Below, piece after piece: positions 1-64,000 of a DNA stretch of 64,000 nucleotides. The notes under the pieces are model-generated. The model ran no database searches and was not told the origin of the DNA. It saw only the letters and a program-made list of their open reading frames with translations. Source of the DNA: Halalkalicoccus tibetensis (lineage in GTDB: Archaea > Halobacteriota > Halobacteria > Halobacteriales > Halalkalicoccaceae). Positions within the stretch are counted from its first letter, which is position 1, and each line of letters starts with the position of its first letter. The position numbers were made by a program, and so were the translations under genes. Where the stretch lies: the NCBI RefSeq assembly GCF_037996645.1, contig NZ_JBBMXV010000006.1, positions 186,001 through 250,000 on the forward strand, read 5' to 3'.

Positions 1-26
1 TAAACTTCCTCTGAGAATATGGGGCA

Positions 27-899
27 ATGGGACAGTCACTCTCGAAGCTGCTTGACGATCCCGAGATAAGAACGGCTGCCGAGACGGTCTATCGCCATGC
101 AGAACAGAGTGATGGGACTGTACAGTGGCAAGATGTTCGAGACGAACTTACAGCTACCCAGTGGGCTCGATTGATCCAGACCGAGATACTTATCGATGCT
201 AACGGTCGGTTTGTGATCGACGATCCAACCGCCGTTGAAGAGGCCCTTGAGGAGACGCCTTTTCCGGAGGCAGCAACGACAGAAACCAATGGTTGGTCAA
301 CTGCTGACAAACTCGCAGGTATCTGTGCGCTTGGACTTATTACTGGGTATCAACTAACTGGAGTCCGTGAATTCGTTGGTCAGAGTGTTAATGTTGTCTT
401 GGGGCCGCTTGAGGCACTTTTCCCACTTTATGCTGTTATCGCCGTTGCTGCAGTCATAACCGGTCTCTTTTCGACTGGTATCCAGGCTCGAATGACTGAT
501 CGCGATCAGATGAGCAAACAACGTGAGCGGCTTCAAGCACTTCAAAATCGGATTAGTGCTGCAAAAGCGCGGAATGACGAAACAGCCCTTGCGGAGTTTG
601 AGGACGAACAGCAGAGTTTAGTAAGCGATCAAATCGGAATGATTGGCCAAATGATTCGGCCGGCAGTCTGGACAATGCTTGTAACGATCCCAATATTCCT
701 CTGGTTGTTCTGGCTGCTGCATTCACCAGCAACAGCGATCAACGCAACCGGTATGGTATTTCCAGTACTCGGGCAGATCACATGGACTGCACGCGTACTC
801 GGGCCAATCCAAGCCTGGATGGTCTGGTATATCATCTGTTCGATTGGCTCCCGATTAGTAATCCGCAAGACACGCGAGATCGCCAACTCAACTGCGTAA
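27..899 (+). CDS. DUF106 (EMC3/TMCO1-like) membrane protein
   Basis: A 290-residue protein resembling the archaeal DUF106 family, relatives of YidC/Oxa1 and of EMC3/TMCO1, which help insert membrane proteins. The first ~90 residues are soluble and acidic. Hydrophobic segments lie near residues 95-112, 128-148, 213-233 and 262-275. A charged helical stretch at about 155-200, rich in Q, R and E, lies between the second and third segments, which is the expected DUF106 arrangement. The usual chromosomal copy sits with core genes, so a copy on an accessory replicon is unusual. The start ATG at 27 is chosen because it opens the longest frame; another ATG at 19 is out of frame. Only 26 bases of upstream sequence are in the window, so the promoter is not visible. 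Family call is from topology and composition. Confidence 0.72.
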   Translation: MGQSLSKLLDDPEIRTAAETVYRHAEQSDGTVQWQDVRDELTATQWARLIQTEILIDANGRFVIDDPTAVEEALEETPFPEAATTETNGWSTADKLAGICALGLITGYQLTGVREFVGQSVNVVLGPLEALFPLYAVIAVAAVITGLFSTGIQARMTDRDQMSKQRERLQALQNRISAAKARNDETALAEFEDEQQSLVSDQIGMIGQMIRPAVWTMLVTIPIFLWLFWLLHSPATAINATGMVFPVLGQITWTARVLGPIQAWMVWYIICSIGSRLVIRKTREIANSTA

Positions 900-989
900 A
901 AGTCCCTCGCTCCATTGGAATACGTGGACAGTCGAGTTTCTGGAACCATTCTAAACGAAGATACGGTGAGTGAATCAAGTGAAGAGGGT

Positions 990-1390
990 CTACAGATCGC
1001 TACTTATGCGAGCCATTGCAGCTGGCTCATGTTCATCAGGGACATCGAGATGGTGGAACTCCTTCATAATGCGGGTCATTGCCAGTGCTTCATAGAGCGG
1101 CTCTGGAGTCGCGAGTGCGTCAACCCGGTCCAGTGCTTCCGTTCGATATGTCTTCAGCATCGCTTCGCACACCATGGGCCGTCGATCCGCCCCATCGAGA
1201 AGACCCGCTAAGAACGCCCCACTGAAGAGATAGACGGCGAACTCGAAATTAAACGTTGCTGGCACAGCCAGCGTATATCCCCAGTCGAGCAGTGCAGTAA
1301 TTTCGCCTGTTGCGGTGTCAATTAGTAGATTGTGTAATTCAGAAGGTCCCTCAGCAACGATCGATCCTCCAAGAGCAGCTCGCTACTACC
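990..1390 (-). pseudogene. Aminoglycoside-phosphotransferase-like kinase remnant (C-terminal part)
   Basis: Reading leftwards from about 1390, one open frame shows the metal-binding end of an APH/choline-kinase-like fold: a run ending NLLIDTATGEITALLDWG followed by about 105 residues to a stop at 990. The catalytic HGDxxxxN loop is not recognisable; the residues before NLL read EGPSELH. A stop codon lies just upstream and no N-terminal lobe is present. It is related in type to the kinase at 9314-10230. Best read as the 3' remnant of a decayed gene. The GTG at 1265 inside it is probably not a real start. Confidence 0.6.
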
Positions 1391-1407
1391 ATCCAACCGA
1401 CTGCTGA

Positions 1408-1419
1408 GGCTTTGTTGAA
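1408..1419 (+). repeat. IS6-family-like terminal repeat, orphan end
   Basis: The sequence GGCTTTGTTGAA matches the left end of the MITE at 5281 and resembles the GGCACTGTTG ends of IS6-family elements. No facing right end is visible nearby. It lies directly beside the kinase remnant, so an old insertion or deletion may have truncated that gene. Confidence 0.4.
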
Positions 1420-1544
1420 GACCAATGAGGGTTCACACTCTCATGGGCTAGCAGAATTTCCACCAAGTCAGTAAAGAAGTCAGTGACTCGCCCCCTCAGA
1501 ATGGCCGCGATCGAATGGGGGCGCCGTTCGTCAACCGTGGGAAA

Positions 1545-1608
1545 TGTATAAATAGGACTGTAAAGTATGCTTTACTGGAAAGCACGCTTTACGGAAAGGG
1601 AACTTTCC
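1545..1608 (+). promoter_or_regulatory. Promoter with three tandem dyads before the DUF2178/XRE operon
   Basis: A TATA box (TATAAAT, about 1547-1553) is followed by GTAAAGTATGCTTTAC (1560-1575, arms GTAAAG/CTTTAC), then AAAGC-AC-GCTTT (about 1580-1591), then GGAAAG-GGAA-CTTTCC (1593-1608). The dyads cover the expected transcription start and leader just before the ATG at 1618. A related 16-bp dyad precedes the second DUF2178-like/XRE pair at 16963-16978. The likely binder is the XRE protein encoded in the operon; that is inference. Confidence 0.6.
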
Positions 1609-1617
1609 ACCCAACCA

Positions 1618-2033
1618 TGACCGAAGCCAACCGCTCAACGAAGCACAGAATCGCAACACGACGTCGGTACAAGCGTTTGATGTTTGGCTGTCTGGCCGTC
1701 GGTATCGTCGGGCTCCTGATCGGTTCGTTCCTCGATCAGTATCTGATCGGGGTCCTAATCTACTGGGCCGGTTTCTTTGGGATGTTAGGCGTATGGCAAT
1801 TCAGCTCGGTGACGCTATACGACGAACGCGATACCGCCATCGAGCGCAAAGCGAGCGACTACACGCTCAGCGTGTTCGCTTTCGTACTGGTGCTTGGAGC
1901 GCCAGGTGGGATTATGCTCGAGGAAGGGGGCGTTGTCACGCTCCCGGCTGCCTTCGATGGGGCGATGTGGATGCTGGTCGCCGTCTACGCCGTTTTCGGC
2001 GTGGTCTACACCGTCCTCCGAAACCGAACATGA
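1618..2033 (+). CDS. DUF2178-like membrane protein of an XRE-linked pair
   Basis: A 138-residue protein with four predicted membrane helices: about 22-40, 44-62, 85-105 and 112-132. A charged segment with DERDTAIERKASDYT lies between helices 2 and 3 and is typical of DUF2178/HPP-like small membrane proteins found beside XRE regulators. The frame can be extended upstream to 1515, but that would run through the TATA box and operators, so the ATG at 1618 is chosen. The gene overlaps the XRE gene by four bases (ATGA), so the two are translationally coupled. Biochemical role is unknown; the pair layout suggests a membrane sensor or effector controlled by its partner. Confidence 0.7.
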
Positions 2034-2230
2034 AAAACGACCTCCGAGAACGCCGGGAGCGAGACGGCGACAGCCAGGCGGATCTGGCAGCTGCGGTCGA
2101 TGTCACTCGACAGAGCATCAACGCGATCGAACGCGGGCGGTACGATCCGTCGCTGGAGCTGGCATTCAAGCTCGCTCGCCAGTACGACTGTGCGATCGAA
2201 GACATATTTGATCCGGATTCCCATGACTGA
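2030..2230 (+). CDS. XRE-family HTH transcriptional regulator
   Basis: A 66-residue protein that is essentially a single Cro/C1-type helix-turn-helix: QADLAAAVDVTRQSINAIE is the DNA-binding part, and the tail YDCAIEDIFDPD is the usual short XRE C-terminus. It starts inside the end of the membrane gene (ATGA overlap) and its last eight bases overlap the start of the serine hydrolase gene. It is a close paralogue of the regulator at 16507-16722. Probable autoregulator of the three-gene operon through the dyads at 1560-1608. The longer frame track starting at 1793 would run antiparallel to no known domain, so the start at 2030 is preferred. Confidence 0.85.
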   Translation: MKNDLRERRERDGDSQADLAAAVDVTRQSINAIERGRYDPSLELAFKLARQYDCAIEDIFDPDSHD

Positions 2231-4358
2231 CCGCACACATGAGTTCGATTACAGTCCCGACCGCCCCACTTTCCAGCAACGTGCTCTTTGCCATCCGAGC
2301 CGTAGGAGCGTCCTTGCCGGGGTTGGAGCGCTCGCTGCCGCGAGTTACACCGGGATCGCTGCAAGCGGGGCCGACACACCCCGGACCAACGGCAAGGCGG
2401 CATCGGCTCGTGATCAATCGTCTGACGCGCCCGCCGAACACGACGTCTCACCCGCCGATATCGAGGCACTGATCGACAGGCAGATGGCCGACGCCGTCGA
2501 CGAGGGCGACATTGTAGGCGCGACGGTCGCGGTCACCCACGGTGATGCGGTCGTGCTGACGAAGGGCTATGGCCGGATCACGCCGGACGACGGCGAGCCC
2601 GTTGACGAGACGACACTGTTCCGGATCGGGTCGGTTACCAAGCCGATTATCTGGACCGCCGCCATGCAACTGATCGACGCGGGTACGATCGATCCCGACG
2701 AAGACGTCCGAACGTATCTGGACTCGGTCTCGATCCCTGACGACGAGCCGATCACAATGGCCGACCTGGCAACCCACACAGCCGGGTTCGAAGAACGTAA
2801 TCAGGGGCTGTGGGTGAGCGATCCCGAGGAACGGCGCCCGCTGGTCGACGTGCTTGATGCGGAACAGCCAGCCCGCATCCGGTCCCCCGGCGAAGTACTC
2901 TCGTATTCGAACTATGGGACGGCGCTGGCGGGACAAATCGTCGCCAACGCCGCCGGACAGGAGCTTGATGCCTATATCCGCGAGCACGTATTCGACCCCC
3001 TGGGAATGGACACGGCATCGGTCACACAACCGGCCGATCCGCCCGCAACGCAGGGATATACGGCACTCACCGGATCACCGACAGCAGCACCGGGACTCGG
3101 CGTAGAACTCTGGCCGGCCGGTTCGATGACCGCCAGCGCGAGAGACATGGGACAGTTCATGCGTGCGCACATAGCAGATACGGCGCTCGGCGAGCAGGGG
3201 CTTTCGCTCGATGTCGTGACGCGGATGCAAGAGCAGTGGTTCACCCATCATCCGACAGTCGACGGTGTCGGATTCGGCTGGATCGAGAGGACTCACGGGG
3301 GTGTTCGGACGCTCTGGCACAACGGCGCGATTCCCGGATCGTTCTACAGCCACCTCGTATTGGTCCCTGAAGCCGACCTTGGCCTGTTCGTCTCGTACAA
3401 CACCGATGCCGGCGCAGAGGCAGCAAACGAGTTGGTCGATGCCGTCCTCGACGAGAGTATCGGGGCAGTCGAGACGCCGGATCGAGAACCAAGCGGTCGA
3501 CCGGACCACGCAGATGAACTCGCCGGGACGTATCGCGGGCTCCGAATCGCGGACACCTCCCATTCGAAGCTGTTTACGACGCTTCAGGCCGGCGAAATCG
3601 ATGTCGCGATCACCGACAACTATCTGATAACCGAAATCGGGGGCGAATCGACACGGTGGATCCAACGCGAATCGTTAGTGTTCGACGAGGCAGAGGGACA
3701 GGAGACCCTCGCGTTCTCCGAGGACCTCTCCCGGCTGTACGTAGGGCATCAGGCGTTCGAGCGCCGGTCGTGGACCGAATCGGCAGCGCTCCACGGTGTG
3801 TTAGGCGCGGGATCGGCCCTTGGGATCCTCGGTGGCGCTATTGGTCCGCCGCTTGCCGCTGGTGTGCGCCGGTTCCGTAGCAGCGAGGGTGACGACTCGA
3901 GAGAAGACGGAGTCGAAAGCGTTCCGGAGGACGGGATGGCGATCAAGAGCACCGAAACCACGGCGTCTTCGGGGGAAAGCGAGAGCAATGCAGCGGGAAG
4001 AACCGGAAACCGGATTGCCAGCGGCCGACTGGTGGCATGGCTTGAGTCTCCGACGGTCGCGCGTCGAACGATTCTCATTGCCGCGGGGCTCGTCGTGACG
4101 TTCGTCGTCGGTTTCGGCGCTGGGTTGGTGTTCGATCCGACGCTGCTTTCGGAACCGCCCTTATGGTACCGGCTGTTGCTGGTTGTCCCCCCGATCGCCA
4201 CGCTGGTGATGGGTGTTTCGATCGGGTCGGCAGCGGTGGCGTGGCGTCACGGCTTGTGGCGTCGACGGTCGCTGATTGCCTACGGGATGCTTGCTGTATC
4301 GACAGCAGTCACCTGCTGGCTACTGTACTACTGGAACCTGTTTGGGACACCTGGGTAG
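2223..4358 (+). CDS. Tat-exported serine hydrolase (class C beta-lactamase/Pab87-like) with membrane tail
   Basis: A 711-residue protein of the beta-lactamase/peptidase S12 fold. A Tat signal (RRSVLAG, about residue 30) precedes the catalytic domain. The active-site triad motifs are visible: SVTK (S137-K140), YSN (Y228-N230) and HNG (H366-G368, in the KTG position). After a beta-rich middle domain, hydrophobic segments occur near residues 525-545 and in the last 110 residues, which suggests membrane anchoring with the catalytic part outside the cell. The start ATG at 2223 is chosen because it overlaps the XRE stop and gives a proper signal peptide; the upstream extension to 2100 overlaps the XRE gene. 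Likely substrates are peptides or cell-surface/D-amino-acid compounds; unknown here. Confidence 0.85.
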   Translation: MTDRTHEFDYSPDRPTFQQRALCHPSRRSVLAGVGALAAASYTGIAASGADTPRTNGKAASARDQSSDAPAEHDVSPADIEALIDRQMADAVDEGDIVGATVAVTHGDAVVLTKGYGRITPDDGEPVDETTLFRIGSVTKPIIWTAAMQLIDAGTIDPDEDVRTYLDSVSIPDDEPITMADLATHTAGFEERNQGLWVSDPEERRPLVDVLDAEQPARIRSPGEVLSYSNYGTALAGQIVANAAGQELDAYIREHVFDPLGMDTASVTQPADPPATQGYTALTGSPTAAPGLGVELWPAGSMTASARDMGQFMRAHIADTALGEQGLSLDVVTRMQEQWFTHHPTVDGVGFGWIERTHGGVRTLWHNGAIPGSFYSHLVLVPEADLGLFVSYNTDAGAEAANELVDAVLDESIGAVETPDREPSGRPDHADELAGTYRGLRIADTSHSKLFTTLQAGEIDVAITDNYLITEIGGESTRWIQRESLVFDEAEGQETLAFSEDLSRLYVGHQAFERRSWTESAALHGVLGAGSALGILGGAIGPPLAAGVRRFRSSEGDDSREDGVESVPEDGMAIKSTETTASSGESESNAAGRTGNRIASGRLVAWLESPTVARRTILIAAGLVVTFVVGFGAGLVFDPTLLSEPPLWYRLLLVVPPIATLVMGVSIGSAAVAWRHGLWRRRSLIAYGMLAVSTAVTCWLLYYWNLFGTPG

Positions 4359-4790
4359 GAGGAGGGAACATTGCTGGACGCGGCGATCCCTCCACACGAT
4401 TCGACGGCGCGAACAACCCGGCCGATCATTTCTCCCGTAGCGTCGACCATTCTGTTGCATTCTAATAAAGAAATGATGTAATTATTGGATCTTTCAGACG
4501 GTGGTTCGCCCAGAGGAAGCGAGTATGATTTTGGGTCATCGTCCCACTAGTGACGGTTGTCCCTGTCTGGTAGCTCAAACTATCAATACCCAGTACAATC
4601 AGACTGTGAACTAACCTTAGATGGAATGGGGCTCTGGACAGTTCACACCGACACTACTCGGAATTGTAGTGGCCTGCAGTCCTGTTCTTTCTTTCATTTA
4701 TAGTTGGGTGATTTGATCGCTCTACAATATATCAAGGAAAGAGAATCATTCCAACATAGTTATTGCCATACTGTATACAATATCTAACAG
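4359..4790. other. Intergenic stretch with one possible 31-codon ORF
   Basis: No credible full-size gene. A small ORF at 4621-4716 (+) would encode a 31-residue peptide with a single hydrophobic helix (LLGIVVACSPVLSFIYSWVI). It has no visible ribosome-binding site and I do not recognise it. The last 60 bases are A+T-rich and probably carry the aroQ promoter. Confidence 0.4.
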
Positions 4791-5240
4791 ATGCACATCG
4801 ATGTATACAATGGACCAAATCTGAACCAGATCGGCAATCGATCACCGGAGCACTATGGTATAACGAACGAGATGATTCAACAATCAATTGAACGTACAGC
4901 TGACAAACTCTCAGTCGAATGGGACCTGTATCAGACAAACTATGAAGGTGAGATGATCGACTGGATCCACAACGCGGATGCAGATGGAGTCGTATTGAAT
5001 CCCGCGGCATGGACGCATTACAGCGTCGCAATACGGGACGCTGTAAGTCTGGTTGAGTACCCTATTGTGGAAGTTCATATCTCGAATATTCACAATCGAG
5101 GAGAAGATATTGAGTGGCGCGACCGATCTATCATTGCACCGAAGTGCATTGGTCAGGTTGCCGGATTGGGGGTGAAAAGCTACGAATTGGGGATGCGAGC
5201 AGTACATAGCGAACTTGAGAATCGCGATGACTACCAATGA
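4791..5240 (+). CDS. aroQ: Type II 3-dehydroquinate dehydratase
   Basis: A 149-residue protein matching the type II dehydroquinase family, which interconverts 3-dehydroquinate and 3-dehydroshikimate. Family motifs are present in order: GPNLN (residues 8-12), the lid with R17 and the catalytic tyrosine Y22, EGEMIDWIH (52-60), N70-P71 and H76, and EVHISNIH (94-101). The usual QSNHEGE is QTNYEGE here, a minor departure. Many haloarchaea use the unrelated type I enzyme (AroD), so a type II gene on an accessory replicon suggests transfer or a catabolic quinate role. No other aro or quinate gene is nearby. A MITE sits 40 bases downstream. Confidence 0.88.
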   Translation: MHIDVYNGPNLNQIGNRSPEHYGITNEMIQQSIERTADKLSVEWDLYQTNYEGEMIDWIHNADADGVVLNPAAWTHYSVAIRDAVSLVEYPIVEVHISNIHNRGEDIEWRDRSIIAPKCIGQVAGLGVKSYELGMRAVHSELENRDDYQ

Positions 5241-5280
5241 AATGAGACCTACTTTCCATCACTGGCGATCTATCCTGAGT

Positions 5281-5404
5281 GGCTTTGTTGAAATCCTTCA
5301 GAGTTGACATTGAGAAGAACAGCCCTTCAATCGGTTTTTGCAGATCCAATTGGAAACTAGCCTCTCAGCAAATCGCGAGACGTGAAGAGAGTTTCAACAG
5401 AGCC
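5281..5404. mobile_element. 124-bp MITE with IS6-like ends and 8-bp target duplication
   Basis: Left end GGCTTTGTTGAAA (5281-5293) and right end TTTCAACAGAGCC (5392-5404) are inverted repeats matching at 12 of 13 positions. The element is flanked on both sides by TCCTGAGT (5273-5280 and 5405-5412), an 8-bp target duplication. The ends and the 8-bp duplication fit IS6-family elements. At 124 bp it cannot encode a transposase, so it is a MITE mobilised in trans. Confidence 0.85.
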
Positions 5405-5442
5405 TCCTGAGTGAATTTTTCTTTGATTTATTTTGTATCTGA

Positions 5443-5616
5443 ATAGTACTCACCGATCTCACGCTTCAGGTTGAAACGCTTGAGGACGGCTATCCAGGGT
5501 GGTATGCCGCCTCGTATTCGATTCGTGAAATGCTCAAACTCTTCGTGTATCTGGATAGTCACTGGAGACAGCTACCGATCCCTCACACGCCATCTAATAC
5601 TCGCCGACGTATTTAG
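5443..5616 (+). pseudogene. Possible transposase fragment
   Basis: A short frame without a start codon reads about 57 residues, including DGYPGWYAASYSIREMLKLF, and ends at a TAG at 5614. The charged, aromatic composition resembles the N-terminal part of archaeal transposases, but I cannot assign a family. It lies directly downstream of the MITE. No continuation is visible in any frame, so if real it is a fragment. Confidence 0.3.
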
Positions 5617-5688
5617 GCTTAACTGCACTCCTACCTAACCACGACTCGGCGATTGCATCACCCATTCAATTGTTCGCTTGCACCACAC

Positions 5689-5952
5689 TTAGTGATGATT
5701 AGTACTCGGTGCCGATTCAGCAGACCGAAGACGATAGTACCGCTTCCGTGCATCACAGGCCCCCACTGATTCTGTAATTAGCTCTATACCTTCAAGTCGT
5801 GTAAGCGCATTTCGCACTGTCCGGACAGGAAGATACGATTCCGAAACGATCTCCTGTTGTGTGAGAGCTCCCTTTTCACCAAGGATTGTATATACTAGTT
5901 TTGCACTTGGAGGAAGCTCAAGGAGTGCATTCGGTGGTTCATGGCCTTTCAT
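5689..5952 (-). CDS. Winged-helix DNA-binding protein (MarR/TrmB-like)
   Basis: An 87-residue protein formed almost entirely by a winged helix: PSAKLVYTILGEKGALTQQEIV supplies the first helices and LPVRTVRNALTRLEG the recognition helix, followed by a wing ending in RKRYYRL. Such stand-alone winged helices are common haloarchaeal regulators. It is divergent from the CPBP protease gene across about 335 A+T-rich bases, so control of that neighbour is possible but unproven. The ligand is unknown. Confidence 0.72.
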   Translation of the reverse strand: MKGHEPPNALLELPPSAKLVYTILGEKGALTQQEIVSESYLPVRTVRNALTRLEGIELITESVGACDARKRYYRLRSAESAPSTNHH

Positions 5953-6287
5953 ACAGTCTAATTAGCCTATATGCAACACCCTACTAATTAGTATCCCACC
6001 TGTTCGATAATGATTGTAGCACCATGATTGTCAATATCTGACCTATGTCGACACTCACATAATCAGTGTATCACTTAGTTCGTTTCTATCTACAAGTACG
6101 GCATTTTACTACCATATTTACAAAAATATTGTAATTTTAACTGCATAAACAACCGATCTAGCTAACCCCCCGATTCTAAAGGCGTAACATTCGGCTCAGA
6201 ATTGATTCTCGGACAAACCTTCGGGGATATAAAAGATCGAATTGTGCAGGAAACATTTTCAACACTTCTCCAGCGGAACCCTTGCGT
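5953..6287. promoter_or_regulatory. Divergent intergenic region
   Basis: An A+T-rich stretch without a gene, separating the winged-helix gene (leftward) from the CPBP gene (rightward). ATATAAAAG near 6227-6236 is a TATA candidate for the rightward gene. Nothing else is recognised. Confidence 0.4.
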
Positions 6288-7022
6288 ATGCAGCTGGATT
6301 TATTCCACACCGTTGTCGATGATGGGACAGCCCGGTCGGACAAATCGCTCCTCGAAAACCGTCTCCTACTGACGCTTGGGGTAGGGGTGCTTACACTCGC
6401 CATCACCTTTGGTGCCATTGCAGCATACTTCGCGATGATCGGGGAGCAAGGAACGGATCCCCCGACCGGCCTTGTCTACGGGGCGACCGGCGTGGGTCTC
6501 CTGCTTTCTATTGGGGTGCTGTGGTGGAGGCTTGATGCCGCCGAGCGAGCAGCGGCGTTTCCACTCCGCAGACCTTGCCAAGCGGAGCTCATTTTAGCAG
6601 TCGCACTCTTTCCGGTCGGGATAGGTGCGTTCCTCCTCGGTGAGTGGGTCGCTGGACTTTTCGGCTTCGACCCCGTCGTCTTTTACACCTATGATCTAAC
6701 AGACCCCGTGACGTTATTCGGGGTCGTTTTCGGTGCGATTATCGTCGCTCCATTGGCCGAGGAATTGATCTATCGCGGCGCACTGATCGGCGTGCTGCGT
6801 GACCGTGGTTGGTCGGTACTTGCCGCTGGGGCCGGCTCCGTCGCCGTCTTCGCGGGATATCACGTCTTCGCGCTTGGTATCGCCGGCGTTTTCGCCATCT
6901 TCGCTTGGGCTGTCCTTCCGACGATTCTCCGATTCCGCTTCGATAACCTCGCTGGCGCATGGCTACTCCACCTTCTCAACAACGTCTATGCCTATGTTAT
7001 CTTGAGCTGGATTATGATGTGA
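6288..7022 (+). CDS. CPBP-family intramembrane metalloprotease
   Basis: A 244-residue polytopic protein of the CPBP/CAAX-protease (ABI) family. The three family motifs are present: EELIYRG in the third quarter, a following H in AGYHVFALG, and HLLNN in the last helix. About seven hydrophobic segments are visible. In bacteria such proteins mature prenylated proteins or confer self-immunity to bacteriocins; in haloarchaea the substrate is mostly unknown. The ATG at 6288 is preferred over the TTG at 6282. It is one of three family members within 12 kb (also 8265 and the broken copy at 17668). Confidence 0.82.
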   Translation: MQLDLFHTVVDDGTARSDKSLLENRLLLTLGVGVLTLAITFGAIAAYFAMIGEQGTDPPTGLVYGATGVGLLLSIGVLWWRLDAAERAAAFPLRRPCQAELILAVALFPVGIGAFLLGEWVAGLFGFDPVVFYTYDLTDPVTLFGVVFGAIIVAPLAEELIYRGALIGVLRDRGWSVLAAGAGSVAVFAGYHVFALGIAGVFAIFAWAVLPTILRFRFDNLAGAWLLHLLNNVYAYVILSWIMM

Positions 7023-7057
7023 AGGAGGCGTCACAACGCCCGTTCCGCAGTTGCTGG

Positions 7058-7708
7058 TTACGTCCCGAGGATCGCATCAACGATCTCGCGCTCGGCCCGT
7101 CGGAGAAGGTCAGAGGCTGTGCTCTCGGTGCAGTTGAGTTCGGCAGCAATATCGGCGAGCGATCCCTCACGAGGTACTGCGTAGTAGCCACAGTCAGCAG
7201 CAACACGGAGGGCTCGGTATTGGCGGGTCGTGAGCCGGTCTGTGATACGCCGCCCCTGTCCATGGTAGTCGCCGATAGCATCAATCTCGACGGTGACTTC
7301 CTTGCTTAGGTCTGCGACGACATCCCGAAGTTCGTCGACTTCACCAAGTAGGGTGATCCTGGTGATACCGTTCTCAAGCACGACCGGTGGGACATGGATA
7401 AAGTCGTGTGCAAGGAACGCTGTCCACCACGATGCCGTGTGATTGCCTGCTTGCTGGACGTAGGCGTAGAACTGGTCGTCGTCGACAGCGCGGATCTCGT
7501 GTACAAGGACATCTGGAGCCTCAGCGTGTATAGCAGCGTAAACCTCCGGGTCTCCGTGGACAAACGAAAGCAAATTAAGTACAAAGTCATCACTCATTCG
7601 CCAGTTCAACAGCTCTTCGTGAACGACAGCATTGCTGTCGATGAGCCTACGGGTCAGTATCGATTGCGATGATGGATCGGGTTCTACGGTGATGTCAATA
7701 AACCGCAT
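7058..7708 (-). CDS. HTH-10 (Bat-type) transcriptional regulator
   Basis: A 216-residue haloarchaeal regulator of the bacterio-opsin-activator-like class. The N-terminal ~150 residues form the sensor-like domain and the C-terminal part carries the HTH-10 domain, with LTTRQYRALRVAADCGYY followed by LADIAAELNCTESTASDLLR. A paralogue with the same layout lies at 11315-11977. The ATG at 7708 is chosen; the extension to 7732 adds only eight residues. It is convergent with the CPBP gene (35 bases between stops). Target genes are unknown. Confidence 0.85.
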   Translation of the reverse strand: MRFIDITVEPDPSSQSILTRRLIDSNAVVHEELLNWRMSDDFVLNLLSFVHGDPEVYAAIHAEAPDVLVHEIRAVDDDQFYAYVQQAGNHTASWWTAFLAHDFIHVPPVVLENGITRITLLGEVDELRDVVADLSKEVTVEIDAIGDYHGQGRRITDRLTTRQYRALRVAADCGYYAVPREGSLADIAAELNCTESTASDLLRRAEREIVDAILGT

Positions 7709-7732
7709 TGCCACATAATATGGCGCCAGCAC

Positions 7733-8264
7733 TCAAACCTCTCGTCGTCTGAGGTCAGATAGATAATTTTCACATATGAGCTGAACATTGGAATCAATCG
7801 ATGGTCTAAATTTCGCAGATAACTATGCATGACGAATCGATCTAGCCGAGTTCTGGTACAAGGAGTACGCCGCCTAGGCGAGGATGCATTAGTGGCAGGT
7901 ATATCTCAAATCGGATTGGGTGGATTGAGGCCTGCGACCAGGCAAGCGTTTGCTACGAGAAACAGAGTGGCAAAACGTACTCCGAGGACGACATCATTGC
8001 TGTTAGCTCTTGCCGACTAGCTTCATTCTCGATGAGTGAGTGAAGAGCGGTATCGTCCACCAATCTGGTGTAATCAGTGTAATATTAAGAATCCATGTTT
8101 GAATTGTAGGAAAGATGAAAGATCATATACTGGTCGGTGTATTCTATGAGAAATCCAACTGGATCACTCATAGGGATCCTCACATCCGTTTACAAGAGCA
8201 AGCTGACAAAATCGATCTGAGATACATCGGTAGTTATATCTAATTAATCTATTGAGTAAATTGT
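7733..8264. other. Gene-poor stretch, probably decayed
   Basis: About 530 bases with only short frames. A 42-codon frame at 8115-8243 (+) and a 63-codon frame at 7829-8020 (+) show no domain or ribosome-binding site. The last 40 bases are A+T-rich and probably hold the promoter of the CPBP gene at 8265. Confidence 0.4.
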
Positions 8265-8999
8265 ATGTCTACCGTTCAGCAACCGAGCGAACAACCAGGT
8301 CCAAGTTCACCAGATAGTTGGACAGGTCGTTTTCGTGCTATTATAGTTGGACTTCTCTTGGTGATTGGTGGGACGGTTTTGGGTGGTATTCTTTCTGTTC
8401 CAGCGCTTCTCCTCGGAGGAACAAGTCTCGTCGCGTTAACCGCGCTGTTTGTCCTCTCGCAAGCTGGGTACGCTATCACTGGCTGGATCTATGCGCAACG
8501 ATGGCTCAACAAAACGATACCAATTAAAATACCGACTAAGTATCAGGCTGTCTGGATTGTAGCAAGCGCAATCGGTATGCTTGCCATCCCCATCATAATC
8601 GAGATTATAAGCTCCACAACAGGGATCCAATACGGACGCGTTGATCAACAGCTGCTTACGGGGAGCCCGGAGATGGTCCTCATCTTGGTGGTTCTGTCAG
8701 TGGTTCTCATCGGGCCCGCTGAAGAGTATCTCTTTCGGGGCGTCGTTCAGGGCAGACTCTCCCAAAGCATGGGAACACCCGCTGCAATTGTTACTGCGTC
8801 CCTGCTGTTTGTTCTTCCACACGCAATCGGATACACTGGCGGAGTCGCAGCCGTCGTCTTGTTGAGTCTTGTGCCGTTTTCACTCGGTTTAGTAATGGGT
8901 GCCCTTTACGAGCGGTTTGAGAATCTGTCTTTGCCAATACTGGCTCACGGACTTTACAATGCAATACTGTTTCTCACGACCTACTTTACGGCTTTTTGA
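8265..8999 (+). CDS. CPBP-family intramembrane metalloprotease (second copy)
   Basis: A 244-residue polytopic CPBP protein. The active-site glutamates and arginine are in AEEYLFRG, the first histidine in LPHAIGY, and the last motif is AHGLYN, so all conserved metal ligands appear intact. The N-terminal ~25 residues are soluble and Pro/Ser-rich. It differs clearly from the copy at 6288 and is closer in style to the broken copy at 17668 (GPAEEYLFRGVVQ there reads GPGEELLFRGVIQ). Substrate unknown; roles in peptide immunity or membrane-protein processing are possible. Confidence 0.85.
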   Translation: MSTVQQPSEQPGPSSPDSWTGRFRAIIVGLLLVIGGTVLGGILSVPALLLGGTSLVALTALFVLSQAGYAITGWIYAQRWLNKTIPIKIPTKYQAVWIVASAIGMLAIPIIIEIISSTTGIQYGRVDQQLLTGSPEMVLILVVLSVVLIGPAEEYLFRGVVQGRLSQSMGTPAAIVTASLLFVLPHAIGYTGGVAAVVLLSLVPFSLGLVMGALYERFENLSLPILAHGLYNAILFLTTYFTAF

Positions 9000-9313
9000 T
9001 TTGGTCGACTTATTCAAACTCGTTGAGATAGTGGAGGAGCGTCGGCACGTTGTTCGTTTATTGTGGCTACCGGTTATTGAACATTCACCTTTAGACAAAT
9101 ACTCAGTTCAGACCAATTAGCAACGTTTGTTTTCAATAACTCTTGCAGGATAATCTCTATCCAATCGTGAATGGGTGGTGATTCTTTACTTCACACAAAC
9201 CTAAACAAAGCATGATCCGGAGCCCACGGAGAAATGATGGGAACGCGCGGATGCATCTAATAGAGTCTCATCTATGCCTAATAGTCTCTGCTCATTGTTG
9301 TGAGTATTAGAGG
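9000..9313. other. Intergenic stretch, no gene recognised
   Basis: Short frames only. A 40-residue segment read from about 8990 (FDLVDLFKLVEIVEERRHV) has a protein-like composition and may be an old transposase or gene fragment, but it cannot be assigned. Confidence 0.3.
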
Positions 9314-10230
9314 TTATTGCGAGAGCTCTTCAATTCGCTTACCGATACTCTCTCGGAGTCGCTGAGCACGCATCTCTGTCTCCTGCCTTCCATGCTGGTT
9401 CTGCACGTACAGAGACTCGAAATAATAGATCTCGTTCATGAGAACGTAGAACGGCGCACGTCGCTCAAAACCATCTGCTAGCGATCGGTATTCAGTGTAA
9501 CCGGTGTGAAACGCTTCTCGGGTATTGGCTCGTTGCGAAACGTTGGAAGCACCGTTCGCCAGTAATTGAACTCACCGGGCGCTGCAATCGTATGCTCGAA
9601 GTCAAGAACGCAAACCGCCTCTCCATCGTCGACAGCAACATGGTCGGGAGTGGCCCACCCATGACAACACACAACCCCACCGGCTCCATCGAAAGCGCCA
9701 GGTCGGTCAGTAAAGACGTTAATGACTGCATCCGCTATATCGCCGTGGCCGTACTTCGCGAGGATCGGTTGGTGACGCTGGATGTACTCTATTGCAGCGG
9801 TCTGCCATTCTGTGCTACCGACGACTGAAATCCCGTTTTCTGTAGGCGCGAAACGACCATAGTTCTCGAAGAAGGGGGGAGTCTCGTTATGTAGTGTTGC
9901 GAGAAGACGACCGGCTGCGTAGCTCCAGTTATTGTCGACTGCTTGTCCGTTATATGGAGCGGGTGCGTCGGGGTGCCAGGCAGCAATATAGTGATCGTCT
10001 CCTACCGAGAGAATCTCCGGTACTGGAATAGTAGTATGTTCTCCGATGAGTGCCGTAATGCGACCTTCTATCTCTGCCTTCCCGGTTGGGTCCGTGGAAC
10101 ATTTATAGACCGCGTGCTGCCCCTCAACGACGATCTCGTACACTCCATGGGGAGGAACAGCATGGAGTTGATCGAGGACGTGGTAGGTTGAGAACTGTGC
10201 AGTGAGCGTCTCGTGTAGATCGTGGTTCAT
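9314..10230 (-). pseudogene. Phosphotransferase (APH-like kinase), frameshifted
   Basis: Starting at the ATG at 10230, the frame encodes an APH-like kinase: N-lobe with VVEGQHAVYKC, a catalytic loop in the form CHGWATPDHV, and VLDFEHTIAAPGEFNYWRT as the metal-binding segment. The frame ends prematurely at 9478. The next frame then continues with TGYTEYRSLADGFERR and about 50 further residues to a stop at 9314, which is the natural C-terminus of this family. Loss of one base around 9520-9525 explains the break. Either the gene is inactive or there is a sequencing error. The canonical HGD has become HGW, as in some haloarchaeal relatives. The upstream extension to 10587 is rejected. Confidence 0.75.
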
Positions 10231-10520
10231 GGTGTGAGCCACGTAACGCGTGGCCAACGGCCGTTCGGAACTGAGTGCTGTGGCTACGGCCGAGAGAAGA
10301 CAGCTCAATTGTCGTGCGAAGAGTATAAAATTATTTCCACTACACAGGTTTACGTCGGTAAAGGAGGCTCGGGGTAGACTCCCCTTTGTTGTCCTCAGTG
10401 CGATCACACTCCTATGCAGATGATATCTGAAGACGACAGGCTCGAGTTTGTGTACCCAGCCTGCTAAACCGCTCGAGTTCTTACGAACTGTCCTCATTGT
10501 ACCGGGACAGAGGTACAAGC

Positions 10521-10607
10521 ATGTTGAATGACGACCGGCAGATCGTCGTCTCCTGCATGGACTGTCACTGCGAGTTTGAAACGTCATCGGTCGAAAATGA
10601 GTGGTGA
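10521..10607 (+). CDS. Possible 28-residue CxxC micro-protein
   Basis: An ATG at 10521 opens a 28-codon frame containing SCMDCHCEFET. Small proteins with one or two CxxC knuckles are abundant in haloarchaea, usually with two pairs; here only one pair plus an extra cysteine is present. It could be a truncated zinc micro-protein or chance. Confidence 0.25.
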   Translation: MLNDDRQIVVSCMDCHCEFETSSVENEW

Positions 10608-10663
10608 GTCGTCTGTGTCAGAACGGTGCAAATCAAGCGCAGCGGTAGGAGGCTTATGAGTAC

Positions 10664-10858
10664 TCACAAAATAGCGTAAACACCAACAGCCACACCAGTC
10701 ATAACTACAATGGCCAGAATGCCGACGGTAGTGTACAGTGTGACAGCGACGGCGACAACCGCCACGCTGACTGTGATTACCGAGGGCTGGTGGACGAGGC
10801 GTTCGCGCTGGCGTCGTTGTTCGTGGTCCAGTTCCACTTGCGGCCGGGGTCGTTGCAT
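10664..10858 (-). CDS. Small membrane protein, unknown function
   Basis: A 64-residue protein: an N-terminal ~27 residues rich in R, Q and H, then two adjacent hydrophobic helices (VITVSVAVVAVAVTLYT and ILAIVVMTGVAVGVYAIL). Such short two-helix proteins are common in haloarchaeal accessory regions. No family is recognised and no operon partner is present. Confidence 0.45.
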   Translation of the reverse strand: MQRPRPQVELDHEQRRQRERLVHQPSVITVSVAVVAVAVTLYTTVGILAIVVMTGVAVGVYAIL

Positions 10859-11314
10859 TGGATGTTAGATTGATGCTCGAGTACGACAGAGAGATGTCTC
10901 CCTGGGCCCCGAGCGCTTGCTGTGGTTAGGTACCGACCGCCCAGAAGACGCGACCAACCACGAACGGCAAGTCAGTACCGTCTCTACAGTGCTGACTTAG
11001 CGTTGTGGCCGTTGTAACTCACGCCAGACGCTCCCCACTATACTGGAGAGGGGAGAGAATGGCGCGATGAGACGTCGAAAATGCGGCCGGATGGTGCGTG
11101 CATTGATGAAATCAACGCGTGAACCCGGCCATCGGGGAGTGCCCAACCGTGACCGGACCTAGCGTCGATTGAAGTCGGTGATGGGTCCGAGCATGGTTAT
11201 GTATCCGTTCGTAACGCTATATTCGATGATTATAAAACTTCTCTTGTCATTGGTAACACTCGGGATCTCTATCGTGAAGTCGTTATATAACGGGTGAGAG
11301 GGCCCAATGCTTCT
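10859..11314. other. Intergenic stretch, nothing recognised
   Basis: About 450 bases without a convincing frame, repeat or promoter. It separates the small membrane gene from the HTH-10 gene end. Confidence 0.4.
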
Positions 11315-11977
11315 TTATCGTTTCACAACCTGTGACATGATTGTGGCTTCTGCTTTCCGAAGATGAGTAGAAGCTGTACTCTCCGCACAGTCTAATTCCG
11401 CAGCTACTGTCACTAACGATGTTTGTCGTGGGATTTCGTAATATCCATGTTCAACAGCGACTTTGAGGGCTTCGAACTGCCGATCAGTGAGTGCGCCAGC
11501 GATTCGCGCATGACGACGATCATACTGGCCAACTTCCTCAATCGTCACTTCGATACTACCGGGCATTTCCTCAATGAGTGTCTTGAGATCCTCGCCTTGC
11601 CCGATGACAGTTATCTGCATCGCAGCATCTTCGTCATAGATGATTGGGGGAACAACGATGAGCTCTAAATCCCAAAATGCACGTCGAAACATGAGATCCT
11701 CTTCTCGCGTCTCTTGGCACACAAAAACGTACAGAGAGTTTTCATCGATCAAAGAAATACGGTACCATTGGATAGAGTTGACATCCGCTATCGCTCTGCG
11801 ATAGCGGCTCGGGTCGGTTACTTCGACGTAAAAAAGCACATACTCAACTGAATGCTCTCCCTGCAGATTCCACGCTAATAGTTCATCATACAGTACGACA
11901 TCCTCATGGCGAATAAATTCCTGCATGGGATGGAGGACCTGATCCGGTTGATAAAGGTGAAGGTCACAGTATTTCAT
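11315..11977 (-). CDS. HTH-10 (Bat-type) transcriptional regulator beside P450
   Basis: A 220-residue paralogue of the regulator at 7058-7708. The sensor-like N-terminus (starting MKYCDLHLYQPDQVLHP) is followed by the C-terminal HTH-10 domain, seen as LTDRQFEALKVAVEHGYYEI and VAAELDCAESTASTHLRKAE. It is divergent from the cytochrome P450 gene across about 125 bases, the classic arrangement for a regulator controlling its neighbour. Family identification is firm; the regulatory link to the P450 is inference. Confidence 0.86.
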   Translation of the reverse strand: MKYCDLHLYQPDQVLHPMQEFIRHEDVVLYDELLAWNLQGEHSVEYVLFYVEVTDPSRYRRAIADVNSIQWYRISLIDENSLYVFVCQETREEDLMFRRAFWDLELIVVPPIIYDEDAAMQITVIGQGEDLKTLIEEMPGSIEVTIEEVGQYDRRHARIAGALTDRQFEALKVAVEHGYYEIPRQTSLVTVAAELDCAESTASTHLRKAEATIMSQVVKR

Positions 11978-12103
11978 ACGAGGTGTTTTCTATGACGAAG
12001 TAGTTGATGCGAGGTTCAGTCTGTCCTTGAGTGCAACGAATATAAAGCCACTAGCCAGTACGCCTAAATCGGCTTACTCATCGACTACGAACTATAGACT
12101 GTT

Positions 12104-13492
12104 ATGGCGTCACCCACACAGGATGGATCTGGAGTCCAACAATCAGTTACGCAGGCAGATGTTCCACCAGGGCCGGATGGATGGCCACTTATCGGTAATA
12201 CACTCCAGGTGGCAAATGACCCGCTCGCTTTCTTTGAACGAGCAGCTGAGTACGGTGATCTTGTTCGATACGAGCTTGGGGGAGTTCCCTTTACACTAGT
12301 ACTCCATCCGGAGTATGTCGAGCAGTTGTTAGTGACGGACTCGGACTCAGTTGAGAAATTCCAATTCAACGATTTCAGTGGAAACAGCAACCAATTTGCG
12401 TCGGAAGGTGTACTGTGCAGCGAAGGTGAGCAGTGGCGCAAGCAACGGACATTGCTCCAAAACGCGTTTACGCTTGATCACATCGAGCAGTACGGTGCGA
12501 TAATGACTGATGTAGCTACTGTACACGTAGATTCGTGGGACACTAACGAAAATATAGCACTCAATACGGCGTTTTCCGATTTGACACTCGATATTCTTAC
12601 TCAGACTCTGTTCGATTTCGATATGGGTAGACGAAGTGAGGCAGTCACTCAAGTGGCCAGAGCAATCAATGAGCGGTCGGACCCACGCAATCTCTCAATT
12701 TTCCTTCCATCCTGGATACCAACGCCACTGCAGCGCCAATACGAGACGGCTATGGATAAATTCGAAGCAATTGTCGATACTGTAATCAAGGAACGGCGCA
12801 GGGCCGATAATCTCACGGATCGTGATGACCTTCTCTCGTTGCTCCTCTCAGCAGAAGGAACTGAAGGCTATCAACATTCTGACGAGGAACTGCGCGATCA
12901 ACTGCTGACGTTCCTTTTTGCCGGACACGAAACCACTTCTCTCGCACTGACATACACAGTGCTGTTGTTGACACAGAATCCAAGGGTGCGTCAACAGCTT
13001 CGGAGCGAATGGAATAGCGTTCTCGGCAGCGCCAATCCGACACCGCATGATATACCACAGCTTACAGTCACCGATCGGGTTCTAACCGAATCTCTGCGGC
13101 TATATCCTCCTGCATTTGCGGTCTTTCGCAAAGCTACCGACGATCTCGAACTCGGCGGATATCGTATTCCAGAGGGAACAGCAATCACAATCCCTCAGTA
13201 CAGGCTGCACCGCGACCCGCGATTCTACGAGTCACCAGAATCGTTTATTCCTGACCGATGGACTAACGAGCTTGAAAATGAGCTACCGGAGTACGCGTAC
13301 TTTCCGTTCGGGGGAGGGCCTCGTCACTGTATTGGGATGCGGTTTGCCATGATGGAGCTGAAGCTCGTACTACCAATCCTACTCCAGGAGATCGAATTTG
13401 AATTGCTCTCGAGTGCAACACCTGAACTCGCTCCGGGGACAACCCTTCAACCGGCCGAAGACGTACGGGCACAGATACAGCGACGAGAATAG
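12104..13492 (+). CDS. Cytochrome P450 (CYP174-like)
   Basis: A 462-residue soluble P450 monooxygenase resembling haloarchaeal CYP174. The I-helix motif is AGHETT (A273-T277), the K-helix ExxR is ESLR (E329-R332), and the haem-binding loop is FGGGPRHCIG with the axial ligand C409. All essential residues are present and the length is normal. No ferredoxin or reductase is adjacent, so electrons must come from elsewhere. The gene is divergent from the HTH-10 regulator. Substrate unknown. Confidence 0.92.
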   Translation: MASPTQDGSGVQQSVTQADVPPGPDGWPLIGNTLQVANDPLAFFERAAEYGDLVRYELGGVPFTLVLHPEYVEQLLVTDSDSVEKFQFNDFSGNSNQFASEGVLCSEGEQWRKQRTLLQNAFTLDHIEQYGAIMTDVATVHVDSWDTNENIALNTAFSDLTLDILTQTLFDFDMGRRSEAVTQVARAINERSDPRNLSIFLPSWIPTPLQRQYETAMDKFEAIVDTVIKERRRADNLTDRDDLLSLLLSAEGTEGYQHSDEELRDQLLTFLFAGHETTSLALTYTVLLLTQNPRVRQQLRSEWNSVLGSANPTPHDIPQLTVTDRVLTESLRLYPPAFAVFRKATDDLELGGYRIPEGTAITIPQYRLHRDPRFYESPESFIPDRWTNELENELPEYAYFPFGGGPRHCIGMRFAMMELKLVLPILLQEIEFELLSSATPELAPGTTLQPAEDVRAQIQRRE

Positions 13493-13812
13493 CGTTTCGC
13501 GAGTGTCAACAGTAGGATCACAGACATAGCAAACCCGCTTATTGAGGGGAGGGATATCGGTTATACTGTAGAGAATTACTTGTTATAGTAGAGCGCATCT
13601 CTTCCTGCTCTTGCTCTCATACCCAAAGCCAGTTCTTCTATCTAGGAATCGTACCATGCCTCTGGATCATGTTCACCAAAATACCTCTCTTCGATAGAGT
13701 ATTTAGGTGTTTCATTGCCATCACGGTCCATCATGGCTCTTCTCTCTTGTTCTGGTACTCCAGTCAGAACGTTCATATCGGTCCCGACAGTATACCATTA
13801 GAGAGACCAGCA

Positions 13813-14205
13813 ATGTCGATCGATCGCGAGACGTTCGAACGCGCGACCGAAGACGAACTGCGAGACGTCTCGGTCCCGGACCAAGTCCTCGCCTTCCTTA
13901 CTGCTCACCAAGATCGAGCGTTCAAAGCCACAGAGATCGCTCGACAGCTCGATCTCGAACCGGATACAGTAAGCACAGCGTTGACTCGTCTGAAATCCCG
14001 AGAGCTCGTCGAACACAAGTCCGCCTACTGGGCACTGACGAGCGACTCCAATCGCTTGCAGAGTTCAGCGGACTATGAGCGTGCAACCCAATTGTTCAAC
14101 GACCAACTCGGAGCAGAAGCAAAAGACGACTGGGAAGCACACGCACCGGCTGAACCACATCCAAGCCACCAGTCAGACAACGATACCGATACAAACACTT
14201 CGTGA
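13813..14205 (+). CDS. MarR-like winged-helix antitoxin
   Basis: A 130-residue protein with a winged helix at about 20-85: VLAFLTAHQDRAFKATEIAR and TVSTALTRLKSRELVEHK form the helices and recognition helix. The C-terminal ~45 residues are acidic and disordered, which is typical for an antitoxin segment that wraps the toxin. Its stop overlaps the GTG start of the MazF/PemK-like gene by four bases (GTGA). The start at 13813 is chosen because it begins the compact domain; the upstream extension to 13669 has no domain character. Likely represses its own operon. Confidence 0.8.
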   Translation: MSIDRETFERATEDELRDVSVPDQVLAFLTAHQDRAFKATEIARQLDLEPDTVSTALTRLKSRELVEHKSAYWALTSDSNRLQSSADYERATQLFNDQLGAEAKDDWEAHAPAEPHPSHQSDNDTDTNTS

Positions 14206-14549
14206 CTGAGTCACCCGCCCCTATCTATGAGCCGGGCGACGTCGTCTATGGGGCCGACCCATTCAAAGGACCAGAAACGGCTCGCCCCTGGCTTATTCTC
14301 TCGAATCACGACGGCAAACCATTTCACGGAGAACAGTATATCGCGCTTACTCTCACGACACGCTCGTGGTTAGACGGGTTACTCGAGATCCCTGACGATG
14401 CCTGGGTTCATGGTGGGACACCCCGTTCTAGTCGGATTGTTCCATGGGGCGTTCAATCACTTGCACAAAGCGATATTGATCACTGGCAAGGACGCCTCCC
14501 AACAGTTCTTACGGACCGCGCTCGAGACGCACTTATCGAGTATCTGTAG
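14202..14549 (+). CDS. PemK/MazF-type toxin
   Basis: A 115-residue protein resembling the PemK/MazF endoribonuclease fold: GDVVYGADPFKG near the start, RPWLILSNHDGKPFHGEQYIALTLT as the core strand region, and PWGVQSLAQSDI further on. Such toxins cut mRNA to stop growth. It overlaps the upstream antitoxin gene (GTGA), giving a standard addiction module. The GTG start is dictated by the overlap. The family match is from pattern, not from a search. Confidence 0.78.
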   Translation: MTESPAPIYEPGDVVYGADPFKGPETARPWLILSNHDGKPFHGEQYIALTLTTRSWLDGLLEIPDDAWVHGGTPRSSRIVPWGVQSLAQSDIDHWQGRLPTVLTDRARDALIEYL

Positions 14550-14700
14550 AACGCCATTCGCACGACGATCTATCGTTCCAGTTGTCTTACTACTGGAATG
14601 CCATGAAGTAACTCGATCTTTAGTAGCGTAGTGAGTGGTTCAGCGTTGCCAGTATGCGATTGGCTAGTGGTGAGCTAACTCGTATGGGGTGGAATAGAGT

Positions 14701-14889
14701 TCAGGCCTGTGCCCGCTCGACAGTCTCCTCGAGGTGCTGTTCGCAGGTGTATTCTGAGAGTACGTCATCACTCAATACGTAGTAGTCGGCATCGTGCTCA
14801 CAGTCATCGGTCACACATGGCCGTGGTGTGTTCTGCTCGCCAAGTCTGAGAACGAGATCGACCCCAAGCCGGTCAAGACGGTCAGTCAT
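14701..14889 (-). CDS. Small cysteine/histidine protein, unknown function
   Basis: A 62-residue acidic protein with CVTDDCEHDAD and YTCEQHLEE, four potential zinc ligands (C, C, C, H). The layout resembles small haloarchaeal zinc-binding proteins. The ATG at 14889 is preferred over 14916. No linked gene suggests a role. Confidence 0.5.
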   Translation of the reverse strand: MTDRLDRLGVDLVLRLGEQNTPRPCVTDDCEHDADYYVLSDDVLSEYTCEQHLEETVERAQA

Positions 14890-15014
14890 AGCTAGATGCC
14901 CTCCGGTAGAACACATAATGTCTCTGTATCCAATACAGGAATAAGAGTATATCTCTTGCTGGTTTTCCGGACTCGAAACGACTTGGGCTCATGCACTACC
15001 GCTTCCTATGAGGT

Positions 15015-15027
15015 GGCTCTGTTGAAA
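15015..15027 (+). repeat. IS6-family-like terminal repeat, orphan end
   Basis: GGCTCTGTTGAAA is identical to the right-end repeat of the MITE at 5281-5404. No facing end is visible in the next few hundred bases, so it marks a remnant of an element between the zinc-protein gene and the broken glycosidase. Confidence 0.45.
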
Positions 15028-15167
15028 TGCCCTACAGACGAACTATTAGAGATACCCAGCGTTACATACAGTGCAATGCTGTACCGAACTGGGTGAACAG
15101 TCTCCGGTTCCTATCAGAATGTCGTGCTGCCCATAGCGGTGACGATTGGGACTTTCCTACGTAGCTA

Positions 15168-16267
15168 TCAATAGTTGACACTTGCATTCTTTACGGTAGT
15201 GGTCAACTCTTGGTGCCATTCGATGTCTTCCCACATACCGCGAAACTGTGGGCCACAGAAGTTGCTCGTAGAGAGTGCAGTCCATTGGCCGGTTGCAGCT
15301 GCCGCTCGTGTCCCGACCGCACAGAGTTCTTTGACCCACTCCCAGTCCAATCCGGGCCGATCCGTGTAGTGGATTACTGCCCACGATTCCGTCGTCGCCA
15401 GTGGGAGGCCAGTACTTCGAGCCCATTCGGCAGCTGCTTCGATTTCGGCCCGAAGTTGGTTCTCCCAATTCTCTACATTCTCCCGATAGCGGTTTTCTCC
15501 CTCCGTTGCAAGCCACTCATAATGTTCCTCTGAGTCGATATCGTGGGACCAGTCAAAGAAGTCACTAGTGTTCATCAACCAGAGATGCGTGTCGATCAGA
15601 TCCATCTCCGGTTCCGGCTCTCGCCCCAAGATTTTCCCGGTCCTGCGGTTTCAGAAACACAATACGCCTGCCCGGGATACGCATCGCGGACGGCTGCGAT
15701 TGATTCTGAGACCCATCGACGAGACGCTGGGGAGCGACGACTAGTGGAGTGGTCATCCTCCGGCCTGTTGAAGTATGGTGCCCAGTCGGGATGCGGGAAC
15801 TCATTACAGAGATCAACCCAGGCAATTGTATCGAGCAACCCGGCCTCTGCTATCTCGTCCAGCAGGTCGATCCAGACGGTTGCCAGATCTCGCGGAGCAT
15901 GTATCCCACGCCGAGCGTTCGTTGAATCCTCTCGAAACCACGAAGAAAGCGCGACAGAGATGTCCCGATCTTCGCACTTCTCTAAGAACTCAACGAGCGC
16001 GGGGAGGACCTGAACCTGAGCGGTCGTTGACGCTCCCCAGTCACCAGCATCGAAAGCAGGCGGCAGAGTCCATTCTCTGTACGGGTCTATCGAAACTAAA
16101 TGTGGATACGGGTCGATACGCAACGCATTGTAACCCCGAACTGTGAGTTCGTCGAGGATTTGTCCCCAATCGCTGTACGCTCCACCCTCGTAATGGCGCT
16201 CTAGCCATGAGAAATCCCACATAGCGATCGCAAGGGGAGAGTCTCTGTCCACGATAGTCATGCTCAT
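15168..16267 (-). pseudogene. Cellulase-like glycoside hydrolase, frameshifted
   Basis: Reading leftwards from the ATG at 16267, the frame encodes an alpha/beta-barrel glycosidase of GH5-like type: MWDFSWLERHYEGGAYSDW near the start, VDLCNEF with the putative acid/base glutamate, then a stop near 15596. A second frame starting around 15640 continues the barrel with EPEMDLIDTHLWLM and TTESWAVIHY, where the glutamate is the probable nucleophile, ending at 15168. The break lies in a GGGAAAAT run; one missing A would restore a single protein of about 365 residues. Either a pseudogene or a homopolymer sequencing error. No signal peptide, so it would act in the cytoplasm. Confidence 0.75.
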
Positions 16268-16443
16268 ATCATCTGATTGTGGTCACTTACTTTTTGTGTA
16301 ATAGGGGACCTCAATCAATACCCTCGCAGAGATTCGTTAGTGTTGATACCGTAGAACGTGTGTTGTGAAACCATTCACAAGATATAGATTCCGTACCTGT
16401 CCCTAGTGAACTGACTGGTAGAATTGCATCTCTACGTAACAGG

Positions 16444-16496
16444 TGCTTCATCCCTCCTAGCTAGGAAATGAAGACAGCACTAACCGCTACATACAG
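16444..16496 (+). repeat. Direct repeat, left copy (brackets XRE module)
   Basis: About 53 bases beginning TGCTTCATCCCTCCTAGCT and ending near CTACATACAG. A similar block (roughly 80 percent by eye) recurs in the same orientation at 17061-17113. The two copies bracket the XRE and membrane genes, 617 bases apart. Confidence 0.55.
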
Positions 16497-16506
16497 AAGA
16501 TGAGCA

Positions 16507-16722
16507 TTACAATTGGGGCCCTTCCTCAGTCGTAGGCGGTTCAAAGATGTCCTCAATAGAGCAATCAAAGTATTCTGCAAGGTGAAAGGCAAGTTCGAGA
16601 CTTGGATTATAGCGACCTGCTTCAATCGCACTAATCGTCTGCCGAGATACATCAACGGCTTCTGCAAGGTCACTCTGTGTCAAGTCGTGTCTCGCTCGTC
16701 GTACTTTGAGGTCATTTTTCAT
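16507..16722 (-). CDS. XRE-family HTH regulator (second copy)
   Basis: A 71-residue Cro/C1-type regulator, paralogous to the one at 2030-2230: TQSDLAEAVDVSRQTISAIE is the HTH and YFDCSIEDIFEPP the tail. It starts three bases after the stop of the membrane gene, so both are one transcript. A dyad resembling the operator of the first pair lies just upstream of the membrane gene at 16963-16978. Likely an autoregulator. Confidence 0.85.
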   Translation of the reverse strand: MKNDLKVRRARHDLTQSDLAEAVDVSRQTISAIEAGRYNPSLELAFHLAEYFDCSIEDIFEPPTTEEGPQL

Positions 16723-16725
16723 CGC

Positions 16726-16959
16726 TTACATCGCTCGGGTGTAGTACAGCCCCATCCCGAAGTAGACGACCCATCCGAGAACGAAACCAGTGATCTCGAG
16801 ACTGATAGCTCCAAGATTCGTGAACCCGTTCTCAACAACGTGCATGACGATAATCGCTAAAAGCAGTGCTGAAAGGGCTATATATGCCCACATCGAGGCC
16901 CGCCCTCCAATTTTCTGAGACCGTTCATCTTCTCTCCCAATAAAGGGTAAGTCCGACAT
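16726..16959 (-). CDS. DUF2178-like small membrane protein (partner of XRE)
   Basis: A 77-residue protein with two membrane helices, about 24-42 (ALSALLLAIIVMHVVENG) and 52-72 (ISLEITGFVLGWVVYFGMGL). The N-terminal 20 residues are charged. It precedes the XRE gene by three bases, the same order as at 1618-2230, but it is about half the length of that membrane partner. Function unknown. Confidence 0.65.
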   Translation of the reverse strand: MSDLPFIGREDERSQKIGGRASMWAYIALSALLLAIIVMHVVENGFTNLGAISLEITGFVLGWVVYFGMGLYYTRAM

Positions 16960-16962
16960 TGT

Positions 16963-16978
16963 GTAAACATACCCTTAC
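16963..16978 (-). promoter_or_regulatory. Probable XRE operator
   Basis: On the coding (minus) strand the sequence is GTAAGGGTATGTTTAC, with outer arms GTAA and TTAC, ending three bases before the ATG at 16959. It resembles GTAAAGTATGCTTTAC at 1560-1575 before the other pair. A TATA-like TTATAC lies just upstream, near 16985-16990. Confidence 0.5.
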
Positions 16979-17060
16979 TAAATGAGTATAACACTTTCCA
17001 CTAATATGCGATAAATCGCCCTCACAAGACTTCGACCAATTCGCACATCTACCGAACAGC

Positions 17061-17113
17061 TGCTTCATCTCTCTTAGCTGGGAACTGAAGTTAGCACCAA
17101 CCCTTACATACAA
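17061..17113 (+). repeat. Direct repeat, right copy
   Basis: Begins TGCTTCATCTCTCTTAGCT and ends CTTACATACAA; partner of 16444-16496. Confidence 0.55.
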
Positions 17114-17667
17114 GCTAAGCAGGTAACGGCACAACACATAATATTAATACTACTTGTCAAAACTCGTGTGGTGGATAGAAGGGGAGATCTCGAGCAGTAG
17201 AGGGGCTGGGAAGGACACTAAAGCCCAATTATTGAAAACACGGTAATATACAAGGTAGTCCAATGGGGGCAGTGATAAGAATCCAAATGCTCATAAATAT
17301 TGTCTCTTTCTGATCGGCCATTTCGTCACCGTCCAGAAGGTTACCGGCCTCTCTAAGGGTTTCTCTGACCCCTATATGTGAACAGAAAATAGGCGGTGTT
17401 AACAAGATTTGGAGAGGCTTCTCCACAGTCTGACCATGCACATTCGTATGGAGTGAACAGAGGAAGCAGAGAATACGGGTATGAGAACCGTTGTACGACA
17501 CCCTCGAATTCGGGGTCTTAAATCAGTAAGAGTCATAGGCTGACACCTCCGAGGGCGAGAGCGACCACAGTCGTTCAGAGAAGCGCAGCGACGAGTAGTG
17601 AGGCCCACCGCGAGGAGTGCTCGGCGCGGGGTAGTCTCGCCTTTGAGGTCCCAGCGCCGCATCGCTT
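17114..17667. other. Intergenic stretch, no gene recognised
   Basis: About 550 bases. A G+C-rich block at 17530-17660 allows an 87-codon frame on the minus strand, but its Arg/Cys-rich composition is unlike haloarchaeal proteins. Nothing else is seen. Confidence 0.4.
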
Positions 17668-18343
17668 TTATATGAGAAGTAGTAGTGTTGTCACGGCAGG
17701 GGCTTCAGTTGTAGCTACCCAATAAATGATCTCAAACTGGATTGCATTGAATAATCCATGGACTGTCGCGGGCACTACGAGGTTGCCACTATACTCATAG
17801 CTCGCGCCGAGTACGACGCTCAGAGCCAAGTAGGTAATGAGTGTTAAAATTAGTCCTTCACCAGTGAGCGAGCCGAGATGGGCAAGCGCAAAAATGAGAC
17901 TAGCAATAACAATTCCGAGAAGAATACCGAGCCGGAGTCGTAAGATCTGTTGAATGACGCCTCGAAAGAGTAATTCTTCGCCGGGTCCCACTAATAGAAG
18001 TGATTTGTGATTAAAATAGCGAATAGCATGAAGAGTCCACCGCCGATCCAACCAAGGTCCGAAATTTGGGATAGTCAAGAAGAAGAAAATCAATCCCCTC
18101 GTTGCGAGTCGAGATATAGATTAGCGCGACCGAGCCGAAACCAAGCCCTTGGAGGGTGACCGTACTGATAACAATCCGTAGACTCGGTTGGTCAAAAACG
18201 CTAAAGCCGAATAGTAAGAGAGCGTTGCTGGTAAGAAGCATAAATAATGTTCCGACTCCAAACCCAGCGAATCCAATCAGAAGGCAGACGCCTACTGCTC
18301 TTATAGTCGCTAGTGAATCAATCTCCGTTGTTTGAATACCCAT
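17668..18343 (-). pseudogene. CPBP-family intramembrane protease, broken
   Basis: From the ATG at 18343 the first frame gives about 90 residues with two hydrophobic helices and then runs out at about 18011. A second frame, overlapping it, carries the catalytic region: GPGEELLFRG, a histidine in FALAHLGSLTG and VHGLFNA, down to a stop at 17668. At least one frameshift, and probably a deletion around 18010-18100, separates them. The active-site part is preserved, so decay may be recent. Third CPBP member in this region. Confidence 0.75.
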
Positions 18344-18577
18344 TACCTGATGCTTAGATCGCTCAGGTTTTTCTCTATTGGTAGCAGATTCTGAGTCTTG
18401 TTAGTGAGCTGGGTCTATGCGTCGCCTCTATATTCGGCCCGGGATGTGGTCGTGTCGGTGGATGGGTGGCAAATACCGTTGCGTCACGGTGGCCGACCGG
18501 CGCGAACGCGTCATAGGACTCCTACAGTAGACAACAATTAAATAAGAAGAGGAATGATTTTGCTAAAAGTCTTGAAT

Positions 18578-18754
18578 ATGAACCTCAACAACAAAATCAG
18601 ATATGTGTATTACGGTGGTATTGCAATAGGGGCAGGAGTAGTAGCTATAGCTAACTCAGTTCCAGGAAATATCAATACCCTCATAGCATTTGCATTTGGT
18701 ATTCTTGTATTTATTGTGGGCAACAAATATATGATTAAAAAATATGGAAACTAA
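18578..18754 (+). CDS. A+T-rich small membrane protein beside halocin candidate
   Basis: A 58-residue protein with two membrane helices: YVYYGGIAIGAGVVAIANSV and LIAFAFGILVFIVGNKYMI, ending in KKYGN. It is basic rather than acidic and uses A+T-rich codons, unlike its neighbours, suggesting transfer. The ATG at 18578 is chosen over 18554. It converges on the halocin-like gene with 41 bases between stops. A role in producer immunity is conceivable purely from position. Confidence 0.5.
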   Translation: MNLNNKIRYVYYGGIAIGAGVVAIANSVPGNINTLIAFAFGILVFIVGNKYMIKKYGN

Positions 18755-18795
18755 GGTATTATCCTATACAATAAATTACTCATTATAACAATTTT

Positions 18796-19422
18796 CTAAC
18801 TACTCAGACGCTCCCATTCGCCTCCTGAACAACACCGTCCACGCCCTAACGATCCATTGATAGCCGCATATCCTACACAGGGAACGCACGAAGCAAGTGT
18901 GGGTGCAATAGCACATGCTGAGCAGGTGAGTCCAGCATTTTCAGCAACATCCTCAGCGCAGTCAAGATCGATACTGCCAGTGCAGTAGTATCCGTCTACT
19001 GTTGGTCTTTGTGCCGACACATCACCTTCCTCTTCTTCCACATACCCAACTAGTTCATCGTTTTCCTCATTCTTGACAAATGATCCCTCTCCTTCATTGT
19101 CCGGAACAATCGTATACTCATCAGGAAGGTCATCAGAGCTACTAGAAGCCGCTCCTGGAAAGCTGCCTGCTGCAATCAATGCTGCGATTGCTGTTCCACT
19201 ACTAGCAAGTAGTTGACGACGACTACTAGGATTATTCCGCTCCTCTCCTGCTGCTTTGGCCGTCTCTAAGCAACCACCACATGACCCCGCATCATTCACT
19301 CTCTGTAGGAGTGCATCAGCGTGTGCGTCGATGGCATTTTTTTCTTCGGACTGCTGGTGAATGTTCTGTTCAGTTTGGTCGGAATTACTGCTCTGAAGGA
19401 CATCAAGTAGTTTGTTTTTCAT
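18796..19422 (-). CDS. Halocin C8-like precursor (candidate antimicrobial peptide)
   Basis: A 208-residue precursor. A Tat-type signal lies internally (SSRRQLLASSG, R68-R69, then a hydrophobic stretch to about 91), after a 65-residue polar leader with CGGC at 48-51. An acidic linker follows, then a cysteine-rich C-terminus from about residue 138 with eight cysteines (147, 155, 167, 170, 179, 182, 197, 198), small residues and no charge clusters in the core. This is the layout of halocin C8 precursors, whose mature peptide is a C-terminal, disulfide-rich 76-residue fragment. The leader is shorter than in the C8 immunity-bearing precursor. A+T-rich promoter sequence (TTATTATTATAAGATAAAA, about 19525-19545 on the opposite strand) lies some 100 bases upstream. 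Activity is inferred, not shown. Confidence 0.68.
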   Translation of the reverse strand: MKNKLLDVLQSSNSDQTEQNIHQQSEEKNAIDAHADALLQRVNDAGSCGGCLETAKAAGEERNNPSSRRQLLASSGTAIAALIAAGSFPGAASSSSDDLPDEYTIVPDNEGEGSFVKNEENDELVGYVEEEEGDVSAQRPTVDGYYCTGSIDLDCAEDVAENAGLTCSACAIAPTLASCVPCVGYAAINGSLGRGRCCSGGEWERLSS

Positions 19423-19927
19423 TGGTTACACTCTGATTACTAAGAACGTCTAGACGCGGGGATATCGTTCATCCGTGACCGCATCAGCCACTTACACGAC
19501 CAGACGTTCCACTTGGTCATTTTATCTTATAATAATAAAAGTAATTAACTATCATATATAATACTATTCGCTATAGTAATACAACCTATCTCGAACCGTT
19601 GAATGCGTTGAGGAGAAACATTCACTCACCCATCAACGAGCGCGGACTGGCGTGTTCATTCAAATGAAATGGCGGTTAACGGGAATGGCTAAAGAACACG
19701 ACGTCGTTGAGTTGAGAAGACAGAGATCGTGCATGATCTCCATTCAGATAACACAGATTAAATCGACCATCCCAGACTTCGACCGCGCGACGACGGGCGC
19801 GAGTAAGATGAGCACGAGAGTAGAATCGTCTGCGGTTATTCGAGCGGGGGTAATCAGTGCGTAGGGCCGACTTCTCTGAGCATTTAGAGTTCGGCACAAA
19901 ATTAATAAGACTGGGAGTTATATTATT

Positions 19928-20866
19928 ATTGCCGGAGACGTTCCCTCGGTCCGGCAATCGCGTGATACCAGCCTCTCCGATTCGGAGAAATTTTCTACCG
20001 AAAATTCAGTGAGCGATCATGATCTGCTTTCTTGCTTGTGAGTGTTCTAAGTAGTACAACAATTTCCAGGGTAAATCGGGTACTGTATTAGCGTGGTGTG
20101 GAGTAATCGTCGTTAATCCGGATACATCCATAGCTTTTACTCGATAGACATTGATGGTTCAGAGGAGCGCCTTCTGGCAAACCATCTGTCGACCCGTTGG
20201 TTGCATGGGCGCTCCGTTGCATCACTTCGCGGATCGGGGCTCCTACTCCCCGATCCAGAAGTCCCATACTATAGTGACTAACAAGGAGTAGATAACTCCG
20301 CTGAACATCAACTGCCTAAACACATCAATAGATTTTAATCACTGGGTGTCAACATCCAACACGGGTACTAGCTGTTCAGACATGGCGGCTCCGTACCCCG
20401 TATCCGTGATGGCTGGTTCCACACCAGCCCCACGCCCCATCGTAAGAGTTCGCAGCTCAACATCGTCCTCTCTGTCCAGCTAGTAATTCATCGTTCAGCC
20501 GAACAAGTCCGTACTTTTTTCACGGAAAGTGTTGTCGACTAGCACGGGAACAGGATCCAGCGTGGCCCATTGCAATCCTGACGCCGTCGAGAGCTGGGAA
20601 ACCCTGGCTCTCGTCCCATCGCTGCATCGACAAACAGACGAATCCTTACCTTGTTCAACATCGCCCTCCCGGTACCTGCTGAACAAGAGGGAGGCAACTA
20701 CTCATACGAGGCAAACGAGTTTTTCTCCTCAACCCTGTTAACTAAGTTCAAAGGAGTTGTAGCCCTCGCTGCCGGCTTGATCTCGATCAACTGCCGGCTC
20801 GAAACCACTCGAACCTATCCCTCGCCCCGGATAGGTTTTCTACGGCATAAGGGCAAGTTTTTGCCC
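19928..20866. ncRNA. Hairpin-rich gene-free region, candidate structured RNA
   Basis: No credible ORF in about 940 bases, but many strong inverted repeats: ATTGCCGGA/TCCGGCAAT (19928-19958), TCTCCG/CGGAGA (19974-19988), AATTTTC/GAAAATT (19989-20006), GGAGCGCC/GGCGCTCC enclosing GCAAACCA/TGGTTGC (20164-20215), GGATCGGGG/CCCCGATCC (20231-20256), TACTAGCTG/CAGCTAGTA (20366-20485) enclosing GGCTGGT/ACCAGCC (20411-20429), CGAGAGC/GCTCTCG (20588-20613), CTTGTTCA/TGAACAAG (20650-20687), GCCGGCTTGATC/GATCAA..GCCGGC (20771-20798), AACCTATCC/GGATAGGTT (20812-20837) and GGGCAA/TTGCCC (20851-20866). Several perfect 9-bp stems with short loops are far above chance. Strand and function unknown: a structured RNA, or a DNA site acting as single strand. 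Confidence 0.45.
20649..20687. repeat. CCTTGTTCAACA dyad (one of four)
   Basis: CCTTGTTCAACA (20649-20660) faces TGCTGAACAAG (20678 onward). It is a variant of the dyads at 22390, 55821 and 62643, here embedded in the hairpin-rich region. Confidence 0.5.
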
Positions 20867-20963
20867 GCACGGCCGACGCGCACAACACCTCCGCTTGAAT
20901 TGGCTAGAAATCTACCGACCACACTATTTGTCTGTTGAGATTTCGTGGGTCTCCTGAGAACAG

Positions 20964-21497
20964 TCAATGATCCGGTTCACCGACAGGCGCTTCGAGTCGG
21001 TCGACCTGCAATATGAGGATCCTGTTGGTCGTATCGATACCATCGAGAGTTCCTTCGACCACAAGCTTTGAGAGTGGCGTTGGGCCAACCGTGACCGAAT
21101 CACCGTTCTGGTAATCGTCAACTGATCCTTGGACATGAACCTCCGCACGACACTGTTCGGGATGTTGAACGCTCGAGAGATCGATTTCACGGATATTGGC
21201 ATTTTCAACGGCCTCACCGTTGTGAGTCAGTGAAACCGCGGCCGGTTCCTCTAGTTGATCCACGTCCAGTACCTCAAACGCTGTCACTGTCGGCTTGTAC
21301 CCTCCTTTTGGACCAGGAACTCCCTCGACCAACTGCAGTGCTTTTAGACTCTGCATCTGATTACGGATCGTCCCTGGGTTACGGTCGATTGCTTCAGCTA
21401 TCTCATCGCCTTTCACTGGATTCTCTCTGTTACGGTGTCGGTCAACGAGTGCAGTGAGGATACTCTTCTGACTCGCTGTAAGCTCAATTGCGGACAT
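20964..21497 (-). CDS. Rrf2-like haloarchaeal transcriptional regulator
   Basis: A 177-residue protein. The N-terminal winged helix (ELTASQKSILTALVDRHRN, then VKGDEIAEAIDRNPGTIRNQ) has the form annotated in haloarchaea as Rrf2-family. The following ~100 residues form a beta-rich domain with EIDLSSVQHPEQCRAEVHVQ and VTVGPTPLSKLVVEGTLDG. No Fe-S cysteine triad of true Rrf2 sensors is visible. The ATG at 21497 is chosen, because the 36 extra residues upstream are not conserved-looking. Ligand and targets are unknown. Confidence 0.78.
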   Translation of the reverse strand: MSAIELTASQKSILTALVDRHRNRENPVKGDEIAEAIDRNPGTIRNQMQSLKALQLVEGVPGPKGGYKPTVTAFEVLDVDQLEEPAAVSLTHNGEAVENANIREIDLSSVQHPEQCRAEVHVQGSVDDYQNGDSVTVGPTPLSKLVVEGTLDGIDTTNRILILQVDRLEAPVGEPDH

Positions 21498-21621
21498 ACC
21501 TCCGTTAGAAGATGATTCGGTAATAACCTGTGCAATCACAGCATGGGCTAACGTACGTATGGCTCTGAAAGAGCTCTTACAGCACAATCGAACAACTAGA
21601 CCCAATCTATTTAGTAATAGA

Positions 21622-21984
21622 ATGACCGAAAGAGAACCGATGGCTATAGATCAATCGTCTTCTCCATCTCTTAGCGATCAACTGGCAACTCTCCAGTCTG
21701 ACGATCCACGACGATACGCTCTCCTCAAACGCTATGTCGACAAACTCGAAGAACTTCTGGAAGACGCTGACCGCAACTACGCCTCGGCAAAACAGCTCCA
21801 CTCACAGTGGGAGGACCCACCGTTTCAACCCCAGATTACTGGCCAGCTGCTCAGCACGGCCGCCACTCTCGAGATTCTACAGGTACATGCCCATCGAAGC
21901 AATCGTAATCGATGCGATCTAACGGCGTACAATCAGACACGCCTGGAACACCTTGCTACTCTTCTCAACACTAACCACGACTAA
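21622..21984 (+). CDS. Hypothetical helical protein
   Basis: A 120-residue, mostly alpha-helical protein: YALLKRYVDKLEELLEDADRN looks like a coiled-coil segment, followed by LLSTAATLEILQVHAHR. No cysteines, signal or membrane helix. It is divergent from the Rrf2-like gene and convergent with the PadR gene. The ATG at 21622 is preferred; 21640 is an alternative. No function assigned. Confidence 0.55.
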   Translation: MTEREPMAIDQSSSPSLSDQLATLQSDDPRRYALLKRYVDKLEELLEDADRNYASAKQLHSQWEDPPFQPQITGQLLSTAATLEILQVHAHRSNRNRCDLTAYNQTRLEHLATLLNTNHD

Positions 21985-22005
21985 CTAGTCGAACACAACG
22001 TTTTG

Positions 22006-22308
22006 TCAGCCAGTCTCAGACTCGGGACCCTCCAGCTCATCAAGATACTGGTCTTCCCAGTCGCGGCGCGCTTGAACTTCCCGACGTCCCCGGTCGGTGA
22101 GTTCGTACTTGTTCGTTCGCCGGTCAAGCTCACCTTTCTTCACCAATCCCTTGTCAACGAGCGTATCGAGGTTCGGATACAACCGTCCGTGATGGACCTC
22201 CGCTTCGTAATACTCCTCGAGAGCATCTTTTATCTGAAGCCCGGCCGGCTCTTCGAGCCCCCCAATAGCATAGAGCAGGTCACGTTGGAAGCCTGTCAAG
22301 TCATCCAT
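22006..22308 (-). CDS. PadR-family transcriptional regulator
   Basis: A 100-residue PadR protein. The winged helix shows FQRDLLYAIGGLEEPAGLQI, then HHGRLYPNLDTLVDKGLVKK, the signature of the family, and the wing KYELTDRGRREV. The C-terminal helix DWEDQYLDELEG is short, as in haloarchaeal PadR proteins. Typically a repressor responding to small molecules. The divergent β-helix lipoprotein gene begins about 250 bases upstream. Confidence 0.85.
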   Translation of the reverse strand: MDDLTGFQRDLLYAIGGLEEPAGLQIKDALEEYYEAEVHHGRLYPNLDTLVDKGLVKKGELDRRTNKYELTDRGRREVQARRDWEDQYLDELEGPESETG

Positions 22309-22389
22309 ACCATCTACTAATAGAGGGACGCCGTCAATATTCTGTATTATCTCACGTCGTCTGCCCGAATAAAAACGGAGAAGGAGTTA

Positions 22390-22432
22390 CCTTGTGCAAC
22401 ACGCTTTCTATTCCAACGCATGTTGCACAAGG
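22390..22432. repeat. CCTTGTGCAACA perfect dyad (one of four)
   Basis: CCTTGTGCAACA (22390-22401) and TGTTGCACAAGG (22421-22432) form a perfect 12-bp inverted repeat with a 19-bp spacer. Near-identical dyads occur at 20649, 55821 and 62643. Confidence 0.7.
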
Positions 22433-22556
22433 CAGACAGTGCCTTCCTTCTTGTAGTCAAACTCGATCACTTAACGAAAAGAGTCAGCGAAACGGATCAC
22501 CAGTACTAGTCTAAACTTATATTAATATAATACTCATACGAGCAGTATCTCGCTCT

Positions 22557-23771
22557 ATGGATCGGCGCCAATTCTTACGAGACGCCACAGCAGTGGCGAC
22601 AGGAACAGCTCTTGGGGCAAGTGCAGGCTGCTTAGAATTACTCGGCCTCACTGACCGTGGACCCACTGGACTCGGTGGAGGACCGACCTTCCAGGATGTC
22701 CATCGTGATGAGGCCGATACTGTCGTTGAGTCCGCAAGCGTCCTCGTAGACGAACTCAACCAAGACCAGACCATCTGGATTCCCGACGATGCGACGATCG
22801 ATATGAGCGGGCGGAGTCCGACGATTCAGAATGCAACCATCGCATCAGGCCGCTCCGAAGAAAGTTCGGGAGCACTGATCACGACACAGGATCGAGGCAT
22901 GACCTCACCGGCGATGAGTGACGCGCTGTTCACCTTAGAGGGTAATGCCCGAGTCACCGGCGTAACGATTCGTGGCCCCCATCACGACTATACCGATTCA
23001 ACGATCGTCCCAGGCTACATTCCACTGGCCCCAGGTGATACCTACGCCGAACGCCAGCAGTGGCGCGACGATTGGTACGCACGCGCGATCTCGATGCAGG
23101 CCGATTCATCCCAGGTCGACAACTGCGAGATTTGGGGTTTCTCGACGGGAATCATGGTCGGCAGTCGCAATACCTCTGTCTCGCCGTCGATCCTCTATTC
23201 CTACATCCATAACTGCATGATGACCTCCTCGGGATACCCGATCGACGTCAAGCGCGGAACACCGCCGATTTATCGCTGTGCGTTCGACGCCTACCGACAC
23301 GCGTTGAATGGCTATGGAACGGCCGACGCGGGCTACATCGCCGTTGAGTGCGATTTTGGCCCGCATACGGCCAGCCACATTCTTGACATGCATGGCATTC
23401 ACAACAACGAGGACGGCTCAGGCTCACCCGACGACCTACGCTACCAGTGGCGAGCTGGCGGTACGATGATCACGCGGCGCTGTCGGATCATGCCGACGAA
23501 CGTGATCGATGAAACTCATCACAACCATGGTCCCGGCTACGTGAACCACAACGAAGGCGGACACACACCTCACGTGCACGTTCGGGGAGTTCCAGCAGAT
23601 GGCTTCTATTTCGAGAACAACATCTGTGCTCACCCTTCTCCCGATGAAGCGATCGATCAGAGTTCAGTCCCGGGTAGTTATGACACTAACGAGAACGGCT
23701 GGCACAACGTCTACACAGAAGGGAATCAGTGGGGCGTTGAACTCAGTGGTGAGGCACAGGCAGAGAACTAA
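22557..23771 (+). CDS. Tat lipoprotein with parallel beta-helix fold
   Basis: A 404-residue secreted protein. It has a Tat signal (RR at 3-4) and a lipobox (SAGC, C25), so it would be anchored to the outer face of the membrane. The mature part has repeated short beta-type segments (ARVTGVTIRGPHHDY, SSQVDNCEIWGFSTGIMV, YSYIHNCMM, YRCAFDAYRHAL) typical of right-handed parallel beta-helix proteins such as polysaccharide lyases. No specific catalytic motif is recognised. Two A+T-rich promoter elements and an ACTAGT motif (22505-22510) precede it. Confidence 0.78.
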   Translation: MDRRQFLRDATAVATGTALGASAGCLELLGLTDRGPTGLGGGPTFQDVHRDEADTVVESASVLVDELNQDQTIWIPDDATIDMSGRSPTIQNATIASGRSEESSGALITTQDRGMTSPAMSDALFTLEGNARVTGVTIRGPHHDYTDSTIVPGYIPLAPGDTYAERQQWRDDWYARAISMQADSSQVDNCEIWGFSTGIMVGSRNTSVSPSILYSYIHNCMMTSSGYPIDVKRGTPPIYRCAFDAYRHALNGYGTADAGYIAVECDFGPHTASHILDMHGIHNNEDGSGSPDDLRYQWRAGGTMITRRCRIMPTNVIDETHHNHGPGYVNHNEGGHTPHVHVRGVPADGFYFENNICAHPSPDEAIDQSSVPGSYDTNENGWHNVYTEGNQWGVELSGEAQAEN

Positions 23772-24397
23772 TCGGCGCGGTCGTAGACCGTCGGTTCGAT
23801 ATCCACGTGTCCCGGCTGGCCACGGGCTTGATCGGGCGTAATAGTTGATTCGAACGAGTCACTCTCACCAGCTCTGAGGTCATGCACTGATACGAGATCA
23901 GCGGTCAGATAGGCTCCATCCGCATCGGAGAACGTGATCTCGAGGTCAATGACATCGATCGACGTTTCGCTGACGTTCGTGACCGTCCCCGCAACGCGCG
24001 CTGCACCGCTGTCCTCGAGGTCTGCCTCAGCGTCGATCTCGATATCATCGGGGCTTCGCTGCTCAGTTTCGCTCGTACCGTGGTCCTCGTATTCGTCCTC
24101 GTCTACCTCTAAGTCCTCTTCGTCAGGTTCGTGCTGGCGCTCTTCCTCATCGCTTGTCCCCTCGGAATCAGCCTCTGACGGCGTATCTGCAGACTCCTCT
24201 GTGTCGGTGTCATCAGTAGCCTCTCCAGTAGACGACTCCTCGTCAGATTCCGACTCACTATCATCCGGTTCCTCTGTATCAGTTGATCCCGTCTCAGCGC
24301 CTTCCTCTTCCCACCAGCGAGTGCCGACACATCCTGCCGACATAACAAGCAGACTGCTTCCAGCAATCCCATTCAGAAGCTGGCGTCGTGAGACCAT
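23768..24397 (-). CDS. Tat lipoprotein with FxLYD-like domain
   Basis: A 209-residue lipoprotein with a Tat signal (RR at 4-5) and lipobox (SAGC, C23). A long, low-complexity acidic linker of Asp, Glu, Ser and Thr (about 30-110) follows. The C-terminal ~85 residues (VAGTVTNVSETSIDVIDLEI and DLRAGESDSFESTI) form an FxLYD-type immunoglobulin-like fold, common in haloarchaeal surface proteins. Its end overlaps the convergent beta-helix gene by four bases. Role unknown. Confidence 0.75.
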   Translation of the reverse strand: MVSRRQLLNGIAGSSLLVMSAGCVGTRWWEEEGAETGSTDTEEPDDSESESDEESSTGEATDDTDTEESADTPSEADSEGTSDEEERQHEPDEEDLEVDEDEYEDHGTSETEQRSPDDIEIDAEADLEDSGAARVAGTVTNVSETSIDVIDLEITFSDADGAYLTADLVSVHDLRAGESDSFESTITPDQARGQPGHVDIEPTVYDRAD

Positions 24398-24408
24398 TAT
24401 CTAAATAA

Positions 24409-24648
24409 TTAGGCCCCCAGTCCAATACCAAACACCAACAGACCCCAGTAGCCAACGAACAGCACCAAATTCCGGATACTCAGGCGAGACAGCTCATCAC
24501 CAGCGCCAACCACCAGAATACCCCCGGCCATCGTGAGCACCGCCGCAGAGGCAATTCCCCATTCACTACTGAGCGCGAGCGCTATGCCGATCGTTCCAGC
24601 GCCGATTACCTTCGCTGCAGTCGTGTTTGTCGATGTGTTCAGTCCCAC
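24409..24648 (-). CDS. Small membrane protein, unknown function
   Basis: A 79-residue protein with about three hydrophobic segments (VIGAGTIGIALAL, AAVLTMAGGILVVGAG, LVLFVGYWGLLVFGIGLGA). It lies 11 bases upstream of the FxLYD lipoprotein and is probably co-transcribed. A CTAGTATTA motif sits upstream at 24689-24697, resembling the sites near 25036. Confidence 0.6.
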   Translation of the reverse strand: MGLNTSTNTTAAKVIGAGTIGIALALSSEWGIASAAVLTMAGGILVVGAGDELSRLSIRNLVLFVGYWGLLVFGIGLGA

Positions 24649-24729
24649 TGTGAGATACGTACAATTCTAATATAATATCAAACTTGTCCTAGTATTAGCA
24701 ATTTGTATTCAACAGAGTACGCGAAGGGG

Positions 24730-24921
24730 CTACTCACGCTGTTCTCGATAGAGACAGCGCTGTGCATGGAGCAACATTCCGAGCCACGTGAACCCGTTTC
24801 GCTCTTTGGTCGCTTTGAGCTCCTCATACTGGTCTTCCGGCAGCTCAACGAGGATGCTCTTCATCGGTTGTTCCTTCTCTTCGTCCGTCTCGTCGTTCGT
24901 GGAATCACTATTAGCACACAT
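24730..24921 (-). CDS. Small DNA-binding-like protein upstream of conjugation operon
   Basis: A 63-residue protein. An acidic N-terminus precedes SILVELPEDQYEELKATKER, which fits a ribbon-helix-helix or similar strand-helix-helix regulator, and ends WLGMLLHAQRCLYREQRE. ATG at 24921 is preferred over 24993. It is divergent from the T4SS operon, and palindromes lie between them, so it may control conjugation. Confidence 0.55.
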   Translation of the reverse strand: MCANSDSTNDETDEEKEQPMKSILVELPEDQYEELKATKERNGFTWLGMLLHAQRCLYREQRE

Positions 24922-25035
24922 GAGTGCGGAATTACTGGCTTTCTTAACGGCCCTACTCCCTGTCTCTTGTTTGATCGTTATTACTCTTAGCAAAGATTTA
25001 TACAGCGCTGGTATATATGACTGGTTGTATGAGTC

Positions 25036-25070
25036 TAATACTAGTATTATACTGCTATAGTACTAGTGTA
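25036..25070. promoter_or_regulatory. Two palindromic operators before the T4SS operon
   Basis: TAATACTAGTATTA (25036-25049) is a perfect 14-bp palindrome. ATAGTACTAGTGTA (25057-25070) is a related site with its ACTAGT core 22 bp away, that is, about two helical turns. Related motifs occur at 22505-22510 and 24689-24697. Confidence 0.6.
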
Positions 25071-25117
25071 AGGCTCACGGGAAATCGACCACCAAATATA
25101 GCGGAGGTTTTGAGACA

Positions 25118-25567
25118 GTGAATTCACCCGTAGACATGAACTCAACGCACACACAGCAGACGAACACCGAGTCAGTGCAAACACCCATCGTCCGAGTCAA
25201 ACGCCGATGTTCGAGGATCCCGACACAGTACGTTGCAGTAGGGGTTGCGCTGGTAGTACTGCTCGTTATCGCGACGACACCAGCCGCAGCCCAAGAATAC
25301 TGTGATGATCCGGCTGGCGAACTGTTGGTCGCGATCGAAACGATGTTGATCAACTACGGCACGACACTGCTGTTCTTAGCGTTCCTGATCGGCGTTGCCA
25401 TGTGGGGTCTGACTCCAATTTTCGCCGGTCAGAGTGCGATCGGCTTGACGATGGTGTTGCTATCGTTCGGTGCGGCGATCGCCTTCGTCGTCGGAACGCA
25501 GTTTTTCGGCATGACTTTCGAGATTGCCGGTGCCGGTGGCGAAAGCTGCTCGAGCGTCGTTGAGTAA
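25118..25567 (+). CDS. VirB2/pilin-like membrane protein of a conjugation operon
   Basis: A 149-residue protein with a signal-like helix (YVAVGVALVVLLVIATTPAAAQ, about 40-60) followed by two further helices (TTLLFLAFLIGVAMWGLTPI and IGLTMVLLSFGAAIAFVVGT). The size, order and position first in the operon fit a VirB2/TrbC-type pilin or a small inner-membrane component. GGAGG at 25102-25106 is 11 bases before the GTG at 25118, so this start is chosen over the ATG at 25136. Cysteines near both ends of the mature part may form a disulfide. Confidence 0.6.
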   Translation: MNSPVDMNSTHTQQTNTESVQTPIVRVKRRCSRIPTQYVAVGVALVVLLVIATTPAAAQEYCDDPAGELLVAIETMLINYGTTLLFLAFLIGVAMWGLTPIFAGQSAIGLTMVLLSFGAAIAFVVGTQFFGMTFEIAGAGGESCSSVVE

Positions 25568-25615
25568 GAGTCCCGTTTCACGGATTCGATCGAGTGACCT
25601 CCACAATCCTTAATA

Positions 25616-27340
25616 ATGCACTTCAACTCGAATCGGCGCCTGGCACTCGGTATCCTCTGTGTCGCTCTTAGTCTCGCGTGTCTGCCGAGTGTGGCAGCTG
25701 GGACGCCAGTTGTCTCTTCGACAGTGACTGACGGCACGTCCCTCCAAATCGAGATCGAGGAGCCTGAAGACGAGGAGCTCCTTGAGGACGAAGATGAACA
25801 AGAAGACACAGACGAGATCTCCGTCGGCGTTTCTGATGAAGACGAAAATGAAGATAATGGCATTGTCGAAACTGAAGATGAGGAAGAAGGACAAGAAGGG
25901 GAGAGCGACGAAGAGTCGTCGCTGTCGGCCGAAGAGCAAGAGGACATAGAGGATCTTCCGATCGATGTCGATGAAGAAGATATCGACAGTGAGGAACTTG
26001 ATGAAGAAAGTGGAGGTGCTGTGGACGACGGTGGAGACAGTACTGCAGGCGACACTGAACAAGTCGGCGGCGGTGAACTTGGACCAAACCTTTCGCCGGA
26101 AGACAACGCTGAGGCGCTCGCTGAGTGGTCCATCGAGCGCATGTACGTCGGTGTCGAGCTCCTGATCGATAACGTCTTCAACAATATGCTGGGGACCCCA
26201 ACCCCAGAAAACGACGGCTGGCAGGGTATCTTCGGCCAGCCGGTCGGTGAGACCTACAGCGACCTCTATGAGGAGGTCTATATGCAGATGATCCTGCCGC
26301 CAGTGTTTCAGTTCATGATCCTGGGATTCATCGGGTTCACACTCTTTGTCGTCCCATTCTCACCGTTGACCGGCCAGCGAGTATGGTCAGTACTGCTTGG
26401 CATGTTCGGTGCAGCGGCGTTGGTGCTGTTTGCCTGGAACGTCGCCTCACTCCTGCACCACGTCTCCGATGCGGTGACAATGTGGTTCCTTCCGCAAGGG
26501 GAGGACTTCTTGAATGGTTCCGGGGTGACTGGAACAGCCGAACTCGAGCTTGCCTCCGGTCCACTCGCCGTTTTGCTCGGTGCGTACTTCGCCTCGTGGA
26601 ACATTGGGATCGGCCTCTTGTTCATCCACGGTGCTCGGCAGGCGATCTTATTTTTCATGCCGACGGTCCTGCCGATCATCCTCGTCGGAATGTACTTCGG
26701 TCCGAAAGCATCGAAGGCAGCCTTCTCAGTGCTGTTCTGGCAGTATATCGGCCTGCTGGTGATGAACTGGCCGACAGCACTCCTGCTTTCGACAGCCTAC
26801 CATGTCGGCTTCGACTTTGGAATGGGGCCAGCTGGGTCACTGACGAACTTCGCAGCGACAATCGGGCTGTTTGCCTTCGCGGTTGGCATCCCACTGTTCG
26901 TCCAGACTTCATTCCTGGGCGGTTCACTCGCAGCGGTTGTCATGAAGGGATCTGTCCTCTCAGCCAGCGCGGGCGCCGCGAGAAAATACGTTCCGACGGG
27001 TGCGGTCGGTGGCGCTGCAAAGTCCGCAGCAAAGCGCGGTGGCGGCTACATCAATCCCGTTTCGCGGTACAGTCGGAGTGCTGAAAACGACCAGCAGCAA
27101 CAGCGTCGCCGCAGGGACGCCGCCAATCAGACGTCGTCGACGAGCACTCGATCCTCACGTCGCAATCCCACAGCGACTGACGGTGGGTACACGCCCCGCA
27201 GCACTTCGTCGACGACCTCGAGATATCGATCAGCGTCATCCTCGAAATCGATACCAGCCAGCAGTACTCGCGATGCCGGCAGCATTGACGCTCGCCGACG
27301 AGAGCGATACCGACGCCTTCGCGCTGATAATCCATCATGA
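25616..27340 (+). CDS. VirB6/TrbL-like polytopic conjugation protein
   Basis: A 574-residue protein. A signal peptide (residues 1-27) is followed by a very acidic, low-complexity segment of Glu and Asp to about residue 150, then about six membrane helices (220-430), including VFQFMILGFIGFTLFVVPF, LLGMFGAAALVLFAWNVASLL and TNFAATIGLFAFAVGIPLF. The C-terminal ~110 residues are basic, Ser/Arg-rich and cytoplasmic. This order is the VirB6/TrbL plan. It overlaps the VirB4 gene by four bases (ATGA). Confidence 0.68.
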   Translation: MHFNSNRRLALGILCVALSLACLPSVAAGTPVVSSTVTDGTSLQIEIEEPEDEELLEDEDEQEDTDEISVGVSDEDENEDNGIVETEDEEEGQEGESDEESSLSAEEQEDIEDLPIDVDEEDIDSEELDEESGGAVDDGGDSTAGDTEQVGGGELGPNLSPEDNAEALAEWSIERMYVGVELLIDNVFNNMLGTPTPENDGWQGIFGQPVGETYSDLYEEVYMQMILPPVFQFMILGFIGFTLFVVPFSPLTGQRVWSVLLGMFGAAALVLFAWNVASLLHHVSDAVTMWFLPQGEDFLNGSGVTGTAELELASGPLAVLLGAYFASWNIGIGLLFIHGARQAILFFMPTVLPIILVGMYFGPKASKAAFSVLFWQYIGLLVMNWPTALLLSTAYHVGFDFGMGPAGSLTNFAATIGLFAFAVGIPLFVQTSFLGGSLAAVVMKGSVLSASAGAARKYVPTGAVGGAAKSAAKRGGGYINPVSRYSRSAENDQQQQRRRRDAANQTSSTSTRSSRRNPTATDGGYTPRSTSSTTSRYRSASSSKSIPASSTRDAGSIDARRRERYRRLRADNPS

Positions 27341-30300
27341 GCACGCAAACCGACCAGCAACGCGCATCGGACACCAGGAAAGTCCTCCCGAATCGGCTGA
27401 CCGGCCAGCGAATCGCCGGCGTCTCAAAAGTCGCAATTTACGCGGGTGGCGGCACCGCTTCGATGGTCTGGTTTGGAGCCGACATGTACGTTCCACCGGG
27501 CTATCGAAGTCCGTTCTACCTCCTGGCGGTCAGCGTATTCTTCGGCGCGGTCATCGCCTCGTTTCACACGCCGAACCACCTTTCGGTCCACGAACACCTG
27601 CGGCGACTACTCGTTCATCATACTCGACAACACACCATGCTTAGTGCACGAAACGGCAGTAAGAAGGAACAGCCACAGAACGAGACATTGCCCGGCCGGA
27701 TCGTTCGCTGGCCGATCATGCGGAATATCCGCGGGATCGGTGTTGATGAAGAAGAACGCTCCCAGGACGCTGTTCAGGTCGCTCGCCCCTTCCATAACTC
27801 GCCGGTCATTGAAACCACTGACGGGGGCGTGATCGGCGCGATCAAGGTCCGCCCGGCAGCGATGGCCGTCGCTAACGAAGGCCACTGGAAACGTCGTGTG
27901 GAGCGTCTCGCGAACGTGATCGACTCGTCGGTCACTGCCCGGACGCAGTTCACCTCGAAGATGCGGGCCGTCGACTACGGCGATCGGATGGGCACCTACG
28001 ACGATCGCGAGCAAGAACTCTTAGACCAGCTTGCAGCGAAACACGGCGACATCGACACAGCCTACCGAAAGGCCCGGAGCGGTGAGATCGATCGCGAAGA
28101 TCTTGGCTTGTTGGTCGGCGCTGACCTCGCCGACGAGCGCAAAGGTGTGATCGACCTGTACGACGTGACGACGCTCAAGCGCAACTACTACGTCACAGTC
28201 AAGATCGAACCCGCGGACGTTGTGACCGAAGACAACGTCGAGGCGGGTGGTGGAATGGCGAACGTTCCATTGCTGGGGCGGCTCTGGAAGCACAAGGAGC
28301 TCCGTGACCTCCGTCAGGAAGGCGACCACACGCAGGTAATGGTCGAACGCCTCGAGAACAAGCTCGAAACGCTCGAATCGGATCTCCGAACGATCGAGGA
28401 CATTAGCACCCGGATTCTCTCCTCGACGGAGCTCTCACAGGTCTTTGCCGACCATTACCAGGCGGCTAACGCGTACGCGAATGCTGACTTTGCCGATGTC
28501 GTTCGTCTCTCACCAAAGCCGACTTCAAGCGAGGGAACAGCGATGTACGGCGTTGATCACGACCACCTTCAAGATCTCCCCAGCAGCCCGCTTGGAGAGT
28601 CCAGCGGTATGGTCGAACCTGAAGCACCCAGTAATGCCTCGCCGATGGCTGATCAGGATGACGACGGTGGTCGCCATACAGTCCCTGCACCTGGTGACCA
28701 GTCCGACGACCACAGCAACGATGACCTCGTTAATACGGCGAAGAGTGCCGCTAGCTCGTTCGCCGACCGGGTCGCAGAAATAAACGACAATCCCGTCGCT
28801 GACGTCATCCTCACCAAAGAACAGCTGATCGACCACTATCAGACCGTCGTCGGGCCAAAAGACGGCGTCTACCGCGGCAACGAGAACTGGATCACGATCG
28901 ACAACACCGTCTACAGCAAAACGCTCTCGATCCGTGAGTGGCCGGCCGTCCCGAAAATGGGCATTCTCGAGCCAATTCTCCGAGAGCACGAGCCCGGTGT
29001 CGCCGTAAACGTCGCGACTCACATCAACCCGATCGACCAGCAGCGTGCCGAGGTCAACCTCGCTGACACGGAAGACCAGCTCCAAGACAAAAAGGAGAAA
29101 GCCGAGGATTCGCGCCTGCCGATGTTTCTCCAGACCTATCGCAAGCAGCACGACGAGGCCAAGGAGATGGTCCAGGCGAACCAAGATTCCGAATACGACC
29201 TCTTCGAGACGAACACGCATATCGAACTCCGTAGCGATGACCCCGAAGCACTCGGTCGCACGATCGACCACATCAACTCGATGATGAACGACGAAGGGGC
29301 TGAAGCTCGCCAGGAAACAGCTCATCACTTCGAAGGCTGGCAGTCGGTCGCGCCTGCGTGTGATGATAAGCTCGAGGAGCCGATCATGATGTTTGCTGAC
29401 GGCGTTGCTCGCGAGTTCCCTTGGACGTCTCGGAACCTGCACGAGCCCAACGGCGTCGAGTTCGGCATCAACATGCACACGAACGAGCCGCTCTACTTAG
29501 ACCTCTGGAACCGCAAGACCGGCTTCGATTTCGGCATCTTCACCAAGAAGGGCGGTGGAAAGACGACGACCGCGACGGAGATCCTCGGCCGGCTGAATAC
29601 GGTCTATCGCGATGATCTGATGACGATTATCATCGATCCGCTCCAGGAGTATGCGAACCTCGCGACCGTCCATGACGGTGAGCGTCTTGTTGTGGGTGGC
29701 GACACTGGGATCAACCCGTTCCATATCGAGGCAACACCCGAGGAGAAGCTCGCGACGATCGGGAAGGGCGCGCCCTACAAGCACTGGTTAGAGGGGTGTA
29801 TGGACTTCGTCGAGATGTACTACGCCGACGAGGGCCTGGATTTTGCCGAGAAGAAAGGGATCTGGCGTATGGCGATTCGAGAGGCAGCCGAACGCTACGG
29901 GATCGAAGACGACCCAGTAACTCACTCAGCAGACTATCGTCGGCAGCAGGGCTACTCAGGTGATTGCCCGACACCACTCGACGCAATCGAGATTATCGAC
30001 GAAATGACTGAGGAGCCCGAAGAGTGGGTTCGCTCGAAGCCCGGTCAGGAACCGTCTGAGCGGAAAGTCGACGAACGTGAGAAGACGGCGGTCGACATCA
30101 TCAACAACGACATTCAGCCGTTCCTGCCCGGCGGCGAATACGAGCACTTCACCAAGCAGACGAACATCGATCTTGAGGATTCGACGTTCTTCTACGTGGA
30201 TATGCAGCAACAGGAGGCCAGCACGTCGATCGGCCTCACCATGCAGGTCGTCTACGACCTCTTCTATGAGATGGTCAAGACGATCGACATCCCCTCGATT

Positions 30301-30918
30301 ATTTTCATGGACGAGTTTCACTATATGCTGCGGGATTCGTTGGCCCAGAAGTCGCTCAACCAGAAATTTCGCCATGGGCGCCACTGGGACCTCTCGCTCG
30401 GTGTTGCTACCCAGTCGTTCAAGGACTTCTTCGGCGAGGATGCCGACGGGAACACGCATCTGACCGACAACGCCCAGGTACTCTTCGAGAACATGCCGAC
30501 CCAGATCTTCCACCAGGAGGATATGAGCGATGAGTGGGCCGAAGAAATTGGTCTCACGTCGGATGAGGCCAGATTCATTCGAAATGCGGAGCCCGGCAAT
30601 CGTGAACTGGGATACTCGACGGCACTACTCCGGGTTTCGGACAAGGGCACGTACCCACTGAAGGTGAAGATGGACTTCGAGGAGAATCCTCGCGAAGCCG
30701 TTGTCACGGAGTTCGATCCTTCCGAGCACGGCGAGGATTTCTATTCGTATCTCCTTGAGCACGACGACATCTGCGAGTGGCGCTTCGCCCCGACAGTAGA
30801 TAGCGAGGCCGCCGCCGACACGGAGATCACAGCAACGGGCACGAACACGGCTGAAGACGCTGTCGAGCAAAACCAAGGCCCGCAACGCACCGACGTTAGC
30901 GCTATGGGGGACGACTAA
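27337..30918 (+). CDS. VirB4-type conjugation ATPase
   Basis: A 1193-residue ATPase of the VirB4/TraC class, the motor that drives pilus assembly and DNA transfer. The N-terminal ~80 residues hold two membrane helices, like a fused PrgI/VirB3 module. Walker A is TKKGGGKTT (K742) and Walker B is IIFMDEF (D992-E993); the family's GVATQS glutamine motif follows (about 1024). A Ser/Pro/Asp-rich insert lies at about 390-480 and a coiled-coil helix at 575-640. Longer than bacterial VirB4 (about 800). The neighbouring genes overlap or abut it. Confidence 0.88.
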   Translation: MSTQTDQQRASDTRKVLPNRLTGQRIAGVSKVAIYAGGGTASMVWFGADMYVPPGYRSPFYLLAVSVFFGAVIASFHTPNHLSVHEHLRRLLVHHTRQHTMLSARNGSKKEQPQNETLPGRIVRWPIMRNIRGIGVDEEERSQDAVQVARPFHNSPVIETTDGGVIGAIKVRPAAMAVANEGHWKRRVERLANVIDSSVTARTQFTSKMRAVDYGDRMGTYDDREQELLDQLAAKHGDIDTAYRKARSGEIDREDLGLLVGADLADERKGVIDLYDVTTLKRNYYVTVKIEPADVVTEDNVEAGGGMANVPLLGRLWKHKELRDLRQEGDHTQVMVERLENKLETLESDLRTIEDISTRILSSTELSQVFADHYQAANAYANADFADVVRLSPKPTSSEGTAMYGVDHDHLQDLPSSPLGESSGMVEPEAPSNASPMADQDDDGGRHTVPAPGDQSDDHSNDDLVNTAKSAASSFADRVAEINDNPVADVILTKEQLIDHYQTVVGPKDGVYRGNENWITIDNTVYSKTLSIREWPAVPKMGILEPILREHEPGVAVNVATHINPIDQQRAEVNLADTEDQLQDKKEKAEDSRLPMFLQTYRKQHDEAKEMVQANQDSEYDLFETNTHIELRSDDPEALGRTIDHINSMMNDEGAEARQETAHHFEGWQSVAPACDDKLEEPIMMFADGVAREFPWTSRNLHEPNGVEFGINMHTNEPLYLDLWNRKTGFDFGIFTKKGGGKTTTATEILGRLNTVYRDDLMTIIIDPLQEYANLATVHDGERLVVGGDTGINPFHIEATPEEKLATIGKGAPYKHWLEGCMDFVEMYYADEGLDFAEKKGIWRMAIREAAERYGIEDDPVTHSADYRRQQGYSGDCPTPLDAIEIIDEMTEEPEEWVRSKPGQEPSERKVDEREKTAVDIINNDIQPFLPGGEYEHFTKQTNIDLEDSTFFYVDMQQQEASTSIGLTMQVVYDLFYEMVKTIDIPSIIFMDEFHYMLRDSLAQKSLNQKFRHGRHWDLSLGVATQSFKDFFGEDADGNTHLTDNAQVLFENMPTQIFHQEDMSDEWAEEIGLTSDEARFIRNAEPGNRELGYSTALLRVSDKGTYPLKVKMDFEENPREAVVTEFDPSEHGEDFYSYLLEHDDICEWRFAPTVDSEAAADTEITATGTNTAEDAVEQNQGPQRTDVSAMGDD

Positions 30919-32295
30919 ATGGGCCGGATCGCCTCAGCGCTGATCCGTGATGATATTCGCCGATCAGTCGCCCGGAAGGTCCCGGCCCTTCGCGATGGCG
31001 GATCGGACGCCTACGACACGCTGCAGTTGACCGACAGCGTGATCGACGAACTCGAGGACGCCCGCGCCGAACGTCGTGCAGTCCACGTCCTTCCACACAA
31101 AGAGGGCGGTGGGATTCCGAAGGCCGTCGATCTCCTGACGTCGGTCCACCCGATGCGGACTGGGACCAGCACGGACTCGCGCCCGGCGCACGCCTTCGAG
31201 ATACGGAACATCAACGAGCAGATCGGCTTCCAGTGGGTCATGGGGGGCGAAAAGTATCAGAGCCGCCTGTCCCGTCAACTGGAGACGTTCTACCCCGACA
31301 GCCACATCGAAGTGGACGAACTGCCCGAGCCCGAACTCCTCCCCTTCCGCGAGGACTGGCATCTGGCTGCCGCTCGTCTTGAGCTGAAACTCCAAGGCAA
31401 GAAGGAACGCTACTACCCGATCAAACACATCGACGTTGAGGGCTTCGAGAACGACCCCTACGGTTCGATCACCAGCGAGATGGTCGGCGAGCGCGAGGCT
31501 GAGACGGTTACCAACGTCGCGACGCAAGTCATCTTCCGCCCGGCGCCAAGCGACTGGTACAAGGGTGGCGTGCTAGAGCCCTCGATCCACGACGTTGCCG
31601 ATGATCTCGAGGAGAACGTCCAGCCCGCCGATACCAAAGACATCGTTCGCGAGATGGTCTCAAAGGAGGGCATCGACCTCACGGAAGCCCGTACGCAGAA
31701 ACGTGGCAAGAACAAGAAGACCACAGCGGCTGCTGACGCCGTTCGTCGTCAGGCCGGGCAGAAGGGCTACGAAGTCAATATTCGGATTGTAGCCGTCGGT
31801 CAAGACCCAGAGATTGCGATTAGCCGCGTCGACGAGACGGCCGATATGTTCGAAGGGTACTACGATTCGGATACTCAGCAGGGATTCGATTGTGTCCCGA
31901 TGAGCGGCGAGGACCTCCTGAAGCTTGTCCAGCTGGCGATGCGCCGCGAATACGTCGACCGTGGCATGACGATGGGCGTCCGAACCGCGGCGGGCGTAGT
32001 TCACGTCCCGAACGAGTCGATCAACACCCAGAACGTCAGTTGGACTCGGACCTCGAATGCTGGAGACGTCCCAGCGGACTCACCGCGCTTCAGCGAGTGG
32101 CTGAGCCCAGCAATTGGGTGGGATACGCCGGACCGGTCGGTAAAGCGGGATCCGGACGAGTGGATCTACGCGATTGAGCAGTCCCAACCAACGGAAGCAG
32201 CGATTGCAGCAGTGACAGAGCAGGACCAAGAAACGCAGCCAGCTGACGAACAGACCGAGTCATCGCAACCGAACGGTACGGAGGCAGTCTACTAA
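30919..32295 (+). CDS. Conjugation-operon protein, unknown function
   Basis: A 458-residue soluble protein beginning exactly after the VirB4 stop. No ATPase motif is present. The sequence FEIRNINEQIGFQWVMGG, LETFYPDSHIEVDE and ARLELKLQGKKERYYPIKH suggests the N-terminal half typically attached to archaeal HerA/VirD4-like conjugation ATPases, here as a separate gene. The last ~60 residues (SPRFSEWLSPAIGWDTPDRS) are duplicated in the next gene. Function inferred only from context. Confidence 0.65.
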   Translation: MGRIASALIRDDIRRSVARKVPALRDGGSDAYDTLQLTDSVIDELEDARAERRAVHVLPHKEGGGIPKAVDLLTSVHPMRTGTSTDSRPAHAFEIRNINEQIGFQWVMGGEKYQSRLSRQLETFYPDSHIEVDELPEPELLPFREDWHLAAARLELKLQGKKERYYPIKHIDVEGFENDPYGSITSEMVGEREAETVTNVATQVIFRPAPSDWYKGGVLEPSIHDVADDLEENVQPADTKDIVREMVSKEGIDLTEARTQKRGKNKKTTAAADAVRRQAGQKGYEVNIRIVAVGQDPEIAISRVDETADMFEGYYDSDTQQGFDCVPMSGEDLLKLVQLAMRREYVDRGMTMGVRTAAGVVHVPNESINTQNVSWTRTSNAGDVPADSPRFSEWLSPAIGWDTPDRSVKRDPDEWIYAIEQSQPTEAAIAAVTEQDQETQPADEQTESSQPNGTEAVY

Positions 32296-32561
32296 TGCCA
32301 CAATCCAATGCAGCCGACGACAACGAACCGGATTCAGAAATCGACTCGCCTCGCTTCGATGACTGGGTAAAGCCCGCGACCAAATGGGAGGCTTCGGATC
32401 GGTCAATGACAGCAGACCCAGAGCAGTGGGTCTATGCAATCGATCAGCTCCCACCAGATACTCAAGAACTCACAGCACCCATAGAACTCGAACAGCAACG
32501 TCAGTCGACCGAGCGATCGGATGAAGGTGACCGGCCAAAATCAACGGAGGGCGACAACTAA
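32295..32561 (+). CDS. Small protein duplicating the C-terminus of its upstream neighbour
   Basis: An 88-residue acidic protein. Its core SPRFDDWVKPATKWEASDRS followed by PEQWVYAIDQ matches the C-terminal part of the 458-residue protein just upstream (SPRFSEWLSPAIGWDTPDRS, PDEWIYAIEQ). The start shares a base with the upstream stop (TAATG) and its stop shares a base with the next ATG, so coupling is tight. Perhaps an adaptor that competes with or extends the larger protein, or a partial gene duplication that stayed in frame. Confidence 0.7.
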   Translation: MPQSNAADDNEPDSEIDSPRFDDWVKPATKWEASDRSMTADPEQWVYAIDQLPPDTQELTAPIELEQQRQSTERSDEGDRPKSTEGDN

Positions 32562-35500
32562 TGGGACTGTTCAATTCAGTCACCAGCGACAGTAGTGCCG
32601 ATACTGAAGAGGATGAGAGTAGCGAGACGACCCAGGCGACAATCGAAGGAGAATACGACCCAACCCAACCAAAACGGATCAACGGCAAGGAATGGTGGAT
32701 CGAACGCATCGACGAAGTCTCCAACGAAGTTGAAACCTACGCCGGCGAATGGCCCCGAGCGATGATCGAGAATGCCGCTAAAAAGCCTCAACAACCCGTC
32801 TGGGTCGGGTGTTCCGAACGGACGGGTCGAGAATTCGGCGTCAAATTCTCCCGGGCCTTCCGCCATATTGCCTATCTCGGCAGCACAGGGACAGGGAAGA
32901 CGACTGCAATCTACAACAGCGTCACCCAACTCATGATGGGCGGGCATGGCGTCGCGATCGTCGACCCAAAAGGCGACGATATCTACGATCTTCTCCGCCG
33001 AGTCCCGAAATGGCGCTGGGACGACGTCGTCTACGTTGACCTTGGAGCTGACTACTACTCGCTTGAAGATGAGGAGACGGGCGAGGACGTTCCCTACCAG
33101 ATTGGATTCAATATTCTCGATACCTACCACGAACCCGGTGAATCCGGTTTTGATGAGGAGATTGAATGGATCGTCGCCGACCTCATCGAGTTGCTCGCAG
33201 CCGGTGAGTACTGGGGGCCACGCATGGACCGGATCGCGAAAAACATGATCCGTGGAATGGCCCGTCACGAGGAAGAATTCACCATCATCGAGATCTACTA
33301 TGCCTTGCTTGAGGAAGAGAATCGCCAGCAGTACGCGGACCTGATCGGGGATTCGATCGACGACGATGACATCATGTTCCTCGAGGGATTCACCCGACGA
33401 ATCGCCGAGGAACTCAGTGACGACGAACTTGATCCCTTGCTCGGGCGGCTGAAGGACTGGGTTGAGAATCCGATCACCCGGAAGATCATCGCGATGCGTG
33501 GCGCCGAGGTCACGCTGGGCCAAATCGTCAACGAGCAGAAGATCCTGATCGTCAACAACGACCTACCCAAGGAAGCAAAGATCATGACCGCCAACGCAGT
33601 CGTCAGCGGCATCTGGACGGCCGTTACCTCTCGGAAAGACCCCTCCGAACAGCAGATGATGGAGCTCGCTGGGATGGATGACGTCGGCAGCGAGTATGCA
33701 CCGTTCTTCCTCGCGATCGACGAGTGTCACTCGGTCCTCACTGATGGCGACGAGATCGAGACGATGCTGATGGAAGCTCGTTCGAAGAAGCTCGGACTCA
33801 TGCTTTCAACGCAGGTCTTGCGGTCTCTCCCGGACGATGCGGCAGATGCAATTATATCCAATTGCAACACGATTCTCTCGCTCACACCGAATCATCCCGA
33901 AGAAGCACGCGAGATCGCAAACCGATTCGGGGGAATGGATACAGAAGATCTGCAGCGAACGCCCGACTACCACGCCCAGACCCAACTCAATAGCGAGGAT
34001 GATCCATTCCTGGCGAAGTTGATCCCTCCATACCCACCACGGCACACGATTGAAGAAGCCTACGAGCTGATCATCACCTCGCTTGAAAACTACGGCTCGC
34101 CAGTCCAAAGTGGCGAGGAGATTCTCGACGAGATGCACTTCGATGCCGGGGGAGCGATTTCATCCGGAGACGCTGAAGCAGGTGCCAGTGACGATAGCGA
34201 CGAACAAGTCGACGTCACAAGCGACCCAGCCGAACAAGCACTGTACGAAGCGGCCTATACAGTGCAGATCAAACAGGATGCGATCGGTGAATTTGTCGAG
34301 AGCAAAGCGGTGAAAGACGAGTGGCGACGCCGAGCTGGTGAACTCGGCTTCTCTTCGGAAATCTCAAACGTAATCGAACAGGCACCCGACGAGTATCTTC
34401 AACGGCAGCGTCGAGATGGTGACTCGGTGATGAAGGTGACACCAGAAGGTCTCGAGTACGCAGGGTTAGCCCAGGATACCGGCAGCAGTGCAAGTGGTGG
34501 CGGCGACGAACACCGCTGGGTGCTCACCGAAGCGTATCGAGCGTTCACGAAGCTCGGCATGTTCGTCGAACTCCCCACCCAAGAGGGTGAGGAAGATCCA
34601 GATGGAATCGCCGATCTCCCAATCGATCCGATGGCAGCCGAGAATATCCGCGAGGTCCATGCCCGAGAGGAGCAACTTGCAGAGGAGTATCCCTACCTCG
34701 CTGAACTTACGGATGGATTGAACATCAGCATCGAGGCCGAGACCTCGACGTTAGAGAAGCCAATGCAGACACTAACGAACCTCCGAAAAGCAATCGATGA
34801 GCACAAGCTATGCGTCTTTGCCTGTAAGGACGGGAGTGCGAAGCACGGCCGATTCGACTACTGGCCGCGGCGTGGCGAAGGGATTATCTACGATACCACA
34901 GGCCGAGGGGCGAATCGGACGATCAACTACGATCGGATGACGTTCGCTGCTGACGTTGACGAGGGAGACAATCGGACGTTCTACAACAAAGTCGAAACCC
35001 TCGCTGTCGCATCGGACACCTACGCCTTGCGCCCGCGGAGTGAGGCTAATCTCGTCTGGCGTGAGGAGAGCCAAGAGGTCGTGATGAGTGATGAAGACGG
35101 TACTGAACATGCCCGTTTCGAGAGCCATGAGGCGGCGGCTAACCCTTCGAAATCAGACGTCCCAGCCTACTCTGTGTACGATGCCTCTGATCAAGAGTAT
35201 ACGGTTCGAGCCAGCGGTGAAAAGCTGGTCTATGGCTCCCGAGAAGAGTTAGAAGACGACTGGATGGTGGTTCGAGCACCATTCATCCCGGAAAACGAGT
35301 TCGACCGGATGCCGACACCGGAGGACTTCCTGTTCGTGGTGTTCCCCGACGACGACACGAAGGAATACACCGAGCCGATGATCTGCGAACAGGGCGAGAC
35401 TCGGCCGCTGCTACCCACGAACACTGCCTGGGATACAAAAGAGAAAGCGGATACGAAGGAATCAGCAGACGATTCTACCAATATGGAAGCAGAGACGAAG

Positions 35501-35596
35501 GATGCTGACGAGCAAGCTCAAGCGCCACCGCAGCAGGAACCATCGGAGGAGGAGGATGAAGACGATGGAGTGAGCTTTGCCTGGTCAGGTCGTTAA
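32561..35596 (+). CDS. VirD4/TraG-type coupling ATPase
   Basis: A 1011-residue coupling-protein-like ATPase. Walker A is GSTGTGKTT (K113), followed by VAIVDPKGDDIYDLLRR, and Walker B is LAIDECHS (D387-E388) with STQVLRSL next. This is the TraG/VirD4/HerA-like fold that feeds DNA to the secretion channel. The remaining 500 residues hold a winged-helix-like part around 570-640 and a large C-terminal domain found in haloarchaeal homologues. The C-terminus is Glu/Asp-rich. No N-terminal membrane helix is visible, so it must be recruited by another protein. Last gene of the operon. Confidence 0.87.
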   Translation: MGLFNSVTSDSSADTEEDESSETTQATIEGEYDPTQPKRINGKEWWIERIDEVSNEVETYAGEWPRAMIENAAKKPQQPVWVGCSERTGREFGVKFSRAFRHIAYLGSTGTGKTTAIYNSVTQLMMGGHGVAIVDPKGDDIYDLLRRVPKWRWDDVVYVDLGADYYSLEDEETGEDVPYQIGFNILDTYHEPGESGFDEEIEWIVADLIELLAAGEYWGPRMDRIAKNMIRGMARHEEEFTIIEIYYALLEEENRQQYADLIGDSIDDDDIMFLEGFTRRIAEELSDDELDPLLGRLKDWVENPITRKIIAMRGAEVTLGQIVNEQKILIVNNDLPKEAKIMTANAVVSGIWTAVTSRKDPSEQQMMELAGMDDVGSEYAPFFLAIDECHSVLTDGDEIETMLMEARSKKLGLMLSTQVLRSLPDDAADAIISNCNTILSLTPNHPEEAREIANRFGGMDTEDLQRTPDYHAQTQLNSEDDPFLAKLIPPYPPRHTIEEAYELIITSLENYGSPVQSGEEILDEMHFDAGGAISSGDAEAGASDDSDEQVDVTSDPAEQALYEAAYTVQIKQDAIGEFVESKAVKDEWRRRAGELGFSSEISNVIEQAPDEYLQRQRRDGDSVMKVTPEGLEYAGLAQDTGSSASGGGDEHRWVLTEAYRAFTKLGMFVELPTQEGEEDPDGIADLPIDPMAAENIREVHAREEQLAEEYPYLAELTDGLNISIEAETSTLEKPMQTLTNLRKAIDEHKLCVFACKDGSAKHGRFDYWPRRGEGIIYDTTGRGANRTINYDRMTFAADVDEGDNRTFYNKVETLAVASDTYALRPRSEANLVWREESQEVVMSDEDGTEHARFESHEAAANPSKSDVPAYSVYDASDQEYTVRASGEKLVYGSREELEDDWMVVRAPFIPENEFDRMPTPEDFLFVVFPDDDTKEYTEPMICEQGETRPLLPTNTAWDTKEKADTKESADDSTNMEAETKDADEQAQAPPQQEPSEEEDEDDGVSFAWSGR

Positions 35597-35609
35597 CGTC
35601 CGTACTTCG

Positions 35610-36242
35610 TCACGCTCTATTGACTGTCACATCATCGAGATACTCCTCGAGGCGTTCTGGATCGAGATCCGTCTCGTCGAAGAGGTAATCCCGCAGTGCA
35701 TACATACCCAGTTGAAGTCGGCGGAACTCTTCTTGCTGGTCTTCACTCCACGCTCCGTGTGGTTCCGCATCAATAGTGGCGACGGTCTGGGCGAGTTGGG
35801 CTAACTGTTCCTGTTGGTCTTGGACCTGTTCACTCAGCTCTTCGAGAGTGGCGTCATTGGCAGACTGATCTTGTGACTGAAGTCGATCAATCTCCGCCTG
35901 AGTTGTATCGACTCGCTCCGACAGTTGGTGTACTTTTTCTGGGAGATCGGAGAGTGTCAGCCCAGTCTTGTCCGCTGTCTCGAGATCAGTCGTAAACTCT
36001 CGTCCGGACTCTGTGAGCTCTATTTCTTTAGCGGGAACGACCGTCCCAGTGGCCGCGGGTTGATGGGTTGAAACCAGCCCCTGTGGCTCCAAATACTCAG
36101 AAATTCGATAGAGGACAATCCGATTCTCGCTAAGGTCGGTTGCCTCCCGGACCTCCGTTGTGGTGAGTGCTGTCTCGGCGTCGGCAAGCGCGCGAAGGAT
36201 CTCGATTGATTTCCAGTCAAGCGAGTCAGCGGCAGTACTCAT
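35610..36242 (-). CDS. Winged-helix regulator with coiled coil
   Basis: A 210-residue protein. The N-terminal ~75 residues are a winged helix (SIEILRALADAETALTTTEV, ENRIVLYRISEYLEPQGLV). A long heptad-rich coiled coil occupies about 90-160 (QLSERVDTTQAEIDRLQSQD), and the C-terminus contains FRRLQLGMYALRDYLFDETD. Dimeric DNA-binding proteins of this layout occur beside haloarchaeal conjugation or partition genes. It faces the T4SS operon (13 bases between stops). Palindromes upstream suggest autoregulation. Confidence 0.68.
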   Translation of the reverse strand: MSTAADSLDWKSIEILRALADAETALTTTEVREATDLSENRIVLYRISEYLEPQGLVSTHQPAATGTVVPAKEIELTESGREFTTDLETADKTGLTLSDLPEKVHQLSERVDTTQAEIDRLQSQDQSANDATLEELSEQVQDQQEQLAQLAQTVATIDAEPHGAWSEDQQEEFRRLQLGMYALRDYLFDETDLDPERLEEYLDDVTVNRA

Positions 36243-36279
36243 ATCGAATCATATTAGAACCAGACAGATATATCTTCTT

Positions 36280-36350
36280 CAAGAATATTCTTGGAGAAGA
36301 GTTCTTCGAGAAGAGTCTCGGAGGGATATTTCTTCGAGTATTTCTCGGCG
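36280..36350. promoter_or_regulatory. Cluster of TTCTTxAAGAA/TTCTTCGAGAA dyads
   Basis: CAAGAATATTCTTG (36280-36293) is a perfect 14-bp palindrome just upstream of the winged-helix gene. Within the next 60 bases come GAGTTCTTCGAGAAGAG and TTTCTTCGAGTATTTCTCGG, variations on the same half-sites. A repeated binding site for the adjacent regulator is likely. Confidence 0.6.
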
Positions 36351-36382
36351 TTTCTCGGATAGGAAGGCGACGCGTTAGCTAA

Positions 36383-37912
36383 GAGTCGGGAAAGGTACCC
36401 AGTAGGTCGAAACAAAGGATACCCCCAGGGGCTGGTGCACAGGCGAGCCAACAGATCCTCAGAAAAAGTAGATGAACCACTGAATAGCACTCACCGGAGT
36501 CCATCTCGAGACAGCAAAACTGGGAGTCAGACTAAACTCAGACAAGGGGGAGTCCTCAGGTCGAGAGCACCTGAACAAGAGCAGGTCCCCATAACAGTGA
36601 ACTAGATAATGAAAGAGAAAGCCTACTCGATCCGAGAGAAATCAAATAGCTCTGAGAAGGCGGTTAGATAGGACCAATCCAGTACTAAGGAAGCAAGAGG
36701 CGATACAGCAGCAATGGGGAGTCGATTAGTGCGAAGCAAAGGGATCTTTATCTCGATAGAGGCGTGTCTCAGAAATTATCGGGATAGGGAGTTGTTCATC
36801 GGAAGTGCTGTGTCAAACAGAACAGGAGCAAGCTTAGTCCAGTACTCCGGATAGTCGATAGTCTCACTGGTACAGAAGACTCTCTATAAGACGATGGGGA
36901 GGAACCACGAGTTTCACACTGCTTGGTAGGTGAGCGAGCACCGGCAGGGGTCCAGGAAGAACGATGCAGTGTGGGGGTCCCCACGAGCGAAGACAGAAGA
37001 ACAGGAGATACCTCGACACAAGAGCTCTAAGTCGGTTGCAGCATGGCCTGGGTATCCATCCGTCTTAGAAGTGGGGTACCTCATCAGCGAAATAGGTACA
37101 AGCAGTCACCGGCAGCCAACAGCATCAGTGACACTAAGCACACTAACAGCCGAATCGACGACTCCGCAGCCAGCTAAGCTGCTCGCAAGAAAGGTTGTGC
37201 CAAGGACCCGTCGCCTCGATAGTACCAGCACAGCGAAGAGCGGCACCAGTAGCAGCAGTGACACCGTCACAGAACAGCTGTCCAACTCCCAAGAGGAATA
37301 GCACCATTGACAGCCAGACAGGTCGACAACAGCGCTATCACCGCCACAGCTCAGTAAAGTACCAGTCCGTCAGTGAAAACTGAACTATGACGTGGGACTC
37401 CCAGTCCCAGCAGGCGATAGCTCTCTGACTCCCCCAGCAAGAAGAGAGGGTAGAACAAGGAAGAGGAGAATGGAAACAGACAATCAGATGGCGCCGTATC
37501 TCTCCAGCAATCTCCGCGAGCACGACATCCGCTTTGCTCTACTAAATCGTTTGAGCCATCATCTTGCTGTGGCTAGTTGATTATCGTGCTTGTCACCCGT
37601 TCTCTAGTCTGCACTCACTGGATCAACAATAGCAGAACTGCCTACGAAAGAAGTGAACCTCAAGGGAGCACACTAGGGGACCCCAGTCTTCGATAGCAGT
37701 GGTGGACCCCCTCCTATCGAAGGAAGGACTCTTCGAGACATATTTCACCACAGGACTGCCGTACCAGCGCCCAGAACGGGTGGAACCTCAGCGACTATTT
37801 GCAGATAGACAAATAGGTGTGAAATACAGCCGGTCACTATCTGATCGTTGGATCGAAATGTCTTCTCCAAACCCTCACGAAGACTTATCGACACTACCGT
37901 CACATTGGCCGT
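36383..37912. other. 1.5-kb gene-free stretch beside the conjugation operon
   Basis: No credible gene in any frame over about 1.5 kb; all frames are short and composition-biased. The plus strand is purine-rich from about 36400 to 37050. Small dyads are present, for example GTGGGG-GT-CCCCAC (36971-36984) and GGGGACCCC (about 37677-37685). A transfer origin, regulatory RNA or simple decay are all possible; nothing is diagnostic. Confidence 0.45.
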
Positions 37913-38695
37913 TTACAAATTTTGCCCGCCGGAGACCGGAAGTACCTGCCCCGTTATGTATCCCGACTCCTCGGAGGCAAGGAAGCGAACAAGAGCTGCG
38001 ATATCCTCGGGCTGTGCAAAGCGGGAAAGCGGGATGTCATCACGGATATTCTCCTGGATATCCTCGGGGACATTGGCGAACATATCGGTCTCTGTGAAGC
38101 CCGGCGAGACGCAGTTCGCGGTTGAACCAGTTTGGGCCAGCTCCTTGGCAAGCGTCCTGGTAAGACCGTGGACACCGGCCTTCGCGGCGGCGTAGTTCGC
38201 TTGTCCGACGTTACCCTGCTCCCCGATCAGGCTGGAGATGTTAATAATACGGCCTTCATTGGCGTCCTTGATATCGTCGTAGAACGCCTTCGTCGCGTTG
38301 AAGACGCCCGTCAGGTTGATATCGACGACGGATTCCCACTCTTCCGGGGTCATCCTCTCGAACGAGTGATCCATCGTGATACCGGCGTTGTTCACTAGCA
38401 CGTCGACTGCACCGAACTCGTCGTGGACGTGATCGGCCATCGTCTGCATGGCCTCAAAGTCCGCAACGTCAGCCTGCACCGTGATGGCGTCGCCACCGTC
38501 CTGCTCAATGCGGCTGGCGACGTCTGTGGCTTCGCCTTCCGAGGAGCGATAGTTGACTGCGATATTCTCGCCGCGGGTCCCCAATTCTTCTGCGATACTG
38601 CGACCGATTCCGCGCGAGCCGCCGGTCACAACGACTGTCTTTCCTTCGAGGTCGGTGTCTGGCTGCTCGCCGACGTATTGCGTAGCTAATGACAT
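37913..38695 (-). CDS. SDR-family acetoacetyl-CoA/3-oxoacyl reductase
   Basis: A 260-residue classical short-chain dehydrogenase. The Rossmann motif is TGGSRGIG, the NNAG motif is NNAGIT, and the catalytic YxxxK is YAAAK (with ISSLIG supplying the serine). It closely resembles haloarchaeal PhaB/FabG reductases that make (R)-3-hydroxyacyl-CoA for polyhydroxyalkanoate, including the EQGNVGQANY segment. The ATG at 38695 is chosen; the 28 upstream residues in frame lack homology. No phaC or phaE is nearby. Confidence 0.85.
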   Translation of the reverse strand: MSLATQYVGEQPDTDLEGKTVVVTGGSRGIGRSIAEELGTRGENIAVNYRSSEGEATDVASRIEQDGGDAITVQADVADFEAMQTMADHVHDEFGAVDVLVNNAGITMDHSFERMTPEEWESVVDINLTGVFNATKAFYDDIKDANEGRIINISSLIGEQGNVGQANYAAAKAGVHGLTRTLAKELAQTGSTANCVSPGFTETDMFANVPEDIQENIRDDIPLSRFAQPEDIAALVRFLASEESGYITGQVLPVSGGQNL

Positions 38696-38907
38696 TGTCT
38701 TGGTATTTTGTTCGACTGCAGAGGGGAAATAAGTGGTGAGACAATAGATGACGGAGACCAACCGGGGAGAAGTCCTCATGGTGAATACGCGCTCTTTCTT
38801 CAGTACGCCGTTTCTGTCGGCAAGAGGGTCTTCTGTTCAGAGGTATTGACAGTCATTCATTTCCTCTCTCACCCGGTGCGATCCAGACTAACGACATACT
38901 AATCTTT

Positions 38908-39432
38908 GTTACTCCTCGGCAGTTGTTCGCGGCGATCCTGAAGTACCTCCGACGCGAGCTCGAAGATCCCGATAACGCCGAGCTTGTGGACTTCTTCTTA
39001 CGGAACACCCCTCAGAAAATGCACGAGCATCTGACGAGAGACGGTCACGAAGACCTCACGGCCGCCGCTAGCGCGATCAACCCCGAAACGGAACGGCAGG
39101 CTGGCTCCGTGTTCGCGACGGCCCAGCAGCAGATTACAGACCTCTTTGTGGGAGATTTCGCCGAATCGGGCGACTTCTCGATCCGAGAGTAGATGGACGA
39201 CCCAGACGGACGGGTCTTGGTACTCGACTATCCGACGCGGCAGTCTGGCACGATCGTGCCCGTGTTCCGCTACCTGATCGATCAGGCGATCATGCACGGG
39301 ATGGACGATCCCGGTCGGTCGGTGTACTATCTACTCGGCGAGATCGAGCACTTGGACGCGACAATCAAGCGTCTCGGCAAGCTGATCAACGTTGGCCGCG
39401 GCGTCAACTGTCAGTCGATCATTTCTCCCCAG
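38908..39432 (+). pseudogene. VirD4/TraG-like conjugation ATPase fragment
   Basis: An internal piece of a second, different coupling-type ATPase. The frame reads FAAILKYLRRELEDPDNAEL to FSIRE, then a TAG at 39190 where relatives have a tyrosine, then continues in the same frame with DPDGRVLVLDYPTRQSGTI and the Walker-B-like region LLGEIEHLDATIKRLG (the usual D is G). It stops matching at about 39432, where NorB-related sequence begins. N-terminus with Walker A and the C-terminus are missing, so it is inactive. Confidence 0.72.
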
Positions 39433-39472
39433 GTATGTTGGATTTCAATCTTGCAATGGCTGGGAGCGTCCG

Positions 39473-40200
39473 CTACGCGACCGCCTGACGCTTTCTATCG
39501 CCTCGAGCTGCGTAGACGTGCTTGACCGCGCCGACAGTAAATGCAAGTGCACCGAGGATCATCGGCGTGTCGCCGAGCGTGCGCGCCCAGAGCAATGCCT
39601 GTATCCGCGGGCGCTCGTAGAACTCGAGACTCCGGGCGACAGCGTATCCTTCCGAGTAGGACACCTTGAGCTGGGCGAAGCCGACGGGAAGCAACGAGGC
39701 GAAAGTCATGATCGCCAGTCCGATGTTCGTCAGCCAAAACGCCCCGCGGAACCACGCTGGATCCCACGCGTCCTCGGGCGTGACCACCCGCAAGATGTAC
39801 GTCCCCAACCCGAGTGCGAGCAGTCCGAACGCGCCGAACATCGACGCGTGAGCATGAGCCACGGTCAGGTAGGTGCCGTGTTCGTAGTAGTTGATCACCG
39901 GGAGATTGATGAAGAAACCGAGTACCCCACCACCGACGAAGTTCCAGACGCTACTTGCGATAATGAAGAGGAAGGGAATCGTATACGGGAAGTCCTCACC
40001 CTGTGCGCGAAGCGAGCGGTACTCCCCGAGACTCCGATACAGGACGAACACCAGCGGGACGAACTCCAGCGTCGAGAACGTCGTCCCGAGGGGCACCCAT
40101 ACGTCGGGCAGACCGACCCACCAGTAATGATGCGAGACGCCGACAATGCCTGCACCCATGATCGTGAACACCTCGAAGAGGATCGCCTTCTCGCCCTGTA
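39473..40200 (-). pseudogene. Nitric oxide reductase (NorB/qNor) C-terminal fragment
   Basis: About 240 residues matching the C-terminal helices of the NO reductase large subunit: MGAGIVGVSHHYWWVGLP with the paired histidines, FSTLEFVPLVFVLYRSL, WNFVGGGVLGFFINLP and TVAHAHASMFGAFGLLALG. The start is only EKAILFEVF with a stop further upstream, so the N-terminal two thirds, including several haem ligands, are missing. Fragment, not functional as a reductase. Confidence 0.82.
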
Positions 40201-40279
40201 TTTGCTTTAGAGAAGTGTGCTACTTAGTCAGACGAATGCATGATTTTACGTGAAAATCAGGCGCTCAAAACAGGCAGCG

Positions 40280-40420
40280 ACTTGGCTCACCTCTGAACAA
40301 ATCCGCGATACTTGCCTCTCCGATACCTTTCCAATATACCTTCAAGAGCACAACGGGACGATCATCGCGCTACTGGCAGATACTGGGCTTCGGGCGATCA
40401 AACTCGTGGTGCTTGACTGA
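40280..40420 (+). pseudogene. Tyrosine recombinase (integrase) fragment
   Basis: A frame without start reads WLTSEQIRDTCLSDTFPIYL then ALLADTGLRAIKLVVLD and ends at TGA (40418). This is the N-terminal edge of a haloarchaeal XerC/D-like catalytic domain around the first arginine (normally DTGLRVxELxxL). The rest is missing. Confidence 0.55.
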
Positions 40421-40489
40421 AGCACTACGATCATGCAACGAAGGAGGAAAAGATGGAATGATGAGAAGATTATCTTGTAGATATATGAC

Positions 40490-41077
40490 TTATTGCCAGT
40501 TGCTCGTGCACCGTTCTCGAAGGCGGAGGATAATAGGATCTTGCCCATTTTCTTCAATAGTAATACATTCCTTTCTAATTAACTCATCAATAGCGTCTGT
40601 GGTTTTCTGTTCATTCAAGTGTATACGTGCCCGAATATTGTCTGTCTTTTCAACTGATTTTGTTATTAACTCTCTTTTTGGGATTTCCCATAGATCGTGG
40701 TTTTCATACGCGACCCAATAAACAAACCCGGCCTCGTCGGAGAGGGTTACTTTGGCTTTCTCTGCTACCGTTGAACATAGAAGACCAAGAGTGGTACCCA
40801 TAATAATCTCTGGAGACTCAGATTGAAGGATAGAGGACTCAGCCAGTAAATTAAATGCATCTGAGATGTCGAGTTCAATATTTATGTTCCTTGGTTTTCG
40901 AGAAGAAGATCTCGACGGCTTCGTCATAACATGCTCAATAGGCGTGGATTTATTTACATTAATGGCGTTGTCTACTATTCTTTCTATATCTAACCTGAGA
41001 TCTGATTCACTAATTTCTGTTTTATCTACAATTTCATCCGTAATGTGTTGGATGATGAGTTCTTTTTCGCGCTCCAT
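40490..41077 (-). CDS. Hypothetical protein, A+T-rich
   Basis: A 195-residue protein of unknown family. It is mainly alpha-helical, with charged N- and C-termini and a central hydrophobic segment (AFNLLAESSILQSESPEIIM, LGLLCSTVAEKAKVTL). The codon use is A+T-rich and the protein less acidic than its neighbours, which suggests an acquired gene. It sits between the integrase fragment and the tRNA-like fragment, so it may be island cargo. Confidence 0.55.
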   Translation of the reverse strand: MEREKELIIQHITDEIVDKTEISESDLRLDIERIVDNAINVNKSTPIEHVMTKPSRSSSRKPRNINIELDISDAFNLLAESSILQSESPEIIMGTTLGLLCSTVAEKAKVTLSDEAGFVYWVAYENHDLWEIPKRELITKSVEKTDNIRARIHLNEQKTTDAIDELIRKECITIEENGQDPIILRLRERCTSNWQ

Positions 41078-41913
41078 CGTTTGGGAGATTGTTTTCTGAA
41101 TATTTAATAGTTAGGTAGGTGCCAATATCAATTCACACGGAATTCGCTCAGTAGTCCACCTACGACGAAAACGCCATCTGATAGTTCGCGGAATTTAACC
41201 AATTACGCAGCTTGATCAGTCCAGGGACGTAAGAGAGCGTATACAGCCTCGTTCATGGGCACATTGACATCGTTCGCGTGTTGGACGACCGAATCGTGGG
41301 CGCGTCAAGTTCCAGTCGGTTGTCGTGCGTCGGTTCGTAGTAAAGTAACGGATACAGCCTCGGATCGAGATCGCGCGAAGTCAAGTATTTCGCGTGGACT
41401 CTCGCCAGATCGCTGCCGGTCGAAACAGTCAATATGGTGTTGCAACTCAGATTGTAGCCGCTCGGAGAAGAGGGTCTGGCACCACTTTATTGACGACCGT
41501 CGTGCCCCATTCGGCCGCTTGTTCACAAATGCTGTACCTTTTATCGATTTCCTTACATATACTTTTCATTATTTTTATTACGGCGTATGCTGCAACTGCT
41601 TCTACTCCGCCCGATACTGCCGCCGAACCGAGTTCAGACAAAAACCCTCCAAGCTGTTCTCCGAGCAGTCGGTCATGCCCTTGGGAGGAATCGAACCTCC
41701 GGTTTTTCCGAGATCGGATCGTTGGTTATATATACTTATATCCAGAAGCATATAAGTGTTTGGGTATGCCCCCGTCAGCGATGATGTACTCTTCATAGAA
41801 TACCCTCGTCGCGATCTATGAACAAATCATAATTCGCCTGTCGTGGAATGCTTATGGACGGGTAACGTTTTCCCGAGTTGTTCACTCACGAGTATCCGTC
41901 AGACAGCAACTTC
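41078..41913. other. Gene-poor stretch with tRNA-like fragment
   Basis: About 830 bases with no convincing gene. A 64-codon frame at 41447-41641 (-) starting from TTG is Ala/Gly-rich and uncertain. A hairpin ACTTATAT/ATATAAGT lies at about 41733-41756. The tRNA-like piece is described separately. Confidence 0.4.
41676..41720 (-). tRNA. tRNA-like 3' end (possible attachment-site fragment)
   Basis: On the minus strand GGAGG-TTCGATT-CCTCC forms a perfect T-arm with the invariant TTCGA loop, followed by CAAGGGC and A as in an acceptor 3' side with discriminator. No matching 5' half (GCCCTTG start, D-arm, anticodon arm) is found upstream, so this is only the 3' portion. Such fragments are typical att sites left by integrases that target tRNA genes. 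Confidence 0.4.
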
Positions 41914-43173
41914 CTACGAGGTCTTCGCGACATCACCTCGATCAGCGCTCATGTCGCCATCGGCTAGGAGATCCGGGTTGACGTCGAAGTCGAAGATTTC
42001 CTCGGGGACCGAGACCGTGACGCAGGTGTTCGGCAGGTCGACGATTCCGGCGATCCGACTCTCAACAGGGGCCGTACTGAGGAGCATATATCCCTGTTCC
42101 CGGCTGTACCCGAAGTTCGTCATGTAGTCGATGGCGTCGAGACATGCGCGGCGCATCCCAATGTTGGCATTCTTGTAGTGTTGCGTGCCGTCCTCGTCGA
42201 CGGAGTACCCCTCGAAAACGATGTAGTTGGAGAAGTCTGGATCCATGTATCCCGGCTTAAACATGGCGTAATCCGTCCCCATCTTCTCCATCCCGTTTTT
42301 GATGACATTGACTCGCAGGTCGATCCAACCAGGGAACTCGATCGCCCCACAGAACGTGATCTCACCGTCACCCTGCGAGAAGTGCAGGTCGCCCGTGATG
42401 AAGTTCGCCCCTTCGACGAATACCGGGAGGTAGACACGTGAGCCGCGGCTGAGGTTCTTAATGTCGCAGTTTCCGGCGTTCTCTCGTGGTGGGATCGTCC
42501 GTGCGGCTTCCTTTGCGGCCTCCTCGACTTGGTCTTCGTCCATGTCGCCGAGAAGGACGTCGTTTGGTTCTGGCGGAAGAGCAAGCGGCGGCTCTTCCTC
42601 ATCCGTTTCATGGTTAACCGCGGTCTCGTGGTCGGTACCACGCTCGATGAGCGCACGTTCGCGTTCGTTCCATTCCTCGAGCAACTCGTGTGACGGTGCG
42701 GTGCCGAGAATCCCCGGGTGTGCACAGCCGGGAAAGCTGACATCCTCGATATGGCGCGTACTAGCCATTACGCCGTCCAGTTCCCAGATACTCTTGCGAG
42801 CTTCCGGAAAGTGCTCGGTCAGGAACCCGCCGCCGTTTTCCTGATCGAAAATGGCGTTGAACCCCCACTCGCGGTCGGGGAACGCACCGAGATCCAGGAT
42901 ATCCACCACGAGCATGTCGCCCGGCTCGGCCCCCTCGACTGCGAACGGGCCACTCAGATGGTGGTTCGGATCCAATTCTATATCTCGGATGTCGTTCGCG
43001 CTGTCGTCGTTGTTGACTTGCCCACCGGTCCAGTCGAGGCACTCGATTCGGACTTTCTCACCGGGAGTGATCGTATCGACTGGCGGAACGTCCGGGTGCC
43101 ACCGATTGACGATCGGACTCGGTTGTTCGTCCGGTGGTGAATCGGGGTCTACCTCGAAGATTGTCTCTGGCAT
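41914..43173 (-). CDS. Formamidase/acetamidase (FmdA/AmdA family)
   Basis: A 419-residue enzyme of the acetamidase/formamidase family, which hydrolyses formamide or short amides to the acid and ammonia in the cytoplasm. The characteristic start (VNRWHPDVPP), GEKVRIECLDWTGGQ, VDILDLGAFP, the CAHPGILGTAPS segment, GNCDIKNLSRGSRVYLPV and FSQGDGEITFCGAIE are all present. The length is normal. It is divergent from an AmiS/UreI-like channel at 43402, forming an uptake-and-hydrolysis pair. A second copy lies at 53725. Confidence 0.93.
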   Translation of the reverse strand: MPETIFEVDPDSPPDEQPSPIVNRWHPDVPPVDTITPGEKVRIECLDWTGGQVNNDDSANDIRDIELDPNHHLSGPFAVEGAEPGDMLVVDILDLGAFPDREWGFNAIFDQENGGGFLTEHFPEARKSIWELDGVMASTRHIEDVSFPGCAHPGILGTAPSHELLEEWNERERALIERGTDHETAVNHETDEEEPPLALPPEPNDVLLGDMDEDQVEEAAKEAARTIPPRENAGNCDIKNLSRGSRVYLPVFVEGANFITGDLHFSQGDGEITFCGAIEFPGWIDLRVNVIKNGMEKMGTDYAMFKPGYMDPDFSNYIVFEGYSVDEDGTQHYKNANIGMRRACLDAIDYMTNFGYSREQGYMLLSTAPVESRIAGIVDLPNTCVTVSVPEEIFDFDVNPDLLADGDMSADRGDVAKTS

Positions 43174-43401
43174 GGTACACGTTGACTGTATCCACGATAT
43201 TACTTATACCTTAGGATGCGGCCGTTCTTTTCGACGCTCCATCAGTTTTGCTTACCATCCTATGTGTTGTTAATCCCCGTCTCGTTAACAGGCTTAGTGA
43301 TGTTAAGAATTCGCGGCGCAGAGCAAAGCATAAGTGGTGATAAATAATGTTATTGATTGGCATGCAACAGTCAACAGCTGCGAGACGGTGGAGTGGTCAC
43401 A

Positions 43402-43920
43402 ATGGTCTATAGCGTCTTAGGAATGGGACTCCTCTTTGTGGGCGGGGTCCTCTTTGTCAACGGACTCTGGTTGCTTGGACGAGGAACAGACGAAGACGTC
43501 ACGGTATTCAATTTCTTAACGGGGCTGATCACCTTCTTGATCGTGATTTGGTGGGGCTTTGGAGAGGGGTCTGCCGGAACTCCGTTCGACGCTGCTGGAA
43601 CGATGCTCTTCTCGTTTACCTATCTCTGGATCAGTGCAAACACGTACCGCGGAGTCAGTGACCAACGATCGTTCGGGTGGTACTGTGCATTCGTCGCAGT
43701 CACCGCGGTTCCCACAGGGTATCTGGTCTTCCTTGGTGGCGACCTCGGACTCGCTCTCCTCTGGTGGATCTGGGCGGTACTCTGGGGGGCGTTCTTCGTC
43801 CTACTCGGATTACAGCGCGAAGAATTCACCGACCCAATCGGCTGGTTCACGGCGGCAGTCGGAGTCGTTACCGCAGTCGCCGGATACCTGATGGCGGCTG
43901 GATACTGGCCGTGGGCGTAG
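43402..43920 (+). CDS. AmiS/UreI-family amide or urea channel
   Basis: A 172-residue protein with about six membrane helices, matching AmiS/UreI transporters of short amides and urea. Typical features are GLLFVGGVLFVNGLWLLGRG at the start, FTYLWISANTYRGVSDQRSFGWYCAFVA in the middle and DPIGWFTAAVGVVTAVAGYLM at the end. ATG at 43402 is chosen over the GTG-extended start at 43357. Divergent from formamidase across 228 bases. Probably brings formamide or acetamide into the cell. Confidence 0.85.
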   Translation: MVYSVLGMGLLFVGGVLFVNGLWLLGRGTDEDVTVFNFLTGLITFLIVIWWGFGEGSAGTPFDAAGTMLFSFTYLWISANTYRGVSDQRSFGWYCAFVAVTAVPTGYLVFLGGDLGLALLWWIWAVLWGAFFVLLGLQREEFTDPIGWFTAAVGVVTAVAGYLMAAGYWPWA

Positions 43921-44001
43921 CGTATCGATTGACCGACCTCATCAATCGACTCCTACCCCTGTCTCCAGGATACAGTACTTGTATCGAGAAAGGCAACCCA
44001 G

Positions 44002-45924
44002 TCAGACGAGACTCGTTCCCGCGTCAATCCGATCGTATGTCTCTGGTAGCTCTTCGGCGTCTTCGTGTAACAGCGCAAGGACGAAGTAGTCAGTATAGCG
44101 CTGGAGATAGTCGACAAGCGTTCCAATCCGTTCCGAGTCGATTGCCTCAAGCGAGTCGAGCAGAAGCAACGGGACGTGGTCATGTACCTCGTGAGTTAGA
44201 TAGCCGGCTAACGCAACGATGAGGCCGATGACTTCGCGTTCACTCTCGCTGAGGTGTGTCACCGAGTCCTCGTAGACAGTCCCATCGTCGTCCGTTCGGA
44301 CAATGTGGAGCTCGAAACGGGTCTCGTTGTCCGTGACCAACCGCTCGATCCAGACGCGTTCGACCTTTTCGTAGGCAAGTCGCTCGAGGACTTCCGCCAT
44401 GTGTGTGTTGAAACTCTCGATGACACTCCGTTCAAGGTCATCGACGCGTGATCGCAGCGACTCGATTCGATCAATAATCGTCTCGCGTCTTGCCTCAAGG
44501 TCGTCCGATTTGCTAACCTGATACTCGATCTCGCTGATCTCGGTTTTGGTTTCGCTGAGTTGTTGTTCGAGCTGCCCGCGCTCGTACTCCAGTTCACTCA
44601 GCCGTTCGTAAGCCGACAGATCGTCGTCGCTGATCGCATCGATCGGTTCGAGTTCCGACTGCAACTCGGCTATTTCATCCCTGTGACCCGCTGCGGTCGA
44701 TCGGAGCTCCTCAATCGATTCGGACCGCCGCGTTAGCTCCTCTTCGAGTTTTGCTTTCTGATCTAGAAGCTCGCGATGGTCGTCCACTTTCGACTGCAAT
44801 GACTCATACTGATTGCGTTGATTCGAAAGGGTTTCCCGGAGCGCTTTTCGCTCAGATCGCTTCGTCTCAAGGAGTTCTTCGATTTTCTCGAATTGGGTTG
44901 CGATCTCCTGGCGCTTGACGTCGTTTCCGCACGTCCAACACTCGAGACGCTGCCCCATCGGATCCAATTTGTCTGTCGGATCAACCGTTCTCGAGAGTTC
45001 GGAGACGACGGAGTCGTTCCCCTCGAGTACTCGTTCGTTTTGCGAAAGTATCGTCGAGAGCTCGTTGATCATCGTCGAGAGCTCCGATTCCCGAACCTGT
45101 AATCGATCGATCTCTTGCGTTAGCTCTGGGATCTGATCCTCTGGTACGTCCATCTCGGACAGAGATTGCCGAACCGATCGCAGCTCCGCTGCCAGCTCCT
45201 CTCGGATTGATCGTTGTGTTTCGATCTCAGATTCGGTTCGCTCGAGTTCGATCTGAGTCTCCTCGAGTTCTGTCAGTAGCGATTCAGCCTGGTCATCGTC
45301 CGTCGACGATCTGTCGATAGTGTCAAGTTCGTCCCGTGCCCGTTCAAGTGCGGTGTTCACGTCGTCGAGTTGCGCTTCAAGTTCGCTCTGTCGGTTCTCG
45401 AGACTCGGAAGCTGTTTTCGCTCACGTTCAATTTCGTTGAGACGTTCATCGATCTGGTTCCGCTTCGATCGAAATGTCGCGATCTGTTGCTCCAGCTCGT
45501 CGGTGTCGACTGGGGCAAGCAGATACTCCGAGAGGTTCTCGTTACCACGGACGGCTTGTCTGATCGGGTTGTCTTCGAGCAGACAGACGAAAAGGTCGAC
45601 GAGATCCGATCGGTCTGTGTACGGATTTCCCTCTGTTCGAACTCGCGTGCCGTCACGAATGTATTGCCGTCCGTACTTGTTCTCGCCAATGGTGAGGGTG
45701 ACACGTCCTTGCTTCGAGTTCCGTTTGAGAGTGCCCGCTGTTCCGCCTAGTCCGCCGGCGATTGCACGGATGAACGACGTTCGGTTCGTCGCGTTCCGTC
45801 CAGTCAGGATTGTCACGCCGGGTGTGAACGTTACCTCCGTCGAGTCGATGCCGCCCATCTGCTCTACGGTGACGTCAATCGAAGCCGATCGGCGGATAGA
45901 GGATTTCTCGTTGCTGGTTTCCAT
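44002..45924 (-). CDS. Archaea-specific SMC-related ATPase
   Basis: A 640-residue SMC/Rad50-like protein. The N-terminal nucleotide-binding part has GRNATNRTSF in the Walker A position, the divergent form characteristic of the haloarchaeal SMC-related (Sph-like) group. Two long coiled coils (about 130-300 and 330-490) flank a hook-like CWTCG (about residue 315), which recalls the Rad50 zinc hook. The C-terminal head has HLSESEREVIGLIVALAGYL as signature and LLLLDSLEAID as Walker B. It is divergent from rdfA, a frequent partner in haloarchaea, across 250 bases with A+T-rich promoters. Likely involved in chromosome or plasmid organisation or cell shape. Confidence 0.88.
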   Translation of the reverse strand: METSNEKSSIRRSASIDVTVEQMGGIDSTEVTFTPGVTILTGRNATNRTSFIRAIAGGLGGTAGTLKRNSKQGRVTLTIGENKYGRQYIRDGTRVRTEGNPYTDRSDLVDLFVCLLEDNPIRQAVRGNENLSEYLLAPVDTDELEQQIATFRSKRNQIDERLNEIERERKQLPSLENRQSELEAQLDDVNTALERARDELDTIDRSSTDDDQAESLLTELEETQIELERTESEIETQRSIREELAAELRSVRQSLSEMDVPEDQIPELTQEIDRLQVRESELSTMINELSTILSQNERVLEGNDSVVSELSRTVDPTDKLDPMGQRLECWTCGNDVKRQEIATQFEKIEELLETKRSERKALRETLSNQRNQYESLQSKVDDHRELLDQKAKLEEELTRRSESIEELRSTAAGHRDEIAELQSELEPIDAISDDDLSAYERLSELEYERGQLEQQLSETKTEISEIEYQVSKSDDLEARRETIIDRIESLRSRVDDLERSVIESFNTHMAEVLERLAYEKVERVWIERLVTDNETRFELHIVRTDDDGTVYEDSVTHLSESEREVIGLIVALAGYLTHEVHDHVPLLLLDSLEAIDSERIGTLVDYLQRYTDYFVLALLHEDAEELPETYDRIDAGTSLV

Positions 45925-46177
45925 TGAATATCCGCTCTACGAATTCGGCGGTTTTAAACCGATTGATATATTTCAATGATAGTATATATTGGGGCGCGAT
46001 TACTAGCGGCGGCGGTTGGCGGTCCCGACGACGTCAGCCTACTTCAACGTCGTTCGTCTCTGAGTCCGAGAGCCTTCCGGCGTACGAACTCGCTTTCTAG
46101 TCCCGCTGCAGTAAATCCCGTAACGAGCCGAGGCCAGAATCGGCGGCTTTCATCGCAAGGACCGGAACTGCTTTTCG

Positions 46178-46852
46178 ATGGGCCATATTGAGTTCGATAT
46201 GGACGCTCGCTCGAACGACTCGTCGAAAGCTCCGTCCGAGACCGAGACGGCCTGTTGCAAAGTCGAACGGACAGCGACAGCGTTCGATATCGAGGATGTC
46301 GGCACGGAACTTGTCGACCGTCGGCGGCATCAAGACAGCTATCGCGCGATTGCGGAGCACCTCAATGTTCGCGTCATCGAAGCGGAACTGGACCGTGCCG
46401 ACGTCACCAGCGGCCGTTCCGTTCACGCTGCCCTCGTCGGAGAGGACGTTGCCGAGGCGGTCTACCGGGTTCTTCGGACTGATTCCGGGTCGGACATTCG
46501 CCGCGCGGAACTGCGTGCACGACTAAGTGAGGCAGGGATCGATGTTGACCGTCTCGAGTCGGCGTTCGTCTCTCACGTCACGATCCGCTCACACCTCCAA
46601 AACTGCGTTTCCGTCGATCCCGACAGGTCCCCTCCATCGTTCGAACAAACCGTAAACACAACCCAGTGGGCCCAAACTCGCGCCTCAAACGTCGTCCAGA
46701 GTGCGCTTGACCGAGCCGTCAAGACCGGTCAGCTACAGACCGGCGACCTCGAGGCGGAGCTCTTTGTTCGAGTTACGTGCGGCGACTGTGGCGATACATT
46801 TTATCTGACCGAACTACTAGAGAGCAGATCCTGTTCATGCTCTGAAGCGTGA
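46178..46852 (+). CDS. rdfA: Rod-determining factor RdfA family protein
   Basis: A 224-residue protein of the haloarchaeal RdfA family, whose studied member helps Haloferax adopt rod shape. Typical regions: IAEHLNVRVIEAELDRADV, VYRVLRTDSGSDIRRAELRARL and FVSHVTIRSHLQNC. A C-terminal zinc knuckle shows CGDC and CSC. RdfA genes frequently neighbour archaea-specific SMC-related genes, as here. The start at 46178 may be replaced by 46199. This copy on an accessory replicon is probably a paralogue of the chromosomal gene. Confidence 0.8.
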   Translation: MGHIEFDMDARSNDSSKAPSETETACCKVERTATAFDIEDVGTELVDRRRHQDSYRAIAEHLNVRVIEAELDRADVTSGRSVHAALVGEDVAEAVYRVLRTDSGSDIRRAELRARLSEAGIDVDRLESAFVSHVTIRSHLQNCVSVDPDRSPPSFEQTVNTTQWAQTRASNVVQSALDRAVKTGQLQTGDLEAELFVRVTCGDCGDTFYLTELLESRSCSCSEA

Positions 46853-46943
46853 ACGACCGAAAACAGCGGCAGGTGCCGGTTCTGCGGCGTTTCGGCGGGG
46901 GTCGACGAAACGTATAACGGTGGCTGTGTAATACGGTACCACA

Positions 46944-48908
46944 ATGAAAGAGGGACGTTGCTCCGACCCCTGCCATTCGATCTCTCCGCCATCGGAGTTT
47001 GTCGAGCAGGCGAACGTCACCTCTCCCGAAATCTACGAGACGTTCGAAGAGGAGTGGCCGACCTGTTGGGAACGGGCAGCGTCGCTGCTCGAGTGGCATC
47101 AGTCACACTCGACGGTTCTCGAACCGACGACGAAACCGCCGTACTACCGATGGTTCGTCGGTGGGACACTCAATGCATCGTACAACTGCGTGGATCGCCA
47201 CGTTGAAGCGGGTCGTGGTGACCAGCCTGCGATCCAGTGGGTCCGGGAAACTGGCGGAACAGAGACGTACACGTACGCGGACCTTGAGCGGAACGTAAAT
47301 GCCGTCGCGGCGTCGCTCCGGAAAATTGGAGTCAACACGGGCGACACTGTGGCACTCTACTTACCGCGTCTGCCCGCGCTCCCGATAGTGATGCTCGCTG
47401 CCGCTCGGCTCGGGGCTCCACATGTCGTCGTCTTCGCGGAGTACTCCGCGGACGTCCTCGCCTCGTTTATGGCTGAAACGGACGCCGAAGTCCTCGTTAC
47501 CGCGGATGGCTACCACCAGAACGGCGCGTTTCACCCACTCGAGCCGAAGGCCAACCGGGCTATTGAGCAGCTCGAGTGGGATGTGACGACGGTTTCGGTC
47601 GATCGTACTGGGCACGATAGCGAAGGCTGGAGCGCTGAGTACGACTACGATGAACTCCGATCGAGACACTGGGATAGCAGCGTCGAACCGGTCTCGAGGG
47701 AAAGCGACGAGCCGTTGTTTGTCTGCTATGCGTCCGGCCCCACGGGCGAACCGGTCGGAATGGAACACGCGACGGGATCATATCTCTCGTACGTCGCGTG
47801 GACCACACACGCAGTCCTCGATGTGGCCCCTGGTGACACGCTGTGGTGTCCTGCCGGTATCGAATGGATTACTGGTCATTCCTACATCGTCTACGGACCA
47901 CTCGCTCTCGGGGCGACCACCCTTCTCTACGAGGGTGCACCGGCGTACCCCGACAAAACCCGACCCTGGGAGATCATCGCGGAAAACGAGGTCACGCAGT
48001 TCTACACGACGCCGACGGCGATTCGAGCATTCATGGAGTGGGGGTCGGAGTACCCAAATGCACACGATCTCTCGTCGCTCAAACTGCTTGGAACGGTCGG
48101 CCAGCGAATCGAGCCCGAGACGTGGTGGTGGTTTTACGAACACGTCGGCGGCAGGTCGTGTCCGATAGTCGATACATGGTACCAGGCCGAAAACGGTGGT
48201 ATCGCGATCTCGACGCTGCCGGCTATTCATGAAATGCGCCCCGGATCGGTGGGCAAACCTCTTCCGGGAATCGACGCCGAGATCGTCGACGCAACGGGCG
48301 CTCCAGTTCCGGCTGGCCAGTCAGGGTATCTCGTATTTGAACGACCATGGCCGGGGTTCTTTCGGCCAGTCGGGGACGAAGCGGCAGCCACCGAACTCTG
48401 GACGGAATTCGGCGATCCGCCCAATGAGTGGACCTACTTCTCCGAGGATAGCGCCGTTCGTGAGGATGGGTACATGACCATACTCGGTCGAACTGACGAT
48501 GTCATCAATATCGGTCATTACACAAAAAATCGGGTTCACGTCAGTGAAATCGAACGCGTGATTGAGTCGCTCGACGAGATCGACGACGTCGCAGTAATCT
48601 GTGGGCGACACGAGATCATGGGCGAAGCTCCGTACGCGTTCGTCGTTTGCGAATCAGACCGACCGACGGATGTTCGATCAAAAGTCAGAGAAACAGTCAC
48701 GCGAGAACTTGCGGCGCCGATCTGTCCGGTTGACGTCTACCTCGTCCCCGAACTCCCACGGACATACTCCGGTGGTGTACTCCGGGAAGCTCTCGCCGAC
48801 CTCCTCGACGGGGAACGGCTCGGAGATACGGAACTACTCCGAAATCCGGACGTTCTCGATAATATCGCCGTCGAGATCCGTCATCAGCGAACGAGCCCCA
48901 CCGAGTGA
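46944..48908 (+). CDS. Acetyl-CoA-synthetase-like protein with altered active site
   Basis: A 654-residue protein of the AMP-forming acetyl-CoA synthetase family at full length, with the ACS N-terminal domain (YYRWFVGGTLNASYNCVDRH). Key motifs have drifted. The P-loop YTSGSTGKPKG is YASGPTGEPVG (residues 262-272), losing both lysines. The DTWWQTETGG motif is DTWYQAENGG. The C-terminal catalytic loop PxTRSGK is PRTYSGG (G611 replaces lysine). Without these residues adenylation of acetate is unlikely. Either a pseudoenzyme or a protein adapted to another job; the open reading frame is intact, arguing against random decay. It is followed closely by the thermosome-like gene. Confidence 0.82.
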   Translation: MKEGRCSDPCHSISPPSEFVEQANVTSPEIYETFEEEWPTCWERAASLLEWHQSHSTVLEPTTKPPYYRWFVGGTLNASYNCVDRHVEAGRGDQPAIQWVRETGGTETYTYADLERNVNAVAASLRKIGVNTGDTVALYLPRLPALPIVMLAAARLGAPHVVVFAEYSADVLASFMAETDAEVLVTADGYHQNGAFHPLEPKANRAIEQLEWDVTTVSVDRTGHDSEGWSAEYDYDELRSRHWDSSVEPVSRESDEPLFVCYASGPTGEPVGMEHATGSYLSYVAWTTHAVLDVAPGDTLWCPAGIEWITGHSYIVYGPLALGATTLLYEGAPAYPDKTRPWEIIAENEVTQFYTTPTAIRAFMEWGSEYPNAHDLSSLKLLGTVGQRIEPETWWWFYEHVGGRSCPIVDTWYQAENGGIAISTLPAIHEMRPGSVGKPLPGIDAEIVDATGAPVPAGQSGYLVFERPWPGFFRPVGDEAAATELWTEFGDPPNEWTYFSEDSAVREDGYMTILGRTDDVINIGHYTKNRVHVSEIERVIESLDEIDDVAVICGRHEIMGEAPYAFVVCESDRPTDVRSKVRETVTRELAAPICPVDVYLVPELPRTYSGGVLREALADLLDGERLGDTELLRNPDVLDNIAVEIRHQRTSPTE

Positions 48909-48976
48909 AGTCACCGAATTCCGTCGCCGTCGGGTCCTTTATGTCCTTTCACTCAGTATGTGTGAGAAGATACATC

Positions 48977-50662
48977 ATGGTGGATAATAGCGTGTCTCGC
49001 GGATCATCGATAACGAGTGAAACCGATGACGAGCCTGCAGCGTGGGAGACGAATATGAAGGCAGGGCAACAGCTCGCAGAGGTAATTCGAACGACCCTTG
49101 GGCCGAACGGACTCGACAAAATGCTCATCACGTCAGACGGAAAGATCATCATAACGAACGATGGAGCCAGCATTCTCGATCGGATGAACATCTCCAATCC
49201 CGTCGCGAATCTCGTCGTCACCGTCGCCGAACAGCAGGATTCGAAGGTTGGTGACGGGACGACGACCGCAGTGTTGCTCGCTGGCAAACTGCTGAGCGAA
49301 GCCGAGACGCTGCTCGAGCGTGGCGTTCATCCAACGGCGATCGCTCGTGGCTACCACCTCGCGGCTTCCCACGCGGCCGATGCTCTCGATGACTGGACGG
49401 TTTCAATCGACTTCGACGACGACGATCGACTTCGCGAGATCGCTCGAACCGTGGTAACCGGGAAATGGGACGAATCCGGGACTGAGTTCCTCGCGAACAA
49501 AGCCGTCGAAACCGTTCGGGCGATTGAGCGCGATGGCCGTGTCGGGTTCGAACGGATCACGCGGAAGACCATCCCTGGTGGCTCGTTTTACGACTCGACG
49601 GTTCTCAACGGCCTCGTAATCGACATGAACGAGTCGTCTACGGACGTCGTATCACCGGAAACAGGACTCCCGCGGCGATACGACGACGCTACTATCGCTC
49701 TCATTGACCAAGAGCTCTCGATTGACAAGCCGAATGGAATCGGTGCGGTCGATCTCACATCCTACGAGGACTATCAGGCGCTCCAGGACTACGAACGGGA
49801 CATCTACGAGTCGCACGCCGACGCGATCACTGCCAGCGGCGCCGACGTCGTCTTCTGTCAGCAGTCGATCGACGACCCGGTCCGATATCTACTCGCGCGG
49901 GCGGGTGTGTTGTCCGTCGAACGAACCCGCCGCGACGAACTCCACAAACTGGCTCGCGCGACCGGTTCCCAGCCAGTCACGATCGAGGAACTGAGTTCCG
50001 CAACAGTCGGGACGGCGGAAACGGTGGACAGACGGTCGGTCGGCCCAACCGAAATTACGGTCGTCTCCGGCTTCGACGAGTTCAAACAGGTTTCGGTGCT
50101 GTTCCGCGGCGGCACCGAACACGTCGCCGAGGAGACTAAACGAATGCTGGATAACTGTTTCTACGCACTGAAACTCGCCATAGAGGACGAAGCGATCGTC
50201 CCGGGCGGCGGGGCGACTGAAGTTGGACTCGCACGGGAGCTTCGAACGTTCGCGACCGGACAAGCAGGCAAGGAACAGCTTGCAATCGAGGCCTTCGCCG
50301 ACGCACTGGAGACGATTCCTCGAACGCTCGCCGAAAGCAGCGGAATGGATCCGATTGATGCCATTCTCGAGCTTCGGACCGCTCACCACGATGGCGCCAG
50401 CGCGGCCGGCCTCGACCTACAGACGAAGTCGGTCGCGGATATGACCGAACGGGGTGTCCTCGAACCACTCTACATCAAACGACGAGCAGTCGCGAGCGCC
50501 GCGGAGATCGCGACCATGATCGTTCGCGTCGACGACAATGTCTCCGTCACCGGCGATCACGGTACTCACGAGCACGACCACGACCACGACCATGGCCCGA
50601 GCGGTGCCGTCCACAGCACAGAGGGGTATCCGTGGGCTGTCGGCCACTCGATGGGCCACTGA
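48977..50662 (+). CDS. Divergent thermosome (group II chaperonin)-like protein with His-rich tail
   Basis: A 561-residue group II chaperonin paralogue. ATP-binding motifs are kept: TLGPNGLDKML, TNDGASIL, GDGTTTAVLL (D93) and PGGGATEVGLAREL. The apical and intermediate domains are divergent, and the normal Gly-Gly-Met tail is replaced by HEHDHDHDHG and a histidine-containing end (GHSMGH), about residues 528-561, which looks metal-binding. The ATG at 48977 is chosen over an upstream in-frame start. It lies 68 bases after the ACS-like gene. Probably a specialised chaperonin subunit; self-assembly or mixing with chromosomal subunits is unknown. Confidence 0.85.
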   Translation: MVDNSVSRGSSITSETDDEPAAWETNMKAGQQLAEVIRTTLGPNGLDKMLITSDGKIIITNDGASILDRMNISNPVANLVVTVAEQQDSKVGDGTTTAVLLAGKLLSEAETLLERGVHPTAIARGYHLAASHAADALDDWTVSIDFDDDDRLREIARTVVTGKWDESGTEFLANKAVETVRAIERDGRVGFERITRKTIPGGSFYDSTVLNGLVIDMNESSTDVVSPETGLPRRYDDATIALIDQELSIDKPNGIGAVDLTSYEDYQALQDYERDIYESHADAITASGADVVFCQQSIDDPVRYLLARAGVLSVERTRRDELHKLARATGSQPVTIEELSSATVGTAETVDRRSVGPTEITVVSGFDEFKQVSVLFRGGTEHVAEETKRMLDNCFYALKLAIEDEAIVPGGGATEVGLARELRTFATGQAGKEQLAIEAFADALETIPRTLAESSGMDPIDAILELRTAHHDGASAAGLDLQTKSVADMTERGVLEPLYIKRRAVASAAEIATMIVRVDDNVSVTGDHGTHEHDHDHDHGPSGAVHSTEGYPWAVGHSMGH

Positions 50663-50844
50663 CTCCGCTTTCGCCCCGTGATCACAGACCACTCTCGAAA
50701 TCCTCACGGAGCACTACGACCGTAGCGCTCACTGGATTCTTACCATGTTATGCTTTGTAAACCAGCTGAGTCAGTCGAGAACCGAGGTTGAATCACATAG
50801 TAACGAGTATTTTTATAATTCAGCGGAGAATCTACGACGGAAGC

Positions 50845-51444
50845 ATGGCCTCAGCGAACCGACTACCACGGCTCGAAACCTGTATCGATCTGTATCTCGC
50901 CGCGTCCGATCGCTATGGCTCCGACTCGTTTACTGCCGAACAACTCGATCGGGACATTTCGATGCCGGATACCCACCAAACGCTTGAACTGATGATCGCC
51001 TACGGACTCGTCGTACCCGACGAGTCGGCCTACCACATCGCCCGTGAACCCGACGCGTCCGCCGATGCCTGGGAGTCAGCCGCGCGGGATCGCGCGAGGC
51101 TGATCCGTGAGACGATTGCCCGGCGAAACGACGACGGCGAAGCCACCGAAACACGAGTACTGACCCACGAGGCCAACGAGTATGTGAGCGTTTTCGTCGC
51201 CACGTCGGACGACCTCGACGCAATCGTCGAGCGGGTCGAGTCACTCCCGCTTGAGAACTATGACGGCGTCGTGCTCCGAGCGCCAGGACAAGACGCGAAT
51301 CAGATCCAGCGGTTTGCGGACCGACTCTGTGATTCTACGCCGTCAGAGTCGCCGCTTTCGATTCCTCACCAGAAAGAGTACTCGGACGTTACCGGCAACG
51401 TGAAGACCGAGCTAGAGTTCCAGCTGTATCTCAAACAGTGCTGA
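50845..51444 (+). CDS. Haloarchaeal hypothetical protein with HTH-like N-terminus
   Basis: A 199-residue acidic protein. The N-terminus (RLPRLETCIDLYLAASDRYG, FTAEQLDRDISMPDTHQTLE) has a winged-helix-like layout. The remaining part is a mixed alpha/beta domain (THEANEYVSVFVATSDDLDA). ATG at 50845 is preferred over 50788. I do not recognise a named family. Confidence 0.55.
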   Translation: MASANRLPRLETCIDLYLAASDRYGSDSFTAEQLDRDISMPDTHQTLELMIAYGLVVPDESAYHIAREPDASADAWESAARDRARLIRETIARRNDDGEATETRVLTHEANEYVSVFVATSDDLDAIVERVESLPLENYDGVVLRAPGQDANQIQRFADRLCDSTPSESPLSIPHQKEYSDVTGNVKTELEFQLYLKQC

Positions 51445-51454
51445 TATAATTAGG

Positions 51455-51718
51455 TTAGTCTCGGGCAGTTTCGATGTGGGACACCTCTTCGTTAATCGTC
51501 CAGCCGCCCGATTGAAGATTCTGGGAGATCGTGATTTGACGGCCTGCCGAGTCCTCGGCGATGACCGAGTACGTATCCGTATCGATTACCTCATACGTGC
51601 GCTGGCGGCCATTTACCCGGATCGTCTCACCTACCTCGAGCTGGGAAAGGCGGTCAGTGATCTCTTTCGGCGCAAGTGATTCGGATTCGGATGCCGTTTC
51701 GGAGCCGTCTACCGTCAT
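51455..51718 (-). CDS. Small hypothetical protein
   Basis: An 87-residue protein with a polar N-terminus and a beta-rich core (ITDRLSQLEVGETIRVNG, TYEVIDTDTYSVIAEDSAG), resembling small haloarchaeal SH3-like or OB-like proteins. Convergent with the gene at 50845 by 10 bases. Function unknown. Confidence 0.5.
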   Translation of the reverse strand: MTVDGSETASESESLAPKEITDRLSQLEVGETIRVNGRQRTYEVIDTDTYSVIAEDSAGRQITISQNLQSGGWTINEEVSHIETARD

Positions 51719-51866
51719 CTGTCGTTCGTATTCATAGTCGCCATGGTCTTATACTCCTTGCCAGGTGCGGTTGCGGACACTGCCACTCCCGCTACCTTCC
51801 GCCGTCGGTCGCACCCGCTCCGAGCTAGTGGTAAGTTATAACATGATTGGTACGGTACCGTGTTCT

Positions 51867-52454
51867 ATGACCTCTCGGCCGATGCCGCTCGATTCTGACG
51901 CGGTCAGCGATCCCGAAGTGGCAGAACGAATCGAAGACGCAAAATCGGGCTGGTACGGCGATGCCGCGTTTTTCGGAGCCATGGCGCACTGTCCCGAGAT
52001 ATTCACCCACATCGTCGCCGCGTTCGAGTCGTTTGGCCAGCGCGCGAACATCGATACGGAACTGCTCGAATTGATGCGGCTCAAAGTGGCCGAGTCCCAT
52101 CAGTGTGCATACTGTGCGACGGTGCGAACGCTCGATGTTCACGACGCCGTCAAACCGAAAGAAGATGCCGTTTTTGGTGATATCACCGAGGACGAACTTA
52201 CCCGTCGTGAATATCTTGCTGTCTCGCTTGCTAAACAACTCTCGGAGGACCCTCACAGGATCCACGATGACTTTTTCGAGAATCTCCAAGAGGTCTTCAC
52301 AGAAGCTGAGATCATTGAGCTGCTGTTGTTTGGAAGTCTGGAAGTCGGGCTCGATAGGTTCTGTATCGCACTGGAACTCCAACCTACAGACGATAGCGCG
52401 TATCCTGACGACGTGGAGTATCCGCTGGAAAATCCACGTCCAAAGACGGACTGA
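51867..52454 (+). CDS. AhpD/carboxymuconolactone-decarboxylase-like protein
   Basis: A 195-residue protein with the AhpD-like fold. The redox CxxC motif is in ESHQCAYCATVRTLDV, preceded by ELLELMRLKVA, which is the family signature. Such proteins reduce peroxides or act as alkylhydroperoxidase-like enzymes. A TATA-like TTATAAC at 51836-51842 sits about 25 bases before the ATG at 51867, which fits a leaderless transcript and supports that start over 51843 or 51882. Confidence 0.8.
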   Translation: MTSRPMPLDSDAVSDPEVAERIEDAKSGWYGDAAFFGAMAHCPEIFTHIVAAFESFGQRANIDTELLELMRLKVAESHQCAYCATVRTLDVHDAVKPKEDAVFGDITEDELTRREYLAVSLAKQLSEDPHRIHDDFFENLQEVFTEAEIIELLLFGSLEVGLDRFCIALELQPTDDSAYPDDVEYPLENPRPKTD

Positions 52455-52581
52455 ACCTCACCAATACGCGAGTCGTTACGTTCCGTTGTGAGACTTTTTT
52501 CGCTTCTAATCGCCCCTCTCAGATTGAATCCCACGACAATTGCATCAAGCGTATAAATAGCTATGGTTAAATTTGATGAAG

Positions 52582-53403
52582 TTACGCTTGGAGTTCCTCA
52601 CTAACATGGATCTCGTCACCGACATTGATCGTGCCACCATAGTCTGCTTCCGGTATATCAGTAATGAGCATGATCGTGAAAAAGTGCTCAAACGCTTCTT
52701 TAGGTGCCCACTCTGGAAGTGTTTCCTCACGATACTTGGCGAACCGCTGTTGAAAATCGTCGATCGGCTTTCCCGTATCGGGATCACGCGAGGGGACGAC
52801 ACAGCGGGCACAAGCCTCTGCACCTTCAAATCGGATGCCATTAATCTCGAATCCGGAGGGATCGTCACCAAGGAAACGGTCCTCCCAGAATGCCGGAACG
52901 CCACCGATTTCGATGTTCGGTCGAAGACGAATTCGAGCACCTTCAACAGTCATCTCATCAAACCAAGAGGCAAGCTCCTCGAGGGTCTTGGTACTGATGA
53001 CTGAGGGGCCAAGTTTTGGGCGATCGATAAAGGACGGTGGTTCCCGATAACGCAGTTTAACTGGTTCTCCGACGAAATCGCTGAACCACTCGCTTGCCTC
53101 TTCACGTTCAGTTGTGAGGTCGAATGTGTACGTTTCACCACTTTCTCGCATTCGGAGCGTGAGCCGATCTGTATCAGGGTCGAACTCCGATTTTACTTCG
53201 TGTGTGTGATCGATTTCTTTCCCATTGAAGGTCTTTCCAACTGAATCAAAGCGATCCTCAATGACTTTGTTTTCGTTGGGGTCAAGCATCGCGTACTGTC
53301 GGTCGCCTTCAAATGTCCCTCCTTCGTTAATAGTGATCGAATCAACTTCCATCCGGTCAAGCCCTTTAATTGGGTACACCCAGAGGTTCTTGATGTGTGC
53401 CAT
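52582..53403 (-). CDS. MOSC domain protein (YcbX-like)
   Basis: A 273-residue MOSC protein. The N-terminal beta-barrel part starts IKNLWVYPIKGLDRMEV and contains GDRQYAMLDPNENKV; the MOSC part has RIRLRPNIEIGG, FWEDRFLG and the conserved cysteine in CARCVVPSRDPDTG, which binds molybdenum cofactor in related proteins such as YcbX and mARC. The ATG at 53403 is chosen. Probably a molybdenum-dependent N-hydroxylated-compound reductase or sulfurtransferase. No partner reductase is adjacent. Confidence 0.87.
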   Translation of the reverse strand: MAHIKNLWVYPIKGLDRMEVDSITINEGGTFEGDRQYAMLDPNENKVIEDRFDSVGKTFNGKEIDHTHEVKSEFDPDTDRLTLRMRESGETYTFDLTTEREEASEWFSDFVGEPVKLRYREPPSFIDRPKLGPSVISTKTLEELASWFDEMTVEGARIRLRPNIEIGGVPAFWEDRFLGDDPSGFEINGIRFEGAEACARCVVPSRDPDTGKPIDDFQQRFAKYREETLPEWAPKEAFEHFFTIMLITDIPEADYGGTINVGDEIHVSEELQA

Positions 53404-53724
53404 CACACAACATGGTTTAGTTGTCAATATAAATCTTTACGTAGACTAATTTTTACGCCAGTACAAGTTACCGTGTTTCCTATCCTATTCCAATGAGTGC
53501 AAATCACACAAGATCACCCACTCGCTGTACTTGAAACGCTCTGTCTTTGTGGAGTTGGTATCGCGTTGTAGACTGTGCTGAGTAATTCGGTTTGATGAAC
53601 AGCCATCGTACAAGGTCTAAGACTCCTACACTGATGCACTGGAGTGTAGACCAGCACAGATCATGATCGAGATAAAATAGTTAGATATCTATAAGGTGCA
53701 CTATATCGTGGTGTGTGTTGTCGT
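53404..53724. promoter_or_regulatory. Divergent promoter region between MOSC and formamidase 2
   Basis: About 320 bases without a gene, A+T-rich near both starts (TATAAATC about 53430-53437; AGATATCTATAAGG about 53684-53697). Confidence 0.4.
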
Positions 53725-54996
53725 ATGCCAGAAACCGTAATAGAAGTAGACGTGGAGGCTCCAGCGGACGAACAGCCGACCTCAGTCCACAATCGGTGGC
53801 ATCCAGATATCCCATCCGTCGTGACGGTCGATCCGGGCGATCAGGTTCGTGTTGAGTGTCTCGATTGGACTGGCGGTCAGATCACAGATGACGATAATGC
53901 AAACGAAGTCCGGGATGTTGATCTCAATCAAGTCCACTATCTGAGTGGGCCAATTGAGGTTGCAGGTGCTGAGCCCGGGGACCTACTTGTTATGGATATT
54001 CTCGATATCGGCGCACTCAATGAGCGCTGGGAGTATGGCTTTACGGGCATTTTCTCCCAGGAAAACGGTGGAGGATTCCTTACGGATCACTTCCCGGACG
54101 CCGCAAAGGCGATTTGGGACTTTCACGGAACGAAAACGACCTCCCGGCACATCCCCGATGTCCGTTTTGAAGGGATGATCCATCCCGGACTGGTCGGGAC
54201 GGCCCCATCACAGGAACTGCTTGAGGCATGGAACGAGCGCGAACAGACGCTCATGGATCAGCATGCCGAAGACCCCGAATCGATCCACAACCACCCAACT
54301 GGAGAAGAAAATCCGCCTGTCGCGAATCCGCCGGACACGGATGCAGCAGTCATGGGTGAGATGGGCGACGAGGAAGCCGAGGCAGCCGCCCAAGAGGGAG
54401 CCCGGACGGTTCCACCGCGAGAAAACGGCGGCAATTGTGATATCAAGGACCTCTCGCTCGGGACTCGGGTGTACTTCCCAGTCTACGTCGAGGGCGGGAA
54501 GCTCTCGATGGGGGACATCCACTTCTCACAGGGCGACGGTGAGATCACGTTCTGTGGCGCGATCGAGATGGCCGGCTATCTCGATATCGAGCTCGATCTC
54601 ATCAAAGACGGGATGGAAAAACACGGGATCGATCATCCGATCTTTGAACCCGGCCACCGTGGCCCCAACTTCGAGGACTACATCGTCTTTGAAGGATACT
54701 CGGTGACCGAGGATGGCGAGCAACACTATATTGACCCGCACGTCGCCTATCGGCGTGCAGCACTCGAAGCTATCGAGTACCTCAAGAAGTTTGGGTACAC
54801 TGGTGAACAGGCCTATATGCTTCTTTCAACCGTCCCTGTTGAGGGCCGGCAGAGTGGGATGGTCGACATCCCTAATGCCTGTTCGACGCTCGCGATTCCC
54901 AAAGGTGTATTCGAGTTCGATATCAGTCCCTCTGAGCTCGGTGATACGTCGGACCGGGGCCAAGTCGCGATAACTGACGATCCACTAGGAAACTGA
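53725..54996 (+). CDS. Formamidase/acetamidase (second copy)
   Basis: A 423-residue paralogue of the enzyme at 41914-43173, with the same landmarks: VHNRWHPDIPSV, QVRVECLDWTGGQ, DILDIGALN, HPGLVGTAPSQELLEAWNER and GNCDIKDLSLGTRVYFPV. The two copies are clearly homologous over their whole length but differ at many positions, so the duplication is not recent. ATG at 53725 is chosen over the GTG at 53713. No channel gene is beside this copy. Confidence 0.92.
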   Translation: MPETVIEVDVEAPADEQPTSVHNRWHPDIPSVVTVDPGDQVRVECLDWTGGQITDDDNANEVRDVDLNQVHYLSGPIEVAGAEPGDLLVMDILDIGALNERWEYGFTGIFSQENGGGFLTDHFPDAAKAIWDFHGTKTTSRHIPDVRFEGMIHPGLVGTAPSQELLEAWNEREQTLMDQHAEDPESIHNHPTGEENPPVANPPDTDAAVMGEMGDEEAEAAAQEGARTVPPRENGGNCDIKDLSLGTRVYFPVYVEGGKLSMGDIHFSQGDGEITFCGAIEMAGYLDIELDLIKDGMEKHGIDHPIFEPGHRGPNFEDYIVFEGYSVTEDGEQHYIDPHVAYRRAALEAIEYLKKFGYTGEQAYMLLSTVPVEGRQSGMVDIPNACSTLAIPKGVFEFDISPSELGDTSDRGQVAITDDPLGN

Positions 54997-55271
54997 TTTA
55001 GCGTCCTTTCATTCCGGCTCTTGTGACGGCGGCTCTTCAAGCAGCTAGTTATCACTCAGTAAGCGGCAACAGCGAACTGAGGCGCAATCAGGATATTTAC
55101 GACGCGTACCAGCACAAGGATCCTCGAGCGCCGGTATACAGTCACAATCACTCGGGCGGTTCTCTACACAGTGCTTTTTCTCTGCTGGCCGTGCTACCGC
55201 GATGGGTTCCAAACACCGAATCCGAGCGTAGAGGCTACTAAACGCAACGTCAATACGACTGGATTGCCTCG

Positions 55272-55798
55272 GTGACTGAGGGTCACTCAGCGTCCGCTCA
55301 GAGAGATGAAGACGAGAGAAAGGGGTCATCCGACTACGAAACAGCATTGTGCGAGCGCACAGTGGTGAAGTTGCGGCCGAGAACTTTCCAGAACTGCCTG
55401 TTGAGGCAATCAACTGGGAGACCTCAACTCGGATGCAGCGCTCGGCCGGCGTTGCGATCTACGACCAGCAGAGTGAGCAGATCACGATTCGCCTCTCGTG
55501 GGATGCTTATGAAGCGTATGGATGGGAGCAGTTTTCTCGAGTCGTGCGCCACGAGTTAATTCATGCTTGGCAGTATCACGAGTACAGCAAGGCCGATCAC
55601 GGGTCGACTTTCAAACAGTGGGTTGAACCGTTGGAGACGGATCGTCATTGTGAGCAGTACGCTGAGCCGAACTACTGGGTCATCTGTGAGGAGTGTGGAA
55701 GTCGTGATCCACGATATCGCCGATCGAAGGTCGTGAAACAACCCGAGAAGTACTCATGTGGGCGGTGTGGCGGTGCGATCTCGATCGAGTATGTGTAG
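55272..55798 (+). pseudogene. SprT-like zinc metalloprotease-like protein, probably frameshifted
   Basis: The C-terminal 150 residues are a clear SprT-like protein: NFPELPVEAINWETSTRMQR, the zinc motif HELIHAWQYH, and a C-terminal zinc ribbon with CEECG and CGRCG. The natural N-terminus (SSDYETALCERTVV) is in the preceding frame starting GTG 55272. Loss of one base near 55367 separates the two. The downstream frame could still start at GTG 55349, giving 149 residues with all zinc ligands, so activity may survive. Confidence 0.75.
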
Positions 55799-55820
55799 CA
55801 GAGATCTGATCGTCTGCCGC

Positions 55821-55866
55821 CCTTGTTCAACAGACTGCCCTCGATGAGCCATGATGTTGCACAAGG
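55821..55866. repeat. CCTTGTTCAACA dyad (one of four)
   Basis: CCTTGTTCAACA (55821-55832) faces TGTTGCACAAGG (55855-55866) with a 22-bp spacer. One mismatch between the arms. It lies 38 bases before the first origin repeat. Confidence 0.6.
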
Positions 55867-55903
55867 CACTCTACGGACGAGAAGGAGGCATCCGACCAAG
55901 CCA

Positions 55904-55923
55904 GACACCACCCTGCAAGTGTT
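55904..55923 (+). repeat. Origin repeat copy 1
   Basis: GACACCACCCTGCAAGTGTT. First of six copies around the orc1/cdc6 gene; identical over 20 bases to copy 2, 59 bases away. Confidence 0.75.
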
Positions 55924-55962
55924 AATGTACCCTCTATCATCACATTCCGCTGCTACATCAAA

Positions 55963-55982
55963 GACACCACCCTGCAAGTGTT
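55963..55982 (+). repeat. Origin repeat copy 2
   Basis: GACACCACCCTGCAAGTGTT, identical to copy 1. Confidence 0.75.
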
Positions 55983-56224
55983 CTGTGACGAGGGCTGAGA
56001 AAGATCCAGCTGTATTCACAGAAAACACAGCGCGGATGCCCCGGGGCTTGACCCCGAGGCAGTTTACCTAAATCGAGGCGCTAAGGCCCCTTCCTCAACG
56101 AGCGACCGGAGGGAGCGAGTAGGGAGGGGATACAGCGCCGCACAGTTCTCATACGTGTTCGGTAGCAAGCCCGCAGGCCTACGATTCGATAGACTTGAGT
56201 TATAACAGAGTATATACACAGTTA

Positions 56225-56377
56225 ATGGATCGGCACAAAATCGAGGGCGACGAAGTCCTCGACCGAGATGTTCACCCGGTCGGAAACGGCGCGCACGTCC
56301 TCGTCCCGAAACGGTAGATCGGAGCGGACGTGAAGGTCGTCCGCATTTCCGACCCCGACGCCGATTCAGGCGAGTAG
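56225..56377 (+). pseudogene. DUF2080-family transposon protein with in-frame stop
   Basis: ATG 56225 opens a 50-codon frame interrupted by TAG at 56315-56317. It reads EVLDREVHPVGNGAHVLVPKR, stop, IGADVKVVRISDPD. In relatives a tryptophan follows PKR, so TGG has become TAG. These small proteins precede tnpB in haloarchaeal IS1341 elements. Ends three bases before the tnpB start. Confidence 0.75.
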
Positions 56378-56380
56378 ACC

Positions 56381-57610
56381 ATGCGCTACAACTACAGGTA
56401 TCGACTCAAACCCACCGACGAACTCCACGAGCGGTTAGCGTGGACCGTCGATACCTGCCGGCAGGTCTACAACCACTTCCTTCACCGACTCAACCGAGTA
56501 GACGGAACCTCCGCCTACTCCGAACAGTTACTCCTACCGAACCTCAAACGCGAGTGGTCCGACCTGAAGGACGTTCACTCGAAGGTCCTTCAGAAAGTCG
56601 TACAACGTCTGTACGACAACCTCTCGACGTTAAAGGGGCGGAAGGACAACGGCTACCGCATCGGCGAACTCAAGTGGAAAGCCCCGCAGGAATATCGCTC
56701 GATCAAGTACAGTCAAACCGGCTTCAAGCTCAACAACACGAGCGGTCGGCCTGTACTCTCTCTTTCCAAGATCGGCGACGTTCCGATGGTCTACCACCGC
56801 GAGGTTCCCGACGACGCCACGATCAAAGAGGTCGTCGTGAAGCAGGAACCCACGGGCGAATGGTTCGCTGTTCTCGGGATCGAAACCGAGAACGACGCGC
56901 CACCGAAGCCCGAGAATCCCGAGCGGTGCGTCGGCATCGACGTGGGTATCCTGAAGTACGCTCACGACAGCGACGGAACCGCCGTCGAAGGTCCCGACCT
57001 CTCCGACGAACGCGAGCGGTTGGAGCGCGCACAACGCGACCTCTCGCGGAAACAACACGGCTCGGCGAACTACCACAAACAACAGCGCGTCGTGGCCCAA
57101 CGCCACGCCGACCTGAAGCGAAAGCGTCGGGACTTCCTTCACAAGCTCTCGAACTACTACGCTCGGGAATACGACCTTGTGGCGGTCGAAGATCTCGACG
57201 CGAAAGGTCTGATGGAACTTCCATCGAACAGCCGCAACCGTGCCTCGGCGTCATGGGCAACGTTCCTCCGAATGTTGGAGTACAAGTGCGACCGCGAAGG
57301 CACGCATTTCGTCGCCGTCGATCCGCGCGGGACGACGAAAGAGTGTTCCAACTGTGGCGTTTCGACCGACAAACCGCTGTGGGTTCGGGAACACTCGTGT
57401 CCTTCGTGCCGGTTCGAGGCGGACCGCGACCTCAACGCCGCCTACAACATCCTTTCTCGCGGACTCACCGAAATAGGGGTGGTTCACCCCGATTCAATGC
57501 CTGCGGAGACTGCGCTCCCTGTGGGGACCGATTCGGTTCCTGCAAAGCGCGTCGTGGAAACAGGAAGCCCCGTCCTCAGCGAGGCCGTCAGGCCGAGCAG
57601 GGCGGGGTAG
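56381..57610 (+). CDS. tnpB: TnpB RNA-guided nuclease of IS1341-type element
   Basis: A 409-residue TnpB. The RuvC-like catalytic residues are all visible: D187 in CVGIDVGILKYA, E270 in AVEDLDAKGL and D350 in ADRDLNAAYN. The zinc ribbon has CSNC and CPSC. The N-terminal part starts with the usual YNYRYRLKP and VDTCRQVYNHFL. The protein is intact. TnpB proteins use an RNA transcribed from the element's right end to cut DNA next to a target-adjacent motif. Long open frames in other registers across this gene are shadows. Confidence 0.93.
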   Translation: MRYNYRYRLKPTDELHERLAWTVDTCRQVYNHFLHRLNRVDGTSAYSEQLLLPNLKREWSDLKDVHSKVLQKVVQRLYDNLSTLKGRKDNGYRIGELKWKAPQEYRSIKYSQTGFKLNNTSGRPVLSLSKIGDVPMVYHREVPDDATIKEVVVKQEPTGEWFAVLGIETENDAPPKPENPERCVGIDVGILKYAHDSDGTAVEGPDLSDERERLERAQRDLSRKQHGSANYHKQQRVVAQRHADLKRKRRDFLHKLSNYYAREYDLVAVEDLDAKGLMELPSNSRNRASASWATFLRMLEYKCDREGTHFVAVDPRGTTKECSNCGVSTDKPLWVREHSCPSCRFEADRDLNAAYNILSRGLTEIGVVHPDSMPAETALPVGTDSVPAKRVVETGSPVLSEAVRPSRAG

Positions 57611-57631
57611 TTCACACCACCATGCAAGTGT
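57480..57631 (+). ncRNA. Predicted omega/reRNA region of tnpB
   Basis: In IS200/IS605 elements the guide RNA spans the 3' end of tnpB and the right end, with the guide being the first 16-20 bases outside the element. Here the right end is at 57615, so the guide would begin ACCACCATGCAAGTGTTC (57616 on), which is an origin repeat. Exact 5' end is not determinable from sequence alone. Confidence 0.4.
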
Positions 57632-57632
57632 T
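57613..57632 (+). repeat. Origin repeat copy 3 (interrupted by the TnpB element)
   Basis: CACACCACCATGCAAGTGTT, one substitution (C to A) relative to copies 1 and 2 in the core. Its left three bases now belong to the element's right end. Confidence 0.7.
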
Positions 57633-57657
57633 CTATCGAAGACGATATGAAGAGCAG

Positions 57658-59016
57658 CTATGCAAATCGGAAGAGGTCCCGTTGTTCAGCCTCAAGTTTA
57701 TCGGGAGCCTGGTATGAGGTTGCTTGTCCCTTCTGGTAGTGCTCAAGGATTTCATAGACATTACTGGGAAGGACACCACCGAGGCGACTATCCTGTTCGC
57801 AAGCTTTGATGATGTCCTCGGGAGTATCGGTGACTTCATAGATATAGGTCCGGCCACCTTTACGGCCGAGATTACGCTCAGTCGAGCGTGCAAGCCCAAG
57901 CATACAAAGTTGATCCAGAAATTCGTAGAACTTGCGTTCGGAAACTTGGTCCGCATTAGCTGAAGCGGCGAGTTTCGTATATAGGTTATAGATATGCTTT
58001 GTCCGAGCTTCTTTTTGTGGTTCGATGACCATCAGTGTCGTTGAGATATAGGCTAATCCTTGCTGAATTGAGAGTTTGTCGTCGAAGTAGTCGAGAATTT
58101 CATCTGTCTCAATATTTTCTGTCGCTTCACGAACATGGTCTTCGTCGACGATCGACGACCCCTCCATTCGTGCATACTCACCGGCTTTTTCTAAGATACG
58201 AAGTCCCTGTCGAACGTCGCCACGCTCCTGTGCCGCGAATGCTGCAGCAAGCGGGATAACATCATCATCAAGGACATCGCCTTTGAAGGCGAGATCTGCG
58301 TAATAAGTAAGGATATCTCCTAGTTGGCTCGCATTATATGGGCCAAACTCGATCTCTCGTTCCCCCAATGTCGATTTCACTTTTGGCTCAAGTGCATCGA
58401 CGAATTTTAGATTGTTAGAGATACCAATGAGACCGATTTTTGCATCGCTGATTGGTGTATCTTCGTTGGCTTCAGCTCGTGGGAGGTCATAGAGGAAGTC
58501 GTTACGAGCATCTGGAGGAATGTTGTCGATCTCGTCGAGAATGAGGAGGACGTTGCCGCCGAGCGATTCGATTTCTTCATAGAGGAAGTTGAAAACACGA
58601 TCTGTGCTATGGCCGCTTTCAGCTACTTGATCGTCTGCTGGTCGTAGTTCGTTGACGATCGTCGTAACGAGCCGATACGCGGTCTTGTAGTGGCGGCAGT
58701 TAATTGGTCCGACGATATGAAGCGGTACTGATCGTCGCTGAGCCTCGCGCTGTAACTTCTCGCGCATCCACTTCGTTACAGCGGTTTTCCCAACACCTGT
58801 CGGTCCGTACACGAAGACGTTATTCGGTTCATGACCTTCGACGATATCTTGAAGAGAGTTCGTATAGAGCTTGATCTCTTCGTCTCGATGCATGATCTCG
58901 TCGGGCTCATAGGAGTCCTTCTTGAGCGGCTGTTTCCAGGCAAAGATCAGATCCTCGTCCTGAAATGGGTTCTCGTTGTGATCCATCCGTAGTTCTTGAG
59001 TTGTCCGGTCACTCAC
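57658..59016 (-). CDS. orc: Orc1/Cdc6 replication initiator
   Basis: A 452-residue Orc1/Cdc6 AAA+ protein that recognises and opens the replication origin. Walker A is GPTGVGKTA (K77), Walker B is LLILDEIDNI (D161-E162), and sensor 1 is IGLIGISNNL. The C-terminal winged helix begins about residue 340 and contains KLAASANADQVSERKFYEFL. The normal haloarchaeal N-terminus (NPFQDEDLIFAWKQPL) starts just after ATG 58986; a GTG at 59016 adds ten residues. The six flanking repeats with A+T-rich DNA upstream mark this as an active-looking origin. Confidence 0.93.
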   Translation of the reverse strand: MSDRTTQELRMDHNENPFQDEDLIFAWKQPLKKDSYEPDEIMHRDEEIKLYTNSLQDIVEGHEPNNVFVYGPTGVGKTAVTKWMREKLQREAQRRSVPLHIVGPINCRHYKTAYRLVTTIVNELRPADDQVAESGHSTDRVFNFLYEEIESLGGNVLLILDEIDNIPPDARNDFLYDLPRAEANEDTPISDAKIGLIGISNNLKFVDALEPKVKSTLGEREIEFGPYNASQLGDILTYYADLAFKGDVLDDDVIPLAAAFAAQERGDVRQGLRILEKAGEYARMEGSSIVDEDHVREATENIETDEILDYFDDKLSIQQGLAYISTTLMVIEPQKEARTKHIYNLYTKLAASANADQVSERKFYEFLDQLCMLGLARSTERNLGRKGGRTYIYEVTDTPEDIIKACEQDSRLGGVLPSNVYEILEHYQKGQATSYQAPDKLEAEQRDLFRFA

Positions 59017-59036
59017 ACTCCGTCTCCATAAAGATT

Positions 59037-59401
59037 CCTACCCCCCTGCAAGTGTTACATCTGTTTTGATTGCTTATATACCCCACACCCACCACTCTGC
59101 AAGTGTTCCAGGTGAATCAAAGGTCCCCCGTTGTTGATCCACGCTAAGAGGGGAAATGAGACAAGAAATCAGCGGGAAGAGACCTCCCAGCACTAGCTAG
59201 TTTCTTCTCTACTACTAGCTCTAGTTCTAGTAGTTATTTTATAGTTTAGGGTAGAAGCAATTCTAGTGCCAGAGAAACGTCTCTAGTGAGGCTTCTGAGG
59301 GAATCTTCGTATTTGGCCGCTCCTCTTTATATTCTCCTCTTGTTTTGCTTCTCTCCCCCTCTGATTCGTAGCCATAGAACACTTGCACGGTGGTGGGTGT
59401 G
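59037..59401. other. Replication origin upstream of orc1/cdc6
   Basis: Three origin repeats: CCCCCCTGCAAGTGTT (59041-59056), CACCCACCACTCTGCAAGTGTT (59086-59107) and, inverted, AACACTTGCACGGTGGTGGG (59379-59398). The last two face each other across about 270 bases that include A+T-rich segments (about 59200-59255 and 59320-59350). This inverted-repeat-plus-duplex-unwinding-element layout is the standard haloarchaeal origin next to orc1/cdc6, though the repeat sequence differs from the classical ORB. Confidence 0.82.
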
Positions 59402-60005
59402 CCTATGAGAGTATCTTACCGTGTTGATCTTCACCACTTCTTCAAGAGAGAGAGAGTAGACCGGTATAACAGGGTGATCCTATTGACTGACCCCGTGGAT
59501 TCGCTCAGCACGTTCACAGATCTTGAAGAGACTGCTGTTCCCTCGCCCCTATCCAGGTGTATCAAAATCAATATCGCCATATACAGTTTATACTTATGCT
59601 ATATTGCGATGTTACGCTTGTAGAGCCTCTAAACCCTCTATATTCACGAACCAATCCTCGAGCTATGATGGTCCTGATTACTTCAATAATCACGACCAAT
59701 TTCCACCACCTCGGCGCTGTCGGGTAAGCACGAACACTGCAACCACCCCATGAGGCCGCTTTCCCCCAGAGTTGATCGAAGAAAAGAGGGTAGCAAAATC
59801 GCGGCGGCCAATCTCCCTCTGTAGTCGAATTATCGGACTTGCTGCTCACGAACGGGGTCCTTTGTTCTCCTCGGTCGAGCTGACCAGCCTGTAGCTAAGG
59901 ATACCTTTCTCCACTCCGGATAAACCGTCCTCGCGGTCTATGAGAACTTAAGCAACGAACTGGCTTCCTATAAAGTTCTTATAGTAGTGGTCCGTAAGAC
60001 GGCAT
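59402..60005. other. Intergenic stretch, no gene recognised
   Basis: About 600 bases between the origin and the MNT gene. Short frames only. A+T-rich around 59560-59620. Nothing else is recognised. Confidence 0.4.
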
Positions 60006-60719
60006 ATGAACCACGAGACGGAAACGAAGAGCTCTCTAGGGGCTTCGGTTTCGCTCTCTATACCTGCTCGTGACCCGGATTTATTCAAACACAAGGCAAC
60101 CAGCGATGTCCTCCTCTTTTTAATTAACCATCGGTTCGGTGATTTCTCGCTTCGAAAGATTGCAAGCCACACTGGGCACTCACATCAGTCTGTGCGACGA
60201 GCTGTAACTGTCCTCAGTTCGAATAAACTGGTCGTTGAATCACCGGAAAGTAACCAGCGACTCGTTCAGATCAACCGCAATCGACTCTCTATTCCGGATG
60301 ACCCGATTCTCCGAATTCCCCAGCCAGAATACCACCGACCTGTGAAAGCGGCGGTAGAAGAGCTTCACGAGAAGATCAGTGATGTAGTTGGCATCATCCT
60401 CTACGGGAGTGTCGCTCGGGGAGAAGCTGACCGACGAAGTGATATCGATCTCTGGGTGCTTACTCGATCCGGACGGGCTGAAAGTCAACGGGAAGCGAAC
60501 GCCGTTGCTCGTGACCTCGAGGAGGTATCATTCGATGGGGACCGGTATGCATATGATATTGACGTTGAGGCTGTCCAAGCAATTCCAACCTATACTGAGG
60601 ATATTCGGGAAATCGTCGTTTCGGGAATCCCGATCTACAAGACAAGTGACTTCGAAACCGTCGAAAACCTCCTGTTGGAGGAAGGAAGCAAGGATACGGA
60701 CGGAGGTAAGGATGGGTAG
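60006..60719 (+). CDS. HTH-nucleotidyltransferase (MNT) antitoxin-like protein
   Basis: A 237-residue protein. A winged helix occupies about 25-95 (DVLLFLINHRFGDFSLRKIA, HQSVRRAVTVLSSNKLVV). The minimal nucleotidyltransferase domain has the GS...SDxD motif GSVARGEADRRSDID (G134-S135, D146, D148), and a third acidic residue in YAYDIDVEAVQ. MNT proteins neutralise HEPN toxins by adding AMP; the HEPN-like gene overlaps the end by eight bases. In haloarchaea the HTH fusion is usual and gives autoregulation. Confidence 0.85.
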   Translation: MNHETETKSSLGASVSLSIPARDPDLFKHKATSDVLLFLINHRFGDFSLRKIASHTGHSHQSVRRAVTVLSSNKLVVESPESNQRLVQINRNRLSIPDDPILRIPQPEYHRPVKAAVEELHEKISDVVGIILYGSVARGEADRRSDIDLWVLTRSGRAESQREANAVARDLEEVSFDGDRYAYDIDVEAVQAIPTYTEDIREIVVSGIPIYKTSDFETVENLLLEEGSKDTDGGKDG

Positions 60720-61221
60720 TGGTTCAGATCCGAACGCGGTTCTCACGGCACTAGGACGCGCCCAGGATGCCTTCGAGATGGTTGGACGAGGTCGGACAGA
60801 GTTCGAGGAAGGAATTAGCGCCAATGTAGATTGGAAGACACAGCTCACAAAAGCATGTAGGCTTCTCGAAGTTGTCGAAACACTCCAACTTCAGGATGGG
60901 TATTATACTGCCGTCATCGAGATCTGTTTTGGGGCTATTGAACGATCGATCGAGGCGTATGCCCTCTCGATGACGAACGATACGCTCCAGGACTTCCAGG
61001 ATCACCAGTTCAGTTACGACCGTGCACACCAAATTGGACTGTTCGAGAGGGAGACCGCAGACGAGATGAAGGCTCTCTATAGCGATAATCGGACCGAGAG
61101 TTATTACGGAGGTGGCAGACCGACAGCGGAGCAAGCCGATGCAATGACTGAATTAGCGATCGCTGTCCACGAGTTCTCGGTGAGTCAAATCCGAGAAGGT
61201 GGCGTCTGTTTGTGTGACTAA
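60712..61221 (+). CDS. HEPN-like protein paired with MNT
   Basis: A 169-residue all-helical protein overlapping the MNT gene by eight bases. The pattern (WKTQLTKACRLLEVVETLQL, YTAVIEICFGAIERSIEAYA, YSDNRTESYYGGG) fits the HEPN partners of haloarchaeal MNT proteins. The canonical RxxxxH RNase motif is not evident, so the toxin activity is uncertain. The start ATG at 60712 is fixed by the overlap. Together they would be an addiction module near the origin and recombinase. Confidence 0.72.
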   Translation: MGSGSDPNAVLTALGRAQDAFEMVGRGRTEFEEGISANVDWKTQLTKACRLLEVVETLQLQDGYYTAVIEICFGAIERSIEAYALSMTNDTLQDFQDHQFSYDRAHQIGLFERETADEMKALYSDNRTESYYGGGRPTAEQADAMTELAIAVHEFSVSQIREGGVCLCD

Positions 61222-61249
61222 CTACGGGAGACACTGCGAGGAAACTACA

Positions 61250-62500
61250 ATGAAACGAGATACACCAATGAATCGAGTGCAGTCGACTCCTCTCACCGAG
61301 ACGTTCGAGCGCTATCTCCAGGATAAAGGAAAAGGCCGCGGCGGAAACGGTGGAAACTATCGACGGAACGTAGCCCGCGAGCTTGAGCGGTTTGCAGAGT
61401 GGACTACTGGTGAGCGCGGTTCCGATGACTGGACGGGGATCATCCCGACCGACAGTGACAGAGAACCCACTTTCGAGGAGCTTGACGAACGAGTCTTCCG
61501 TGAATACGCCCGTCACCTTGCTGGCGACCGTGGACTCAAACAGAACACTGCCCAAACCTATTATCGGTATCTCTCTGCGTGGTGTGGCTGGTGTGTCAAT
61601 GAAGGCTATCTAGAAGCCCATTATGCTCAGCGAGCCAGTGCGATGGCCCCGCTCCCTGATGATGATGGTCGTAAGCCCGGTGATCAGCAAGCGTGGACGT
61701 CCGAGCAGCGCCATGTCCTCACTCGATTCGTTGATGAGCAGGCTCGAGATGCCATTGAGGAGTTCACAACACTACCTGAGGAGACTGCGCCTCTCGACAA
61801 GCAGCGAACCCGCTACACCGCCTTGAAGGCGACACGAGACCGTGCTCTCGTTTTCGTTCTCGCGTACACTGCCGTTCGGGTTGGTGAACTCCTTCGTGAC
61901 CCGAATGATCCGCGTCGACGCGGTGTCCGGTGGACGGACCTTTCCTTTGAGGAGGGGAGTATGGACGTCTATCGAAAGAAACAGCAGTGGGATGCTGCGA
62001 GTCTTCCTGATCCAGTGATTGGGCCGCTTCGAAGTTATCGGAAGCTTCTGGATCCGCCCAGCGAGCGGTGGCCAGTCTTTCCGACGTTCGACCAGCGGAC
62101 GCTCGCATCGCTTGTACGCAAGGAGCTGGCTGATCGAGGGCAACGGCCCGACGCAATCGACGAGCAGCGAGCAGCGTCCGCTCGTGACTTGCTGTTGGCT
62201 CTTGAAGAAGACATTCGCCCGCCGTCGATCACAACAGACGGGGCACGATCAATTCTACAACGTCTTTCGGAGGCTGCTGATATTACTATTGACCATCCCA
62301 GACACGACTATCTTGCACCGCATGGTGGCCGACGCGGGATGGGCGAGGTTCTTGTTCGAGCATTCGGGTATACTGTTGCTGCCCGCTATCTCGACAACTC
62401 TGAGGAAATGGTTCGAGAGCGCTACTCACATATTGAGGCCGGGGAACTGGGAGACGTCGCAACAGAGGCGCTCGATGAGATCGACGGTGGTCGGCTCTGA
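61250..62500 (+). CDS. Tyrosine recombinase (plasmid XerC/D-like integrase)
   Basis: A 416-residue tyrosine recombinase. The SAM-like N-terminal domain (ETFERYLQDKGKGRGG to about 125) is followed by the catalytic domain: the first arginine in AYTAVRVGELL, a lysine in VYRKKQQWD, HGGRRGMGEV (H and R), and the nucleophile in VRERYSHIE. All conserved catalytic positions appear present. The family is common on haloarchaeal plasmids, where it resolves multimers or integrates the replicon. ATG at 61250 is preferred over 61199. Confidence 0.87.
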   Translation: MKRDTPMNRVQSTPLTETFERYLQDKGKGRGGNGGNYRRNVARELERFAEWTTGERGSDDWTGIIPTDSDREPTFEELDERVFREYARHLAGDRGLKQNTAQTYYRYLSAWCGWCVNEGYLEAHYAQRASAMAPLPDDDGRKPGDQQAWTSEQRHVLTRFVDEQARDAIEEFTTLPEETAPLDKQRTRYTALKATRDRALVFVLAYTAVRVGELLRDPNDPRRRGVRWTDLSFEEGSMDVYRKKQQWDAASLPDPVIGPLRSYRKLLDPPSERWPVFPTFDQRTLASLVRKELADRGQRPDAIDEQRAASARDLLLALEEDIRPPSITTDGARSILQRLSEAADITIDHPRHDYLAPHGGRRGMGEVLVRAFGYTVAARYLDNSEEMVRERYSHIEAGELGDVATEALDEIDGGRL

Positions 62501-62642
62501 CTCGGTGTTGATCTCCGGTCCGATCAGATTCTGTGCATAGTAGAGGCCCCTCATAAGCCTCAGAACTACTAACGCAGTCTCGGCGGTGAACAAGCTGTGT
62601 TTTCTCTTCGCTCCTTCCTTTCTAGATCCGCTTCTTTGCGGA

Positions 62643-62685
62643 CCTTGTGCAACATTGGGACTTACTCGATCAATGTTGTACAAGG
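62643..62685. repeat. CCTTGTGCAACATT dyad (one of four), next to ParA
   Basis: CCTTGTGCAACATT (62643-62656) faces AATGTTGTACAAGG (62672-62685) with one mismatch and a 15-bp spacer. It is followed immediately by the 18-bp-period array upstream of parA. Confidence 0.65.
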
Positions 62686-62705
62686 CATTGTCGACACTCT
62701 CGACA

Positions 62706-62850
62706 TTCTACATACTGCACAATTTCTACAAATTGCACAGAGTCTACAAACTCGAAATCGTGCTCTGGCCCCTAAAATTCTACAATTTCTACAAGGCTAA
62801 CACAATCTCAAAATTTTACACATTGTGAACATCTTAAGAAATGTGAAAAT
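62706..62850 (+). repeat. 18-bp-period iteron array upstream of parA
   Basis: TTCTACATACTGCACA (62706), TTCTACAAATTGCACA (62724) and GTCTACAAACTCGAAA (62742) start exactly 18 bp apart. TTCTACAATTTCTACA (62778) stays in the same register and TTCTACAAGGCTAACA (62787) is offset by 9; TTTTACACATTGTGAA (62814) and TCTTAAGAAATGTGAA (62832) continue the register. Such phased repeats before a parA gene fit a centromere (parS-like) or ParA/ParB operator, or replication iterons. Confidence 0.7.
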
Positions 62851-62975
62851 TCCAAAAAGTGTCGATAGATTAAAGTCCCCCTCGTAATATGGTATAGACT
62901 GTTCATGAGGCTAAACACTGTACACACTCCGAAATCTTTAGACATTGTAGAAATTGTAAACGGTGGCCAGAATCC

Positions 62976-63809
62976 ATGACTTCGAATACTTCTCAACCGC
63001 ATGCGGTTAGTGTCGCACTCCAGAAAGGCGGTGTTGGGAAGACGACGCTTGCTATTAATCTTGCAGATCGGCTCACTGCACAGGGCCATGAGGTCCTCTT
63101 GGCCGATCTCGATCAACAGGGAAACGCAACCGAAGGTGTTGGGCTTGCAGAACACTATACGGCAGACACTCATCTTGGACACTTTTTAGAAGACGAAGAC
63201 AGTGTACAATTTTCAGACATTGTACACAGCGCTCACGGGTTTGATGTCCTGCCAGCGAACAAGGACTACGACGATCTTGAAGATAAAATCAGAACGACCT
63301 CGTTTGCTGAACTCTGGCTTCGTCGGCAGATCGTTGATCCGTTCCTTGGCGATACATACGATTACATTGTCTTTGACTCGCCACCGAACCTGGGGCCACT
63401 CTCAGATGCATCCCTCGTTGCGAGTCGGAACGTGGTCATTCCTTTATTGATGAGTGAACCGAGCGTCAGTGGCTTCGAGCGGATGTACACCCAGCAGATA
63501 CAACCGCTGCGCAATGAGTTTGAGATCAATATCCTGGCGATCGTCCCTAACGCCCTTTCAGGCGACAACGAAGAACGGCGTATTATCGGCGACCTCGAAG
63601 AATCTCAGTTTGGGTCGCTTCTCCCTACTTTTGCACGGTCCGCACAATTTGATGAATCGCCTGGACCGGGGATCCGTTCACGGATCGCATTCAAGCGTGC
63701 CTATCGAGAGGGTAAACCGCTCGCGAAGTTTGAACCAGAAAACGACATGATTCCACGGCTCGATGAACTTGCTACGATCGTCGAAAACGGGGGGATAGAG
63801 GATGGTTGA
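62976..63809 (+). CDS. parA: ParA-family partition ATPase
   Basis: A 277-residue ParA/Soj ATPase for plasmid segregation. The deviant Walker A is QKGGVGKTTLA (K22 nearby), the A' region is LLADLDQQGNAT, and Walker B is YIVFDSPPNLG. It lacks an N-terminal DNA-binding extension, so it is of the short ParA type. The iteron array lies 126 bases upstream. The next gene overlaps by eight bases. Confidence 0.9.
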   Translation: MTSNTSQPHAVSVALQKGGVGKTTLAINLADRLTAQGHEVLLADLDQQGNATEGVGLAEHYTADTHLGHFLEDEDSVQFSDIVHSAHGFDVLPANKDYDDLEDKIRTTSFAELWLRRQIVDPFLGDTYDYIVFDSPPNLGPLSDASLVASRNVVIPLLMSEPSVSGFERMYTQQIQPLRNEFEINILAIVPNALSGDNEERRIIGDLEESQFGSLLPTFARSAQFDESPGPGIRSRIAFKRAYREGKPLAKFEPENDMIPRLDELATIVENGGIEDG

Positions 63810-64000
63810 TGAGAACCGCTTTGCTGGCCTCGCAGATGCTGAGGCAGGCGAATCTGACGATGAAACCAACAGCGAGACTGAAGCCACCCCTCAAGACAGA
63901 TTGGCCGAACCCGAACAGGCTACTGGAGCAGATACTCCAGAAGAGGATGATTCCGATCCTAGTGCTGGACCCGCCTTCTCGTTTGATGAGACCACTGCAA
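63802..64000 (+). CDS. Acidic protein downstream of parA, 5' part only
   Basis: Starts at ATG 63802 overlapping the parA stop and continues past the window end. The visible 66 residues are acidic and disordered (DETNSETEATPQDRLAEPEQ), as in the N-termini of small haloarchaeal proteins encoded after parA. Position suggests a ParB-like or partition accessory role, but no domain is visible yet. Confidence 0.6.
   Translation, partial: MVDENRFAGLADAEAGESDDETNSETEATPQDRLAEPEQATGADTPEEDDSDPSAGPAFSFDETTA

Follow-up and report, generated by a model that had tools for sequence, protein, structure and literature searches.

A candidate microhalocin-type peptide precursor with a halocin C8-like leader and a facing small membrane gene in Halalkalicoccus tibetensis

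A 208-amino-acid (aa) protein of Halalkalicoccus tibetensis is probably the precursor of a microhalocin-type antimicrobial peptide with an adjacent immunity gene, its activity and cleavage and the immunity function being predicted from sequence comparisons. The protein combines an N-terminal leader, an internal twin-arginine signal, an acidic linker and a Cys-rich C-terminus. Leader and core are homologous to those of other haloarchaeal precursors, beside which small membrane genes recur. Coordinates refer to positions within the window, i.e., the whole 64,000-nt stretch that was analysed (NZ_JBBMXV010000006.1, 186,001–250,000). The features discussed are as follows, with their basis in brackets.

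18796–19422, minus strand: 208-aa precursor gene (sequence; held-out matches of leader and core)
19237–19350, minus strand: N-terminal leader module, residues 25–62, with GGCxE motif (alignment; HMM scores of 36.1 and 30.3 bits)
19150–19227, minus strand: internal twin-arginine signal, residues 66–91, SSRRQLLASSGTAIAALIAAG... (sequence; RR invariant in the leader alignment)
19009–19149, minus strand: acidic linker, residues 92–138, with many D/E, replacing the ~150-residue middle region of relatives (sequence and alignments)
19009–19020, minus strand: junction motif VSAQ, residues 135–138, candidate maturation site (enrichment of V/I-S/T-x-Q)
18799–19008, minus strand: candidate mature peptide, residues 139–208, with eight Cys (core alignment and held-out core HMM)
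18578–18754, plus strand: 58-aa two-helix membrane protein, candidate immunity gene (adjacency statistics; tail to tail with the precursor)
17668–18343, minus strand: frame-broken CPBP (PF02517) gene, probably outside the system (reads in three frames)

The precursor ORF opens with ATG and its reading frame is intact. The plan described in the initial annotation, with a polar leader, RR signal, acidic linker and eight-Cys C-terminus, was borne out by the sequence. The RR pair (residues 68–69) is followed by a hydrophobic stretch, and the RRQLL at its start aligns with the RR of precursors of the halocin C8 family (TIGR04449). A Pfam search with the precursor gave no match, and an NCBIfam search returned only a weak Tat model (TIGR02811; E = 0.047, under the cut-off). 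The C-terminal Cys residues are located at positions 147, 155, 167, 170, 179, 182, 197, and 198, and the leader holds two further ones (C48 and C51). AlphaFold modelled the core poorly (pLDDT 57.6) and the Actinarchaeum precursor with low confidence (pLDDT 32.9). The earlier description of the leader as short needs correction: the N-terminal leader resembles that of the relatives, and the missing part is a middle (pro) region of ~150 residues, the relatives that possess it being 256–374 aa long. In its place there is a linker of 47 residues. Upstream of the precursor, a 26-codon ORF follows an A+T-rich stretch on the minus strand (19440–19520); with a leaderless start near this position, the precursor would have a short ORF ahead of it.

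On first inspection of the matches in genomes of the class, four proteins (L005, L010, L011, and L013) were seen to start like the 208-aa precursor, and an alignment of eight leaders showed that GG-C-x-E and RR were kept. The motif reads SCGGCLETA in the 208-aa precursor vs. DGGGCxE[TA]W in relatives. A leader HMM built from 14 precursors, with the 208-aa precursor held out, gave it 36.1 bits, which none of 10,000 shuffles reached (best, 22.1 bits). Because some of these 14 had been found using the 208-aa precursor sequence, a strict HMM drew on only four TIGR04449 precursors (L141–L144) recovered by the TIGR04449 search alone; it scored the 208-aa precursor at 30.3 bits, likewise reached by none of 10,000 shuffles (best, 18.9 bits). 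As this score exceeds those of all shuffles, the 208-aa precursor is genuinely linked to halocin C8-like precursors through its leader and signal. Possession of the leader is not sufficient to define a halocin, since its motif also heads non-secreted proteins: VDGGGCxE[TA] begins the members of two haloarchaeal families without the Cys-rich secreted plan (L099, L103, L105, and L106; L098, L100–L102, and L104), and the GGGCxE leader may for this reason be a general recognition tag. At four loci (L081, L094, L095, and L140) leader and RR signal are kept and the Cys-rich tail is lost, a loss that would suit bacteriocin loci with fast turnover. Three different leader-bearing precursors (L127, L134, and L141), each accompanied by a separate small membrane gene, are present on Halorubrum trapanicum plasmid pCBA1232-01.

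At the level of the peptide, no relation to halocin C8 was found. The TIGR04449 domain did not match the 208-aa precursor in hmmscan searches up to E = 1 (criterion, >24 bits), nor any protein of the H. tibetensis genome in a search that did match the control Haloferax volcanii; matches at E ≤ 0.01 occurred in 35 of 292 genomes of the class. A model of 21 TIGR04449 members scored the precursor core at −2.9 bits, a value equalled by 3135 of 5000 shuffles. The peptide is thus not a member of the halocin C8 family, and similarity to the halocin C8-like domain, the absence of which the initial annotation had named as refuting its proposal, is not supported. The interpretation as a new halocin is partly supported: the plan of the precursor (leader, RR, V[ST]xQ-type junction, and Cys-rich end) is that of halocin C8-like precursors, but the peptide domain is not.

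The C-terminal region aligned with another group of precursors, L115 (genome G006), L116/L123 (Halopiger goleimassiliensis), L117/L122 (Actinarchaeum halophilum CP071306) and L125 (H. trapanicum pCBA1232-01, WP_143076933), in which six Cys columns are invariant. A core HMM of the four earlier relatives gave the 208-aa precursor 13.2 bits, a score equalled by none of 5000 plain shuffles but by 15 of the 5000 in which the Cys were kept in place. The first two-row core profile found a strong match in G006 only, and a five-row profile that included the 208-aa precursor had matches at E ≤ 0.01 in 12 of the 302 genomes of the class, six of these being the five input rows and an identical copy (G090). 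Among the other six genomes, L206 (G059) and L209 (G273) were judged by inspection to be true new members, as RR-bearing Cys-rich precursors; no such precursor was seen at L207 and L208, L210 yielded nothing that passed the filter, and L211 stood outside this judgement. By inspection, precursors with a homologous core are present in 7 other genomes among the 302 searched. When a core HMM of six relatives was applied with the 208-aa precursor held out, the score was 21.2 bits (best shuffle, 17.4 bits), reached by none of 5000 plain and none of 5000 Cys-fixed shuffles (profile comparison, P = 8.1e-6), a test that is not fully independent because L206 and L209 had been recruited by a profile containing the 208-aa precursor. 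On the basis of these alignments, the peptide is assigned to a Cys-rich haloarchaeal precursor set separate from TIGR04449, and with both leader and core matching relatives in held-out tests, the 208-aa precursor is judged to be more than a chance ORF.

Searches with the protein alone as query yielded no full-length homologue in the genome, viral, and plasmid collections. Full-length matches at E ≤ 0.01 in 391 class genomes were mostly low-complexity Tat/acidic proteins, and the peptide region alone returned weak noise (best E = 0.003). Profile scans of viral collections and phages detected no relative, and nothing convincing was obtained from the PHROGs, PADLOC, and PDB libraries. No description of the core set was recognised in the literature searched, which did not include Mei et al. 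2008 or Makarova et al. 2019 (mBio), the latter reportedly on archaeal antimicrobial peptides.

The candidate maturation site was evaluated in the 30 residues preceding the first core Cys. The motif V/I-S/T-x-Q was present there in 12 of 32 precursors (11 of 31 without the 208-aa one) vs. 63 of 2412 pro-region windows, corresponding to a binomial p of 1.4e-11 with the windows overlapping. Halocin C8 itself (L147) is without the motif at its junction.

The ORF facing the precursor is intact and separated from the precursor stop by 41 bp; read from an in-frame ATG at 18554, its product would have 66 aa. Its G+C content is 33.9% vs. 53.9% for the window, and an equally A+T-rich composition is seen in just 8 of 3192 sliding 177-nt windows. 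The first helix is weak, two helices being predicted at a Kyte–Doolittle (KD) threshold of ≥1.5 and not at ≥1.6. No homologue better than E = 0.28 was detected among 9 further genomes from the family, and none in the plasmid collection. Neighbours of related precursors were counted as small membrane genes when they encoded 45–140 aa with at least two helices at KD ≥ 1.5, lay within 250 bp and did not overlap in their longest start; 68 genes from related genomes and the H. tibetensis genome served as controls. A small neighbour with 2–4 helices was present at 12 of 14 leader-type precursors vs. 9 of 68 controls (p = 2.5e-7), the 14 loci being partly dependent on one another (three share a plasmid, and L116 and L117 are close), and at 9 of 17 other TIGR04449 precursors (p = 0.0011 against the same controls). 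Both leader-type misses (L118 and L121) have membrane ORFs beside the precursor that fail the rule. The count leaves out L160, L161, and L163 (of 20 loci; precursor not picked by the filter), the duplicates L126–L128, L134, and L135, and L136–L140, which are broken, leader-only or unpicked. An earlier count (12 of 14, 12 of 17, and 13 of 68 controls at KD 1.5) was replaced, having passed truncated parts of large membrane proteins (L147, L148, and L150).

The tail-to-tail arrangement recurs in the close relatives L116 and L117, with gaps of 14 and 22 bp, respectively. Two-helix partners of 58–61 aa occur at L119, L141, L142, L144, L145, and L162, and L206 and L209, which joined the core set later, each have a small membrane gene beside them as well. 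By eye, the partners of L116 and L117 resemble each other, and most others do not. Because the facing ORF has no relative in the family genomes and plasmids searched and most partners are dissimilar, its candidate role in immunity is deduced from position, for which the support is good; the earlier suggestion that this A+T-rich gene might confer immunity gains backing from the recurrent adjacency.

Other neighbours vary among loci. Among 31 related precursors, 13 have a match to a FilR1/HVO_A0261-type regulator profile no more than 1 kb away; the profile found no regulator beside the 208-aa precursor, the sole match in the window being weak and ~4.6 kb away. The regulator is divergent at some related loci, and an ABC transporter is present in the locus of Archaeon DL31, a gene content like that of dedicated export/immunity clusters. 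The H. tibetensis genome encodes two subtilase-family proteases, which could mature the peptide. Within the window, a cellulase-like gene (PF12876, 15168–16267) is split over two frames, and a module at 20960–22310 comprising an HrcA-like HTH gene and a PadR-like gene is repeated in the genome, e.g., at G000:C6:76136-77486 with 82% identity, with partial copies elsewhere.

The following course of events is proposed. The cytosolic leader with its GGCxE module precedes the twin-arginine signal, and the folded precursor would be exported by Tat. An extracellular protease would then cut at or near VSAQ, releasing the C-terminal peptide of ~70 residues, likely stabilised by disulfides among its eight Cys. 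The peptide may act on competing haloarchaea, probably at the membrane, and the tail-to-tail 58-aa two-helix membrane protein would protect the producer, a role proposed because the precursor is without the middle region that gives immunity in halocin C8.

Immunity could also be sought elsewhere. In lactic acid bacteria, immunity to bacteriocins is known to be conferred by CPBP proteins, and the initial annotation had named those nearby as a possible source. There are indeed three CPBP genes in the window (matches at 6711–6986, 8673–8966, and 17740–18000), and six of the ten matches in the genome are on this contig. However, the closest gene is broken, being spread over three successive frames with at least two frame breaks, no similar protein was found at the loci of the 31 related precursors, and the intact CPBP genes are about 10 kb from the precursor. 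This makes the nearest CPBP gene a poorer candidate than the facing ORF, and immunity from a CPBP protein the least probable of the readings considered. The facing ORF might instead be no gene, or have no part in immunity, with the precursor self-sufficient through its leader or linker. The lack of a homologue and the weak first helix would fit this, as would halocin C8, whose immunity comes from its own precursor according to the available part of PMC11509114. This reading is somewhat unlikely, given that small-membrane-gene adjacency is far above control, that the tail-to-tail layout is found in two close relatives, and that the middle region is absent from the 208-aa precursor.

The peptide itself might be inactive or serve another purpose. 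The locus could be a relic, in which a short, decayed precursor lost its middle region and yields no active peptide: it lies among broken genes (CPBP and cellulase-like), broken, leader-only copies occur in other genomes, and the relatives are longer. Yet both the precursor frame and the facing ORF are intact, and the Cys pattern, RR, leader, and VSAQ are kept, making decay quite unlikely. It is decidedly unlikely, too, that the product is a secreted Cys-rich signalling or structural peptide, such as a pheromone or cell-surface factor, built on the same plan without killing. The occurrence of the leader motif on non-secreted proteins implies that the plan is not confined to halocins, and several loci carry regulators, but the sole plan-sharing precursor type of known function is antimicrobial (halocin C8, in the accessible portion of PMC11509114), and the small membrane partners, like the ABC transporter, are in keeping with immunity.

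The locus possibly represents a second halocin architecture, a view that we hold tentatively: a C8-type leader, signal, and junction would be joined to a different disulfide peptide, with immunity outsourced to an adjacent, fast-evolving protein of 2–4 helices. This would be a toxin–immunity pair, unlike the one-gene halocin C8 system, and the GGGCxE leader would then be a recognition tag common to several peptide families. The genes of only a few halocins have been identified, and in the literature searched halocin C8 is the one with a described immunity. With a recognisable leader, junction, and adjacent small membrane gene as markers, halocin-type loci could be recovered even where their peptides are dissimilar, and immunity to archaeal bacteriocins could be tested one gene at a time.

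Among known loci, the set of L115, L116, L117, L125, L206, and L209 shares with the 208-aa precursor the core pattern C-x(5-7)-C-x(11-14)-CxxC-x(8-15)-CxxC followed by further Cys, and the adjacent small membrane gene. The leader is present in four of the six, L206 and L209 being without it; these relatives differ in being longer, with a middle region, and their partners are mostly dissimilar in sequence. On plasmid phalar01 of Archaeon DL31 (Halar_0084-0088; L126), the same leader, RR signal, and Cys-rich tail are accompanied by a 58-aa two-helix gene 37 bp away, comparable to the facing ORF, although the genes there are co-directional, include an ABC transporter and a divergent regulator, and encode a different tail. 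Halocin C8 is described, in the part of PMC11509114 available, as a 76-aa antimicrobial peptide exported by Tat whose precursor bears its own immunity, and the protease that matures it is stated to be unidentified in the available part of PMC12893001. With the ProC8/TIGR04449 family, the 208-aa precursor shares the Tat-type internal signal and the C-terminal Cys-rich peptide, and with some of its members also the GGGCxE leader, the VSxQ-type junction, and the small membrane neighbour. It lacks the ~150-residue immunity/pro region, has eight core Cys where the family usually has ten, and its peptide differs from halocin C8 in having no TIGR04449 match. The HFX_0892/HlyR4 system, in which an extracellular serine protease activates a secreted precursor (available part of PMC12893001), is a model here for maturation only: the active part of HFX_0892 is N-terminal and helical, whereas the peptide of the 208-aa precursor is C-terminal and Cys-rich.

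Follow-up and report, generated by a model that had tools for sequence, protein, structure and literature searches.

Gene neighbourhood of the hairpin field

The window, the whole stretch of 64,000 nucleotides analysed here, corresponds to C6:186001–250000 of the 3.6-Mb genome of Halalkalicoccus tibetensis, and its gene content looks like that of a conjugative plasmid. A hairpin-rich field lies at 19928–20866, and its centre (20112–20613) is an array of three paralogous units. VirB4-like and TraD-like ATPases are encoded at 27.3–35.6 kb, starting about 7 kb downstream of the array, followed by TnpB of the IS605 type (56381–57607), an Orc1/Cdc6 gene (57.7–59.0 kb, 37 kb from the array) and ParA (63 kb). 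None of the nearby ORFs that were tested matched a relaxase or a Rep protein, and the only tyrosine recombinase-like gene seen, with a weak match to integron/XerA models, is 40 kb off.

The field is flanked on its right by a winged-helix regulator gene (HrcA_DNA-bdg/Rrf2-like HTH; Pfam PF03444, E = 1.2e-34) at 20964–21497 on the − strand, convergent with the array. Members of this regulator family were found in 387 of the 392 Halobacteriales genomes, with five copies in the present one, where another gene comes directly after the chromosomal copy. Next come a 141-aa ORF of a plasmid-associated family (21559–21984, + strand), by which the nearest plasmid relatives are from Halalkalicoccus, and a PadR-family regulator (22006–22308, − strand). 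The order regulator gene, 141-aa ORF and PadR gene forms a repeated module (20964–22308); in plasmids of H. jeotgali, the module has a TRAM-domain gene instead of the regulator, beside orc1/cdc6 genes. To the left of the field, the − strand of 18796–19422 encodes a small precursor of the secreted type whose C-terminus is rich in Cys. It has no family match, and we take it to be reminiscent of the halocin C8 type of microhalocins. Rce1-like CAAX protease ORFs adjoin it at 17668–18343 (− strand), where the protease gene seems to be spread over two overlapping ORFs that differ in frame, possibly owing to a frameshift.

Hairpin content and tandem units

The preliminary description presented the field as a stretch of strong hairpins without any gene, and the stem counts bear this out. 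Ten perfect stems of at least 7 bp with loops of 3–40 nt were found in 19928–20866, compared with a mean of 1.7 and a maximum of 5 in 200 dinucleotide shuffles, none of which reaches the count of the field. For stems of at least 8 bp, the corresponding numbers are 5 and 0.39. Three 9-bp stems (19928/19950, 20231/20248 and 20812/20829) compare with 0.085 in the shuffles, and the fourth perfect 9-bp pair described before (20366–20374 with 20477–20485) exists across 102 nt. The folding energy of 981 nt gives z values of −4.5 for the + strand and −4.8 for the − strand. This stem density is exceptional within the surrounding plasmid-like region of ~50% GC, where a few coding stretches (e.g. 46801–47400 and 56501–57100) come near it. 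However, GC-rich chromosomal coding DNA (about 70% GC) often holds 5–10 stems per 400 nt; thus, a function cannot be concluded from the number of stems by itself. Within the field, the stems are densest in 19928–20319 (6 in 392 nt), and the part with relatives elsewhere in the genome contains only 2 in 295 nt.

The ORFs inside the field (70 and 95 aa on the + strand, 63 aa on the − strand) have no match in Pfam, and the 95-aa ORF has none by tblastn against plasmids, so the earlier view that the field lacks a credible gene holds. In a search with the Rfam covariance models, the window gave no match, and 19880–20960 was without one even at E values of up to 1; the preliminary description had recognized no RNase P, SRP or group II intron core.

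At least three related units, each of about 190 bases, follow one another in the array; they start at approximately 20112 (U2), 20314 (U3) and 20493 (U3b). Each unit begins with a leader of ~50 nt, which is followed by a two-tier hairpin (P1) and a second hairpin (P2). In U2, the promoter-like leader (CCGGATACATCCATAGCTTTTACTCGATAG..., 20112–20163, + strand) precedes a P1 hairpin at 20164–20215 (+ strand) with a perfect 8-bp outer stem, GGAGCGCC/GGCGCTCC, and an inner stem read from the sequence, GCAAACC/GGTTGC. The P2 hairpin at 20231–20256 (+ strand), GGATCGGGG-CTCCTACT-CCCCGATCC, came from the stem count and has 9 bp; positions 20145–20317 show folding z values of −4.5 and −4.8. In U3, the leader (...ACACATCAATAGATTTTAATCAC..., 20314–20362, + strand) is followed by P1 at 20363–20398 (+ strand), composed of GGGTAC/GTACCC, the inner stem AGCTG/CGGCT and the loop GTTCAGACAT, and by P2 at 20411–20429 (+ strand), GGCTGG/CCAGCC. 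Finally, the leader of U3b (GCCGAACAAGTCCGTACTTTTTTCACGG, 20493–20543, + strand) includes a small stem, TCCGT/ACGGA, at 20508–20526. Its P1 hairpin, P4, at 20544–20587 (+ strand) pairs ACGG...CAGGAT with ATCCTG...CCGT around a conserved GTGGCCCATTG loop side, and its P2 hairpin, P5, at 20588–20613 (+ strand) is CGAGAGC/GCTCTCG.

Over ~50 nt, the three leaders align nearly gap-free as far as P1, which opens with GGG in U3 and U3b and with GGAG in U2. Their A/T core, TTTT, lies at a constant 29–31 nt before P1 in all units. Local Smith–Waterman alignment of U2 with the copies of U3 and U3b in a paralogous array (L002, see below) gives z = 7.1 and 6.6, with 0 of 300 shuffles reaching these scores, and the start regions of U3 and U3b align with z = 4.2 (0 of 300). 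When U2 was left out of the training set, a weight matrix gave the U2 leader a score of 27.4, compared with a shuffle maximum of 16.4. A search of the genome with the leader model returned exactly nine sites, all within these arrays.

The outer hairpins are not part of this arrangement. Those at 19928–20006, ATTGCCGGA/TCCGGCAAT, TCTCCG/CGGAGA and AATTTTC/GAAAATT, are real stems with neither a copy elsewhere in the genome nor similarity to the units. Those at 20650–20863, CTTGTTCA/TGAACAAG, GCCGGC/GCCGGC, AACCTATCC/GGATAGGTT and GGGCAA/TTGCCC, form an insert absent from the other copies of the array; one of them shows weak similarity to a hairpin that lies upstream of the L002 array (local alignment, z = 2.2). 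Two of the three short-loop 9-bp stems belong to hairpins without detectable relatives. We considered the 19928 region (U1) and 20735–20866 (U4) as extra units, and both were rejected for lack of sequence similarity to the others.

Paralogous copies and base pairing

When the whole field was searched against the genome, only its centre (20319–20606) recurred, at three other places: L002 (C6:307634), L003 (C5:666) and L004 (C6:75788). Three of the four main copies therefore lie on the 308-kb contig C6 and one on C5. The copies are 75–76% identical to the window copy and about 90% identical to one another, and they carry two units each, compared with three in the window. Their homology with the window restarts exactly at the U3 leader; upstream of it, L002–L004 are hairpin-rich but of different sequence. 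All four main copies are 3′ of a plasmid copy of the winged-helix regulator gene. A sequence-only model also retrieved a fifth, diverged U3 hairpin domain, L082 (C3:549404; E = 4.3e-6). The loop pattern GTTCAGACATNNNGGCT, with zero mismatches, occurs at exactly five sites in the genome, one per copy, and the 10-nt loop GTTCAGACAT is invariant in all five. Other matches were set aside: L005 (C1:676858) is a chance match within a molybdenum-guanylyltransferase-like ORF, L042 and L043 are weak model matches with no other support, and a Hammerhead_II match upstream of the L004 array (L004:1410–1470, − strand; 23.1 bits against a threshold of 37, E = 0.39) is probably due to chance.

The preliminary description proposed a search for compensatory changes, and among the four or five copies five base pairs were found to be changed on both sides. 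In U3, the P1 stem is intact in L082, with GGGCAC/GTGCCC in place of GGGTAC/GTACCC owing to a T–A to C–G double change. The P2 hairpin, which is found in all copies, shows a G–C to A–U double change in L082, where two other P2 pairs are broken. In P5, three of the six outer pairs are doubly changed between the window and L002–L004, which have CGGGGC/GCCCCG, and pairing is kept. The inner stem of P4 is preserved in all four copies, and its outer part differs in the window copy. Paired cells amount to 94.1% for P1, the inner stem and P2 and to 94.2% for P3–P5, in alignments with gaps placed by hand and N at single-base indels, and they fall to 27–52% when the structure is slid by 1–3 columns. 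The covariation comes from four or five sequences of one genome with hand-placed gaps, and 38 of 500 and 10 of 500 shuffles reach it. The small indels within P2 between copies argue against coding.

Larger-scale structure did not stand up in the same way. The enclosing pair at 20366–20374 and 20477–20485, TACTAGCTG/CAGCTAGTA, had been taken to suggest an ordered fold; the pair is real in the window, but the fold around it is not supported, since the pair is not kept in L002–L004. A single large RNA with such a fold is likewise not supported, as this pair is not conserved and the field's centre is made of tandem ~190-nt units. The antisense regulator suggested earlier is neither supported nor contradicted by these results. 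The broader proposal of a structured non-coding element gains support from the paralogous copies, the compensatory changes, the invariant loop and the lack of a gene or Rfam match.

We also searched for relatives outside this genome. No convincing relative was found by a DNA search of 146 related genomes or with three models (R1–R3) run against 392 and 382 Halobacteriales genomes, and nothing was found by blastn against plasmids and phages or by exact-pattern scans of viral contigs. The R2 matches in Haloarcula-type and other genomes (27–34 bits and below) overlap long ORFs in the cases inspected, and the top-scoring ones do not have the GTTCAGACAT loop, so that the R2 matches were treated as chance; the R3 matches in other genomes are at chance level (E of about 0.01–0.05). 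Within the data searched, the family is confined to one genome.

This restriction fits the view that the array is functionless, i.e. duplicated, decaying intergenic plasmid DNA with terminator-like or palindromic debris, whose similarity reflects a recent duplication of the regulator module plus gene conversion. The divergence of the L082 hairpin domain and the variation of the outer hairpins among copies agree with this. In addition, L002 and L003, both at contig ends (L003 at the start of C5), are identical across ~427 nt (L002:1280–1706, comprising upstream hairpins and U3), with flanks that are ~9% different. Such identity suggests that gene conversion took place recently, or else that the assembly produced it; therefore, the conservation is partly recent copying. 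However, the double compensatory changes in P5, P1 and P2, the 10-nt loop invariant in all five copies and the homology that restarts exactly at the U3 leader speak against debris, and we regard this explanation as rather unlikely, though it is the likeliest of the alternatives.

Strand, mechanism and comparison with known systems

A tentative reading, which we prefer to the alternatives, is that the units of the array are genes for small structured RNAs, lined up in tandem on the + strand, each RNA with P1 at its 5′ end, as the constant 29–31 nt between TTTT and P1 matches the distance expected in haloarchaea from the TATA box to the transcription start. The haloarchaeal TATA motif is TTWT (PMC4983044), which the TTTT of the leaders fits, and a similar CTTTTGA is present in one tRNA-Leu promoter of this genome. 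A BRE-like CGAAA was not found before the TTTT box of the leaders. A promoter model built from the upstream regions of this genome was uninformative, having converged on a GC-rich pattern typical of coding DNA, and was not used. Base pairing does not favour either strand: a first count by eye suggested the + strand, but the full count of non-standard pairs is 6 with G–U on the + strand and 5 with A–C, equal to G–U on the − strand. With such a 6 to 5 split, an action in DNA is also conceivable.

The hairpins might then act at the DNA level, where they would be recognized in single-stranded or cruciform form at a site for protein binding, recombination or a replication-related process, with the leader as a repeated binding site. 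If RNA is made from neither strand, mismatches should divide evenly between G–T and A–C, as they do here, and both strands fold equally well. The conjugation genes about 7 kb downstream are compatible with such a site, and the identity of L002 and L003 implies that the region recombines. However, three copies on C6 plus one on C5 ill suit a single transfer or replication origin, and this sharing of one contig also makes the single-strand origin or transfer site suggested earlier less likely. Moreover, no relaxase was identified among the tested ORFs beside the array, the Orc1/Cdc6 gene is far away, and the constant spacing from leader to hairpin fits the layout of a promoter and start. Overall, a DNA-level role seems unlikely to us, somewhat more so than functionless debris. 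It is quite improbable that the array, read on the − strand, serves the convergent regulator gene as a structured 3′ untranslated region or as an antisense partner: all four main copies are 3′ of the regulator and in three of the four the array is only about 65 nt past its stop codon, but 350 nt separate the two in the window, L082 has no adjoining regulator gene, another gene directly follows the chromosomal regulator copy, and a transcript of the − strand would need the leader on the opposite side.

We compared the array with described systems. Haloferax volcanii has 395 intergenic start sites (PMC4983044). The array resembles haloarchaeal intergenic small RNAs in being short, non-coding and intergenic with a plausible TTWT-type box; it differs in its tandem paralogous plasmid units with homologous leaders and diverged hairpins, in being known from sequence alone, and in having no sequence relative. 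Like the large ornate RNAs OLE, GOLLD and ROOL, the field is gene-free, hairpin-rich and nearly 1 kb long; unlike them, it has no Rfam match or conserved long-range pairing and is made of separable ~190-nt units. Tandem imperfect hairpins on a mobile replicon also recall integron attC arrays and attC clusters; however, no integron integrase or cassette genes were identified, and the array repeats a leader, not a paired recombination site. Given that further copies of two of the units sit beside the same kind of regulator gene, we tentatively read the units as an undescribed family of genes for small structured RNAs.

In the mechanism we propose, the leader would be a haloarchaeal promoter with its A/T box, TTTT(A), at about −27, driving transcription of a short RNA from the + strand, with predicted starts near 20158, 20360 and 20541, shortly ahead of the first hairpin of each unit. 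The RNA would fold into the two-tier P1 with an exposed loop and the second hairpin, P2, and may act in trans or on the adjacent plasmid module, either through loop pairing to an RNA target or through a bound protein. More speculatively, and with low expectation, the array may represent a new class of plasmid-borne tandem sRNA genes in haloarchaea, in which a shared promoter cassette precedes diverging two-hairpin RNAs whose loops specify different targets, travelling with a duplicated core regulator. To our knowledge, archaeal plasmids have so far yielded few families of structured RNA. If this proposal is true, the array would show in nature how sRNA genes arise through duplication, with a constant leader and changing hairpins, and its tie to plasmid copies of a near-universal haloarchaeal regulator would suggest regulatory interplay between plasmid and host.
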